Below, piece after piece: positions 1-64,000 of a DNA stretch of 64,000 bases. The stretch covers positions 15,587,759 to 15,651,758 of the forward strand of contig NC_083596.1 of NCBI RefSeq assembly GCF_027579695.1. Direction: 5' to 3'. Positions within the stretch are counted from its first letter, which is position 1. Each line of letters begins with the position of its first letter. The notes below the pieces were generated by a model. That model had not been told where the DNA came from, ran no database searches, and saw nothing but the letters and a program-made list of their open reading frames with translations. The stretch comes from Neoarius graeffei (taxonomy: Eukaryota; Chordata; Actinopteri; Siluriformes; Ariidae). A program made the position numbers and the translations under genes.

Positions 1-420
1 ATGGGTGCGCGCGTGTGTGTGTATGTGTGCGCGCGTTCGCCTCTCACAGCCGGGAAGAGGAGACGAGGTCTGTTGAAATATCTGACATGACAGCAGTTTC
101 TGTGCACCCACAGCTCCTAAATGACAATGACACCAACAGCAACAGAAGCAGCGGCAGCACAGACTGCAGGGCTCAGCCAGCTATTGTTCATCTCAAATTG
201 CTGCTCTCTTTTGTCAAGACGAGCATTTTTCTTGTCCTGATCCAATAGGCATGCACTAAATCGCTCTCATATTGGTGACTCTCTACTGGAAAGGCTTTTT
301 TGTCTGAGCATAAGGCCCAGAAAGTATAGAGTTTTACTTTATTAAACAGCAACACATTTTACAGGAAGTCAGAGTTGTACTAGAAATGGTGTGACCTTTT
401 TCATATATATATATATATAT
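1..420. other. No gene recognised; short simple repeats
   Basis: The first 35 bases are a GT/GC-alternating simple repeat and the last 20 are (TA)n. Between them I see no open frame with coding character and no match to the repeat families found elsewhere in the window. Confidence 0.5.
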
Positions 421-794
421 CTCATCTCATCTCATTATCTCTAGCCGCTTTATCCTTCTACAGGGTCGCAGGCAAGCTGGAGCCTATCCCAGCTGACTAC
501 GGGCGAAAGGCGGGGTACACCCTGGACAAGTCGCCAGGTCATCACAGGGCTGACACATAGACACAGACAACCATTCACACTCACATTCACACCTACGGTC
601 AATTTAGAGTCACCAGTTAACCTAACCTGCATGTCTTTGGACTGTGGGGGAAACCGGAGCACCCGGAGGAAACCCACGCGGACACGGGGAGAACATGCAA
701 ACTCCACACAGAAAGGCCCTCGCCGGACCCGGGGTTCGAACCCAGGACCTTCTTGCTGTGAGGCGACAGTGCTAACCACTACACCACCGTGCCG

Positions 795-796
<2 letters not shown>
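421..796 (-). mobile_element. tRNA-derived SINE (V-SINE/Mermaid-like), full length
   Basis: Read on the minus strand this is a complete copy of the window's dominant SINE. It has a tRNA-like head with A-box and B-box (the latter close to GGTTCGAGCCC), a conserved central block (CATGTTCTCCCCGTGTCCGC), a tail ending in GATAATGAGATGAGAT, and about 375 bp in total. Pol III would transcribe it from the internal promoter; mobilisation would depend on a partner LINE. The copy sits in a (TA)n tract, so target-site duplication cannot be separated from the simple repeat. Assignment to the V-SINE group rests on recalled similarity of the central block, not on a database search. Confidence 0.85.

Positions 797-889
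<93 letters not shown>
797..889. repeat. (TA)n followed by (GATA)n/(GA)n microsatellite
   Basis: About 35 bases of TA dinucleotides are followed by a few GATA units and then pure GA dinucleotides to 887. The TA part continues the tract present on the other side of the neighbouring SINE. Confidence 0.9.
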
Positions 890-890
<1 letters not shown>

Positions 891-1044
891 ATTATAGAGG
901 CCCCTAAAATAGTGCTCTTGAGAATGAGAGAGGGAGAGAAATGTGTTGAAAATGTTAATAAATGTTCATTAAAAAAAAAACTCCTTTGTGCTCTCAGCTA
1001 TTTTCGAATGGAGTGGGTATGTGGAGAAAGTTTGAGGGAGCAGA

Positions 1045-1045
<1 letters not shown>

Positions 1046-1086
<41 letters not shown>

Positions 1087-1199
1087 ATATATTACTGAGG
1101 ACCAAATGTCCCCACAAGGATAGTAAAATCTGACAATTTCGACTTTGTGGGGACATTTGGATGGTCCCCATAAGGAAATTGATGTTATGTTTTTTAAAC

Positions 1200-1267
<68 letters not shown>

Positions 1268-1550
1268 AAGTGCCAAAAAGTTGTCTTTTTCATTACTCAG
1301 GTTAAGGTTAGGGATAGGTTTAGATGCAGGCACTGCATTAATTGCCTGCAATAATAATTATATCAATGGAAGGTCCTCACAAGGATAGTGAGACAAACAT
1401 GTGTGTGTTTATATACTACTGAGGACCAAATGTCCCCACAAGGATAGTAAAATCTGACAATTTCGACCTTGTGGGGACACCTGGATGGTCCCCACAAGGA
1501 AATTGCTGTTGTGGTTTTTTTAAACAAAAATTAATTCAATAAATGAATGA

Positions 1551-1628
<78 letters not shown>

Positions 1629-1740
1629 CCAAAAAGTTTCATTTTCATTACTGAGTTTAGGGTTAGGTTTAGGTGCAGGCACAGCATTAATTACCTGCAA
1701 TAATAATTATATCAATGGAAGGTCCTCACAAGGATAGTGA

Positions 1741-1785
<45 letters not shown>

Positions 1786-2036
1786 ATATACTACAGAGGA
1801 CCAAATGTTCCCACAAGGATAGTAAAATCTGACAATTTCAACCTTGTGGGGACATTTGGATGGTTCCCACAAAGAAATTGCTGTTGTGTTTTTTTAAACA
1901 AAAATTAATTGGACGGACGGACGGACCAAAAAGTTAGGTTTAGGTGCAGGCACAGCATTAATTACCTGCAATAATAATTATATCAATGGAAGGTCCTCAC
2001 AAGGATAGTGAGACAAACGTGTGTGTGTGTATGTGT
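1046..2036 (+). repeat. Three tandem ~350-bp units with embedded GT and tetranucleotide microsatellites
   Basis: Units begin near 1050, 1400 and 1745. Each has the same order: (GT)n, TTTATATACTAC, a GAGGACCAAATGTCCCCACAAGG block, an inverted GTGGGGACATTTGGATGG block, a tetranucleotide tract, an AGGTTTAGGTGCAGGCAC block and an AATAATAATTATATCAATGG block. The tetranucleotide is GATA (about 16 units) in unit 1, GATA (about 19 units) in unit 2, and only three GGAC units in unit 3. The CCCCACAAGG and CCTTGTGGGG parts can pair, so each unit holds a small hairpin. Apparent open frames here are repeat artefacts. Confidence 0.85.
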
Positions 2037-2039
2037 GTT

Positions 2040-2735
2040 TCACACATTCTTACATTGGGATCTTTTCAGATGTGGTTCATGTGGCTTTAATTTTTTTATT
2101 ATTATTATTTTATGCTGTTTTTTTCCACGAGTCATTGATTTCCACGTGTGAGTTTTATACATGATTTATTTTTCACTTGATTTTTTTTACACAGGATTCA
2201 CTTTTTTCGATGATTTTTTTACTCATGATTCCTTTCTTTTCATGTTTTTTTCTACAAATTATGAATTTATTCTCACATGAATAAATTGGTTTCTAAAAGA
2301 TTAATCAAGATTCAATTTCATGTGTTTTTTTAAACATGGTTCCTTTTTATGAAAAATTTTCATTATTTATTTTTGCACTTTTATTTTTATTTTTTGTTTG
2401 TTTGTTTGTTTGTTTTAAGATAATTCAGTTGCTCATCTTGTGATTTTTTTTTCCAGAAGTTATTTTCTTCTTTTTTTAACAAATTGCTTTGGGTTTTTTT
2501 TTTCTTATGTGATTTTTCCACTTTTTATTTCTGCATTCTTTCTGAAACAAGTGACTCGTTTATTTTCACATGTGCTTTTTTCTTCATAGGATAAATTTTC
2601 TTCACATGATTTTTTTCAACGTTTTTCAATCATTTCCACATTATATTTTTGTACATGATCCAGTCTTTCCATGTGTCTTTTACATAATTGATTGATTTTC
2701 ACATGTGATATTTTTACATATAATTGATTTTCATG
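2040..2735 (+). repeat. Degenerate T-rich minisatellite
   Basis: A loose 25-35 bp unit of the form TTTTTTCACATGATTTTT recurs with many substitutions, including a (GTTT)n run at 2394-2415. No coding potential. A SINE is inserted at its right end. Confidence 0.6.
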
Positions 2736-2737
2736 TG

Positions 2738-3115
2738 GGCGGCACGGTGGTGTAGTGGTTAGCGCTGTCGCCTCACAGCAAGAAGGTCCTGGGTTCGAGC
2801 CCCGGGGCCGGCGAGGGCCTTTCTGTGCAGAGTTTGCATGTTCTCCCCGTGTCCGCATGGGTTTCCTCCGGGTGCTCCGGTTTCCCCCACAGTCCAAAGA
2901 CATGCAGGTTAGGTTAACTGGTGACTCTAAATTGACCGTAGGTGTGAATGTGAGTGTGAATGGTTGTCTGTGTCTATGTGTCAGCCCTGTGATGACCTGG
3001 CGACTTGTCCAGGGTGTACCCCGCCTTTCACCCGTAGTCAGCTGGGATAGGCTCCAGCTTGCCTGCGACCCTGTAGAAGGATAAAGCGGCTAGAGATAAT
3101 GAGATGAGATGAGAT
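2738..3115 (+). mobile_element. tRNA-derived SINE, full length, perfect TSD
   Basis: Complete copy in + orientation with A-box near 2750, B-box at about 2792-2802 and GAGAT tail. It is bracketed by a perfect 12-bp target-site duplication, GATTTTCATGTG, at 2726-2737 and 3116-3127. This fixes the ends exactly and indicates a fairly recent insertion. Confidence 0.93.
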
Positions 3116-3596
3116 GATTTTCATGTGTGATTACCTCATAACCTAAAGCTCCCAAACTCCGCCCCCACCACCTTAATCATTACTCAAATAATCCCGTGTG
3201 AAAAAATACAATCCTGTGATGAAATGCATGGGATTTTTCCACGAGAGTAATTGTACCTTCACACTGAAATGGCTCTGTGTTTTGAAGGCATACAGAAGTT
3301 TTGAGCTTGTTGATGGTATTTTCATGTGCACTGTAATCAGGGAGAGCAGATGTGCTTTCCTGTTGGCCATCATACACAGGGTGGAATACACACCTTCAGT
3401 GGGAAGGATGAAGGATATCAGGTGGCTTGCAATCTGTCATCTCACATAATAGAAGTCTGTGGCAAAAAAAAAATAGAGACTCCAAGTACAGCAAGCAAAC
3501 AAATAGGCAAAAAAAAAAGAACAACAGTGGTTCTAAGAGTGGGGTCATATATACAAATAAGGACTATTTTTGATTTTCTTTTACATTTATGATTAT

Positions 3597-3870
3597 CATG
3601 TTCTCCCCGTGTCCGCGTGGGTTTCCTCCGGGTGCTCCGGTTTCCTCCACAGTCCAAAGACATGCAGGTTAGGTTAACTGGTGACTCTAAATTGACCATA
3701 GGTGTGAATGTGAGTGTGAATGGTTGTCTGTGTCTATGTATCAGCCCTGTGATGACCTGGCGACTTGTCCAGGGTGTACCCCGCCTTTCGCCCGTAGTCA
3801 GCTGGGATAGGCTCCAGCTTGCCTGCGACCCTGTAGAACAGGATAAAGCGGCTAGAGATAATGAGATGAG
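3597..3870 (+). mobile_element. tRNA-derived SINE, 5'-truncated, perfect TSD
   Basis: The copy starts inside the central block (CATGTTCTCC) and lacks the tRNA head, but it still has a perfect 12-bp duplication, ATTTATGATTAT, at 3585-3596 and 3871-3882. Truncation therefore occurred during insertion, as expected from incomplete target-primed reverse transcription. Without the A and B boxes it should be transcriptionally dead. Confidence 0.92.
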
Positions 3871-3964
3871 ATTTATGATTATTTTCTTATTTTTTATTAT
3901 TATTTTCCATTTATTTGCTGCCTCACAGCTTCTGAGTTTGTTTTATTGTCTTTGTGAAATTTCT

Positions 3965-4215
3965 ATGTAGGTTCCTCTGGGTTCTCTGGTTTCCTCCATT
4001 GTCCAAAAAAACATGCTAGGACATAGATTAGCTGTGTTAATTTGCTCCTAGGTGTGTATGTGTGTGTGAGGTGCCCGATGATGAACTGCATCCAATTCAG
4101 CACGTATTCCTGACTCACAGCGAGTGTTCCCGGGATAGACTCCAGTCCAGATCCATCAAGACACTGACCAGGATAAAGTTGAAAGTTACTGAAGGTTAAT
4201 GAATGCAAATGAGTT
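3965..4215 (+). mobile_element. Old, diverged SINE 3' half
   Basis: Blocks resembling the SINE central region (GGTTCCTCTGGGTTCTCTGG, CATTGTCCAAAAAAACATGC), a GATGAACTGCATCC block and an ACCAGGATAAAG end are recognisable but heavily substituted. The 3' half resembles the different, GAATGAATG-tailed copy at 53471-53995, so it represents an older subfamily. Confidence 0.6.
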
Positions 4216-4259
4216 GCAAAAAATGTCAATCAGAAATTGTTTTCATTAATCACAGGGGG

Positions 4260-4780
4260 GGGTTTTGTTTTGTTTTGCAATCTGTGTGCTACTGATGGCT
4301 TACACGTATTCTCAAGATATGTTTATGCTATCAGATATAATTCTTTTAAAAGCTCTGAAAAGTTTCCCTGAAATTCCCAATTCTCTATCATTTATCCTGC
4401 AGCATCTAGTCTAAGCCCATATTATTTTAGTTTTTAGACATTGCAAAATGGGCAAACTACAAAAATGGATTCCTAAATAGTATATATTGGTCACTAGGGT
4501 CTGAAAGGTGATATTTGTTATCATGTGCACAAGTTATTTATCTTGTGGGAACAAGTTATGCATTGCGTAGTCCTTCTGTCAGCTGAGCCTGTTGTCCTTC
4601 GGTAGCACAGCAAATGATTCCTGATGATGACGATGACGATCCCATGTCTACATGCAAGAGCAGCAAGAATTTCATTGTATGACATTATGTGGTGAAAATT
4701 AAACTTGATTAACTGAGTTCTCTCCATTATCTGGTGGCTGTGTGCATGTGAAGTTCTTAAAGACACGTGAATTTATAGTA
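4260..4780. other. No gene or repeat recognised
   Basis: AT-rich sequence between an old SINE and a minisatellite. Frames are short and lack coding character. Confidence 0.4.
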
Positions 4781-4784
4781 AATT

Positions 4785-5417
4785 ATTTTGTGCGCACAAG
4801 ATAAACAAAATGCACAAGATAGTAACTTGTGGGCACAAGATAAATAACTTGTGCACAAGACAATAAGTTGTGAGCTCAAAATAACTTGTGAGTACAAGAT
4901 AAATAACTTTTGTGCACAAGATAAGTAACTTTTGGGGACAAGATAAATAACTTGTACACAAGACAATAACTTGTGGGCACAAGATAAATAACCTGGGGGC
5001 ACAAGATATGTATGCAGTACATATGAGGTACATAACTTGTGAGCACAAGATAAATAACTTGTGGACAAGATAATAACTTGTGAGTACAAGATAAATAACT
5101 TTTGTGCACAAGATAAGTAACTTTTGGGGACAAGATAAATAACTTGGGGACAAGATAAATAATTTGTACACAAGACAAAACTTGTGGGCACAAGATAAAT
5201 AACCTGAGGGCACAAGATATGTACGCAGTACGTATGCAGTACATAACTTGTGAGCACAAGATAAATAACTTGTGGACAAGATAATAACTTCTGTGCTTCT
5301 GTTCACAAGATAAATAACTTATACACAAGATGATAACTTATGAGTACAAGATAAATAACTTGTGCACAAGATAATAACATGTGGGCACAAGATAAATAAC
5401 TTGTACACAAGATAATA
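4785..5417. repeat. AACTTGTG/CACAAG minisatellite
   Basis: Roughly 20-bp units built from CACAAGATAAATAACTTGTG repeat about 30 times, with a longer higher-order unit (about 190 bp) visible because the block around 4900-5045 recurs around 5100-5250. Because the unit is partly self-complementary, the array can fold into many small hairpins. The array continues at 7015-7050 on the far side of a Tc1 insertion. Confidence 0.88.
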
Positions 5418-7014
5418 CAACCCTGATTCCAAAAAAGTTGGGACAAAGTACAAATTGTAAATAAAAACAGAATGCAATGATGTGGAAGTTTCAAAATTCC
5501 ATATTTTATTCAGAATAGAACATAGATGACATATCAAATGTTTAAATTGAGAAAATGTATCATTTAAAGAGAAAAATTAGGTGATTTTAAATTTCATGAC
5601 AACAACACATCTCAAAAAAGTTGGGACAAGGCCATGTTTACCACTGTGAGACATCCCCTTTTCTCTTTACAACAGTCTGTAAATGTCTGGGGACTGAGGA
5701 GACAAGTTGCTCAAGTTTAGGGATAGGAATGTTAACCCATTCTTGTCTAATGTAGGATTCTAGTTGCTCAACTGTCTTAGGTCTTTTTTGTCGTATCTTC
5801 CGTTTTATGATGCGCCAAATGTTTTCTACGGGTGAAAGATCTGGACTGCAGGCTGGCCAGTTCAGTACCCGGACCCTTCTTCTACGCAGCCATGATGCTG
5901 TAATTGATGCAGTATGTGGTTTGGCATTGTCATGTTGGAAAATGCAAGGTCTTCCCTGAAAGAGACGTCGTCTGGATGGGAGCATATGTTGCTCTAGAAC
6001 CTGGATATACCTTTCAGCATTGATGGTGTCTTTCCAGATGTGTAAGCTGCCCATGCCACACGCACTAATGCAACCCCATACCATCAGAAATGCAGGCTTC
6101 TGAAGTGAGCGCCGATAACAACTTGGGTCGTCCTTCTCCTCTTTAGTCCGAATGACACGGCGTCCCTGATTTCCATAAAGAACTTCAAATTTAGATTCTT
6201 CTGACTACAGAACAGTTTTCCACTTTGCCACAGTCCATTTTAAATGAGCCTTGGCCCAGAGAAGACGTCTGTGCTTCTGGATCATGTTTAGATGCGGCTT
6301 CTTCTTTGAACTATAGAGTTTTAGCTGGCAACGGCGGATGGCACGGTGAATTGTGTTCACAGATAATGTTCTCTGGAAATATTCCTGAGCCCATTTTGTG
6401 ATTTCCAATACAGAAGCATGCCTGTATGTGATGCAGTGCCGTCTAAGGGCCCGAAGATCACGGGCACCCAGTATGGTTTTCCGGCCTTGACCCTTATGCA
6501 CAGAGATTCTTCCAGATTCTCTGAATCTTTTGATGCACTGTAGATGATGATATGTTCAAACTCTTTGCAATTTTACACTGTCAGACTCCTTTCTGATATT
6601 GCTCCACTATTTGTCGGCACAGAATTAGGGGGATTGGTGATCCTCTTCCCATCTTTACTTCTGAGAGCCGCTGCCACTCCAAGATGCTCTTTTTATACCC
6701 AGTCATGTTAATGACCTATTGCCAATTGACCTAATGAGTTGCAATTTGGTCCTCCAGCTGTTCCTTTTTTGTACCTTTAACTTTTCCAGCCTCTTATTGC
6801 CCCTGTCCCAACTTTTTTGAGATGTGTTGCTGTCATGAAATTTCAAATGAGCCAATATTTGGCATGAAATTTCAAAATGTCTCACTTTCGACATTTGATA
6901 TGTTGTCTATGTTCTATTGTGAATACAATATCAGTTTTTGAGATTTGTAAATTATTGCATTCTGTTTTTATTTACAATTTGTACTTTGTCCCAACTTTTT
7001 TGGAATCGGGGTTC
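5418..7014 (-). mobile_element. Tc1/mariner-type transposon, copy 1 (defective)
   Basis: A 1.6-kb element inserted in the minisatellite. The outer ends are inverted copies (TTCCAAAAAAGTTGGGACAA near 5428 and its complement near 6990), and each arm holds a second inner copy (CTCAAAAAAGTTGGGACAAG near 5611 and its complement near 6805). This gives arms of about 215 bp of the IR/DR type. The left flank ends in TA; the right flank is TG, probably a mutated TA. The coding strand is minus. Confidence 0.92.
5638..6720 (-). pseudogene. Tc1-like DDE transposase, broken
   Basis: The C-terminal part (5638-6084) shows [18 protein letters not shown] and SPDLSPVENIW, the second D and the E of a DD34E transposase. 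The upstream part (6205-6501) contains the helix-turn-helix segment [16 protein letters not shown]. Compared with the copy at 19322-20395 it carries a TAG in place of the Trp codon of the WSDE motif (about 6205), a 3-bp insertion near 6117 and an 8-bp loss near 6536 that shifts the frame. It cannot encode an active enzyme. Confidence 0.9.
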
Positions 7015-7050
7015 TGAGCACAAGAGAAATAGCTTGTGCACAAGATAATT
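7015..7050. repeat. Continuation of the AACTTGTG minisatellite
   Basis: GAGCACAAGAGAAATAGCTT and a following CTTGTGCACAAGATAA match the array left of the Tc1 element, showing that the element landed inside the array. Confidence 0.8.
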
Positions 7051-7105
7051 AAATATCACCTTTCTGGACGTTAGGGGCTCCATATGGATCCGTGTCGGAT
7101 GTGAT

Positions 7106-7170
7106 AGAGATGTTTAAATGCAGTAATGAGATGTTTAAATGCAGTAATGAGATGTTTAAATGCAGTAATG
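7106..7170 (+). repeat. Three tandem 22-bp units (ATGAGATGTTTAAATGCAGTA)
   Basis: The unit GAGATGTTTAAATGCAGTA is repeated three times head to tail. An identical triplet occurs at 10888-10951, 3.8 kb away. Confidence 0.9.
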
Positions 7171-7204
7171 TATGGCAGAGCAATAGGGCCAGGGTTTTAT
7201 ATTT

Positions 7205-7408
7205 TATTTGGAAACTTCTGAGAAAAAAACTCAGAATTTTTGAGATTAAAGTCAAAATTTTTGAGGAAAAAATTCAAAAGTTTCGAGAAAAAAGTCGAAA
7301 TTTTTGAGAAAAAAGTCAGAACTTTCGAGATAAAAGTCAAAATTTTCAAGAAATAAAGTCAAAGTTTTCGAGAAAAAAAGTCAAAATTTTCGAGAAAAAA
7401 AAAGTCAG
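7205..7408 (+). repeat. AAAGTCAAAATTTTCGAG minisatellite
   Basis: About ten 17-22 bp units of the form AAAGTCAAAATTTTCGAGAA with variable A-runs. Further blocks of the same unit, partly in inverse orientation, lie at 7750-7925 and 8440-8525. Confidence 0.85.
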
Positions 7409-7411
7409 AAA

Positions 7412-7700
7412 TCTGTAGAAGGCGGGCTTCCATACGGAAGTGACACTCACTCGCGACCGGTAGACATGAATGGCTGGTACTTCCTGGTAGCCTAAATTTG
7501 TGACTTTTTTCTTGAATGCCCGACTGATTTCGCCTCCTGAAAAGGCCAAGTTCACGACACCGCCTCTTCAAAGTCCAGATAGAAATCACAATATTGTGAT
7601 TCTGTGCCAAGACTGCAAGGATCTCTTTGTTATTAAACCCAATCCCGAAATAACATTTGATTAAGTCGTCCATTTCAGCAGCACTAAACACAGTAGTAGC
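7412..7700 (-). pseudogene. Transposon-type helix-turn-helix/integrase N-terminal fragment
   Basis: A minus-strand frame starting at 7691 reads MFSAAEMDDLIKCYFGIGF, then NNKEILAVLAQNHNIVIS, a TLKRRCRELGLFRR helix and a short tail that runs into repeat sequence. The pattern of a leucine-rich HTH followed by FRRRN resembles the N-terminus of fish transposon-encoded proteins that carry an integrase-type core. Only this first exon-like piece is present, flanked by minisatellite, so I call it a fragment. The family name is recalled, not searched. Confidence 0.5.
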
Positions 7701-7749
7701 AGACTAAGTCTCCGTCAGCTCTGAATGACCTGGTACTTCCTGGTAGCCT

Positions 7750-7925
7750 AAATTTGTGACTTTTTTCTCGAAAATTTCGAGTTTATTTTCTCAAAACTTT
7801 TGACGAAAATTTTGACTTTTTTCTTGAAAATTTCGACTTTTTTCTCAAATTTGTCGACTTTTTTTCCGTGAAAATTTCTACTTTTTTTTCTCAAAAATTT
7901 CGAGAAAAAAAGTTTTGAGATTCGT
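7750..7925 (-). repeat. TTTTCTCGAAAATTTCGAC minisatellite, inverse of 7205-7408
   Basis: The same unit as at 7205-7408 but mostly in inverted orientation (GACTTTTTTCTTGAAAATTT). The two blocks face each other across the HTH fragment, so together they form a loose inverted repeat around it. Confidence 0.8.
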
Positions 7926-7929
7926 CTCG

Positions 7930-8434
7930 TCTCGTCTTCTTCCGCTTTAACCGGGACCGGGTCGCGGAGGCAGCAGTCTAAGCATGGAAGCCCAAACTTC
8001 CCTCTCCCCAGACACCTCGGTCAGCTCCTCGGGAAGAACACCGAAGCGTTCCCAGGCCAGCCGAGAGACATAGTCCCTCCAGCGTGTCCTGGGTCTTCCC
8101 AGGGCCTCCTCCTGGGGGGACATGCCTGGAACACCTCCCCAGGGAGGCGTCCAGGAGGCATCCGAAAAAGATGCCCGAGCCACCTCAGCTGGTTCCTCTC
8201 GACGTGGAGGAGCAGCGGCTCTACTCCGAGCTCCTCCCGAGTGACCGTGCTTCTCACCCTATCTCTAAGGGAGCGCCCAGCCACCCTGTGAAGGAAACTC
8301 ATTTCGGCCGCTTGTATCCGCGATCTTGTTCTTTCGGTCATTACCCAAAGCTCATGACCATAGGTGAGAGTCGGAACATAGATCGACCGGTAAATTGAGA
8401 GCTTCGCCTTTTGGCTCAGCTCCTTCTTCACCAC
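7930..8434 (-). pseudogene. LINE reverse-transcriptase C-terminal fragment (RTE/Rex-like?)
   Basis: On the minus strand, 8434 to about 8090 reads KKELSQKAKLSIYRSIYVPT, then LTYGHELWVMTERTRSRIQA, RVAGRSLRDRVRS, EPLLLHVERNQLRWLGHLFR and MPPGRLPGEVFQ, and then shifts frame to RPRTRWRDYVSRLAWERFG and ends with LLPPRPGPG. This is the familiar C-terminal tail of a non-LTR retrotransposon reverse transcriptase that is very common in fish. The frameshift and missing upstream domain show it is dead. The exact clade is uncertain. Confidence 0.75.
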
Positions 8435-8439
8435 GACGA

Positions 8440-8525
8440 GTTTTGAGATTGTTTCTCGAAATTTTTGACTTTTTTCTCGAAATTTCTGACTTTAATCTCG
8501 AAAATTCTGTTTTTTTCTCAGAAAT
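8440..8525 (-). repeat. TTTTTTCTCGAAATTTTTGA minisatellite
   Basis: A third block of the unit seen at 7205 and 7750; the LINE fragment 7930-8434 lies between blocks, so it was inserted into this repeat. Confidence 0.75.
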
Positions 8526-9018
8526 TTAAAAATATGTATGTATTTCTTAGTGGAACTATCGCTCTTCCTGAACAATAAAGAAGATATAAAAATAAAAATG
8601 TAAATAAAAAATACAATAATCAAAACATCATCATAAACAAACAGAATAGCGTAGCCACAAGGCAATAACATAACAATGTTCAGAAAGGATTAGGAAGAAG
8701 TAATAACTTATCCAATCCTAACCCTCTATACCACCGCTAATCAAATGTCACTTTCCACCATAATAAACTATATATACAAAAGAAAACAAAAGCAATAAAC
8801 AAAAAAGAAAACATACCAACATACCAAAACATACCGACATGGTATAATATCGACCAAATCATATATACAGATACTTATGTTATGCATATAGACACACATA
8901 CAATACATATATACAGTACATACATATACACATACCTATAACTATACACTAAATACAAGAAGACCAGTCATAGACTTACTCTCAATTTCATCATCACCTA
9001 TATAGTCTGCCTGTCCTC

Positions 9019-9390
9019 TCATCTCATTATCTCTAGCCGCTTTATCCTGTTCTACAGGGTCGCAGGCAAGCTGGAGCCTATCCCAGCTGACTACGGGCGA
9101 AAGGCGGGGTACACCCTGGACAAGTCGCCAGGTCATCACAGGCCTGACACATAGACACAGACAACCATTCACACTCACATTCACACCTACGCTCAATTTA
9201 GAGTCACCAGTTAACCTAACCTGCATGTCTTTGGACTGTGGGGGAAACCGGAGCACCCGGAGGAAACCCACGCGGACACGGGGAGAACATGCAAACTCCG
9301 CACAGAAAGGCCCTCGCCGGCCCCGGGGCTCGAACCCGGACCTTCTTGCTGTGAGGCGACAGTGCTAACCACTACACCACCGTGCCGCCC
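9019..9390 (-). mobile_element. tRNA-derived SINE inserted in the LINE
   Basis: Full-length copy, minus orientation, with a 12-bp duplication CTGCCTGTCCTC at 9007-9018 and 9391-9402. Removing it rejoins the LINE coding frame around QGRTDY/YENEDRQ. Confidence 0.92.
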
Positions 9391-10261
9391 CTGCCTGTCC
9401 TCATTCTCATATATTTTTATTAACATGTTTTTATATACTTTTTTAAACAGTTTTATGTTGGTGCTATTTTTGAGTTCATTTTCCAGACCATTCCACAATT
9501 TCACCCCACAGACTGTTATGCACATACTTTTCAGAGTTGTTCTAACATTTACTCTCTTAAAATTCATATCCCCTCTCAGGTTATACCCACCCTGCCTTTC
9601 CATAAACGTATTTTGTACCTCACCCGGAAGAAGGTTATGTCTTGCTTTATACATAATTTGTGCAGTCTTGTGTTTAACCAGATCCGTGAATTTCAGAGTG
9701 TGTGCTTTTACGAATAATGCGTTTGTATGCTCAAGATATCCCGTATTATTGACGATTCTTATTGCTCTTTTTTATAATGTGCATAACGGCTGCAGGTTAG
9801 ATTTGTAGGTATTACCCCATATCTCCACACAGTAGCTCAGATATGGAAGTATGAGTGCATTATACAGAGTATGTAGTGATTTATAGTCCAGCATGTGTCT
9901 TGATTTCCCCAAAATTGCAGTAATCTTTGCTATTTTTGCTTTAACATGATTAATATGCGGTTTCCAGCAGACTTTATGGTCAACAATCACACCCAGAAAT
10001 TTTATTTCATACACTCTTCCTATGGTTATGTTGTCAATTTTCAATTCAACTTGAGGGTTCGACTTATATTTTCCAAATAACATAATCTTTGTTTTACTCA
10101 AATTCAATGACAATTTGTTTACATTAAACCACCTTTTTAATTTATTCATTTCGGTTGTGATTGTTTCCATAAGCTGCTGTGCATTGTCCCCGGCGCAAAA
10201 GATGTTTGTATCATCAGCAAATAAAATGCATTTCATTATACTTGATACATTACATAAATCA

Positions 10262-10636
10262 GCGGCATGGTGGTGTAGTGGTTAGCGCTGTCGCCTCACA
10301 GCAAGAAGGTCCTGGGTTCGAGCCCCGGGGCCGGCGAGGGCCTTTCTGTGTGGAGTTTGCATGTTCTCCCCGTGTCCGCGTGGGTTTCCTCCGGGTGCTC
10401 CGGTTTCCCCCACAGTCCAAAGACATGCAGGTTAGGTTAACTGGCGACTCTAAATTGACCGTAGGTGTGAATGCGAGTGTGAATGGTTGTCTGTGTCTAT
10501 GTGTCGGCCCTGTGATGACCTGGCGACTTGTCCAGGGTGTACCCCGCCTTTCGCCCGTAGTCGGCTGGGATGGGCTCCAGCTTGCCTGCGACCCTGTAGA
10601 AGGATAAAGCGGCTAGAGATAATGCGATGAGATGAG
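10262..10636 (+). mobile_element. tRNA-derived SINE inserted in the LINE
   Basis: Full-length + copy with a 15-bp duplication ACATTACATAAATCA at 10247-10261 and 10637-10651. It splits the LINE reverse transcriptase between the YIND and FADD parts of the catalytic region. Confidence 0.92.
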
Positions 10637-10887
10637 ACATTACATAAATCATTAATGTACAATATAAACAGTTTAGGACCTAAGACAGACCCTTGTGGTA
10701 CTCCACATGTTATGGGCAAATAATCAGATGTGTGATCCCCAATTTTTACAAATTGTTGCCTGTTACTTAAGTAGCTCCTCACCCAGTCCAAACCAACCCC
10801 TCTGATACCATACCTCTCTAATTTTTTGAATAGAATGTCGTGATTTATTGTGTCAAATTGTTTGGGTGACCCCAAACAATTCCGTAG

Positions 10888-10951
10888 GTAATGAGATGTT
10901 TAAATGCAGTAATGAGATGTTTAAATGCAGTAATGAGATGTTTAAATGCAG
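10888..10951 (+). repeat. Second triplet of 22-bp units (GAGATGTTTAAATGCAGTA)
   Basis: Three head-to-tail units identical to those at 7106-7170. The 3.7 kb between them is entirely repeats, suggesting one array was split or duplicated when the intervening block arrived. Confidence 0.9.
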
Positions 10952-10984
10952 TACTTGTGCAATAGTTTAACTTGACTTCAATTC

Positions 10985-11068
10985 CACTTGTCCAATAGGT
11001 GGCGCATGCGCATTAAGCTGCAGTAAGTTTCCGGCTTCTCTCTTTGTGCGCTCTTTGACAGAAGCATC
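10985..11068 (+). promoter_or_regulatory. Probable eral1 core promoter with CCAAT, NRF1 and ETS sites
   Basis: Directly upstream of the first coding exon lie a CCAAT box (10992-10996), the perfect palindrome GCGCATGCGC (11002-11011, followed by A), which is the NRF1 core, and TTCCGG (11029-11034), an ETS/GABP core on the minus strand. No TATA box is seen. NRF1 and GABP are known regulators of nuclear genes for mitochondrial function, which fits a mitochondrial ribosome assembly factor. A second near-match, TGCGCATGTGCG, overlaps the start codon region at 11192-11203. The start of transcription is not determined. Confidence 0.6.
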
Positions 11069-11131
11069 ATGGCTGCGCCCTGTGTGCATGTGAACTCAAG
11101 CCTGTGCAGCCGAATCGCCTCGCTTGTGTAA
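11069..11131 (+). CDS. Upstream ORF, 20 codons, in eral1 leader
   Basis: An ATG with A at -3 and G at +4 opens a 20-codon frame beginning MAAPCVHV and ending at TAA 11129-11131, 54 bases before the main start. It is not in frame with eral1 (offset 117 is a multiple of three, but the TAA separates them). If transcripts begin upstream of 11069, scanning ribosomes would meet it first. It could instead be an N-terminal relic; no conservation data are available. Confidence 0.4.
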   Translation: MAAPCVHVNSSLCSRIASLV

Positions 11132-11185
11132 TTAATCGTGTTTCCTTGTACAAGGCTTACATTTATTTGTTCGCGGTTGTGAAAC

Positions 11186-11282
11186 ATGGCTCTGCGCATG
11201 TGCGAGTGGTTCTTGTGCAGGACTTTGCGCTTTTCCAGCCGGGTGAGCTCGATGGAAACTGCGCCACTGCGACTGAGGGCAG
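11186..11282 (+). CDS. eral1: eral1 exon 1 (start codon, mitochondrial leader)
   Basis: Starts [20 protein letters not shown]; the ATG has A at -3 and G at +4. Seven arginines and hydrophobic residues with few acids fit a matrix-targeting presequence. The donor is AG|GTGTGT. It ends in phase 1, matching exon 2. Chosen as the start because it is the only in-phase ATG exon upstream and lies just below the NRF1 promoter. Confidence 0.8.
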
Positions 11283-14200
11283 GTGTGTTAACAGTGGGAG
11301 ACAGAAAACAACACAATAACAACACTACAGTTCCAACAGGCAACTATGTGAAGATTTGCAAATCGTAGAAACTCTGTATTTCAGTGAAAATAGTACAAAG
11401 GCAACATATCAGATGTTGAAACAGAAATTGTTATTGCTTTCTGAAAAATACACTACCGTCCAAAAGTTTGGGGTCACCCAGGCAATTTTGTGTTTTCCAT
11501 GAAAAGTCACACTTTTATTTCCCACCATAAGTTGTAAAATGAATAGAAAATATAGTCAAGACATTTTTCTGGCCATTTTGAGCATTTAATCGACCCCACA
11601 AATTAACGTGATGCTCCAGAAACTCAATCTGCTCAAAGGAAGGTCAGTTTTATAGCTTCTCTAAAGAGCTCAACTGTTTTCAGCTGTGCTAACATGATTG
11701 TACAAGGGTTTTCTAATCATCCATTAGCCTTCTGAGGCGATGAGCAAACACATTGTACCATTAGAACACTGGAGTGAGAGTTGCTGGAAATGGGCCTCTA
11801 CACACCTATGGAGATATTGCACCAAAAACCAGGCATTTGCAGCTAGAATAGTCATTTAGCACATTAGCAATGTATAGAGTGGATTTCTGATTAGTTTAAA
11901 GTGATCTTCATTGAAAAGAACAGTGCTTTTCTTTCAAAAATAAGGACATTTCAAAGTGACCCCAAACTTTTGAACGGTAGTGCATACAGTATGCTCATTT
12001 TGAACTGGATATCAGCAACACATTTCAAAAAAGTTGTTTACCACGGTGTTGCATCACCTCGACTTTTAACAACTGAGGAGACCAGTTGCTGTAGTTTTGA
12101 AAGAGAAATGTTGTCCCATTCTTGCCTGATATGAGCAATTCCAGCGTTACGGACGTGACACTTGAACTCAAAATGGCAACAAATGACCCAGTGCATGTTT
12201 TATTGTCTCCCAGTATTTAAACAGGTGTTGCATATTTTAAGGCTGTACCATACTGGAGAAGTGATAGAACAAGAACAATTCCCATAGTACATCTAGGGCA
12301 TGCCAGAAAACGCCAATAAAAGATGCGTTATGGACGTGACAGAAAAAGTATCACTTTTCTTGGGTGACTGTACATTTTTATCAAACTCTGTGAAATTGTA
12401 AACCTAATGTCGAAATGGAGATATCCGTTTGATAGAGGGGTCCAAGGTGAATATTAAAAAATCTTTGTTTAAAATATTTTGTATTTCATGCAGAGTTTCG
12501 GAAGGAAAAGTCAGCGTTATGGATGTGACGAAATTCCGTTATGGATGTGACGCGTCTGAAATAGACATGGCATATGTTTAGAAAATCAGCAATTTAACCA
12601 CCATAACCCTTTGAAAAACTCTCTAAATATCAGCTAAAACTATCAAAGTTCTTAAATAATATTTAGGATGGCTATTGTTTTGCTGTTTTGTGGATTTTAG
12701 CATACATTTCTGTGGCTTGTGGCAATAATATAGAATTGTACATGATCAAAGTTGATTTTAGCTTGGGGTTTTACATTATAAGAAAGAAAGACTGACAGTG
12801 ACACATTAGGTTGGTTACAAATTGGTTCAACTTATTCACATCTGTAAAATACAGGCCTAGGTGATATCTCTGGGAGTGGTTTTGATGTATTACATGTTGC
12901 TTTATTTTTGCATGGTGAGGTTGACATTTACATGGAATTGCCCATATACAATTTCAGATTCTCAACAGTTCTGGGTCTCATTTGTGATATTTTGTGCTTC
13001 GTAATGCACCAAGTGTTTTAAATGGGAGACAGGTCTGGACTGCAGGCAGGCCAGTTTAGCACCTGGACTCTCTTACTACAGAGCCATGTGCAGAAAGCGG
13101 TTTGGCATTGTCTTGCTGAAAGAAGGAAGGCCTTCCCTGAAAAAGATTTTGTCTGGATGGCAGCATGTTGCTCTGAAACGTGTATACATCATTCAGCATT
13201 AATGATGCCTTCCCAGATGTACAAGCTACCCATGTCATGTGCACTAATGCACTCTCGTACCATCATACATGATGGTTTTTGCATGTTCTCCCCGTGTCCG
13301 CGTGGGTTTCCTTCGGGTGCTCCGGTTTCCCCCACAGTCCAAAGACATGCAGGTTAGGTTAACTGATGACTCTAAATTGACCGTGAGTGTGAATGGTTGT
13401 CTGTGTCTGTGTGTCAGCCCTGTGATGACCTGGCGACTTGTCCAGGGTGTACCCCGCCTTTCGCCCATAGTCAGCTGGGATAGGCTCTAGCTTGCCTGCG
13501 ACCCTGTAGAACAGGATAAAGCGGCTACAGATAATGAGATTTCTACTTTTGATTTGTCAGACCTCAGGACAATTTTTCACTTCGCCTCAGTCCATTGTAA
13601 AAGAGCTCAGGCCCAGAGAAGGTGGTGGTGGTGTTTCTGGATATTGTTTAGATCTGGTTTTAACCTGCATTTGTGGATGCAGTAATGAACTGTTTTCACA
13701 GACGATGGTTTTCTGAAGTGTTTCTGAGCCCATACAGTGATTTCCACTACAGACATGTGTCTGCTTTTAATGCAGTGTCTCCTGAGGGCCTGAAGATCAC
13801 AGGCATCCAGTGTCAGTTTTCAGCCTTGTCTCTTGCATACAGAGATTTCTCCAGATTCTCTGAATCTTTTAATGATATTATGTACCATAGATGATGTGAT
13901 CCACAAATCCTTTACAATTTTATTTTGAGGAACGTTATTCTTAAATTGTTGCACTGTTTGCCCATGCGGTCTTTCACAGAGCAGTGAACCCCTCCCCATC
14001 TTTACTTCTGAGAGTCTCCGCCTCTCTGGGATGCTCTTTTAATTCCCAATCATGTTACTGACCTGTTGGCAATTAACCAAGCTAGTTTTGTTTAGCATTA
14101 CACAGCTTTTTCAGTTTTTTGTTGCCCCTGTCCCAACTATTCTGAAACATGTTGCTGACATCAAATTCAAAATGAGCATATATTTTTCAAAGTACAGTAA

Positions 14201-17200
14201 AATTTCTCAGTTTCAACATTTGATATGTTGTCTTTGTACTATTTTCAATGAAATATAGGGTTTCCATGATTTGCAAATCGTCATCTCATCTCATTATCTC
14301 TAGCCGCTTTATCCTGTTCTACAGGGTCGCAGGCAAGCTGGAGCCTATCCCAGCTGACTACGGGCGAAAGGCAGGGTACACCCTGGACAAGTCGCCAGGT
14401 CATCACAGGGCTGACACATAGACACAGACAACCATTCACACCTACGGTCAATTTAGTCACCAGTTAACCTAACCTGCATGTCTTTGGACTGTGGGGGAAA
14501 CCGGAGCACCTGGAGGAAACCCACGCGGACACGGGGAGAACATGCAAACTCCGCACAGAAAGGCCCTCGCCGGCCCCGGGGCTCGAACCCAGGACCTTCT
14601 TGCTGTGAGGCGACAGCGCTAACCACTACACCACCGTGCCGCCCTGCAAATCATCATTCTGTTTTTTATTTATGCTTGCCTTTTCTGTTTTTATGATCAC
14701 AGCTTACTAGTGAACGGTGCTATACAAATCCAAATAACGGTTGCTTGGGTTGAATTTCTGAAATCTGCCATTCTCCTGTTCTTCAGCTCATCGTGGCTGT
14801 GCAGTGAAGAACGCTGCGTTTCACTTTGTTCCCACCTGTTTTGTGTCCACCGAGGTTTTTCTGGACAGACTTCTGAAAGAACATAGGCTCGGCTTTGCGG
14901 AGAATCCTGCTGGCTCCCCTGCACATACTGCTATTCCCCCGGATAAAGGTAATCCTAATCCTGATTCCCAGTTTGCGGTCTCGAAAGGGCAGTTTACAAA
15001 AAACAGGTGTAACTCTCACTTGCATGGTTTTGTTATAGACTGGCAGTAATTTGGCCATAAAGTTGGATTTGACTGAATTCACACTGTGTTCTGTTTGATG
15101 TTTTCCACCATGGTGGTCTCAAGCACTATAATGTAACATAGTAGTGTTTACAGTTGAGTGCAAAAGTTTACATCCCCTTAAGACAGAAGTAATTTATATC
15201 TGAAGTATCTCAGATGTTGCCTCATTAAATGAAAACATGGTCAAATAGTGTGTTAAGATATCAGTCGTGGAACAAATATCTAATTGGCGTCTCGTCTTGA
15301 TAGGAATATTCTCTAATGTCTTTAATGCCATCCCTTGGTATTTATAACTCATAACTATATCTTTTATATTCTCTGAACAGGTTTTTGATTCTCAGTGTTT
15401 TGGGCTCATGCTCTGTTTTTTTGCTGATTTTGCTGTATAGGTTGTCTTGTTGCAGGGTACACTCACATTTTGAATGTTTATCTACCCAGAAAATGGGAGA
15501 TATTGCAAAAGCCCGATGTTATACTCAGCTGTGTGTGTAATTATGGCTAATACTTAATGTGAATTCATCCATCCATCATTCTATTACATCATCCATCTAT
15601 CTAGCCATTATACTATTACATATCATCTATCCATCTGTCCATCCGTCCATCATCCCATTACACATCATCTATCCATAGCCATCCATCATCCCATTACATA
15701 TCATCCATCCATCCATCCATCCATCCTTACATATCATCTATCCACCTGTCCATCCAACCATCATCCCATTACATATCTATCCATCCTTGCATATCCATCC
15801 AGCCATTATCCCATTACATACCATCCATCCATCATCCCATTACATATCTTCCTTCCATCCATCCATTCTTGCATATCCATTCAGCCATTGTCCCATTACA
15901 TATCCATCCATCCATCCATCCATCCATCCATCCATCATCCCATTACATATCTATCCATCCATCCTTACATATCATCCATCCATCCATCATCCCATTACAT
16001 ATCTATCCATCCATCCTTACATATCATCCACCCATCCATCATCCCATTACATATCTATCCATCCATCCTTACATATCCATCCATCCATCCATCCATCCAT
16101 CCATCATCCCATTACATATCTATCCATCCTTGCATATCCATCCAGCCATTATCCCATTACATACCATCCATCCATCCATCATCCCATTACATATCTTCCT
16201 TCCATCCATCCATTCTTGCATATCCATTCAGCCATTGTCCCATTACATATCATCCATCCATCCATCCATCATCCCATTACATATCCATCCATCCATCCAT
16301 CCATCCATCCATCCATCCATCCATCCATCCATCCATCCATCATCCCATTACATATCTATCCATCCATCTTTACATATCATCCACCCATCCATCATCCCAT
16401 TACATATCTATCCATCCATCCTTACATATCCATCCATCCATCCATCCATCCATCCATCCATCCATCCATCATCCCATTACATATCTATCCATCCATCCTT
16501 ACATATCCATCCATCATCCCATTACATATCCATCCATCCTTACATACGGCATCCATCCATCATCCCATTATACATCCATCCATCCGTCATCCCATTACAT
16601 ATCATCCATCCATCCATCCATCCATCCATCCATCCATCCATCCATCCCCATCCATCATCCCATTACATATCATCTGTTCATCCATCCATCCTTCCTTACA
16701 TATCCATCCATCACAATTACATATCTTCCATCCATCCATCCATCCATCCATCCATCCATCCATCCATCCTTCCATATCCATCCATCATCCCATTACATAT
16801 CTTCTATCCATGCATCCTTACTTATCCATCCGTCTATCCATCATCCCATTACACATCATCCATCCATCCGTCTATCCATCATCCCATTACACATCATCCA
16901 TCCATCCATCCATCCATCCATCCATCCCATTGCATATCATCTGTCCATCCATCCATCCCATTACATACCTACCATCCATCCATCCATCCATCCATCCATC
17001 CATCCATCCATCCATCCATCCATCCATCCATCCCATTACATGTTCATCCATCTCTCCATTATCCTAGTACATATCCTTTCCTCCACCCATCCTTTATCCC
17101 ATTACTTATTACATGGCTTTGTTGAACACTTATCTGTGTAACAGACCCTTGCTCTGAATAACAGACCATTGCTCTGGACCAAGTCATTAGTGGAATCAAT

Positions 17201-20200
17201 AAAATCATTTTTAAATTAATATTTTGTGTCAAATTATTGATGTCTTTAGCAAGAAGCCATATAATAAGCAGGATAATGTACAGCGAGCTGATCATTATTG
17301 CAAAATAAACCCCTTCAGGGTGAATCAAGACCCCTCTGCTTTGTGTCAGTGTCCTGCAGGGTGATGCAGGATCCATCCTTTATACCATTACATTATCCAT
17401 CCATCCTTTATCCCATTACATCTTCATCCATCCTTTATCCTATTACATCATCATCCATCCATCCTTTATCCCATTATTTATGGCTTTGTTGAATACTTGT
17501 ATCTGTATAACAGAACCTTGCTCTGAATAACGGACCCTTGCTATTGGCGGTCCTTCTATCCTTTATCCCATTACATATTCATTCATCCATTATCCTGTTA
17601 CGTTCTTAAGCCATCCATGCATTATCCCATTACTTATGATTGATTGATCAATCCATCCATCAGTCTATTTCATTACATATCATTCACTCATCTATGCAAA
17701 AATTGTATTTTTGTTTTTATTCTGTTCCCCCCCCAAACAAGTTGAGCACTTTTCCCTGATGCTGAAAGATCCAGATCAACCAGAAAATCCAAAGCTTTTG
17801 AGAGTGGCTATAGTCGGTGCTCCAAATGCAGGGAAATCGACATTGACCAACCAGCTCCTGGGCAAAAAGGTACAGTGTTTCTTAACCTTAGCTACTTCCT
17901 TGATGCAATAGTTTTTGTCAATTATGAAACATTTCTCATGTTTTGTCTCTTTAAAACAGCTGTTTGCAACCTCCCAGAAAGTGCATACCACGAGATCTCG
18001 TGCACTCGGGGTGATCACCGAGGATAATACTCAGATTGTAAGTCACTGTGGTGTTAAAAAAACAAAACAAAACCCCACACTTTCACAATTCATTCCTCTC
18101 AATCTTAAAAGTAAATAATTTTTTGTCTCTAATCCTTAACTAGAATATAATGACATTTCCAAGCTATGATCCCGTTTCACTGGAAAGACGCTTTACGGAG
18201 GAAACAAAACTGTATGATTTCTGTTGCACGTTTTCTTTAACGTCTTTAAGGTAAACTACTTGTTGTCTTTTTAAATATCAGATTGTGCTGGATACACCTG
18301 GCCTCACGACACCATCTCAAGCTAAAAGGTACATTTTAATGCTGGAAATTTTGAATTCGATCTGGAATAGTGTTGGTAGTGGAATTATTGGCACCCTTTT
18401 CTCTTGTGCTGAAAGCAAGATGATTATGAGGAAGGAGGAAGTGATTGATTTTTTTTTTCTGCGTGTGTATGTGTAAAACAGTCGGGTTTCCGTCGACTGA
18501 GAGCAAGTTTGAAAGTTTGTTTGCACTCGTTTTAAGTGTTCTTTCGAGATGCCAATCATAAAAGGTGTGTTTTTGAGAGAAAATGCTCTTATTTAGGAAA
18601 AGTTCTCATGAGAGTAATTTTATTAGCTCATCTGGCCGACGGGCAACGAACTTATGCCATCACGTGTCGTCCGGCGTCGTCCACATTTCACGAAAATCGC
18701 TTCTTCTGTCTCAATTCTTCACCGATTTTTATTCTTTTTGGCAGGAAGGTAGGTCTGCCTGGGGTGCATATACTGTACCCTCTACCCAAATTTGCATAAT
18801 TGCAATTAATAACGAAGACATGGAGTAATTAAGCCCTAACGAGCAGTTTCCACCCAAATCACTTCTTCTCCCTCAGTTCTTCACCGATTTTTATTCTTTT
18901 TGGCATGAAGGTAGGGGTACCTAGGGTGCATATGACTTCTACCCAGATTTGCTTAATTACAATTATTAATGAAGTTATGGACGAATTAAGCCTTAATGAG
19001 CAGTTCAACAAAAATCACTTCTCAGTCAATTCCTCACCGTTTTTGGATTCTTTCTGGCAAATAGGTCGGTATTCCTAGGGTGGATATCGCTTATATATAT
19101 ACAGCCCCAATTCCAAAAAAGTTGGGACAAAGTACAAATTGTAAATAAAAACGGAATGCAATGATGTGGAAGTTTCAAAATTCCATATTTTATTCAGAAT
19201 AGAACATAGATGACATATCAAATGTTTAAACTGAGAAAATGTATCATTTAAAGAGAAAAATTAGGCGATTTTAAATTTCATGACAACAACACATCTCAAA
19301 AAAGTTGGGACAAGGCCATGTTTACCACTGTGAGACATCCCCTTTTCTCTTTACAACAGTCTGTAAACGTCTGGGGACTGAGGAGACAAGTCGCTCAAGT
19401 TTAGGGATAGGAATGTTAACCCATTCTTGTCTAATGTAGGATTCTAGTCGCTCAACTGTCTTAGGTCTTTTTTGTCGTATCTTCCGTTTTATGATGCGCC
19501 AAATGTTTTCTATGGGTGAAAGATCTGGACTGCAGGCTGGCCAGTTCAGTACCCGGACCCTTCTTCTACGCAGCCATGATGCTGTAATTGATGCAGTATG
19601 TGGTTTGGCATTGTCATGTTGGAAAATGCAAGGTCTTCCCTGAAAGAGACGTCATCTGGATGGGAGCATATGTTGCTCTAGAACCTGGATATACCTTTCA
19701 GCATTGATGGTGTCTTTCCAGATGTGTAAGCTGCCCATGCCACACGCACTAATGCAACCCCATACCATCAGAGATGCAGGCTTCTGAACTGAGCGCTGAT
19801 AACTTGGGTCGTCCTTCTCCTCTTTAGTCCGAATGACACGGCGTCCCTGATTTCCATAAAGAACTTCAAATTTTGATTCGTCTGACCACAGAACAGTTTT
19901 CCACTTTGCCACAGTCCATTTTAAATGAGCCTTGGCCCAGAGAAGACGTCTGCGCTTCTGGATCATGTTTAGATACGGCTTCTTCTTTGAACTATAGAGT
20001 TTTAGCTGGCAACGGCGGATGGCACGGTGAATTGTGTTCACAGATAATGTTCTTTGGAAATATTCCTGAGCCCATTTTGTGATTTCCAATACAGAAGCAT
20101 GCCTGTATGTGATGCAGTGCCGTCTAAGGGCCCGAAGATCACGGGCACCCATTATGGTTTTCCGGCCTTGACCCTTACGCACAGAGATTCTTCCAGATTC

Positions 20201-23200
20201 TCTGAATCTTTTGATGATATTATGCACTGTAGATGATGATATGTTCAAACCCTTTGCAATTTTACACTGTCGAACTCCTTTCTGATATTGCTCCAGTATT
20301 TGTCGGCGCAGAATTAGGGGGATTGGTGATCGTCTTCCCATCTTTACTTCTGAGAGCCGCTGCCACTCCAAGATGCTCTTTTTATACCCAGTCATGTTAA
20401 TGACCTATTGCCAATTGACCTAATGAGTTGCAATTTGGTCCTCCAGCTGTTCCTTTTTTGTACCTTAAACTTTTCCAGCCTCTTATTGCCCCTGTCCCAA
20501 CTTTTTTGAGATGTGTTGCTGTCATGAAATTTCAAATGAGCCAATATTTGGCATGAAATTTCAAAATGTCTCACTTTCGACATTTGATATGTTGTCTATG
20601 TTCTATTGTGAATACAATATCAGTTTTTGAGATTTGTGAATTATTGCATTCCGTTTTTATTTACAATTTGTACTTTGTCCCAACTTTTTTGGAATCGGGG
20701 TTGTATATAATATAGCTTGTAGATCATGTATATAGTTTGCAACGTTTATTGAGCAAGGTGGCCCACTTTAGATCGTTCCTTCTGGACTAGACGGGGCCCG
20801 AGTGAGCTACGCCGTTATTGATGGTCTTGTTGTGAGTAATTGGACATGTAAACATCGTGTGTGATTTTTATTCTGGTTCCTAGTTATACCTTAATGGAAA
20901 AATTGTTTTCTTGAACGGGATTGCATTAATAACTCCCCCGTCTAATTTCTGTTGTTTACAGACATCAGCTGGAAAAGACTTTTCTTGTGGATCCGCTGAG
21001 ATCATTACGACAGGCGGATCTCGGTAACGTTTACTCCAAATTCTACGAATGTTGTAAAGTCATTTTATGTTTTCCCACCCGGGAATCTCTTCAGGACAGA
21101 GTGTTTTGCAGTTTCTTAGTGGCATGACAAGCTGTGTTTTATTTTTTGTCTTATTAACTTGAAGAGAAAAAACCAGAAGACGTAAACATAACTATAAACT
21201 GACTGAAAGAAGTACAGGATAACGTAATGTTCATTCATGTTGAATGAATAAAAACAAATTGTCATTGTTGAAAAATCACTGTGGTATAAAAGGAATACAA
21301 TGCTTATTCGAGGAAAATAATGCACTTCGGGACGATAATAGCAGCTCAGCTTTGTGTCGGCTGCATCGCACCACTCCGCTGTTGATGATTTTCCTATCCC
21401 AGCATGCACCCGAGTGTTGTACACAGATACTGCTATGATCTTGAAAAAAAATGTGTGGAAACAGATTTTTAGGTTTCTTCAGGTGACATTTAAAGTGCTT
21501 CTGAAATGGCATACGATCGTCACAAGAACAGTCTGTTCCATAAATAGTCCAGAGTCCATTCACAGCATTTCTCATTTCCAATGATCTTAAATAGACCATT
21601 GCCAGATGTATCATAAATAATGATTTTTTTTTTCCCCCTGCTTCAATGTGCAGTGGTGGTGTTGGTGGACGTCTCAGACAAGTGGACTCGCGGTAGGATG
21701 GACTTTGAGGTGCTGAAGTGTCTGGCCATGAACGCACACATTCCTGCTGTCCTCGTCCTCAATAAGGTAACCTCATTAATGCGGCTGGCTCACTGTTCCA
21801 GTTTAGAATTTGTTCATATATAAATATACCGAACGCCACTGATGGGTTTTTCCCAAATGTATTGAGACAACCTTAAGGAAAGGAGGTTTGATATGAACTT
21901 ATAGTGAATAAGAGTCCTGGGATGAGCACAGGGCAGTGTTTAGGATCACAGCAACAGTCCTGAGGTAGAAGTCGACAGGATCCTGGATGAAACAGAGCAT
22001 CAGGAAGAAGTGAATCTTGTCACTATAAAAACCAGTCGTTGTTTATCTTGTGTTTTGTTTTCTTATATTATGTTTTATGTTGGGCGGCACGGTGGTGTAG
22101 TGGTTAGCGCTGTCGCCTCACAGCAAGAAGGTCCGGGTTCGAGCCCCGTGGCCGGCGAGGGCCTTTCTGTGCGGAGTTTGCATGTTCTCCCCGTGTCCGC
22201 GTGGGTTTCCTCCGGGTGCTCCGGTTTCCCCCACAGTCCAAAGACATGCAGGTTAGGTTAACTGGTGACTCTAAATTGACCGTAGGTGTGAATGTGAGTG
22301 TGAATGGTTGTCTGTGTCTATGTGTCAGCCCTGTGATGACCTGGCGACTTGTCCAGGGTGTACCCCGCCTTTCGCCCGTAGTCAGCTGGGATAGGCTCCA
22401 GCTTGCCTGCGACCCTGTAGAAGGATAAAGCGGCTAGAGATAATGAGATGAGATGAGAGATGTTTTATGTTTTGTTATCCCCCGCTGGCTGAAAAGCCCG
22501 AAGAGGGATTATGTGGTGGTGATGTCTGTCTGTCCATCCGTCTGTCCTGGGAAGGGTACTCACCTTCTGAAATCAACTCCTCTCATAATTTTTGGAGGAA
22601 TTTCACCAAACTTGACAGGATTCTTTGTTATATGTCGGTAGTATGCATACTGCAATTTCGTTAAATTGGGTCACATTTTACCAGAGTTACAGCCCTTGAT
22701 TAACAAAATTATACTTTGACAATTTCATGAAGGCGTGCTCACCTTCTGACATCAACTCCTCTCAATATTTTTGGACGAATTTCTCGAAGCTTGGCAAAAG
22801 GCCTTGTTATATGACGGTAATACGCATGTTGCGATTTAATTTAGTTTGTGAAAATTTTGCCAGAGTTTTGACCCTTGATTCAATAACTTGTACTTTGACA
22901 ATTTCATGAGGGTGTACATTCTTCTGAAATCAACTCCTCTTACAATTTGTGGAGGAATTTCACCAAACTTGGTAAAAGGCTTTGTTATATGACAGTTATA
23001 CCCATATTGAAATTTTGTTTAATTTGGGCACATTTCACCAGAGTTATACCCTTGATTATTAACAACCTTGTACTTTGGCAATTTCATCAAGGTGTGCTCG
23101 CTTTCTGAAATCAACTTCCCTCGCAATTTTTATTATCCCCCTCTGGCCGAAAGGCCCGAAGGGGGTTTATGTCGTGGCGATGTCCGTCCCAGGAAGGGTG

Positions 23201-24032
23201 CTCACCTTCTGAAATCAACTCCTCTCTCAATTTTTGGAGGAATTTCACAAAACTTGGCAGGATTCTTTGTTATACACTACCGTTCAAAAGTTTGGGGTCA
23301 CCCAGGCAATTTTGTGTTTTCCATGAAAAGTCACACTTTTATTTCCCACCATAAGTTGTAAAATGAATAGAAAATATAGTCAAGACATTTTTCTGGCCAT
23401 TTTGAGCATTTAATCGACCCCACAAATGTGATGTTCCAGAAACTCAATCTGCTCAAAGGAAGGTCAGTTTTATAGCTTCTCTAAAGAGCTCAACTGTTTT
23501 CAGCTGTGCTAACATGATTGTACAAGGGTTTTCTAATCATCCATTAGCCTTCTGAGGCAATGAGCAAACACATTGTACCATTAGAACACTGGAGTGAGAG
23601 TTGCTGGAAATGGGCCTCTATACACCTATGGAGATATTGCACCAAAAACCACACATTTGCAGCTAGAGTAGTCATTTACCACATTAGCAATGTATAGAGT
23701 GGATTTCTGATTAGTTTAAAGTGTTGATGACACGTTTTTGACATCTTTGGCGATGTTTTATAACATAAAAAGTAATTCCCGATGATCCATATATTAATTC
23801 ACGAAGGCGCCTATTTTACAAGTTATGATAAAAAAACGCAGCTATTTGGGCAAATTTGACGGGGCTGCAGCACCCAGGAGACGAAGGAGGAGGAGGAGCT
23901 ATATGACGTCAGCGAAAGAACCTTCCTCCTAACTTACCAGTTTGTTGTTGATGCGACAGGTGTTCAGTTTATCATTATTAGTATTTTTATTATACATTAT
24001 TATACATTTTTTTTATATATATATATAAAATT

Positions 24033-24094
<62 letters not shown>

Positions 24095-27000
24095 GTTATT
24101 ATGCCTTCGCGTTCTGTTGCCGGCTTTTGCTCCAAAACCCACAAGGATGGGGTAAGTTTATTCAAGTTTCCCAGAGATCCCGAGCTGCATGCGAAGTGGG
24201 TGAAGCAAGTCAGGCGCACTCGTGACAAGTGGGAGCCCTCACCAACATCCGTCCTGTGCTCTGAACACTTCGATTTGGATTGTTTTGACACCCTTCCCAG
24301 CTTAAAAGAATCTCTTGGGTGTTCAGTTCAGCACAAACGTGTGTTACTACCATCAGCAGTGCCTACACAGTGTTGCCAGATTGGGAGGTTTCCTGCCCAG
24401 TTGGGTGGTTTCAAGTGCATTTTGGTGGGTTTTGAACATATTTTGGGCTGGAAAACTTCAGCAGTATCTGGCAACAGCGGGCGGGAAACCTCCCAATCTG
24501 GCAACACTGCCAGTATTCCGGAGGGGGTCTACTAGTAGCTATGCCGGATCCAAAGACAGTCCTCCTGTCAGAATGTGTTGTGAAACGACATAAGATAAAG
24601 GTACGTAGCGCTATAGATTCTACATGATAATCATAAATGTAATCATAAAGTCAGCGTGATATCAGTCATGTATTTGCTTGTGAAAGCTTGCGGCTTTCAT
24701 GTAACTGCCGCCTAGCAACGAGAGGCAAAGGGTAAAGAGGGTAGGCTATCATAGATTCTATTCGGAAGAGATCAACACAATTCTAGACTCCCAGAAGAGG
24801 AAGAGCTAGCACTAGAGAGTTCACCGGCGTTTTCATGCGCCATTTCCATTGAGTAGAACCAGAGTAGAACAGCCAGTGAACCGCAGCGTGTTCTCCCGCT
24901 GACGTCACAACATGGCCGCGAGCCACGGACCCAGTTTTCTTGTGCTGTGCAATTAAAAGTTGGATATTCGCGTAACAACAGCTTCTTTTCACGTAATTAT
25001 AACAGAAATCTAACATGTTTACCATGTTGTATAGTTTATTTAAGAAATTGCATAGAGTCATGTTCGTGTCATCAGCACTTTAAAGTGATCTTCATTGAAA
25101 AGAACAGTGCTTTTCTTTCAAAAATAAGGAACTTTCAAAGGGACCCCAAACTTTTGAACGGTAGTGTATGTCGGGAATATGCATATTTCAATTTCGTTCA
25201 ATTCAGTCACATTTTACCAGAGTTATGGCACAGTTGCCAACGGGGGATATTGTGCTCTCAGAACACTCTTGTGTTTTGTTGTGTTTTTTGTGTTTTGTTT
25301 TATTATGTTTTGTTTTATGTTATCTTATGTTTTCTAATATGTTTTATGTTTTCTTGTGTTGTTTTGTTTTATATATTATGTTTTGGTGTGTTTTATGTTT
25401 TTTACGTTATATTTTTCTTATTTATTTATTTAAAATATTTATTGCTTTTTGTTTTATGTTGCGTTGTGTTATGTTATGTTTGGGCATGTCTCACACACAT
25501 CCAGGTGGACCTCCTAAAGAGCAAACCCTTGCTGCTGGACATCACTGCAGAACTGACCGAGGGCATCGTGAACGGCAAGAGGCTGAAAGTGCGCAGTTTA
25601 GTGAAGCCGCTCCGAAAGGAAACGCAGGAGAAGCAAACGGAAAATACTTCAGATTTGCAGAACGGAGAAGCGCGAATGCCAAATCCAGACACTGGGCTTC
25701 TGCGAGGCCTGAGCAGAGAGCAGCTGAGGGCCCTGAAGAGCCGTAAGGGATGGCCACACTTCAAGGACGTGTTCATGATGTGCGCTACAGACAGCGAGGA
25801 CGTGCAGACGCTGAAGGTAGACAACAACACGTACTTGACCTGGCTCACATGATCGTGTAAAATATTTTTCAAGAACTCTTATCTGGGACCTTGAAGGACA
25901 ACTGACTGTAAATAACCTGATCATAATAATCGATAATAATTTGAGGATTTAGGATGATCAGATTATTCAGCACATGTATGCTGTTAATCGGATTTCGTGA
26001 TGCTGTATCTGTGTATATAGGAGAAAAATTGAATTAAAAGATTGGCAGCTTGAAAAGGAACAATAGAATGATTAGTAGTACGTGTGTTTATCAGCACGAC
26101 TCCACTATTTAATTAGATTGTGTTTATACGAGTCTGAGTACTGCTTCTTACGTCTGCTTGATGTAAGAAAGAGCAATGCGACCACATCACTACTGGAGGA
26201 TGGAATCAAACAAAGAGCTGCACTACTTGTGAAGGTATTACTAAAATAAATCCCATAAGTGGCTCATGTATAGCCAGACTGTTTCCTCTTTATCACACCG
26301 CCCAAATTATTCCCATACTCCCCCCCCCCCCCCCCCCTTTTTTATTTTTATTTTTGTGTGTGTGTCTCATCCATCATCTGATCTGGGACCAGCAACAACC
26401 CGTTCCAGAAGGCGCCAGCATTTACAGCACCCAATATCATCAGAGGAAATACTTTATTTCCTTATCATTCATGCAGAAATAATACCAACGATAAAAAACA
26501 GACTCCCTTTATGCGGCTTCTCCACTTCTCTGGGCTCTTACGAAGTGTGGAGAACGACTTGATACCCAATGATTGTTGTTTTATGTATAAAATATATAAC
26601 GCCAATGTGAATATATATAAAGGCTATTACACGGTTGCACAAAGATATGAAGTTTATCTTCGAGTGGTGAACATATTCATGAATGAGTGAAAATATTTTC
26701 AACACGAGAAGAGGAGAAAACCCTGGGAGTGACATCATTGGAGTGAAATATCGGGAATTATTATACATACAGGACGCTTTTCGATGAGATAAAAACGTGT
26801 GTTCTATTCCCTTCTAGCAGGTTTCATTCATTTGGTTTGATAACATGCAATATTGTTAGCACATCGCTTATCCTACGTGTATTATGTCACTCTACCCAAT
26901 GGAGAATGTTGTCAAGACAACACGACGTCACACGTCGGAGATGTAAAACTTCCGTGCTAGCGAGCAACTGTGACAGTTTGTAAATAAACATGGCCGCCTG

Positions 27001-30000
27001 GTTTGCGTCGTTAAATACGGAAGATTTTGAGAGAATTTTGGCTGCCAGGTTGTTCTGTTGTTGATTTTAAAAGTAAATTATATCTGGAAATGAATACTTA
27101 GATATGAGTGAAAAATACTGTGGTGAGCGTGCGTGGAAGAAGAGCCTGGAGACAGAAATCTTAGTTTCTCGGTCATTAGCCTGTGCTAGTAGTTCTCGGT
27201 AGCACTGGCTTGACTGCGCTTGCATTGGCCTTCGCTAACACTATTGCTGAACGCTACACCGGCTGGAAGGTGACTTCACTGCCGCACTAACAGCACCGAG
27301 TCATGGGTGAGCTAGTGTTGGCCTTCGAGAATGCTGATATGAAGAGAGTTTGTATGTATAATAATAATAATAATAATATTGGCTGGCTTTTTTTGTGGTA
27401 TATCAGATATATTCCATTCAGCTAGCATGATATTGAACGAATCGAAGACGAGTAGACCACTCAACACCAGCTAATACTATTATCCCCCGCTGGCTGCAAT
27501 GTCTGTCTGCCATCCGTCCGTCCCAGGAAGGGTACTCGCCTTCTGAAGTCAACTCCTCTCTCAATTTTTGGAGGAATTTCATGAAACCTGACAGGATTCT
27601 TTATGTGTCGGTAATACGCATATTGTAATTTCGTTAAATTGGGTCACATTTTACCAGAGTTACAGCCCTTGATTAACAAAATTATACTTTGTCAATTTCA
27701 TGAGTGTGTTTTCCTTCTGAAATCAACAACTCTCACAATTTTTGGAGGAATTTCACGAAACTTGGCAAAAGGCATTGTTGTATGTCGGTAATGCGCATAT
27801 TGTTATTTTGATCAATTCGGTCGCATTTGACCAGAGTTACAGCCCTTGATTAACAACCTTATACTATCACAATTTCATGAAGGTGTGCTCGCCTTCTGAC
27901 ATCAACTCCTCTCACAATTTTTGGACGGCTTTCTCGAAGCTTGGCAAAAGGCCTTGTTATATGATGGTAATACGCATATTGCGATTTAATTTAGTTTGTG
28001 AAAATTTTACCAGAGTTTTGACCCTTGATTCAATAACTTGGACAATTTCATGAGGGTGTACGTTCTTCTGAAATCAACTCCTCTCACAGTTTGTGGAGGA
28101 ATTTCACCAAACTTGGTAAAAGACTTTGTTATATGACCGTTATATGCATATTGAAATTTCGTTTAATTTGGGCAAATTTCACCAGAGTTATGCCCTTGAT
28201 TATTAACAACCTTGTACTTTGGCAATTTCATCAAGGTGTGCTTGCTTTCTGAACTCAACTTCCCTCACAATTTTTGGAGGAGTGTCATGTAATTTGGCAA
28301 AAAGTTTTTGTCCCCCGCTGGCTAAAAGGACCAAAGGGGATTATGTCGTGGCGATGTCCGTCCGTCCCGGGAAGGGTACTCACCTTCTGAAATCAACTCC
28401 TCTCACAATTTTTGGAGGAATTTCATGAAACTTGACAGGATTCTTTGTTGTACGTCCGTAATACACATATTGCAATTTTGTTCAATTCAGTCGCATTTTA
28501 CCAGAGTTATGACAGAGTTGCCAGCGGGGGATGTTGTGCTCTCAGAGCACTCTTGTTTAAATATGTTACTCAGATCCGCGATGCATTTCGTATGAAAATG
28601 CGAGTTTTTCAACACGAAAAGATAAACTTCATATCTTCAAGCAAATGTCTGCCCCCCCAAACGAGTGACACAGAGATTTGTGTCATGGTTTTGGTTCTTC
28701 ATGTCCCAGATGTGCGTCCAATGAACAGTACAAGTGGCGTATTTCCCAGTAAAGCACTCGTGTCCATATAATATATGTGCTTATGTGGCTTTATAACTTT
28801 ATAAATGATTAAATTAAATTAGATTAGATTCACTTTATTCATCCCACATCGGGGAAATTCACATGTTACAGTAGCAAGAAAATGTCAAACAGATAACAAA
28901 TAAAACTGAAATAAAAATTAGACAAACGAAGGATTAAATATAAAGGGCTATTTGCATTATCTACCGTGAAAAAATATAGAAAAATTGCCTTATTGAGAGG
29001 CTTGGAAAATTGCACATTACAGGTAGACTCTGTGTATATACACACATACACATATATATATAAAATAAGTATGCATAAAAATAATTTATAGACTGGTACC
29101 AAAATTCAAAAAAGTCCTTATTTAAGGAGTTAAAGGCATTTTTGAGACAAAGTCGGCAAACAGTCTTATTTTGTCAATTTGGGTGTGCCGAATTCAAATC
29201 TGCAATACGCCGAGCTCTATCTGACCTCTGTTGACCTCTAGAGGTCATTGAACTTTGGGCCTGTAAACGTCTCAGCTGAACCCAGTTTCTCAGCTTTCTA
29301 AGGAATGAAATGTACTAAAATGATTAATGAAGTTAGCAAATGGCCTTGTTTGTGAAATGTTTGGGTGCTGAATTCATTTTTCATTTGTAAAACGACATAT
29401 GACCTCTGATAACCTCAGGGTCATTAAACTTGGCCTATAGGCCTATGCGTTTAACGGCATTTTTAAACTGACTTTACTCCCCCAAAAAGAATATGAACAG
29501 ACAAAAAACAAATAGAAAGGAACAAATACAACATTAAATGCCAGTCCATGTACATGTGACTTACTTTTCACAATGAGAATGCCTCGGCGATCACCTTACA
29601 TAACATTGCATTACATTTAGCGGTTATTGTTTATACAAAGCTACTGAAAAAAGGACAGATTCAGCAGCATACAAAATATGGGGGCATACAGGGTATACAG
29701 GTTCATCAGAGTTAGTGTATATGAGAGTTTTTTTTTCTTTGTTGTTTGTTTTTTGTAAAGGCTTTACCCCGTTTAAAACAAAACAAAAAAACAACAAAGA
29801 AAAAAACTCTCATATACACTAACCCTGATGAACCTGTATACCCTGTATGCCCCCATATTTTGTATGCTGCTGAATCGGTCCTTTTTTCAGTAGCTTTGTA
29901 TAAACAATAACCGCTAAATGTAATGCAATGTTATGTAAGGTGATCGCCGAGGCATTCTCATTGTGAAAAGTAAGTCACATGTACATGGACTGGCATTTAA

Positions 30001-30744
30001 TGTTGTATTTGTTCCTTTCTATTTGTTTTTTGTCTGTTCATATTCTTTTTGGGGGAGTAAAGCCAGTTTAAAAATGCCGTTAAATGCATAGGCCTATAGG
30101 CCAAGTTTAATGACCTTGAGGTTATCAGAGGTCGTATGTCGTTTTACAAATGAAAAATGAATTCAGCACCCAAACATTTAACAAACAAGGCCATTTGCTA
30201 ACTTCATTAATCATTTTAGTACATTTCATTCCTTAGAAAGCTGAGAAACTGGGTTCAGCTGAGACGTTTACAGGTCCAAAGTTCAATGACCTCTAGAGGT
30301 CAACAGAGGTCAGATAGAGCTCGGCATATTGCAGATTTGAATTCGGCACACCCAAATTGACAAAATAAGACTGTTTGCCGACTTTGTCTCAAAAATGCCT
30401 TTGGGTGTCACAATTCTGGATTTTGGTACCAGTCTATTAAGGCCTATATTATTGCACATAATAATTGCATCGATGAGAGATGGCGGAGGTAGATGCCTGC
30501 GGTATCTCTCCTTCTTACACCGTGGGTGTAGCAGTCTACTACTAAAAGGGCTGCTTAAAGCCCCCACAGCCTCATGTAGGGGGTGAGAGGGTGATGATGA
30601 TAATTTGTTTATTGTTAATCCCAAAATGATGATGCATTTCTTTGTGTTTTTATATTAAACATGTATCTTTTTTATTTCTAATTTTAAATTTCATGTTAGA
30701 ATGTTAATCAAAGAATATCACAGTATCCAGAAAAGTGTATTGTG

Positions 30745-30810
<66 letters not shown>

Positions 30811-33800
30811 TATCACAATGTCAATATTTTAGGGACGTATCATTCAACTCTGAATAAGAATGCGCTCATTAATTCAGTGGATTGGATTTGACAGAGTTAT
30901 CTGATGGTGGAGGCGAAGCCGGGTCCATGGCAGTACCACAGTACGGTACTCACAGATCAGAGCCCGGAGGACATCTGTACCAACACCATCCGAGAGAAAC
31001 TACTGGAGTATCTTCCTCAGGAAGTGCCTTACACAGTGACTCAGGTACAGCTCACGTGAGAAACACACCTACACTACCGTTCAAAAGTTTGGGGTCACCC
31101 AGACAATTTTGTGTTTTCCATGAAAAGTCGCACTTTTATTTACCACCATAAGTTGTAAAATGACTAGAAAATATAGTCAAGACATTTTTCTGGCCATTTT
31201 GAGCATTTAATCGACCCCACAAATTAATGTGATGCTCCAGAAACTCAATCTGCTCAAAGGAAGGTCAGTTTTATAGCTTCTCTAAAGAGCTCAACTGTTT
31301 TCAGCTGTGCTAACATGATTGTACAAGGGTTTTCTAATCATCCATTAGCCTTCTGAGGCAATGAGCAAACACATTGTACCATTAGAACACTGGAGTGAGA
31401 GTTGCTGGGACTGGGCCTCTATTGAGGTTTTTCACCTGACGTCACAGGGTCACGTGACACCCCGGTGTCTGCCATTTTGAAGGTCAAGCTAGCGAATGTC
31501 AACAACATAGTAGCTGGTATGTTACTGTAGCAATGTTTACGTTCAGTCATTTGGATGACTGTTAAAACCTTTCAGTCTCAAGTTTTTCCTTTACTGTATT
31601 TACTAATTTACTGTAATTATGATCCGGCAGCTATTTACACCGGATCCAGTGTAAATAGCTGCCGGAGCGCGCTGCTTAATTTGGCTTAATCCGGCTTGCT
31701 CCCGGAGTGCTCCGGCCAAGGTTCCGGAGCGCGCTCCGGCTTGCTCCCCCTCAAATTAAGCAGCGCGCTCCGGCTTGCTCCCGGAGTGCAAGCCGGAGCG
31801 CGCTGCTTAATTTGAGGGGGAGCAAGCCGGAGCGTGCTCCGGCAGCTATTTACACTGGATCCGGTGTAAATAGCTGCCGGATCATAATTACAGTAAACTA
31901 GTAAATACAGTAAAGGAAAAACTTGAGACTGAAAGGTTTTAACAGTCATCCAAATGACTGAATGTAAACATTGCTACAGTAACATACTAGCTACTATGTT
32001 GTTGACATTAGCTAGTGCTAACAGCTAGCTGCTAGTACACTGCTACAACACAGACACCGACCCTAATAATACAGTTCTTGGTCATTGCCTGGTAACAGCA
32101 AATTTATAACGGGCCATGTCTCAACAGACTAAGAAGTTATTTCAATGACATTTAATAACATTTTGTTTATCCTGAGGACCGAAAGTAAATGAAAATGTGA
32201 ACAAACCTTAGCTGTAATAAGATGGCGACCACCGGCTCCAGGGACGACCCGCTGATGTAGGCATGTTACCCAGCCTGACACAAAATATTTGTAGGCATCC
32301 AAACTCTTATACACTTTCAGATCAATACCTGTGTATGGCGATGGGTTTTTAACGACATAGGTATACAGATCATGTGGGCCGAAGTCAGGTAAAGACGAGG
32401 GCTTCGTGTACTTCCGTACGTCAGTGAACAATCCTGGTGGAAGCAGGTAAACATCGTTCTCTAAGCCTGCTAACCTCAATTTTTGCAAATACCTCTCCCT
32501 CTGCTCGCCCTGTAAATGCCCTACATCGCTGGATAGTGAAGGTGTTTTCTGCATCTCGCTCCTTTTTCTTTTATGTTTTTCGTTTGTCGCCTTCCTCGCA
32601 TTCAAACTGATTCGAGCCGTGACGTCCAAAATGGCAGCCTAACGATGCATCACATGACTTGGTCACGTGGGTGAAAAACCTCAATACACTTATGTAGATA
32701 TTGCACCAAAAACCAGACTGTAACACTTTTATCGAAGGGCGGAGCACAGAGGACGGCAGGACAGAGATCAGGTTTGGACACGGGTTTTATTGCCACACTT
32801 TTCAGTGAACAACTCGTACTTTACTCAGACAGACACACACACACGACCGGCGTCTGGTTCGGGGATGAGCTCCACTGCTCTACGCTCTCCCTCCTTAAGT
32901 AGGGCGCGGTCACTGGGAAGACACACACAAACACAGGTTAATTGACATCAGGTGTAGTGATTCTGCCACTTACCTTCCCTGACTCCGCCCTCCTGTCACA
33001 GACCGGCGCTTGACCACGCCCCCGCTGCCACATAGACATTTAGCTAGAATAGTCATTTACCACATTAGCAATGTATAGAGTGGATTTCTGATTAGTTTAA
33101 AGTGATCTTCATTGAAAAGAACAGCGCTTTTCTTTCAAAAATAAGGACATTTCAAAGTGACCCCAAACTTTTGAACGGTAGTATATACTGAGCCACTGTG
33201 TTTCTTCACTTCCTCTCGTCCTCTGCGATCTTTCTTTCCTCTGCTTTTAAAGCAATAAAGATGGCCTTCAACAGCAAAGCACGTTTTTTTCTCGACACTG
33301 AGCAATAGAAGTTTCTCATTGCTGGAATGATCTCTCCACTGTGTGTTTTGCAGCACGTTGAACTCTGGAGGGAAACAGCCGACGGCAATTTGGACATATG
33401 CGTCAAACTGCATGTGAAAAAAGAAAGCCATATGGTGAGAAACTCAATTCAATTCGATTCAAGCCATAGTTTCTATTCTCGGCCTGTACTGTTTGTATAG
33501 ATGCTTGAAAGTCTTTAAAAAAAAAAGTGTGAAAGTTTCAAGGTTTGAAATGCATTTAACTTTGAATAAACACCTGGAGAAAGGTTGCATTTTCCATTAA
33601 CATTCAACTCAACATTTGCTCGAACAGCAAAGTCTTTTATAGTGTCATATTTTCCTAACTAGATTTGCTCGTGTGTATCGTGTGCCCGCTTTACAAATTT
33701 CACAGCGTTTTCCTGATGGAGGAGGCTGTAATGTAAGCAGTCAGCCTCTTTAATTTAATCTGCACTCGATCCGAAGCTTATAGCAGGTGCCGTTCTATGA

Positions 33801-36800
33801 ATATCAAATAATTGCTTACTTTCTCGCGCCATTATTCCTGCCAGTTGGTATTAAATTGCCTACAATGGGACAGTTACACGGTCTGGGCATAAAAGCAAGG
33901 GCAGGACATCCAGAATGTAAAGTACTGTGCAAAAGTCTTCGGCACATGGAAAGAAATGCTGGAAACCAAAAATGGCTTAGAAATAATGAATGGCAATATT
34001 TGGTGTGAGACGACCCTTTGCTTAAAAAAAAAAAAAAAGAGTCTCAGGTACAGTGAGTGCAGTTTTATGCGGAAATGAGCTGTAGGTTTTACTGAGCGTC
34101 TTACAGAACCAGCCCCAGTTCTTCTGGACACTTTGACTGTCACACTCGCGTCTGTAGCCTTCATTCTGTTTTCTTTTTTCATCTGAAAAGTGCTCCCTTG
34201 TGTAATATGCTGCTGTATCATTATTATACCCCCCGCAAACAAAGTTTGGTGGGGTATACACAGGAATCACCCTGTCTATCCGTCCGTCTGTCTATGTGTC
34301 TTGTAAGTACAACTTAAACGGTTTGATGAATTTTGATGCAACTTTACAGCAGTTGCAGTATAGACCCTTTTCAGTCACGTGACCTTCGTAAACGCGACCG
34401 CCATTTTGGACATGTAGTGGACTTCGGCTCGAATCAGTTTGAATGTGAGGAAGGCGACAAACGAAAAACATAAAAGAAAAAGGAGCGAGATGCAGAAAAC
34501 ACCTTCACTATCCAGCGACGTAGGGCATTTACAGGGCGAGCAGAGGGAGAGGTATTTGCAAAAATTGAGGTTAGCAGGCTTAGAGAACGACGTTTACCTG
34601 CTTCCACCAGGATTGTTCACTGACGTACGGAAGTACACGAAGCCCTCGTCTTTACCTGACTTCGGCCCACATGATCTGTATACCTATGTCGTTAAAAACC
34701 CATCGCCATACACATGCACGCCAACGTCCGAGGTTCCGGAGCGCGCTCCGGCTTGCTCCAGGAGTGCTCCAGCTGAGGTTACGGAGCGCGCTCCGGCTTG
34801 CTCTGGAGCAAGCCGGAGCGCGCTGCTTAATTTGAGGGCAACCTCGGCCGGAGTGTGCTCCGGAATCTCGGCCGGAGCACTCCGGGAGCAAGCCGGCGCG
34901 CGCTGCTTAATTTGAGGGGAACCTCGGCCGGAGCACTCCGGGAGCAAGCCGGTGCGCGCTGCTTAATTTGAGGGAGAGCAAGCCGGTGCGCGCTGCTTAA
35001 TTTGAAGGGAACCTCGGCCGGAGCGCGCTGCTTAATTTGAGGGAGAGCAAGCCGGAGCGCGCTCCGGAACCTCGGACGTTGGCTCCGGCAGCTATTTGTA
35101 CTGGATCCGGTGTAAATAGCTGCCGGATCATAATTACAGTAAACTAGTAAATACAGTAAAAGGAAAAACTTGAGACTGAAAGGTTTTAACAGTCATCCAA
35201 ATGACTGAATGTAAACATTGCTACAGTAACATACCAGCTACTTGCTGACATTAGCTAGTCAACAATAGCTACTACAGAAGAACAAAGAGGTTACAATGGG
35301 TTATTTTAGCCTATTTGGTTACACACTCGCCGCCACAGAATGTTAACAGCAATGTAATGCCTTTTCTGGCTAATTTTATTCGTCTTACCTCCAACAAAGT
35401 GGTCACTACACAAGCGCTGGTATGCCGAGGGCTGCCAATCTGTTAATGGCCGCTATCCATCTTCTCCGTCGGGATCCGATAAAATGATAAACCTTGCCTT
35501 GTTTGTTGATGGTTACTACATCCAGGTGCACAACAATATAGTGGCATGATGGAAGTCTTGCTGAAAGTAAAAACTTTCTTTGCTGCCGTTCCTCAATGTT
35601 GGCTGTGGTAAACTACTGGTAGTACATGTCCAAAATAGCGGCCGCGTTTGTCTTGACGTCACGTGAAAAGGGTCCATACCACCTGAAGATGTGCATGAAG
35701 GAAAATAATCCCGAACTGAGGTCTTAAAGGAGGACTGAAGTCATTTTTAAACTTGCTTTATTTTTTAATTAACGTGTTATTCAATTACGTTTTCAGTTTT
35801 AGTAACCTTATATCGTGACTCGTATTGGCAATTAAATATTATACTTATCGGCCTGTTCGGTTTTTAGCCATGTTGAATTTAGTTCGTTTGGTCCACGGCA
35901 GGCGTCGCTTATCCGCGCGATCTTCACGAGACTTGTACGAGACTGCGAAACGTGAAGTGTCAGCCAGGTATCAGTGCCGCTATTTTGAAAACTGTTTTCT
36001 AAACGAAATATTGCACAAAAACGAGTTTAAATGATGATTACTGCCTACTTTTTTCAAACTTTCCTGATTGCTATCAAAACAAACAAAACTTCCGGCTTGA
36101 TTACATCAGCATTCGAAGGAGGGCGCGCATCTTTTGACAACGTTGGCAGATGTTGGTCACTTTGATTTCCGTTGTACGTTTTACTTCCGTCCTACGACGT
36201 CTCGCACAGGTCTCAACGAATCTCGTTTACAGCCATTGCTTCGACATATGGACTGATATATTACAGAGCATATTTCAAACACTCCTAACTTGCTATAGCA
36301 GTGACAAAATAGCGATCAAAAATGCATTCCGATATTTAATAAAATGAGAGAAATAGAATTTTTATAATAAATTTGCCTTCAGTTCTCCTTTAAAGATTCT
36401 TCTTTTCTTAAAGCCTCTGCATGCTCTTGCGACAAGGCTTTCGCAGATAGCTTTTCGCAGACAGTTGTAATTTATCGTTGAGCGGGGAGTAATCGGCGTG
36501 CGCAATGTTATTCATCGCCACAACGCAAGGGGGCGCGAAGTCGCGAAATCGCTAGGAGTAGTTGGTGGGTGTGGTTAATGGAGTGTTTATCCTCCGGTTA
36601 CTTATAATGACTAGAACTGGAGTCGTATAGATGTACGTACTTCCTCACTTCCTCGATCAACCGCTCTTCGTGCTGCTCCATCTTCGCTCGTGTTTTTAAA
36701 AATGGCGGTCGTGAAAACAAAACAAACCGGGAAAGTAGGGAAGCGGAAGTGCGTGTACAGCGGATGTAGAGTGGACCAATCGGAGCCCTCTTGTCTGCGA

Positions 36801-39800
36801 CGCTGTCTGCGAGGCTTCTGCGGTGGTCACAATTTTTGGGAGGTGCGCGCAGAGCGTCTGCGAAGGGGGGGGGGGGGGGCTTCGCAGACGCCATCTGCGA
36901 CGCCATCTGCGAGGACTGGGTTGTCAGCATAAATTGGCCTTTACACATGCTATTATCTGGTGATGTGGCTGCTGTTCCACTCTATGAAATTGTACCAAAT
37001 GGATTTAGACCCTATATATTAGGCGACTTATTTTAGATTTTTCGGATCACGGATCCGCCGATGGCAGTTAAATACTACTGCTAGAAAAATAAAAAGTCTG
37101 TGCGTATTTTTATTTTTATTTTAACCTCCGAAACGTACAAAAAGAAATGTAAAAAAAAAAAGTCATATTTTTCTTGTAACAGCACTGTATCCCTGGTACT
37201 AGGTCATATTTCTTTCATTAAAAAGTATTAGAATCACAAATACAAACGACAATGTGTGTTGTATATATCCACTTCAGCCGAGTCCGAAAACGAAACTATT
37301 TACGACATTTGAGTATTCACTTGAATGTTTTTATGGTATTTACGACCGCTTTACGACAGTGTCAACCTCGTGCTGACCATGGCTGACGCTGACAGCATGG
37401 ATTCCGAGCTATCGCCTCGACTGTACGTAAGCATAAAGTGTGGTAAAGAAAAGTCTTTTCACTGTCTCACTAACCAAAACGTGGGCGATTTCGTCTCTCA
37501 AGCGTTGAAAGCAAACAATGAAAAGATCAAAACGATCTTTGGTTCTCAGAAAGAAGGCGGTGATGTAACGAGCGCGATGCCGAATATGCCTGCATGGATT
37601 AAAGTTTTCCGTCGCTACAACGGATTTCCGTCAACTGGGAGCGCTAAAGGTCAATAATGAGAGTGATGCAGATCCGAGGAAGAAAAAAAAGGGGGGAGGG
37701 TAGGCCCATAGGTCTGACACCGATGTGATTTAGAACTTCACTAAGCTGCTGTGATTGCCTGTTGTTGAACCCTTTCTTGTGCTATGTTTGAGTATATGTA
37801 AAGGAATAAGTTGTTGTGCTAGATAGGAATAAATAAATAAATACAGCCTCCGCTACTGTCTAGTCCCGGGGAGGCTCGGCGTAGGCCACTGATGAAACTA
37901 TTTGGCTGTCCGACTACTAGGCAACTAGGTTACTTGTCTACTACTAATACTAGGCCTTTTGTAGTAGTAATAGTAGTAGTAGTAATAATGATATTTGCCT
38001 ATTGAAAGGTGATCAGGTGAAAAAGTTGAAGCCGCAGCAAGACCTATGCTATTAAGCCTTTTGTAGGTTAAACAGGCTTCGGCAGACAACGTTCTGGAAA
38101 GGCTGTGTTTTTCTTTGGTTTGATTAGCCTACGATTTAATCTTTAAACATTATGGTTTCAGCAGTTCGCTTAAACATTGGAGGCTGTAGAGTCGGGCTGC
38201 AAGATTTCCCAACACTTGTTTAAGATGCCAAGCTTCATAGTAAGGAGAAAATAATTCCACAGTATTTAGTGCCTCGTCAGTCTCAAAAATTAATAGTGAA
38301 GGACCAACGCGAATTAAGTCCCAAAAAAACATCTCGTAGGCCTATATTTTACATTTTCAAAAAAGTCCGGAATTGGAAGTCGGTCAGTGGAGTGTAATGA
38401 AGTGTCTCATTCACTAAGCACAAAAGGTCGGAAAACAGTGGAGAAAACAGCGATTGCTTAAATAGGCTACGACTGTTTTACATTAAATTACTAATGTATG
38501 TGACAAATAAATTCATTGATTAAATAGATAAAGAAGCGAATACTCCGAAGCTCAAAATTCAGGAAAGTGGCTCCGGTGTCGCAAGTGCACAAGAACAGTT
38601 ATTTGAAAGTTAACCTAATGAATTTGTGTGCGCGTGCGATTTCATGAAGAACCGGGACAATTGGCATTCGGTGACAGATTCACACCTATGACTCATTATA
38701 TTCGCGCGCGCCCTCTCGCCCACTGTTGCTTCGTTTTCCCGATTTACACACGTGTCTGAGATGGAGTTTTCAGAAATCTCCACTCTGCCCATAGTTTGCG
38801 AAAGTAGCTGTTTTCAGTGACTGAAACCTCCGTATAGGTGTGAATGAGAGGTGCAACCGAATAAATAAATATGCGTCTTTTTTATCCGGCTACATGTAGG
38901 CTATCACTGCGCAAAGCCTCTAATGCTGAAATGGTAGTAATATTTGTTAAAATAATAATAGGCTAATTTCCACATTAATTGGTAAAATGGCACAAGGGAT
39001 GTGATGGGGGGATGGCCGTTTTATAAGGGGGATTATTTGAGATTTTTATTTCAGAAGGGGGATGCCTCCCCCCACCCCCCCACCCCCCAACTCGAGTACT
39101 GCGTATAAGGCCACCGGATATAGGCCCTTCGATTTCCATCACTAGAGAGCGTCAAATTACTTTCGGTTTTGCCAGCATGGATGCGCTTCTTTTAAATGAA
39201 GGCACAGATGTGTCAGACATCGACAAAACGGTAAAGAATAAGTGGAGATGGGCTTGGCTAAATGAAATGGGCGATAATGGCAAGCCATTTAAATTTTAGT
39301 TCATGGTGCAAAAAGATGAAAATGGCAGGTGTGTGCTTTTGTGTAGTTTGCCATAAAAAAAGTCTATGGAAGCAATGGCAAAAAACTAGATGCCTTTGGC
39401 TTCACTGCGAAGAAGCAGAAAAAGTGAACTTTCACTTTACTTTTCTTGTTTCCTGGTTTTATGTCAACAGATTTTCTTATTTTTCTTTCTGTTCCACTCT
39501 TTTGAAAGCATGGTTCAAGTTCGACTGCACTTACACTTTTCTCTTAACCACTGTTGTGCATTACTAAAGTATTGTTGAAATAAATTTGCACCTTGCGCTG
39601 AAAACTTGATGTTTCATCATTTATAGCCAGTAATGACAATGGTAAAGTCTTGCCTTAGCTTTAGTCATTGTTAAAATTATGTAAATGTACTATAAGTAGG
39701 GGCCGAGGGGATAATGGACAACACGTTTAAAATTTGACGCATCGCTGACGTGGTGGGGGCCAACGACATGGAGCTTTTTTTTCAGTCAGATGATTTTTTT

Positions 39801-39992
39801 TTTTTTTTTTGCTTTAATCCATGTGCCTGCCATAACGTTAGTTCGCGATTTTGGCTGCAAGTATCTGACTGTGGAATTAGAAGAGGATCGTGCCGCAGAG
39901 AGTCCTATCGAATCAAGTAGCACAAACGTATCAGCCTTCAATGTGCGCATATATATATATATATATAATGTGTGTATATATATGTGTGTGTG

Positions 39993-40081
<89 letters not shown>

Positions 40082-43000
40082 ATATATATGTGTATATATA
40101 TATATATGTGTATATATATGTGTACATATACATATATATGTATGTGTGTGTGTGTGTGTAAAGCGTGTCTCTTGAATTTAAATTATTTTATCATCTTAAT
40201 CAGACATTGAAATTTTGCCATGCAAAAAAAAAAAAAATTGGACAAGGACACTTATTTTTATTTCGACCGACATCATCAAAAAATATGTTGAAAAAATCCA
40301 TGAACCTAAAGATAAAAAATGGGTGGCCTTATTGAGATGAATGACTAATAGGAATTTGAATCATGGGGTTATTGTTTAAGTTCACACACAGTTCCAGTTG
40401 ACACGTTTTGTTGCGAGCGGAGGGCGGGTATCCTATAGCGAGTTTACTCGCAGTTCTAGTTTAATTTTGTGCTGGAACACGAACGTTTGGAACTCTAAAA
40501 TGTTTTTGTAGCAACTCGATAATGTACAAGTCATAAAATAGAAATCTACAGTTGTGGCCAAAAGTTTTGAGACGGACACAAATTTTGGTTTTCACAAAGT
40601 TTGCTGCTTCAGTGTCTTTAGATCTTTTTGTCAGATGTTTCTATGGTATACTGAAGTACAATTATAAACATTTCACAAGTTTCAAAGGCTGTACTTGACA
40701 AATACATCAAGTTTATGCAAAGAGTCAATATTTAAAATATTGGCCCTTCTTTTTCAAGAAGGATATCAGCTTCTGGGCTAAATCCTGACTGATGGCAACC
40801 CATTCATGCATAATCAGTGCTTGGAGTTTATCACACCCACTTTTAGCTGTTAGCTTGGTTTTTGTTTGTCCACCCACTTTTTGAGGATTGACCACAGGTC
40901 CTTGATGGGATTCAGATCTGGGGAGTTTCCTGGTCATGGACCCAAAATTTCAATGTTTTGTTCCCCAAGCCACTTAGTTATCACTTTTGCCTTGCGACAT
41001 GGTGCTCCATCATGCTGGAAAAAGCATTGTTCATCCCAACATGCCAACAGTAAAGCATCTGAGACTATTCATGTGTGGGGCTGCTTCTCATCCAAGGGAG
41101 TGGGCTCACTCACAATTTTGCCTAAGAACACTGCCATGAATAAAGAAATGGTATCAAAACATCCTCCAAGAGCAACTTCTCCCCACAATCCACAAGCAAT
41201 TTGGTGATGAACAATGCTTTTTCCAGCATGATATGGAATCACGTTTTGGAGAGAATTCAGATAGTGATTGGGATTCTTATATGTCAGATGAAGGGGCAGA
41301 TGATTATCAAAGATATTCCAGAGTAAACGGTTATCTTTTCGAGCCCCCAAGACAAGAGACAGATGCCAGTTCACAACAGTCCCGCTCACCGCTGATAGCG
41401 CACCACCAGCCAGAGAGAATTGGAAACACAGATTGGTTTGTGGATTTTTATTCTAAGCTGGCCTCTGCAAAATCTAGGGAAAATATTTACATGTACCTCA
41501 ATAAATTCAGAAATATAATCTTTAAACCGTACACTTATTCAGTGTAATTACTGAAAGAAAATATGAAGTGGGCGATAATAGGGGAATCGACGAACTGTCC
41601 AAATGTCAGATCAAGGCCGAATCCCATTTCACCCCTTGGACCAACCCCTTAGCCCTTCCCCTCCATTTTGCGCGTTCACGTGAAGGGGTAGGGGTATCCC
41701 AATCCCAGTTAACGCGGAGGGGTAGGGGAAGGGGGAGGGCTTCTGTACCCCTCCAAACGGAGATTTTCCTGGAGCTGACTCCGAACGAAGGGGTTTGAGT
41801 GATTTCCCACAATGCCATGCGGATTTCAGAAAGATGGCGGTTCCCGCGGCGAAAGATTGTCATAAATGTATTTTCTCCATTATTTACGTGTTTTAAGTTG
41901 TTATCCAGAGGAAACACGCCGCTTGATTCGCTTTCGAGCTGAGAATGAGCAGCGATTTCTGAAATCCAAGCTGCTGCTAAAAAGCTTTGGGAGTGAGTAT
42001 TGTTTTCGGTTGCTTGACTGCGTACGTTTTGTTCTGTTATTCTCGCTTTTATTGTTTACATGAGTGTTCTGACACCTCATTCTGTCGGATATGGTGCACG
42101 AAGCGCCAAAGATATCCCATTCAGTGGTGTTAGTTAACAAATCACACCCTGCCAGCAGAGATTTCTGGTTCTGCCTCTGGCTCTGACTGTAGCGGCTGGT
42201 CGCAGCCAATGACGCATTTGGTCGCGTTTTGCTAACGTAAACGCTGACGGAGGTACGCGATGACGTATGCGATCGTTGAAGGGCTATCCCAATACGTAAG
42301 GGTTGAATTTCAAGCCCTATCCCTTGTAGCTCAGTTTCAAGGGGAAGGGCCAAGGGGAAGGGGGAGGGGAAGGCGGAGGGGAAGGGGTAGAAATTAGAAT
42401 TGGGATTGGGCCCAAATGTCATTTATTAAATCAATGGGCTTCATTTTGTTCCAGTAATTCCCATGTGGTCGTTCTGGTGGTGATGAACACTTGATCACTT
42501 GATGAATCAGATTTATTATTAGTAAGTGACACGAAATCTGCCCGCTTTGTTTGCACTAAACCTCACCCACTGTCGCTTTAGATTAGTGTCATTTCTTGGA
42601 AATTCGTGATCGGAATGTCCTGCTGTATATGGGTTTGAACATCCAAACACAACGTAGCACTTTCCCATCGTTATTTTTGTAAGATTCCAACTACAGTATC
42701 CAATTTCAGTGAGTAAACAAGCACAGAGTCAGATGAACCGAAATGGCCCAGATAACCGGGGTTCCACGCGTGAACTCATGCGAGATTAGTCCTGAGGCAA
42801 GGCTGCCTTTTTCCGGGATCCAGAAGCCACGATTTATCGATAGTTTTGTGCTTGATAATAAAATAACAAATAATTAATATTTTTGCCCTGCTTTATTAAT
42901 TCATTTTGGTCGTTACTAATGATATATATTCATTTTAAGGCATTACAATAAGGCGTGACATGCACTTTAATTAAATGTTGTAGGGATGGGCATCTTTCAG

Positions 43001-46000
43001 TATTGACTTTAGGCAGATTCTACCGTAACTGGATCCATTAACCACTTGCCCACAAAATAAGAAATTTTTCTTGTCCTTTTTTCAGTGAGGTAATATTTTC
43101 AAGATTGAAAATATGGTATTTGGTCTTCTAAAACAGCACGGCATTTAAAAATACACTGAGTACATCAATAAAATATTTTTAAAGAATAAAGTTCTATTTC
43201 TTTGACGTATCTGACAGACATAACTCCCATTTTAAAAATCACTTTCATTCTCCCTGTTGCTATCGTCAGTGAATTTCTGTCAGATGACCTGACGATAGAC
43301 TCGGCCATTATGGATCTTTGGTAGTTATCGTGTGGAAGCAGGCTTTATCATTTTTGGGTGTCAACAGATAGAGTTGAAATAGATTAACAGCGAAAAAACT
43401 ATTTCGTTCACGACGAGAAGCCCACAGTTATTTTTAAAAAATGCCATCGTCAGTCTGTCAGTCAAATGCACCTGACGATAGCAAAATTCAAGCCCTCGCC
43501 ACGCACATGCTGACTGATGCAAAGAGGAAATTCTACTGCGCGTGATTTTTGTGACAGCAGACATTTACTTCCGGGCAAGACTTGGAGTTCTGACAGCTAG
43601 ATTTCATCAAATAAATCAAGGTAAGATTTTCAGTCAGCTATCCTGACGATAGAAATTTTTGACGATAGAAACATTAAGAATATATTTGTGCATTCATATT
43701 TAAATTTTTCTGGAGGAAAACTATCGTAAGTTGAGATAAATCAGAGCCACTTGCGACCCTTTCAGCCGACAGGCCGTTTCAATGTGTTGTTTCCCCGCGA
43801 AAGTGACACAGTCGTGTCTATCGTCACTGTTCTGACCATTATTGTTGATATTTCAATTTTGAAAATAAATTTTATCTTTTTTTATTTCAATATTTTATTT
43901 TATTATTTGGTTTTAGTGATGAGGTATTTAATATTATTACTAAATGTGTCAGATTAATAATGTAAGAAACAGTTTTGTTGCTATCGTCATCTAGAGTGTC
44001 TGTCAGAATATGATGGTAGACGTTAGTTTGTCTGTCAGGTTTTGATGATAGAAACCGATGTGTTTCTATTGTCATTTAGCATGTCTGTCATGTCAGGCTT
44101 TTATTAATTAGTTACCAGGACTACTGTCCTAAAATTTACTGTGAATGTCCAAGACCCCAAATGCTACTAGAAAAACTTAATAGAATGATCAAAATAATCA
44201 GTTCAGCAATTTAAGGAGATGGGACTTAACTGGCCTCTGTTATGGTAGAATCTGCCTTTATTAAGTTAAGTCCAGTATTAGTTTGGTGCACAGTTCAGGA
44301 ACTAAATAGGCTACAGTATTAATTTTGTTGTTATTGAAAGACGTATACATAAATATTTTGTCTTTTTACTCTGGCTTTTGTTGTTGTTGTTGTTGATCAT
44401 GATGAAACGACTGAAACACTGTATTACAGGACAAGCTCAGTTATCTGAACATCCTCTTAGTTAGCCAACCTTTTTCCCCCCCCGAATTTGGATTATTGAG
44501 CTTCTACTGTACAGTAAACCCTGCATTTATTTTCCTCAAAAAGTAGCTCAAAATGCCCTAGATTGCATCCATGAAATTTGGTTTCTGCAGACCCCCGGTC
44601 TAATAGGAAGCCTCGCTTCAATTGGCTTCACGACGCTGCGCTCGGAGATGCTACTCTTTTTCATTTGTCAATGTTGGCATCTCTGCATACGAAACCATTT
44701 CATGTATGAGATAAAAACAATATGGATTAATGGACTACACATTTTCATTCCGGGGTGGCATGGTGGTGTAGTGGTTAGCGCTGTCGCCTCACAGCAAGAA
44801 GGTCCTGGGTTCGAGCCCCGTGGCCAACGAGGGCCTTTCTGTGTGGAGTTTGCATGTTCTCCCCGTGTCCGCATGGGTTTCCTCCGGGTGCTCCGGTTTC
44901 CCCCACAGTCCAAAGACATGCAGGTTAGGTTAACTGGTGACTCTAAATTGACCGTAGGTGTGAATGTGAGTGTGAATGGTTGTCTGTGTCTATGTGTCAG
45001 CCCTGTGATGACCTGGCGACTTGTCCAGGGTGTACCCCGCCTCTCGCCCGTAGTCAGCTGGGATAGGCTCCAGCTTGCCTGCGACCCTGTAGAACAGGAT
45101 AAAGCGGCTAGAGATAATGAGATGAGATGAGATTTTCATTCCGACTCAGTCTTCCATAAAGGTAAAGTGTTGTGTTTTTCCACCTGACCGTATTTAACGG
45201 GACGCTGCAGAGCGCATGCAAGACTGGATATGACGTATAATTTACGAGGCAGCCAGTCTGTATTGCTGTGAAAAGCCCAAGCTAAGTCTTTAGTTAGCAA
45301 CATTTACACTAAGGCAGTGTGAGTGTTTGGATTATGCAGGCGTCAGTAGTTTTGTCGCAATATCACTGCGTCATCATTTACATCACCCTGTGTGTCACAA
45401 CACGTTAAAGTCAAACTCAGAAATGTCCCAAAAAATAAACTCAGATTTTTGTATACTTGTTTATTTATTTATACTTCCACTCCGAAGGGGGGGGAGGGAC
45501 TGGTTTACCTCTGTCCATCCATATCTCCGTCCTTCCAAAAAAAAACTTTTTCTCAGCAACCACAAATCATAGCTACTTGGTACCAAACTTCAGCTTGGGG
45601 TTCTTTTCCATGCCAGTGTTGTAGTCGAGTCACTAAGCCTCGAGTCCGAGTCCAGTCTCGAGTCCCCAGTGTTCAAGTCCAAGTCATTAAAAAAAATTTC
45701 AAGTCGAGTCCACTGTTGATCCGAGTCGAGTCCGAGAACAAGACTCCAACCTCACCAGTTGACGTTGGCTGTTTCAGCGCCATTAACATTAGTTTGTTCC
45801 TGAACATGACGTATGAACAGGTGAATGTGCTTCTCTTTGTCAGAGAGTGTGAAGTATTCTTTCAGAGATGGTTGGGAGACAGATGTAAGTGCAGAAGGTG
45901 TGTTTATTAATACAAGTGAAGACAGGTAAACAATCCAGAACGGCAGGCAATAAGTCAAGCGATGCACAAACAGGCTATCGTAGACTCGGCAGAATCAAAG

Positions 46001-47743
46001 ACAAGAAACAGGAAATCAGGGATCAGGAAACCAAACAAGGAAATAAGGTTAGCAACACAGCTCAATACTTCGCAAAGTTTTGACAGTGTTTTGACAGTTT
46101 TTATATCGGCGTGCTGATTGCACCTTAATCCTGTGCAGGTGCAAGCCGTTTACGGCGCGCATGCGAAAGTCCACTTGGTACATGTGCGCTGTCCGGAGCA
46201 CGCCCGAGAGTCTATCTGATACACACGCCAAGGCGCGCAGGTGTGACACTCTTGCATGAAATTGGTACAAAAATTAATGTAGATATAAATATCTTAGGGC
46301 AGCACGGTGGTGTAGTGGTTAGCACTGTCGCCTCACAGCAAGAAGGTCCTGGGTTCGAGCCCCGGGGCCGGCGAGGGCCTTTCTGTACGGAGTTTGCATG
46401 TTCTCCCCGTGTCCGCGTGGGTTTCCTCCGGGTGCTCCGGTTTCCCCCACAGTCCAAAGACATGCAGGTTAGGTTAACTGGTGACTCTAAATTGACCGTA
46501 GGTGTGAATGTGAGTGTGAATGGTTGTCTGTGTCTATGTGTCAGCCCTGTGATGACCTGGCGACTTGTCCAGGGTGTACCCCGCCTTTCGCCCATAGTCA
46601 GCTGGGATAGGCTCCAGCTTGCCTGCGACCCTGTAGAAGGATAAAGCAGCTAGAGATAATGAGATGAGATGAGATAAATATCTTATGCCAAAGTATTATG
46701 GCATGTTACAAAAATTTAAAGAAAAAATCCGAGTCCTCATCTCCAATTTCCGAGTGCGAATGCAGTTAATGCACGAGTCCGAGTCCAAATCGAGTCACGA
46801 GTCTTTAAAATTAGGCCACGAGTCAGACTCGAGTACTACAAGACTGTACCATGCTTACTGTTTTCAGGTCTGTCGCACATCGACTCGCTGTTTACCGACT
46901 GAATGTGTTTACGAAACACACAGCGTGGATTTACAAAATTTTCGTAACACTTTTCTCAGCAACTACAAATCACAACTGCTTGATATTTGGTAGCGAGCTT
47001 CAGCTTGGGGTTCTGTACCGTGTATACCGTTTTCAGGTCCGTCGTACATCGACTTCCTGTTTACCGACTGAATGTATTTACGAAACACGCAGAGTGGATT
47101 TTGACGCTATTTCAAGAAGCAAAATGCGATTTCAGAATGAGTTTACCAGGATGCTGTTTGAAATCCCTGCTCTTTACTTACTTGTTTCAGGGTTAATTAT
47201 TTGTTGAAGTCAACGTTCATAATAAGCGTCCTATTCCTTCGATTGCTTGCATTCGGATATAAGCGACAGCAGGGGATACGTAAGTGAGCAGTAGCTCACT
47301 GTTGAGATTTAAAAAAAAAAATTTTTTTTTTTGGCTCTATTGCAATCATTCATCTACGTATTCTCCATTTTGTTCAGTGCAAGTGTTCCAGTAATGAAGG
47401 GACTGTCTGGATTCTTCTAGAAAAAATAAATTCTATTCTAATTTATATCACACTTTTAAGGTTTTCATTTGAGCCGTGCAGTTTTAACAAGATAAAATCA
47501 GTAAAAGTGTTTTTTTTTTTTTTTTTAAGAATTATGGTCTTTTCAGAACTGACCTTACAGGCTTTTTTCACACTCATATTCTTACTCTCTTAACTCTTTC
47601 TCTCTGATTATTTTAAACAGAAAATGGTGATTGGTCCTGGGGGGCAGCTGATCGCTCGAATAGCCCGGGAAGCAGGACTGGACCTCATGAATGCCTTCAT
47701 GTGTGAAGTGCGGCTGAAAATATCCGCCACTCTGAAGAACTGA
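11186..47743 (+). CDS. eral1: eral1, mitochondrial Era-like GTPase / 12S rRNA chaperone (whole gene, 11 coding exons)
   Basis: Coding exons: 11186-11282, 14787-14948, 17742-17869, 17960-18037, 18282-18328, 20962-21023, 21654-21766, 25505-25816, 30895-31044, 33354-33434, 47621-47743. All introns are GT-AG and phases agree, giving 1353 nt and 450 residues, close to the usual length for vertebrate ERAL1. Order: arginine-rich mitochondrial leader (about 1-40), G1 GAPNAGKS (112-119), G2 region VHTTR (137-141), G3 DTPG (159-162), G4 NKVD (228-231, split between exons 7 and 8), and a C-terminal KH domain with GPGG (415-418). ERAL1 binds the 3' end of mitochondrial 12S rRNA and is needed for small-subunit assembly in the matrix. 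The coding span is 36.6 kb because introns are packed with transposons; intron 10 alone is 14.2 kb. Confidence 0.95.
11451..11982. mobile_element. Tc1-type MITE, copy 1 (532 bp, intact)
   Basis: Non-autonomous element with terminal inverted repeats CACTACCGTYCAAAAGTTTG / CAAACTTTTGAACGGTAGTG. The left flank is TA and the right flank CA. No coding capacity. Two further copies lie at 23275-25166 and 31072-33183, both enlarged by later insertions. Confidence 0.88.
12137..12948. other. Unidentified insertion with four CGTTAYGGAYGTGAC motifs
   Basis: This 0.8-kb block interrupts the old Tc1 remnant and matches no family I recognise. The 15-mer CGTTAYGGAYGTGAC occurs at 12145-12159, 12326-12340, 12515-12529 and 12537-12551, all in the same orientation. 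There is no convincing open frame and no clear terminal inverted repeat. Confidence 0.5.
13278..13540 (+). mobile_element. tRNA-derived SINE, 5'-truncated
   Basis: Begins in the central block (TTTGCATGTTCTCCCCGTG) and ends ATAATGAGAT. The tRNA head is missing and one AGTGTGAATG unit is deleted. No clear target-site duplication is seen because the surrounding Tc1 remnant is degraded. Confidence 0.88.
14281..14644 (-). mobile_element. tRNA-derived SINE, full length
   Basis: Minus-strand copy inserted at the end of the old Tc1 remnant, with a 13-bp imperfect duplication TGCAAATC(G/A)TCAT at 14272-14284 and 14645-14657. Confidence 0.9.
14787..14948 (+). CDS. eral1: eral1 exon 2
   Basis: Acceptor TTCTTCAG, donor AAG|GTAATC, 162 nt, phase 1 to phase 1. 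Encodes residues about 33-86 including [15 protein letters not shown], the poorly conserved linker between leader and GTPase domain. Confidence 0.85.
15143..15480. mobile_element. Tc1-like terminal-repeat remnant
   Basis: TACAGTTGAGTGCAAAAGTT followed by TACATCCCCTTAAGACAG resembles the outer end of salmonid/cyprinid Tc1 elements of the Sleeping Beauty group. No second end or transposase is seen nearby, so this is a solo terminal fragment. The limit on the right is uncertain. Confidence 0.45.
15566..17660 (+). repeat. 2-kb CATC-based minisatellite with CCCATTACATAT spacers
   Basis: (CATC)n runs of variable length alternate with CCCATTACATAT and CTTACATATC spacers. A longer higher-order unit is visible where GGCTTTGTTGAACACTT / TAACAGACCCTTGCTCTGAA near 17115-17165 recurs near 17482-17545. 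Three parallel frames stay open for over 400 codons (Ile/His/Pro/Ser repeats) only because the repeat lacks stop codons; they are not genes. Confidence 0.92.
17742..17869 (+). CDS. eral1: eral1 exon 3 (G1 / P-loop)
   Basis: Encodes [18 protein letters not shown] and then [17 protein letters not shown]: beta-1 strand plus the Walker A P-loop GAPNAGKS that binds the phosphates of GTP. The acceptor follows a C-rich tract (CCCCCCCCAAACAAG); the donor is AAG|GTACAG. Confidence 0.97.
17960..18037 (+). CDS. eral1: eral1 exon 4 (G2 / switch I)
   Basis: Encodes [20 protein letters not shown] and EDNTQI. The KVHTTR segment is the Era-family switch I region with the Mg-binding Thr. Acceptor AAAACAG, donor ATT|GTAAGT; intron 3 is only 90 bp. 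Confidence 0.96.
18282..18328 (+). CDS. eral1: eral1 exon 5 (G3 / DxPG)
   Basis: 47-nt exon encoding [19 protein letters not shown] is the G3 motif. Acceptor AAATATCAG, donor AAAAG|GTACAT, ending in phase 2. Confidence 0.96.
18625..19101 (+). repeat. Interspersed repeat family A, left part
   Basis: Begins TTAGCTCATCTGGCCGACGG and contains two diverged ~175-bp sub-units (TTCACCGATTTTTATTCTTT, GGTAGGTCTGCCTGGGGTGC, TAATTGCAATTAATAACGAA). It is interrupted by the Tc1 copy and resumes at 20706. The same family lies in inverse orientation at 56640-57075. Confidence 0.75.
19102..20703 (-). mobile_element. Tc1/mariner-type transposon, copy 2 (nearly intact)
   Basis: 1602 bp flanked by TA on both sides (19100-19101 and 20704-20705). 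Arms of about 215 bp have the same outer and inner repeats as copy 1. Overall it is very similar to copy 1 at 5418-7014, implying recent spread. The host repeat family A continues on either side. Confidence 0.95.
19322..20395 (-). pseudogene. Tc1-like DD34E transposase with one premature stop
   Basis: The frame is continuous for 358 codons from 20395 to the TAA at 19322-19324 except for a single TGA at 19649-19651. The paired HTH region ([34 protein letters not shown]) is followed by a basic GRRS-like start, [10 protein letters not shown] (first D), [11 protein letters not shown] equivalent (second D) and SPDLSPVENIW equivalent (E). Copy 1 has CGA at the TGA position, so the lesion is a C-to-T change at a CpG. 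A second possible start is MGRRSPIPL, 18 codons in. Confidence 0.92.
20706..20840 (+). repeat. Interspersed repeat family A, right part
   Basis: Continues the repeat broken by the Tc1 insertion (TTTATTGAGCAAGGTGGCCC, CTTCTGGACTAGACGGGGCC). The inverted equivalents occur at 56645-56730. Confidence 0.7.
20962..21023 (+). CDS. eral1: eral1 exon 6
   Basis: 62-nt exon encoding [20 protein letters not shown] and L. Acceptor TTGTTTACAG, donor CTCG|GTAACG. The preceding intron contains a Tc1 element. Confidence 0.95.
21654..21766 (+). CDS. eral1: eral1 exon 7 (start of G4)
   Basis: Encodes [19 protein letters not shown] and [10 protein letters not shown]. The final Asn-Lys is the first half of the NKVD guanine-recognition motif, completed by the first two codons of the next exon. 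Acceptor ATGTGCAG, donor AAG|GTAACC. Confidence 0.97.
22082..22459 (+). mobile_element. tRNA-derived SINE, full length, perfect TSD
   Basis: Inserted in eral1 intron 7 with a 12-bp duplication ATGTTTTATGTT at 22070-22081 and 22460-22471. Confidence 0.92.
22475..23274 (+). repeat. Tandem ~165-bp repeat, family B
   Basis: Opens with CCCCCGCTGGCTGAAAAGCC and then repeats a ~165-bp unit (CACCTTCTGAAATCAACTCC, TTTTTGGAGGAATTTCACCA, TTTTACCAGAGTTACAGCCC) about four times, restarting with a new header at 23135. It resumes at 25167 after the MITE. Another block lies at 27480-28555. Confidence 0.82.
24008..24091. repeat. (TA)n microsatellite
   Basis: About 80 bases of mostly TA dinucleotides ending 11 bases before the THAP start codon. 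Confidence 0.95.
24101..24535 (+). pseudogene. THAP-type zinc finger protein fragment, first Cys lost
   Basis: Starts [17 protein letters not shown], then [33 protein letters not shown] and LLPSAVPT. This is the C2CH THAP fold with its invariant Trp, Pro and AVPT box. The first zinc ligand (position 5) is Ser (TCT) rather than Cys; the remaining ligands C10, C53 and H56 are present. A MITE interrupts the frame at the AVPT box, so residues after about 88 are MITE-derived. THAP domains bind DNA; this one is probably non-functional. Confidence 0.8.
24368..24509. mobile_element. Short palindromic MITE
   Basis: 142 bp with ~30-bp inverted ends, CAGTGTTGCCAGATTGGGAG and CTCCCAATCTGGCAACACTG. It lies in the THAP AVPT box. 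The target duplication cannot be fixed; TA or a longer arrangement are both possible. Confidence 0.75.
25167..25260 (+). repeat. Tandem repeat family B, right remainder
   Basis: Continues the interrupted unit (TATGTCGGGAATATGCATAT, CATTTTACCAGAGTTATGGC) and ends with the family's terminal TTGTGCTCTCAGAACACTCT, also seen at 28535. Confidence 0.75.
25505..25816 (+). CDS. eral1: eral1 exon 8 (end of G4 to G5)
   Basis: Longest exon, 104 codons. Opens with [20 protein letters not shown], has a low-complexity insert ([20 protein letters not shown]) typical of the variable ERAL1 loop, then [19 protein letters not shown], where the CAT triplet occupies the G5 (SAx) position. Acceptor CACATCCAG, donor AAG|GTAGAC. 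Confidence 0.96.
26991..27051 (+). pseudogene. Short coding-like exon (Crypton/QRICH1-like start?)
   Basis: ATGGCCGCCTGGTTTGCGTC encodes [20 protein letters not shown] up to a GT donor-like CCAG|GTTGTT. The start resembles N-termini of fish proteins related to Crypton recombinase-derived genes, recalled from memory only. The frame then stops. It may be the first exon of a transposon gene whose remainder is missing. Confidence 0.3.
27480..28555 (+). repeat. Tandem ~165-bp repeat, family B, second block
   Basis: Same header (CCCCCGCTGGCTG) and same internal units as at 22475-23274, about five units, with a second header at 28312 and the same terminal TTGTGCTCTCAGAGCACTCT. The two blocks are highly similar over long stretches. 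Confidence 0.82.
28801..29090 (-). mobile_element. LINE 3' untranslated fragment
   Basis: TTCACTTTATTCATCCCACA and TCGGGGAAATTCACATGTTA are the inverse of a very common fish LINE 3' end. The coding side continues at 30435-30620, after the palindrome. Confidence 0.6.
29091..30434. mobile_element. 1.34-kb near-perfect palindrome (foldback-type element)
   Basis: The two halves, about 650 bp each, are inverted copies of each other: GACTGGTACCAAAATTC at 29091 pairs with its complement ending at 30434, AAAATATGGGGGCATACAGG near 29676 with its complement near 29852, and GTTAGTGTATATGAGAG near 29712 with its complement near 29806. Only scattered mismatches are seen apart from about 40 divergent bases near the outer ends. 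The loop is about 25 bases around 29756-29780. TA flanks both sides (29089-29090, 30435-30436), and it splits a LINE, so it is an insertion. No coding frame. Confidence 0.9.
30435..30625 (-). pseudogene. LINE ORF C-terminal fragment
   Basis: On the minus strand this reads [20 protein letters not shown] and [20 protein letters not shown], the end of a reverse-transcriptase ORF of a widespread fish LINE. Together with 28801-29090 it forms one LINE 3' end interrupted by the palindrome. Confidence 0.6.
30745..30806. repeat. (TA)n microsatellite
   Basis: About 58 bases of TA dinucleotides preceded by CACACACA, 90 bases upstream of eral1 exon 9. Confidence 0.95.
30895..31044 (+). CDS. eral1: eral1 exon 9
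   Basis: Encodes [19 protein letters not shown], then the [17 protein letters not shown] helix that links the GTPase and KH domains in Era proteins. Acceptor TTTGACAG, donor CAG|GTACAG, phase 0 both sides. Confidence 0.96.
31501..32003. repeat. 503-bp palindrome with GC-rich core
   Basis: Left arm 31501-31650 (AACAACATAGTAGCTGGTAT ... CTATTTACACCGGATCC) pairs with right arm 31855-32003 (GGATCCGGTGTAAATAGCTG ... ACTACTATGTTGTT) with few mismatches. The core (31650-31850) consists of smaller nested palindromes such as CCGGAGCGCGCTCCGG and GCTTAATTTGAGGG repeats. Confidence 0.9.
32270..32629 (-). pseudogene. First exon of a fish transposon-associated protein (YqaJ/SWIM family?)
   Basis: Begins [20 protein letters not shown], a basic segment, then [60 protein letters not shown] and [11 protein letters not shown], then a clean GTAACA donor. 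The [15 protein letters not shown]...YKYFVSGWV pattern matches, from memory, a large fish family of transposon-linked proteins with SWIM zinc finger and YqaJ-type recombinase domains. Downstream exons are absent here. Confidence 0.55.
32719..33032 (-). mobile_element. Solo LTR of an LTR retrotransposon
   Basis: Read on the minus strand, 314 bp beginning TGTGGCAGCGGGGGCGTGGT and ending AAAAGTGTTACA, the TG...CA ends of an LTR. It contains a GCAATAAAACCCG polyadenylation signal. Flanks CAGAC (32714-32718) and TAGAC (33033-33037) are a 5-bp duplication with one mismatch. No internal coding region is present, so it arose by LTR-LTR recombination. It is inserted in the MITE. Confidence 0.75.
33354..33434 (+). 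CDS. eral1: eral1 exon 10 (start of KH domain)
   Basis: 27 codons, [20 protein letters not shown] and VKKESHM: the first strands of the type II KH fold. Acceptor GTTTTGCAG, donor ATG|GTGAGA. Confidence 0.94.
34220..34361 (+). repeat. Interspersed repeat, CCCCCCGCAAACAAAGTTTG family
   Basis: TATACCCCCCGCAAACAAAG, GTCTATCCGTCCGTCTGTC and TTGATGAATTTTGATGCAAC are typical of a widespread fish repeat related to families A and B. It continues at 35676-35723 after the inserted element. Confidence 0.55.
34439..34720 (+). pseudogene. Same transposon-associated first exon, truncated
   Basis: Encodes [20 protein letters not shown] to VVKNPSPYT, nearly identical to 32270-32629, then runs into the GC-rich tandem, losing the YKYFVSGW end and splice donor. 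It therefore cannot splice like copy 1. Confidence 0.65.
34725..35085. repeat. GC-rich tandem of palindromic units
   Basis: About nine units built from GGAGCAAGCCGGAGCGCGCT and GCTTAATTTGAGGG with CCTCGGCCGGAG links. Most units contain the self-complementary GGAGCGCGCTCC or variants. Related units form the core of the palindrome at 31650-31850. Confidence 0.88.
35728..36389. mobile_element. TTAA-flanked non-autonomous DNA element
   Basis: 662 bp with inverted ends AGGAGGACTGAAGTCATTTT and AAATTTGCCTTCAGTTCTCCT (outer 16 bases pair with one mismatch), flanked by TTAA at 35724-35727 and 36390-36393. A TTAA duplication fits piggyBac or Kolobok. Short frames inside ([14 protein letters not shown]) are not recognised. 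Confidence 0.75.
36396..36965 (-). mobile_element. Element with MADF-like exon and CGCAGA repeats
   Basis: Repeated TCGCAGA/TCTGCGA motifs at both sides (near 36435 and 36800-36915) suggest inverted ends. A minus-strand frame 36681-36598 starts [20 protein letters not shown] and SSSSHYK, the opening of a MADF DNA-binding domain, cut by a GTAACC donor-like site. MADF/Myb-like partners are typical of PIF/Harbinger elements. The rest of the gene is absent. Confidence 0.5.
37379..37657 (+). CDS. Unrecognised 92-codon ORF
   Basis: ATG in good context (ACCATGG) opens [20 protein letters not shown], then [40 protein letters not shown] and [15 protein letters not shown], ending TAA. Composition is protein-like, unlike neighbouring frames. 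Near the end, TAAAG|GTCAAT could be a donor, so it may be a first exon. It lies in the eral1 intron in a repeat-rich area; it could belong to a transposon. I do not recognise the family. Confidence 0.4.
   Translation: MADADSMDSELSPRLYVSIKCGKEKSFHCLTNQNVGDFVSQALKANNEKIKTIFGSQKEGGDVTSAMPNMPAWIKVFRRYNGFPSTGSAKGQ
37660..39165. other. No gene or repeat family recognised
   Basis: About 1.5 kb of moderately AT-rich sequence with a short (TAG)n tract near 37965 and C/G runs near 39060. Frames are short. It may be the body or 3' region of the element starting near 37300, but no ends are visible. Confidence 0.35.
39178..39600 (+). pseudogene. Transposon-like protein fragment (hAT/zinc-finger type?), broken
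   Basis: Starts [20 protein letters not shown] and [20 protein letters not shown], hits TAG at 39297, and continues in the same or a shifted frame with VQKDENGR and [11 protein letters not shown]-rich start plus CxxC..K resembles BED-like/hAT-derived proteins of fish. Stops and shifts show decay. An AATAAA follows at 39579. Confidence 0.45.
39946..40161. repeat. (TA)n/(TG)n microsatellite, 215 bp
   Basis: TATATA runs with interspersed TGTGTA. All long frames through this stretch (Tyr-Ile repeats) are artefacts. Confidence 0.97.
40549..41236. mobile_element. Rearranged Tc1 element: two inverted transposase pieces
   Basis: The left end has CAGTTGTGGCCAAAAGTTTT, a Tc1-type terminal repeat. 40740-41037 is antisense transposase (inverse of [29 protein letters not shown]), whereas 41040-41236 is sense transposase (SKGVGSL-equivalent, then [11 protein letters not shown]). 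GGAAAAAGCATTGTTCATC (41019) and GATGAACAATGCTTTTTCC (41205) are exact inverse copies, so the two pieces overlap in sequence. It is a folded, inactive derivative of a Tc1 family different from the copies at 5418 and 19102. Confidence 0.75.
41233..41547 (+). pseudogene. P2X7-intracellular-domain-like transposon protein fragment
   Basis: [20 protein letters not shown], then [20 protein letters not shown] and ERIGNTDW. The YLFEP...GNTDW pattern resembles the start of the P2X7 ballast-like domain in fish transposon-associated proteins, where NTDW is normally followed by a CxC zinc-binding segment. Here WFVDFYSK follows instead, so the cysteine region is missing or spliced differently. A hAT-like element lies just downstream. 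Confidence 0.45.
41609..42411. mobile_element. Non-autonomous hAT-like element with 8-10 bp duplication
   Basis: The ends are inverted AATCCCAATTC-type repeats rich in CCCCTT/AAGGGG (GGCCGAATCCCATTTCACCC left, AATTGGGATTGGGC right). CCAAATGTCA occurs on both sides (41599-41608 and 42412-42421). Internal GATTTCCCACAATGCCATG and GAAAGATGGCGGTTCC resemble internal hAT sequence. No transposase. Confidence 0.72.
43012..44256. mobile_element. 1.25-kb DNA element with internal CTATCGTCA/TGACGATAG array
   Basis: Inverted ends GGCAGATTCTACCGTAACTG and TTATGGTAGAATCTGCC, with a perfect 4-bp TTTA duplication (43008-43011, 44257-44260). Inside, CTATCGTCA or its complement TGACGATAG occurs exactly at 43260, 43290, 43473, 43644, 43660, 43818 and 43981, with near-matches at 43445, 43721, 44009 and 44043. 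Most are accompanied by CTGTCAG 8-20 bases away. No transposase frame. The superfamily is uncertain. Confidence 0.85.
44753..45131 (+). mobile_element. tRNA-derived SINE, full length, perfect TSD
   Basis: 12-bp duplication ATTTTCATTCCG at 44741-44752 and 45132-45143. In eral1 intron 10. Confidence 0.92.
45450..45613 (+). repeat. Interspersed tandem repeat, left part
   Basis: TTTTTCTCAGCAACCACAAA and GGTACCAAACTTCAGCTTGG recur as a ~190-bp unit that continues at 46855-47110 (TTTTCTCAGCAACTACAAAT, GGTAGCGAGCTTCAGCTTGG; GTTTACCGACTGAATGT twice). A hAT element splits it. Confidence 0.75.
45614..46846. mobile_element. hAT-like element with CGAGTC-rich ends
   Basis: CAGTGTTGTAGTCGAGTCAC at the left and GACTCGAGTACTACAAGACTG at the right are inverted ends followed by many CGAGTC/GACTCG motifs. 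The flanking 8-mers TTCCATGC (45606-45613) and TACCATGC (46847-46854) match at 7 of 8. No transposase frame. A SINE lies inside. Confidence 0.8.
46297..46673 (+). mobile_element. tRNA-derived SINE inside the hAT-like element
   Basis: Perfect 12-bp duplication ATAAATATCTTA at 46285-46296 and 46674-46685. Confidence 0.92.
46855..47200 (+). repeat. Interspersed tandem repeat, right part
   Basis: Two diverged ~180-bp units starting TTTTCAGGTCTGTCGCACAT and TTTTCAGGTCCGTCGTACAT, continuing the block at 45450-45613. Confidence 0.75.
47621..47743 (+). CDS. eral1: eral1 exon 11 (KH GxxG loop and stop)
   Basis: Encodes [20 protein letters not shown] and the final beta strand, ending TLKN-TGA. GPGG is the GxxG RNA-binding loop. 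Acceptor TTTTAAACAG. It lies 14.2 kb downstream of exon 10, yet the KH reading frame joins exactly. Confidence 0.95.
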   Translation, partial: KMVIGPGGQLIARIAREAGLDLMNAFMCEVRLKISATLKN

Positions 47744-48591
47744 AGTGGTTTGAGGTCTGATCTGTAAATTTCTGGTGGTGAATTTGTACCGAGATCTGCA
47801 AAACCCCAGAGTGGAGCCCAGACGTGAACAAAGGCAACTATTTGAGGCTTCGGTTTGTCTCGTGGACACCATGTGAACTGTCTTATCTGTCTCGAACAGT
47901 CACATTTGGGACAGAGCCTTCTTTCTGAACTCAAACTGCTGCTGCAGTGTCCTAAGACTTTTAGCCCCGAGTCTATTTATTATTAGTAAGGTCTTTATTC
48001 AGAATCTCGTTTTAGCAGTGGGATACATCATGAATAAATCAGCATTGTTCCAGAACGGCTGAAAATGTGTCCCAGACGGAATTGCTGATGAGGTTCAAAC
48101 AGAGTTGAGGCACTTTTTTTTTTTTTAACAGTGAAGTTTTGCCTCTAATGGTCTTGGTTCCTTATCCAAGCTGCCCAGACCTGCTTTTGACCCCAGATTC
48201 TCATTCATTCAGCTGGATCAGAGACCAGGCTGTCAACCATCGTGGTTGTTATTTTGTCCATGTTGTTGACTTGATTGTAACTGACGTTGTTTGGTCATGT
48301 CATAAAACTGTAATGGGGATGGTCGATATGGCAAAAATATCATTATATATCTAAATAATTGAGGACATCTTCAGTATGCATGTGTGTTTGGTGAAACTTT
48401 TGGGCTCTGCAGGTCACAAACAGAAAACAAATGTATGATTTTTGTCCCACAGTTTATTTTACATCTTGTGCTTTTGAAAAGTTAAAAAAAAAAAAAAAAT
48501 CTTTGTTTAAAAAAAAAAAAGGCAATGAAAAAACACATTACGGAAAATGCAGTTCTTTTCGATAAAGCCTTACTCCACTGCAGATAAATAT
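47744..48591 (+). other. eral1: eral1 3' untranslated region, proximal part
   Basis: Immediately after the stop. AATAAA occurs at 48033-48038, a candidate early polyadenylation signal. A second AATAAA, in the context TGTAAATAAAATATGG, is at 49671-49676, beyond a SINE insertion; which is used is not decidable from sequence. Confidence 0.45.
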
Positions 48592-48952
48592 CTCATCTCA
48601 TTATCTGTAGCCGCTTTATCCTGTTCTACAGGGTCGCAGGCAAGCTGGAGCCTATCCCAGCTGACTACGGGTGAAAGGTGGGGTACACCCTGGACAAGTC
48701 GCCAGGTCATCACAGGGCTGACACATAGACACAGACAACCATTCACACCTACGGTCAATTTAGAGTCACCAGTTAACCTAACCTGCATGTCTTTGGACTG
48801 TGGGGGAAACCGGAGCACCCGGAGGAAACCCACATGGACACGGGGAGAACATGCAAACTCCGCACAGAAAGGCCCTCGCCGGCCACGGGGCTCGAACCCA
48901 GGACCTTCTTGCTGTGAGGCGACAGCGCTAACCATTACACCACCGTGCCGCC
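48592..48952 (-). mobile_element. tRNA-derived SINE downstream of eral1
   Basis: Full-length minus copy (one AGTGTGAATG unit missing) with duplication GCAGATAAATAT at 48580-48591 and 48953-48964. If the distal polyadenylation site is used it lies inside the eral1 3' UTR. Confidence 0.92.
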
Positions 48953-48964
48953 GCAGATAAATAT

Positions 48965-51265
48965 AAAACAAAATAAATAATAAAACCACGCATTGACCAG
49001 AAAGTCATTGTTTTAAGTCTTGAAACAGGGCAAGTTTTTCCAGCTGAACGTTTTTTTCCTTTGGTTGAAATTTTCATGCATCGCTAATTTGAAGTATTGA
49101 ATATGGAAAATTAATGCAATGAACCAGTTGACACTGGAAAACATTTCTTATTCAATTACTTATACAGTGTATTTATAAAATCCCCAACATGATCCTCATA
49201 AAATAGTATAATGATGTAAATATAATGTATATCCCTGATGACATATTGCTTTATTACCAGCTATATCCTGCAGTTATTTTTTTTTTTAAAGCTCTTTGCA
49301 GTCGTTCCCTCTCTCAGTTCCTGCTTGTGTTTCACAGCTGCTGGAGCTTAACTAAAGGCGCAGCCCCACAGGGCTACATTACCCCTCTAATGGACCTCTA
49401 ACCTGCCACTAAAATAGGCACAAAATGGCTGGGATGCATTTGTTCTTGTATTCTCCCCTGTGGTTGAACCTGGCAGGCAGTCAGTTCTTATCCAGGCCAC
49501 GGTGATGGATCGCTAATTCATAGATAAGCTAGCCCAAAGCAAGGTCTCTCTCTTTCTCTCTGTCTCTTTTTCTTGCCGAGTTATTTGAGGTCACTGACAA
49601 TAAGGCCATTTTTTTGTTTTCTTTTTAAATTATTATTTCTGGAACAGTATTACACTGTATATTGTGTGTAAATAAAATATGGATTTGAAGACCGTGGAGC
49701 GTTATTGATTCATGGTGGATGTGTTTATTGAGCCATGGTACATACAATATTGATAATATTCATACAGCATATAATATTTCCTATTAGCTACTCAGTCAAG
49801 GTTGAAATTCCTTCCTCGAGGTGCCTAATACAAAAGAAAACTAAAATTGATGACCTGAAGTGGTCTTGGATGATAAATGTATGAAGAATAGCTTTAAGAA
49901 TTAATAAAACAATTCACTAATGCTTTAATACACTGAAAATAGTTGCGACCGACACGCTATTGTGTTAATTCAAGACATTTTGATCATAAACACGGCTAGT
50001 TGTGCAAAATAGACTTTTAAAAATGCATGTACTGAAGATGAACACCTCTATGGTCATTGTACAAGGACAAGGTTCAACATGGAGTTCCCCATCAAGATAT
50101 AAAATCAAAAAGAGAAAAAAACTACAACATTGTTGTACAATTCTTCAGTTATGGCATAAATATATTTTGTACAAATTTACAAAATATTCATCTGCGGTGA
50201 GGATTTCATGTAAATAATTCCATTTGGTGTTTTTGATGGTTGGTGCCAGTGAGAAGAAGCAAGTGAACCCTTACCATTACTAAACTCAGTAATGGTAACG
50301 GTTTAACCGCCTCCCTCGATCACAGACGCTGTCCTTGCGTGTATGTGTGTGGGGTATCCCGCAGGAGGAGGAATGCCACCCTGGATAGTACATCATCTAT
50401 ACTGTAGTGTCTCCATAATGAACTTACAGTATATGATGATATCCTGTCCAGAAGGCAATAAAAGATCTCTCGGGCTTGAGTGTAAGAAATGTCTGGATCA
50501 ATCCTGTGAAGGAAACTTGGAAAAAAAAACAAACTGTGTCTCTCAAAACCTCTTTAAACATTGAGATCATACATACTTGTGGACCAATTCATCAACAGTT
50601 TAATTGGCTGCCAAAACTGACACGGAGTTGTTCACTTCTCCAAGTTGCTTTGCTCACCTTAAGGCCACTTGTTTCGAGTCCCCTTGAAGTAGGTGTTAAC
50701 ACACAGCTTAATGACACTCACTTGACACCTTTTCTGTCATCTTTTCTTTCCTTCCTTTCTGTTTGTCTGCAGGCTCGGTGTTTCCATTCTGTCCAGCGTT
50801 CCCCCCCAGGGTTCTGCCGAATAACCCCCTTCCCTCAGCATTTTAACAACCTTTACTCATTTGCATATGGTGATGATACGAGGGTTGTCTCACTCTTATC
50901 TGGGCTCTCCTTTCTCCCTTTTCAACCAATCAGATTCCTGTCCTCTATCAACCACCAAACAGTAACTCCTGACTTTAGTGTGCCTGTATGTGTGGAAGGA
51001 CACGCCTTCGTATCACTCCAGTTAAACCTGGAATTGGGCCCAAAAAAAGTTAGAACCTAATGAGTCAGGTTATTAGATATGTTTGTCTTTGGCTGCTTAT
51101 ATAAGGAAAAGCTGAATATTTTCCTTGCCTACGTTGGGTCTAAAACATGCATATGTTACAATGACATGAAGTGAACAGTTCAGCTTTTTGTTTTGCCTTT
51201 TGTTATGTTCTGATTACATAAAAGCTTTTGTTTTGTAGGCTGTTTTTAAAGTTGCTACACGGTTC
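48965..51265. other. Intergenic DNA, largely unique-looking
   Basis: No repeat family of this window is seen. 49300-49560 is less AT-rich and has a mixed, non-repetitive composition (CAGCTGCTGGAGC, GGCACAAAATGGCTGGGATG, CAGTCAGTTCTTATCCAGGC) that could be a conserved element. A 194-codon frame at 50476-51060 lacks domain character and is not supported as a gene. Confidence 0.4.
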
Positions 51266-51269
51266 TTCA

Positions 51270-52070
51270 GAGAGTAGTGTTGTAGTCAAGCCCACCAACC
51301 AAGACCAAGTCATGAGTAAGACCAAGACTTTGAGGGGTTGAGACCAAGTCAAGATTAAGACCAAGTAGGAAATTTCCCCATTGTGGGATAATAAAGGTCT
51401 TCTTATCTTGGTCTTCTTATCTTAAGTCAAGACCAGGACCAGACGAGTGGGTGTGAAGGGGGATGGGGAGGGGTGACGGCCATTAACAGTCACTAAAATT
51501 TCAAATTCGCAATGAGTCACATTATTGGTTGCATTTGAAACAGGAAGTTGTATATCCAATCACAGTAACGATGTTAACAAATAAATCGGACAATGCACAA
51601 GCAATTTAGTGAAAACCCCACAGTTGTGGTCTTGACCAGTCTTGAAATACTGTATAATCCCAAGTCCTCTATATCCGAGATCGAGACAAGACTGAGTAAA
51701 ATGTGGTCGATTCCCAGACCTTCAAAAAGTGGTCTTGAGACCAATCAAAGTCCTTCCCATGCCACATCGGGCAGCACCAATCTCTGTTTCTCTAGACCTT
51801 GGCCTCTCAACTATTACATAGCTAGGGTTATGGTGCGGGGTCAATCCTCTGGTAACCGCAAGAGTTTGACTCCCTACTCACATCTGTATTGCGCCATGCC
51901 TTGCCAGATGGCAGGAGGTACCATTTTTATGATGGTCTTTGGTATGATCCGACCACAAGCATAACTCACAATCTCCTGGTCGAGACTGTGTTGGCCCAGT
52001 GGTTAGACATGCTAACCACTGGGCCTACTCACAGTTCTTGAGACCAAGACCAGTCTCAAATACTACAGTA
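51270..52070. mobile_element. hAT-like element with GACCAAG-rich ends
   Basis: AGTGTTGTAGTCAAGCCCAC at the left and AGTCTCAAATACTACAGTAG at the right are inverted ends; GACCAAG/CTTGGTC motifs repeat inside both ends. It is related in design to 45614-46846 but with a different motif. Exact ends and duplication are not fixed. Confidence 0.6.
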
Positions 52071-52079
52071 GTAGTGGAA

Positions 52080-53240
52080 AGCTAGACATTTACATTTAGT
52101 CAGCTTATTTGTCTTTTAAACTTGAAAGCAGCATTTTTGGTCTTCCCAACAAACTGCATGTATAATGAGACTTGATATGGTTCCTCAGAGGCTGCTTACA
52201 GTTGGATCTAGAACCTTTTGGAGTTTGTGAATTCTTGGGGATTGTCACTTTGGTGGAATCCATAAAAGTTCTATGTAGAACCACACAGCAGGGTGTTTCA
52301 CAAAGAGACAGCATCCCATGTAGAGCCCCTTTAGGAACCCAAGAACCATTAACCTTTTTCCAAATGATACTGGGAGAATCTTTTTGGGAAATAATAGGTG
52401 TTTCATTTTGTTCTTTTATTCTTTATGTTATTGTTGTTTATCCCTTCTCTCTGGAACACAGCCATAAACTTCAGTCACCGGATGCTACCTCGAACTGAAA
52501 GGTCTAGCAAGGACAACTAAAATCACAACTACTTTTCACACAGAACTCAAGTAATATAGTAATACAGGTGTTTGTGAATCATCCATAACCATTAAGTGTA
52601 CCAGTACAGGTCTGCTATCACTTTTTGACCTTTCTCCTTCTAATGCCCTTCACAGTTCCTCCTAAACCCAACCTGATCCCAGACCAGCACAGACATCCGC
52701 GTCTTGCATTAGCAGGGCTATAAGGTGACATTGGGAGTGAGCCCAGTTGCATGTGATGGCTGCAGGCTTTTCAGCTTGGGTGGGGTGAGAGGGGATGGAC
52801 AGATGGACAGGCAGATAAGCAAGAGGAGAGTCCTATCAGAGCCACACCAGAATGCACCCACGCTGGCACTGCAGCTTTATCTGCTTGCTTAAATTGGTGA
52901 ACGTTTTCTATGAAACTGAGATCACTTACACAGGAAGGAGAGTCCTATGGCCTGCATGTGGCCATGAGGACAAGTGGACATGACCATGCAGAGAGTAGGA
53001 AGTGGTCATCTTAACTTACATGATAGCAATTTGATACAGTTGCAGGTCAAAATTAAAACTGTCTCAGATGAGTCGAAAGATATCTTCAAGATTATTCCAG
53101 AAGTCAGTTTCTTCTTTAGTGTTCTGCCTGATGGCAGGTCCACTCTGATGGCTTCAGCCACCAAGGTTTCTAGGGAAGAATTACAGTAGTGGTTTCTTGT
53201 TGCCTTCTCCCAGATAATTATAGAGGTTTTCTCCTCTCAA
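52080..53240. other. Intergenic DNA, unique-looking
   Basis: No repeat family recognised. 52640-52970 has balanced composition (CTGATCCCAGACCAGCACAG, GCACTGCAGCTTTATCTGCT) and could contain regulatory sequence of the downstream T-box gene, but nothing decisive is visible. Confidence 0.35.
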
Positions 53241-53247
53241 CCATCCA

Positions 53248-53434
53248 CACCCATGGACAATTTAGAGTAGCCAGTTAGCCTGGCCACATGTCTTTGGACT
53301 GTGGGGGAAACCCATGCGGACATGGGGAGAACATGCAAACTCCACACAGAAAGGCCCTCGTCGGCCACTGGACTCAAACCCAGAACCTTCTTGTTGTGAG
53401 GCGACAGCGCGAACCACTACACCAGTGTGCTGCC
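53248..53434 (-). mobile_element. Old SINE 5' half
   Basis: Recognisable tRNA head and central block of the window's SINE on the minus strand, with many substitutions and no tail. Clearly older than the other full-length copies. Confidence 0.75.
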
Positions 53435-53470
53435 AGAAGTCAATTTACATAACTGATAAACTTACACAGA

Positions 53471-53999
53471 GCGGCATGGTGGTGTAGTGGTTAGCACTGT
53501 CGCCTCGCATCAAGAAGGTTTTGGGCTCGAGCCCAGCAGCTGATGGCCGTTCTCCCCGTGTCTGCGTGGGTTTCCTCCGGGTGCTCCAGTTTCCTCCACA
53601 GTTCAAAAACATGCAGTTAGGTTAACATGGGGTGACCTTAGGCTGAAGGTTGGGCTGAAGTGCCCTTAAGCAAGGCACCTAACCCCCAACTGCTCCCTGG
53701 GTGCTATAGCATAACTGCCCATTGCTCTGGGTATGTGTGTGTGCTCATTGCTCACTTATGTGCACTTCTTCAGATGGGTTAAATGCAGAGGACGAATTTC
53801 ACTGTGCTTGAGTGTGCTTCCTCCCATTGGTCAAAAACGTGAAATTGCTGTATATGGGAATGTGTGTTCATGGTGCCCTGTGATGGACTGGTGTCCCACT
53901 TGGGGGTGCGGGTTCCCAGTGTTCCCAGGATAGGCTCTGGATCCACCATTACCCTAACCAGGATAAAGTGATTACTATGAATGAATGAATGAATGAATG
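53471..53999 (+). mobile_element. SINE of a different subfamily with (GAAT)n tail
   Basis: Same tRNA-like head (GCGGCATGGTGGTGTAGTGG) and shortened central block, but the 3' part differs: AAGGCACCTAACCCCCAACT, GTGATGGACTGGTGTCCCAC and a GAATGAATGAATGA tail. Related to the fragment at 3965-4215. Confidence 0.75.
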
Positions 54000-54499
54000 A
54001 CCTTTACTGCAATCTTTTCTATTGTATATTAAGATTAAAATGAATGATGGTGAGACCTTTTATATACTATATGGAATTAGTTATCTTTCCTAAACTAAAA
54101 TTTATTTGAAGCAGATAATCCTAATCATGTAATATTTACAATAATTTCTGTAGGCATCTTGTAGGCTTTTGATATTGGCCCCAGTCTTCAAAATTAAGTT
54201 TAATTTGACTCCCAACACTAGTCCATGACTTTAGGACTTTAATTCTGTGGATTATAATTGTTACAGCAACACTTCTTAATTATTGGAGTTGAAGAGGATA
54301 CAGCATAAAACTTACAATTTTTAATATGTTAATATCTCACCTGCTGCTGTTTGTCACCATTTTGTCCTTTCCTTTGAATGAAAGTCCAATGGCAAGTTTT
54401 ATTGCTTGTGAATAAACTATGAAGAGTTTGGCATGGTGGATCAATGTCTTTGACATGGTTAAGTTAGCCAGAGACAACGACGTAGAGGATAAACACTCT

Positions 54500-55070
54500 T
54501 GTGTTCAGGTGTCACTATCTACACTTCCTACCATTTACAAGCATTTCTTGTAGGCCTTCTGTCTAGGTCTGGCCAATAAAGAGGCTTTTAGTGGAAGTTG
54601 CCTTTTGTTGTTGGTCCCAGATCAATCTTAATGTTGAGCATACAATGCATAAAGCTAAGACCTGGCCTGGGAAGGCTGATCCGAGAACAGGCCAAAAGGA
54701 CAAGCTTATAAAGTTGCATGGACAGCACCTAGCTTCCTGAAGTAATAAGGAGACAAACTGCTTGGGTGATTAGCACCTCATGAAGTATTTGTGGGGGCTG
54801 AGGCAATTCTTAAGCTTCTGAAGTTGTGAGGGTCCCTCCTTTCTCCCTAAAAACAAGAAAGTGGAGTTCCCAGACACCTCTATGACCAACGATGGGACCC
54901 AAACTGTGAGACAAGAAGGCAGATCAAAAGGCTTCGGATTCATGTTCTAGCCAACATACACACCTTTTTCATGTGAGAAGAGGGTGGGTATCCACCTGGG
55001 AAGAGCTCCATCACATCGCATCTCCATAGCTGACTGCTGCACTCAATCCAGAGGCTCCAGCTGCAAGGCC
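54500..55070 (+). promoter_or_regulatory. Candidate promoter region of the T-box gene
   Basis: A TATAAAG box-like sequence lies at 54707-54713, T-box half-sites at 54507-54514 (AGGTGTCA) and 54958-54965 (ACACACCT, inverse of AGGTGTGT). The last could suit auto- or cross-regulation by T-box proteins. Each motif is short and could be chance; the transcription start is unknown. Confidence 0.25.
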
Positions 55071-55140
55071 ATGTATGTCCATGAGGACTACCCTTATCCA
55101 CTCAATCCCCTGACCAAGAGCTATGGATACTATCCACAAG
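55071..55140 (+). CDS. tbx6: T-box gene exon 1
   Basis: Encodes [20 protein letters not shown] and YPQ; ATG has G at -3. Tyr/Pro-rich start. Donor CAAG|GTAAGC, phase 1. The frame is open upstream without an in-frame ATG nearby, which supports this start. Confidence 0.7.
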
Positions 55141-58100
55141 GTAAGCAAGGTATATTCTTGAAGGTTATAGACACCAGATAGTCAACTTCCAACAATGTTG
55201 AAAATTCCAGCTGTTTACTGTTGTTGTAAACACCGCACATCTGTGATTTGTTGTGCTATTTGGCCATTTTTATTTCGTCTTATATATTGTGTCATGATCC
55301 TGCAATTTATTCAGAATGTCGTGGCATCAACAAGGGTTCCAGCAGCAGAACTCAGACCAAACATCGAGCATAAAATATCGTATCTGTCCGTTTTTCTCAA
55401 AATTTTATTGAATAGGACAGATGAATTCGGTTTGCCGGGCAAGCTGTGGTGAAGCAGAGCTGATGTCACTTCCAGTTAATGCGGCGCTTCAGGGGCGAGA
55501 ACTGTGGGACAAATTTAACAACGTTGGCACGGAGATGCTCATCACTAAAACAGGAAGGTAACTAATCTAAGTCTGAAGCGATTTTTTTTTTTGTAGCTTA
55601 TAATTTCTTGCACCATGTAGTGTTATTGGGAGAAGGAATTTTCTTTCCTATTTTGATGCAAAAGAGCAAAGTATGAACTTAAGAAATCTAAATGTTGTAT
55701 CTCGGAGGTTAGGTTCTTCAGGTCTCTGGACTTAAAGATGCAGTTCTTCATATAGGTGGTACATTGAGATTCAGAATGATCAAGATTGGTAAAGATGTAC
55801 AAAAGAAAAAAGTTGGGTTATTTTCTTTAAAATATTGAAACTATCAAAAGGACTAACAATTCAGTGAAGATAAAAATATCCGAGGTAAAACAGGTAAAGG
55901 AAAATCCATAATTTTCTCAAAAAATGTGGCACCAAAAGTGGCATCCTTCTGCAATTTGTGTGTTTTGTACACCCACAGTTCTTGCTTGTGATTTCTTATC
56001 ATAGTCAATGAACCATACAGCATTTGTGTGCATTTGGGGATAATGAGTCTTATCCTCCTGGTAGAGGCAATCAAAATTTCATCTCAAAATCACCCCGTAT
56101 TTCATACATGCATCCGTATACTGTATATATTCACGTGATGTATGCATGCATACATGAAAGATTTGTAGGTTCTTTACAAATCAAACAGACCTACGTCATC
56201 ATAGATCCTCCATTATTCCACCTTAGAACCCAGTCCAGAAATCCTTAGCAGTAACTCCAGTAACTTATGCTTGTGGTTTGACAACAAGCCAGCAAGTCTT
56301 TTGGCAAGTTCTCCAGATAGTTTCTTGGCATGATGGTGGTGGTACTGTAAATGGAGACTTAGTGACCTCATGATGCAACTAAATCCTGCAAATAATATTC
56401 TAGCAAAACGTTTGTGTTTTCACAGCTGTTGATAAGGGCAAAATACTCATGCATCCTCTTCCAGACAGGTTCATCACAGCTCCAGTGAACTGAGCCATAA
56501 TAGTACAGTAATAGTTTTTGAAGCTGGTTTTTCCATTTCAAGATTTATGAAGATTTGTTGATGAGTGTGCTTGTCATATTTTTTCAACTCATATACAGTA
56601 TTTACAACACTGAAACAGATGGTCATGGACAACAAGACTGTCACTGACGGCGTAGCTCACTCCAGCCCCGTCTAGTCGAGAAGGAACGATTTAAAGTGGG
56701 CCATCTTGCACAATAAATGTTGCAAGCTATATACAAGCTATATATAGACGCTATATACAGCCTAGGAATACCGACCTATTTGCCAGAAAGAATTCAAAAC
56801 AGTGAGGGATTGTCCGAGAAGAAGCGATTTTTGTTGTTGTTGTTGAACTGCTCGTTAAGGCTTAATTAGTCCATAACTTCATTAATAATTGTAATTAAGC
56901 AAATCTGGGTAGAAGCTATATGCATCCTAGGTGGACCTACCTTCCTGCCAAAAAGAAGAAAAATCACTGAAGAATTGAGAGAGAAGAAGCAATTTTCGTG
57001 AAATGTGGACAACGCCGGCCGGACGATGGACAACACATGGTGCTATAATCTCATCGTCCATCGGCCGGATGAGCTAATAACTTAAGACTACAGTGCATGT
57101 TAAAAAAAAAAAAATTAAATATAAATTGAACTACAAGGGCACTTGGTAGAGTGCATACCTTCACCAAGCCACATATCCAGATTTGCATCAAAATCTAATC
57201 AGTTGTTCCTTGGCCCATGGCCCATCTTTCCTCCAAATTTCATCAAAATCCGTTCACTACTTTTTGAGTTACGTTGGGAACAGACAAACGAACAGAGGCG
57301 AAAACATAACCTCCTCCAACAAAGCTGGCGGAGGTAAATAACCACTCACACACGTAAATCTGTTCATTCGTGCAATTATCCAATCAACCAGTCATAAATC
57401 ATGAGTATTTTGATGTCCAGGTTTGATGAACCTGTGTCCACTGTAGCCTGTTTCCTGTTTTTGGCTAACCAGCCCTGACGTAATCTTCTGCTGCTTATCT
57501 TCTCAGCATGGTTGGAAAGATCTGCATTATCGTAGGCTTCCTGTCACTTCAAACCAGTCTGGCCTTTGACCTCTTTCAACAACAAGTCATTCCTGCCCAC
57601 GGAACTGTCACGAAAGACTAAAGTGCGTGAAAATCCCAGGAGATCAGCAGTTTCTGAAACACTAAACCATGCCACGGTCAAACATTGACCAGTTCTGGAA
57701 TGATTTTATGGAAGTACTGCTGCGATGTGATTGGATGATTAAAAGTTATTCCATGAAATCGAGTCGTACATGAGCTGATAGGCGATGAGGTGCATAGCAC
57801 CGAGTCAGCTATAAGCCATGTACGACGAGATTGAGTGGAATAACTGTTTTATTCTATCCACATTCACTGGATTTTTGAGAAACTTAGCATTTTTATTTTA
57901 ATTTTTTGCAAATTCAATAAATAAAAACTTAATACAAAATGTCTGACAAAATCATTTCCGCCTAGAATGTAAACAAACCAGCGAAATGACAGTAGCAATT
58001 TGTGAAAGATGCTATAATAATTTTTTTGTATTTTTTCTTCTTCTTCTTTAGGGTTTTTTGGTGGTTGGCAAACCAACTTAAAAGTGCATTATTGCCACCA

Positions 58101-61100
58101 ACTGGTCTGGAGTGTAGAACAGCCGATGGGGGGGGGGGGGGGGGGGGAACTATATTATTACCAAGGAGGTAACTCCAAGGAGGTTATGTTTTCAGTAGCG
58201 TTGGTTTGTTTTGTTTGTTGGTTTGTCTGTTAGCAACATTACAGAAAAAGTAATGAACAGATTGCTCTGAAATTTTTTCCAGAGGTGTGACTGGGCACAA
58301 GTAACAATCCATTAAATTTTGGCGGTGATCCGGATCACCTTCTGGATCCCGGATTTTTTTTTAAAGGATTCTTGGCGGAGGTCTATGCTCTCCGAGTGCT
58401 TTTCTAGTTTGAGCTATTTCTGTTTCTTTTAAATACTTGATAATTTTTAGGGTTTTGTTTTCGAGTAGAGTTTTTATTTCATCCTTGGTTGGTTCAGCAA
58501 CACGCTCCACCATTTTGTTTGTTCCTAATAAAAAAAAAGACCAGCAATACTAGATTGTAACATAGAAATGAACCCTAAAAGCAGATGAGTAATCATTAAT
58601 CATGTTGCATTAGTTATTTAATCTCATGTCATCTCATTATCTCTAGCCGCTTTATCCTGTTCTACAGGGTCGCAGGCAAGCTGGAGCCTATCCCAGCTGA
58701 CTACGGGCGAAAGGCGGGGTACACCCTGGACAAGTCGCCAGGTCATCACAGGGCTGACACATAGACACAGACAACCATTCACACTCACATTCACACCTAC
58801 GGTCAATTTAGAGTCACCAGTTAACCTAACCTGCATGTCTTTGGACTGTGGGGGAAACCGGAGCTCCCGGAGGAAACCCACGCGGACACGGGGAGAACAT
58901 GCAAACTCCGCACAGAAAGGCCCTCGCCAGCCACGGGGCTCGAACCCGGACCTTCTTGCTGTGAGGCGACAGCGCTAACCACTACACCACCGTGCCGCCT
59001 TAGTTATTTAATACTCTATAATAAAATACATTTCCAATTTGTACTGATATAATTATATTCCGATATAATATTTTGTTTCCATCATACTGTTCACACATAG
59101 AGCTGCCTGCCCTGTGCTTTGTAATCAACATTTAATAACTTTCAATAAAAATGCATCTTATTCAGGAAACGTTCAGTTTGCAGACTAATTAATAACAGTG
59201 TCAGTGATGTGAATTGTGTCTGAGGTTTTAATCACGTTTTATTTTTCCGGTCATATTGATTTCTTCAGACGCATGTTTCCCAGCTGCAGAGTCACAGTGA
59301 TGGGACTCAACCCCAAAGTCAAGTATGTGCTGATGATGGACATGGTGCTGTTTGATAATAACAAGTACAAGGTAACTCCCAGCCCTTCCCTTCAGCACAC
59401 GCACGCACAAACACACAACAACAACATACTGTATGTCAATACATATTTCTTTCATTTATTCTTTTCCTTTCTTGTTTGTCTATTAATTTTATTTTCAATG
59501 ATTGAACAATTCCTGTTTGTACTCATAATACTGACATTTACACAGTGCTTTTGATATTTTAATTTTATTCAATTTAAATAACTAGCTACAAATAGCTAAA
59601 AAAACAAAAACAGTTTCATATATTCAGCCATTAGTTATTTAGAAATATAAAATGAAGGCAAGTGTAGCCCTATAAATTATTACAGCAGCATGAAAAGGAC
59701 AAAAACAAAACTATGCAACATAAATACAAATCTACAGAGAACTGTGTCACAGGAAGAACAATGCCTTGTATATTAGTCATTTAAAAAATATATATATATT
59801 TTACTGATTTTTAGCTCACCCGGCTGCAGGCCAGGCTGGATGAGATTATGTGATCATGCGTCGTCTGTCTGTCAACAATTTACAAAAATCACTACTGCTC
59901 TTACAGGATTGATCAGATTTCGATCAAACTCACATACAGTGTCCCCCAGGTTGGTTTGTATAAAAGTTGTCAGGATGGTGGTGCCACCTGTCATATTTAC
60001 GATTTTATGAGCGTCTGAAAATTTTGGGTGACTCGTCACATTAAACGCGACCGTTCGTAAACTGCTAGGATGTTTTCACTGAAACTCACCCAGAAGACTC
60101 TAAAGACATATTTCAACAAGAGTTGTTCACCAGGTGGCACCACCTACCATGGATGCAGCTACACAGGGGTCATATGCAATTTCACAACAAAAATCGCTAC
60201 TCCTCCGACAGGATTGATCGGATTTCAATCAAACTCACCTACAGTGTTCCCCAGGTTGGTTTGTATAAAAGTTGTCAAGAAAGTGGCGCCACCTGTCATA
60301 TTTACGATTTTATGGGCGTCTGAAAATTTTGGGTGACTCGTCACATTAAACGCTACTGTTTGTAAACTACTACGATGTTTTCACTGAAACTCATCCAAAA
60401 GACTCTAAAGACCTATTCCAACAAGAATTGTCCACCAGGTGGTGCCACCTACCATGGATGCAGCTACACAGGGGTCATATGCAATTTCACAAAATCACTA
60501 CTCCTCCTACAGGACTGATCAGATTTTGATCAAACTCATACACAATGGTCCCCAGGTTGGTTTGTATAAAAGTTGTCAGGATGGTGGTGCCACCTGTCAT
60601 ATTTACGATTTTATGGGCGTCTGAAATTTTTGGGTGACTCGTCACATTAGGCAGCTGGGCCATAGAAGGTTCACGCTGCACGCTGCATGCTGCACGCTAC
60701 ACGCGTGTAAAGAAAAGTGGACAAACGTAGCATGACTTGCTCTGGGCCATAGAACGGCGTTCACGTTGCACGCTGCACACTTCACGCGTGAAGCGAGAAA
60801 TGAACATGCACACTTTTTTCTAGGCGTGAAGATGGAAATTCCAGTCAATGCATGCGGTCACCGCCGCGCCAGCCAATCAGAACGGGTCTAGGGAGATAAC
60901 TCTATGCTTTCAGGGGAAAACTTCAGAAAAAATATAATTGAATGGTATAATTGAAAAATAGTTCTTCATCAGGATTGTCAAGCAGATTATAGAATGTTCG
61001 GTGAAATTCACCACGGGTTTCTCTCAGAAGGAAGTGTTCTCGGCTCCAAATTCTGTTCCTTTTTCTCTTCCTCTGTCTCAGTAAAAGCAGAATGAGGCAA

Positions 61101-63992
61101 TCGTCGTCATCCGAAGAGTCCATATTGTTGGTTACTCGGTCAAAGTAGAACAGACGCAACACGTGAACATCCAAGCATGAAGTTTAATGGCCCAGGGTCC
61201 GGTTCTTCACGTGAACGTGTAGCGTGCAGCATGCAGCGTGAACCTTCTATGGCCCAGCTGCCTTAAACGCTACTGTTTGTAAACTGCTGGGATGTTTTCA
61301 CTGAAACTCACCCAGAAGACTCGAAAGACATATTCCAACAAGAATTGTTCACCAGGTGGCACCACCTGCCATGGATGAGTCAACACAGGGGTCATATGCA
61401 ATTTCACAACAAAAATCGCTACTCCTACAGGATTGATTGGATTTCAAAAACACAACAGCAGTGGGTGGTATGGGCTACAGCCTCATTGAGCAACTTAATT
61501 TTGGGGAAAGTACAGTGTTTGAGGTCTTGATCTGTGAAAATCTGATTGCTGTTCCACAGCTTCTCTCTTGCTCTTTGTCCTGTTTCGATCATACACTTTA
61601 CTATTATTATTATACATTTAAATTGCTTTTTTGTTGTTGTTTTCATCTGGAAACTAGCAAATTTTCACACCTATTGGTCAACACTTCTTTTTAGTGTGCT
61701 TTAACAATAAAATTGACCTGCTTGACCATGACTATCATCTGTGCAGTGGAACAGGGATCACTGGGAGGTGAGCGGCAAATCCGAACCCCACCTGCCAAAC
61801 CGCTTCTTCATCCACCCGGACTCGCCCGCTTTGGGAGAAAGGTGGATGCAGTATCCAATCTCCTTCCATAAACTCAAGCTCACCAACAACGCACTCAACT
61901 CTAAAGGCCTGGTGAGAACACAGTACTAGTAGTAGTAGTTGATACAGTTACATATTAAAACAGTTGCTCCCTTGAATTAAAAGGTTTTAATCTAAATCTC
62001 AATATCTTAAAATTAAACTAATACACAGGTCTGTAAAATCTTCCACTACAATTTTTTTTAAAAAGCACCACAATAATGAAATAATTACATAAATCTATGA
62101 GAATTACTTTTTTTAAAAACACCTCTTGACCCAACACTAGGAATGAAATGATAAACAAGCATTAAAAGCTACACCCAGGCCTTTAGCTGTAGATTACACA
62201 TGCTTTTACATGATAGCCTTAAAACCTCAAGGGTGACATCAGTTACAGTATTCTGACCAGACTTCAACTTCAGTACTTATGTTTTGAAGAATGTATTTGT
62301 TTAATTTAAGTGTTTATGCCTTCAACTACATGTATCCAGGATTGTATAGAAAGGCAGAACTGTATGGGGCCTAAAATAAAACCTTGAGGTACATCATATT
62401 GTATTTTTTAGGCTTGGAACTCATTAACACTAAACAAACTAGTTACGGTCTCTGAAATAAACACTGAAACAAACACACCGAGTGTACTATAGTATCTGAT
62501 ATAGTGGGTTTTTTTTAAATTGTGCCAATGTTATATTTTCATATAACTTTCATTGTAATATGACTATTAAGTCAACAAGATGAGGTTTGAAGAAGCGCAA
62601 AACAAGTGTGTACAGTAATCCTGAATGAGTTAACTATGTATTACATTATATATATATATATTTTTTTTTTTTTTTGGGACATGCCTGGATCCAAAACCTC
62701 CATGCGTTGATGTCTTTGTCATTTTCCAATAGGTGGTGCTTCATTCCATGCACAAATATCAACCTCGTCTACACATAGTGCAGGCTCCAGACCCTTTTGG
62801 AGGCCATAGCGGTGGATACCTGAGGTTTACCTTCTCAGAGGCAGCCTTTATAGCAGTCACGTCCTACCAGAACCAAGAGGTAACAGCAGTCATACTGATT
62901 TTCGACCAACAGGGAATAGGTTCCTAAACCGGTTCCATTCAGGATTCCTTGAGCTTTGGTACCAGCTCATGACCCAACCAACATTTTCACCAATTTTGAA
63001 TGGAACCGTTGTAATCAAGGACACATCATGAATGAAGGGTGTTGCATAATTCACAACAGGAGTAAACAGTAGCAGCAAGATGATGGTGTGTATTGATTAC
63101 CTGTGAGCTTTTATTCAGTTATTGCAGATATTTTATTCCATTTTTCTGTAAATGTTTCCTTTTCCTTTGTGTTCGGCCTTACTGTGCTCTGCTTCCTCTC
63201 CAAACTAATGACACACCCACTGATGTTCTCATGGTTCATGCTGGAAAAAACAGCTATATCTTGGTTTCAGATGGGAACCAACTTTTCAGGTTCCAAACCA
63301 ATTTATTTTTGGTCGAAATGCTCCCAATGGTTCAAAATTTGGTGCACGAACCACAACAGAACCCGTTCTCCGTTGGTGGAAAAGGCGTATTAGTCAGGTA
63401 ACCCTAATCGGTTTCCCACATTAAAATGGATAGATGTTCCAGAGGCTAATTTTCGAGCAACTGCAATCTTAAACATGTTTGCCATTTTAATATTTATAAA
63501 CAAATTTCTGAACTTGAGTAGACAAAAGACATCTAGGGAGAACTTCAAGCCTGACCAGAAATGATGACGACCCTAAGATAAGTGTCAAAGTGCCATCTAG
63601 TGGTTTGAATGAGACCAGAGCAATATGTGGTTGAGACCTTGGCTCCAGCGTAAACAATTTATTTCGTGATTAATTTATTGTTTAAAGCTTTCACATGGAT
63701 CAGTATTTTTGAGGTGGACCCAGGTGGTGACGGATCGGTCTTTTCTCCACCAGATCACAAAGCTGAAGATCGACAACAACCCCTTTGCCAAAGGCTTTCG
63801 TGACAATGGACTTGGCAGGAAAAGGTAACATGTATAAAACTGGGTTTACAAACAAGTAGTGGAGAATATTTCAAAATGGAAAGACAGACATGGACAATCT
63901 TTGTGTTTTGATCCTAATTAGGTTTAGAGATAAGGAGATGCATCAGAGGTCAGATTCAGGGCAGCAACAGAACACGACACTTAATCATCAAG
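55071..63992 (+). CDS. tbx6: T-box transcription factor, Tbx6 type (5' part; gene continues past window)
   Basis: Exons: 55071-55140, 55458-55557, 59269-59371, 61747-61911, 62733-62879, 63754-63824, 63922-63992. All are GT-AG with matching phases, giving 242 residues before the window ends. A short 35-residue N-terminus is followed by a complete T-box (about 36-220) with [94 protein letters not shown] and [11 protein letters not shown]-box proteins bind TCACACCT-type DNA as nuclear transcription factors; Tbx6 controls paraxial mesoderm and somite patterning. Subfamily choice (Tbx6/Tbx24 rather than Tbx16 or Tbx6-like) rests on recalled similarity such as [14 protein letters not shown] and is moderately sure; membership of the T-box family is certain. 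Confidence 0.85.
55458..55557 (+). CDS. tbx6: T-box gene exon 2 (T-box start)
   Basis: Encodes [33 protein letters not shown]. Donor GGAAG|GTAACT matches the conserved T-box intron position. The acceptor (GTGAAGCAG) lacks a good pyrimidine tract; phase and a stop further upstream leave little choice. Confidence 0.85.
56640..57078 (-). repeat. Interspersed repeat family A, inverted copy
   Basis: Inverse of 18625-20840: AGCTCACTCCAGCCCCGTCT, ATTTGCCAGAAAGAATTCAA, AATAATTGTAATTAAGCAAA and GGCCGGATGAGCTAATAA appear in reversed order. Unlike the copy at 18625 it has no Tc1 insertion, so it gives the uninterrupted version. Confidence 0.78.
57130..57345 (-). repeat. Interspersed repeat, CTCCGCCAGCTTTGTTGGAG family
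   Basis: Minus-strand GCCAGCTTTGTTGGAGGAGG, TTCCCAACGTAACTCAAAAA and AAATTTGGAGGAAAGATGGG; a common fish repeat. A distantly related + copy is at 58150-58405 (GAGGTTATGTTTTCAGTAGC, CGGAGGTCTATGCTCTCCGA). Confidence 0.6.
57745..57844. mobile_element. Short hairpin MITE
   Basis: GTTATTCCATGAAATCGAGT at the left and ATTGAGTGGAATAAC at the right pair over about 36 bases per arm, with a GGTGCATAGCACC mini-hairpin in the loop. No duplication identified. Confidence 0.6.
58128..58147. repeat. Poly-G run
   Basis: Twenty consecutive G (allowing for line breaks), an assembly-sensitive homopolymer. Confidence 0.9.
58150..58405 (+). repeat. Interspersed repeat, GGAGGTTATGTTTTC family
   Basis: AAGGAGGTTATGTTTTCAGT, AAAGTAATGAACAGATTGCT, GTGATCCGGATCACCTTCTG and GGCGGAGGTCTATGCTCTCC in order. 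Widespread in fish genomes by recollection. Confidence 0.6.
58623..58999 (-). mobile_element. tRNA-derived SINE, full length, perfect TSD
   Basis: 13-bp duplication TTAGTTATTTAAT at 58610-58622 and 59000-59012, in T-box intron 2. Confidence 0.92.
59269..59371 (+). CDS. tbx6: T-box gene exon 3
   Basis: Encodes [20 protein letters not shown] and [15 protein letters not shown]. Acceptor GATTTCTTCAG, donor AAG|GTAACT. Confidence 0.96.
59815..60649 (+). repeat. Tandem ~305-bp repeat, left part
   Basis: Units starting near 59870, 60175 and 60480 share CAATTTCACAACAAAAATCG, TACAGGATTGATCAGATTTC, CAGGTTGGTTTGTATAAAAG, GGCGCCACCTGTCATATTTA and TTTGGGTGACTCGTCACATT. Continues at 61263 after a Harbinger-like insertion. 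Confidence 0.85.
60650..61262 (-). mobile_element. PIF/Harbinger-like element, 613 bp
   Basis: Inverted ends GGCAGCTGGGCCATAGAAGG and CCTTCTATGGCCCAGCTGCC, exact over the outer 30 bases and then continuing as CACGCTGCA-type repeats for about 60 bases. The 3-bp TTA duplication (60647-60649, 61263-61265) is proven by the uninterrupted host unit near 60345 (CACATTAAACGC). Confidence 0.9.
60950..61123 (-). pseudogene. Harbinger transposase N-terminal fragment
   Basis: Minus strand: [20 protein letters not shown], then [20 protein letters not shown] and [14 protein letters not shown]. The W-x-R-x-LL-x-R-x-x-x-GEFH...L pattern is the start of PIF/Harbinger transposases. The catalytic DDE part is deleted. 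Confidence 0.65.
61263..61445 (+). repeat. Tandem ~305-bp repeat, right part
   Basis: Resumes exactly where the unit was cut (AAACGCTACTGTTTGTAAAC) and ends after GATTGATTGGATTTCA. Confidence 0.8.
61747..61911 (+). CDS. tbx6: T-box gene exon 4
   Basis: Encodes [40 protein letters not shown] and [15 protein letters not shown], which includes the T-box dimer/DNA contact segment. Acceptor CATCTGTGCAG, donor CTG|GTGAGA. Confidence 0.97.
61930..62725. other. T-box intron 4, no repeat recognised
   Basis: AT-rich unique-looking intron with a short (TA)n/T-run at 62645-62677. Confidence 0.4.
62733..62879 (+). CDS. tbx6: T-box gene exon 5
   Basis: Encodes [40 protein letters not shown] and AVTSYQNQE. 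The PFGGHSGGY loop is the variable T-box region. Acceptor TTTTCCAATAG, donor GAG|GTAACA. Confidence 0.97.
63754..63824 (+). CDS. tbx6: T-box gene exon 6 (minor-groove helix)
   Basis: Encodes [20 protein letters not shown] and [12 protein letters not shown] is the C-terminal 3-10 helix that enters the minor groove. Acceptor TTTTCTCCACCAG, donor AAAAG|GTAACA. Confidence 0.97.
63922..63992 (+). CDS. tbx6: T-box gene exon 7 (partial gene end in window)
   Basis: After a 97-bp intron. Encodes [20 protein letters not shown] and LNHQ, a basic then Gln-rich segment after the T-box. Donor AAG|GTATCT at the window edge; the transactivation region lies beyond. Confidence 0.85.
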
Positions 63993-64000
63993 GTATCTGT

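Follow-up and report, generated by a model that had tools for sequence, protein, structure and literature searches.

What is the long near-palindrome that lies within an intron of the eral1 gene, and by what route did it come to be there? Self-comparison of the 64-kb stretch of Neoarius graeffei DNA analysed here (the window, used at its full length) places it at positions 29091-30434, 1,344 bp in all. We consider it probable that what lies here is a single copy of a fold-back DNA transposon of the non-autonomous type, given its matched ends, the short duplication of the target, the lack of coding capacity and wider flanks that do not mirror each other.

Architecture of the palindrome and its surroundings

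The left arm (29132-29756, plus strand) becomes T-rich from about position 29727 and is followed by a loop of 21 nt (29757-29777) and by the right arm (29778-30402, minus strand), which is an inverted copy of the left. Read directly, the centre consists of a T-rich run and then an A-rich run. Each arm is 625 nt long and ungapped complementarity between them is 97%; when gaps are allowed, 613 of 627 alignment columns are identical (97.8%). This alignment bears out an earlier note on this DNA, made from the letters alone, which had described inverted arms of around 650 bp with few mismatches. The short loop claimed in the same note is also present, with a size of 21 rather than about 25 bases. 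With the T-rich centre excluded, the core of the arms (29132-29726) agrees at 586 of 595 positions (98.5%), and the nine differences are seven transitions and two transversions. All other differences, two indels of 2 nt and one substitution, are located in the T-rich centre. The longest uninterrupted duplex between the arms measures 185 bp. No longer inverted pair with a spacing of 3 kb or less occurs in the window, and chance cannot account for so long a match. Fold-back elements have long inverted arms, and here too the inverted repeats make up most of the element.

Stop-to-stop frames inside the palindrome measure only 35-72 amino acids, which supports the earlier claim that it has no coding frame, as far as long frames go; with nothing longer inside, the element would be non-autonomous. 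A minus-strand stretch of 114 amino acids (30313-30654) merely overlaps the right end. Each arm also contains a diverged direct repeat, the units of which, at 29150-29265 and 29330-29439 in the left arm (both plus strand), match at 66% over 116 columns with an offset of about 180 bp (E-value 9e-9). Their local score of 44 compares with at most 20 in 200 shuffles, and the repeat carries TGACCTC-like motifs. Tandem Repeats Finder, applied to 28800-30700, returned nine short, low-scoring rows, the 116-bp direct repeat not being among them. Further towards the centre, the stretch 29609-29645 (plus strand) is similar to what we take to be a repeat core common in fish. The score of 20 was reached by none of 1000 shuffled motifs, but the motif was picked after the likeness had been noticed, and this is a lead only. 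A 17-base part of the core is found with three mismatches in each arm, which was equalled by 4 of 100 shuffles; a 26-base form has no match at up to three mismatches, and a literature search for four forms of the motif gave no match.

The intron containing the palindrome spans 25817-30894 (plus strand, GT...AG, 5,078 bp). Its assignment to eral1, also proposed in the earlier note, according to which it would be intron 8, is confirmed by the bracketing exons: the upstream one matches human mitochondrial ERAL1 up to residue 320 (PDB chain 8csp_a, E-value 3.7e-9) and the downstream one (30895-31044, plus strand) matches from residue 321 (E-value 1.2e-20). The matches were obtained by a structure-sequence search and the intron bounds from splice signals; Pfam gave no match in either exon stretch. 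Between the end of the palindrome and the downstream exon are 460 bp. According to the earlier note, the palindrome would have split the 3' end of a LINE, with halves on both sides, and so have moved in as a unit. The left flank does resemble what is presumably a fish LINE, at its 3' end and in minus-strand orientation. Within the window, no informative second copy of either flank was found, a right-flank pattern had no match in viral contigs, and a literature search for flank and arm letters together was equally without match.

The neighbourhood is rich in other elements. Starting 26 bases past the last base of the downstream eral1 exon is a repeat copy (31070-31421) that also occurs at 11448-11903 and 23272-23723, the copies being about 97% identical. 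Another long structure of inverted repeats (31489-35259) begins about 1.1 kb downstream of the palindrome. Its first segment, 31489-32015, folds back on itself (82% over 560 columns), and parts of this segment recur at 34933-35259 (81-87%). Between these lies a 290-bp inverted pair (32330-32619 and 34425-34714, 99%), and the open frames holding it have no Pfam match. An interspersed repeat of about 376 bp, represented by 22083-22458, is present in 10 near-full-length copies in the 64 kb, the reference included, with 94-100% identity to the reference, plus six shorter matches. Fragments of it, in opposite orientations, overlap a self-complementary stretch at 53368-53536 (76% over 173 columns). 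An open frame at 24029-24532, starting in an AT-rich dinucleotide run, contains a THAP domain (E-value 1.1e-14) and is possibly transposon-derived.

Ends, target site and superfamily

Two inverted structures are nested in the palindrome, with a short terminal repeat on the outside and a longer inverted duplication within it. The outer terminal inverted repeats are located at 29091-29108 (plus strand) and 30417-30434 (minus strand), and 17 of the 18 bases of the first agree with the reverse complement of the second. Between these repeats and the arms are two blocks that are unlike each other, of 23 nt on the left (29109-29131, plus strand) and 14 nt on the right (30403-30416, minus strand).

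As the earlier note had pointed out, TA is found directly outside both ends (29089-29090 and 30435-30436), where it forms a putative target-site duplication. If the element is instead read two bases longer at each end, as TAGACTGG...CCAGTCTA, it begins at 29089 and the duplicated bases are TTA (29086-29088 and 30437-30439). From the local composition, the chance of finding TA on both sides is about 1.3% and that of any two-base match about 8%; for TTA the corresponding value is about 0.13%. Both readings were made with the sequence already seen, and the TTA reading explains one coincidence more than the TA reading. A duplication of the kind expected of a fold-back transposon is present, two or three bases long. 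In AT-rich DNA, a short direct repeat is weak evidence of insertion by itself; the matched ends and the short duplication together suggest that the element was inserted as a unit. A weak mirror match continues for six AT-rich bases past the ends (27-nt pair, 89%), so the exact end of the palindrome is not fixed by the sequence. Further out, comparison of 28900-29090 with 30435-30600 showed no inverted match at an E-value of 1e-5.

A TA duplication would favour a transposase of the Tc1/mariner type, and so suggest that superfamily, while TTA would suggest PIF/Harbinger, which makes a three-base TWA duplication. Because TTA is also present, with a chance of about 2.6% for any three-base match, TA alone gives no support for Tc1/mariner over PIF/Harbinger. 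With palindromic or long-inverted-repeat non-autonomous elements of the Tc1/mariner type, the palindrome shares TA beside its ends, long inverted repeats and a lack of coding capacity; it differs from them in that TTA also fits and in that its ends are unlike those of two Tc1-like elements in the window. The latter (5412-7013 and 19095-20702) are 97% identical to each other; their terminal inverted repeats measure about 215-230 bp and are 82-83% identical, and the element at 19095-20702 carries a Tc3-type HTH domain. With PIF/Harbinger non-autonomous elements, the palindrome would share the TTA duplication if both its ends were extended by two bases, but the superfamily ends that we regard as typical are absent from it. 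Classification as a MITE was rejected, 1,344 bp standing against a usual length under about 600 bp. Elements of the P superfamily such as Galileo make longer target duplications than the two or three bases seen here.

Likenesses to described elements are of a more general kind. Mariner-like elements of aphids, as presented in PMC5490172, have a TA duplication, and one group has long terminal inverted repeats. For the Angel MITE of zebrafish, intrastrand pairing of a single strand is reported in PMC12628747; Angel is, like the element proposed here, non-autonomous and from a fish, a likeness of kind and by description only. Galileo of Drosophila is given as a fold-back transposon of the P superfamily in PMC4168063, and Galileo and Tetris, another Drosophila fold-back element, were likewise compared by description only.

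The window contains no second copy of the palindrome, with only matches of 15-23 bases at E-values of 0.03 or worse, and neither an autonomous partner sharing its ends nor an empty site was seen there. Two of three element patterns had no match in viral contigs, and the single match of the third, a 17-base pattern, was taken for chance; one element pattern had no match in prokaryote genomes. A fish element is not expected in either collection, and such scans may leave out near records, so that silence means little. At title level, the palindrome element was not named among the literature matches listed, and a search for the letters of its ends produced only matches unrelated by title.

Possible origins

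If the palindrome is a fold-back transposon, a transposase supplied in trans would recognise the short terminal inverted repeats, cut such an element out elsewhere and insert it into a target, TA or TTA, that would be duplicated in the process. The abrupt stop of the arm match inside the terminal repeats makes it probable that a shorter element gained its long arms through inverted duplication of its interior. This may have happened before or after arrival at eral1, the order of events being conjectural.

In the latter case, the palindrome would have formed in place, from a resident shorter transposon whose inner part was inversely duplicated by a hairpin-primed or template-switch event. We regard this as unlikely, albeit the best placed of the alternatives. 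It would account for the sharp limits of the arm match at 29132 and 30402, within the outer terminal repeats, and for the difference between the two subterminal blocks, as expected if just the inside was duplicated. However, the same anatomy is expected if an ancestor element was duplicated and then moved, and the 64-kb window offers no single-arm copy for comparison.

An artefact of assembly or library preparation, in which a read folded back on itself, is very improbable. Inverted chimeras are known from long-read libraries, but here the mirror symmetry ends at matched terminal repeats bordered by TA and does not extend to the wider flanks. Moreover, the arms differ at nine of the 595 core positions, mostly by transitions, and the outer blocks of the two sides are not alike. 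Just as improbable is the insertion of two separate copies of a repeat of about 650 bp head to head. The window is dense in repeats, so an encounter of this kind might be envisaged, but the outer ends form a single matched pair flanked by a short duplication, and the T-rich then A-rich centre has the opposite order to that of two meeting poly-A tails; a lone arm, which such an origin would call for, does not occur elsewhere in the 64 kb. A selected hairpin-RNA gene yielding small RNAs from the eral1 intron is the least likely of all. The uninterrupted duplex of 185 bp and the great strength of the fold speak for it, but a young fold-back element would fold alike, and Rfam gave no match at gathering thresholds over 28500-31500.

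Age, RNA folding and significance

Returning to the fold-back transposon, the divergence between the arms in the core is 1.5%; the copy, or the last correction of one arm by the other, therefore looks recent. The insertion itself looks recent if the arms were identical on arrival and have not been corrected since, and gene conversion between the arms would give it a younger appearance.

At the DNA level, long inverted repeats with little space between them are fragile, and they are a natural source of self double-stranded RNA. The computed RNA fold of the palindrome has an energy of -1,142 kcal/mol, compared with -304 to -322 kcal/mol for five mononucleotide shuffles, and 96% of its bases are paired. 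In computation, then, the RNA can fold into a long hairpin, as the earlier note had suggested, the perfect duplex of 185 bp included. If eral1 pre-mRNA is transcribed through the palindrome, the transcript would fold into a double-stranded RNA of about 600 bp. Splicing would discard this hairpin along with the intron, and it may undergo ADAR editing or Dicer cleavage; the near-complete predicted fold makes it a plausible substrate for either enzyme. According to PMC9989829, A-to-I editing in animals targets mainly double-stranded RNA from young repeats. The risk to genome stability is described in PMC7999016 as higher with longer and more similar arms and with shorter spacers.

A bolder proposal is that the palindrome belongs to a young fold-back lineage in which gene conversion keeps the arms near-identical, and that the eral1 copy steadily feeds double-stranded RNA of about 600 bp to ADAR or Dicer, thereby tuning eral1 output. 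We consider this a long shot. Long hairpin transposons are already known, and the palindrome is most likely a clean example of one, ordinary in kind though unusually long and young-looking. As an intact, young-looking hairpin in the intron of a housekeeping gene, it provides a clean vertebrate site at which ADAR editing, effects on splicing and hairpin stability can be studied.
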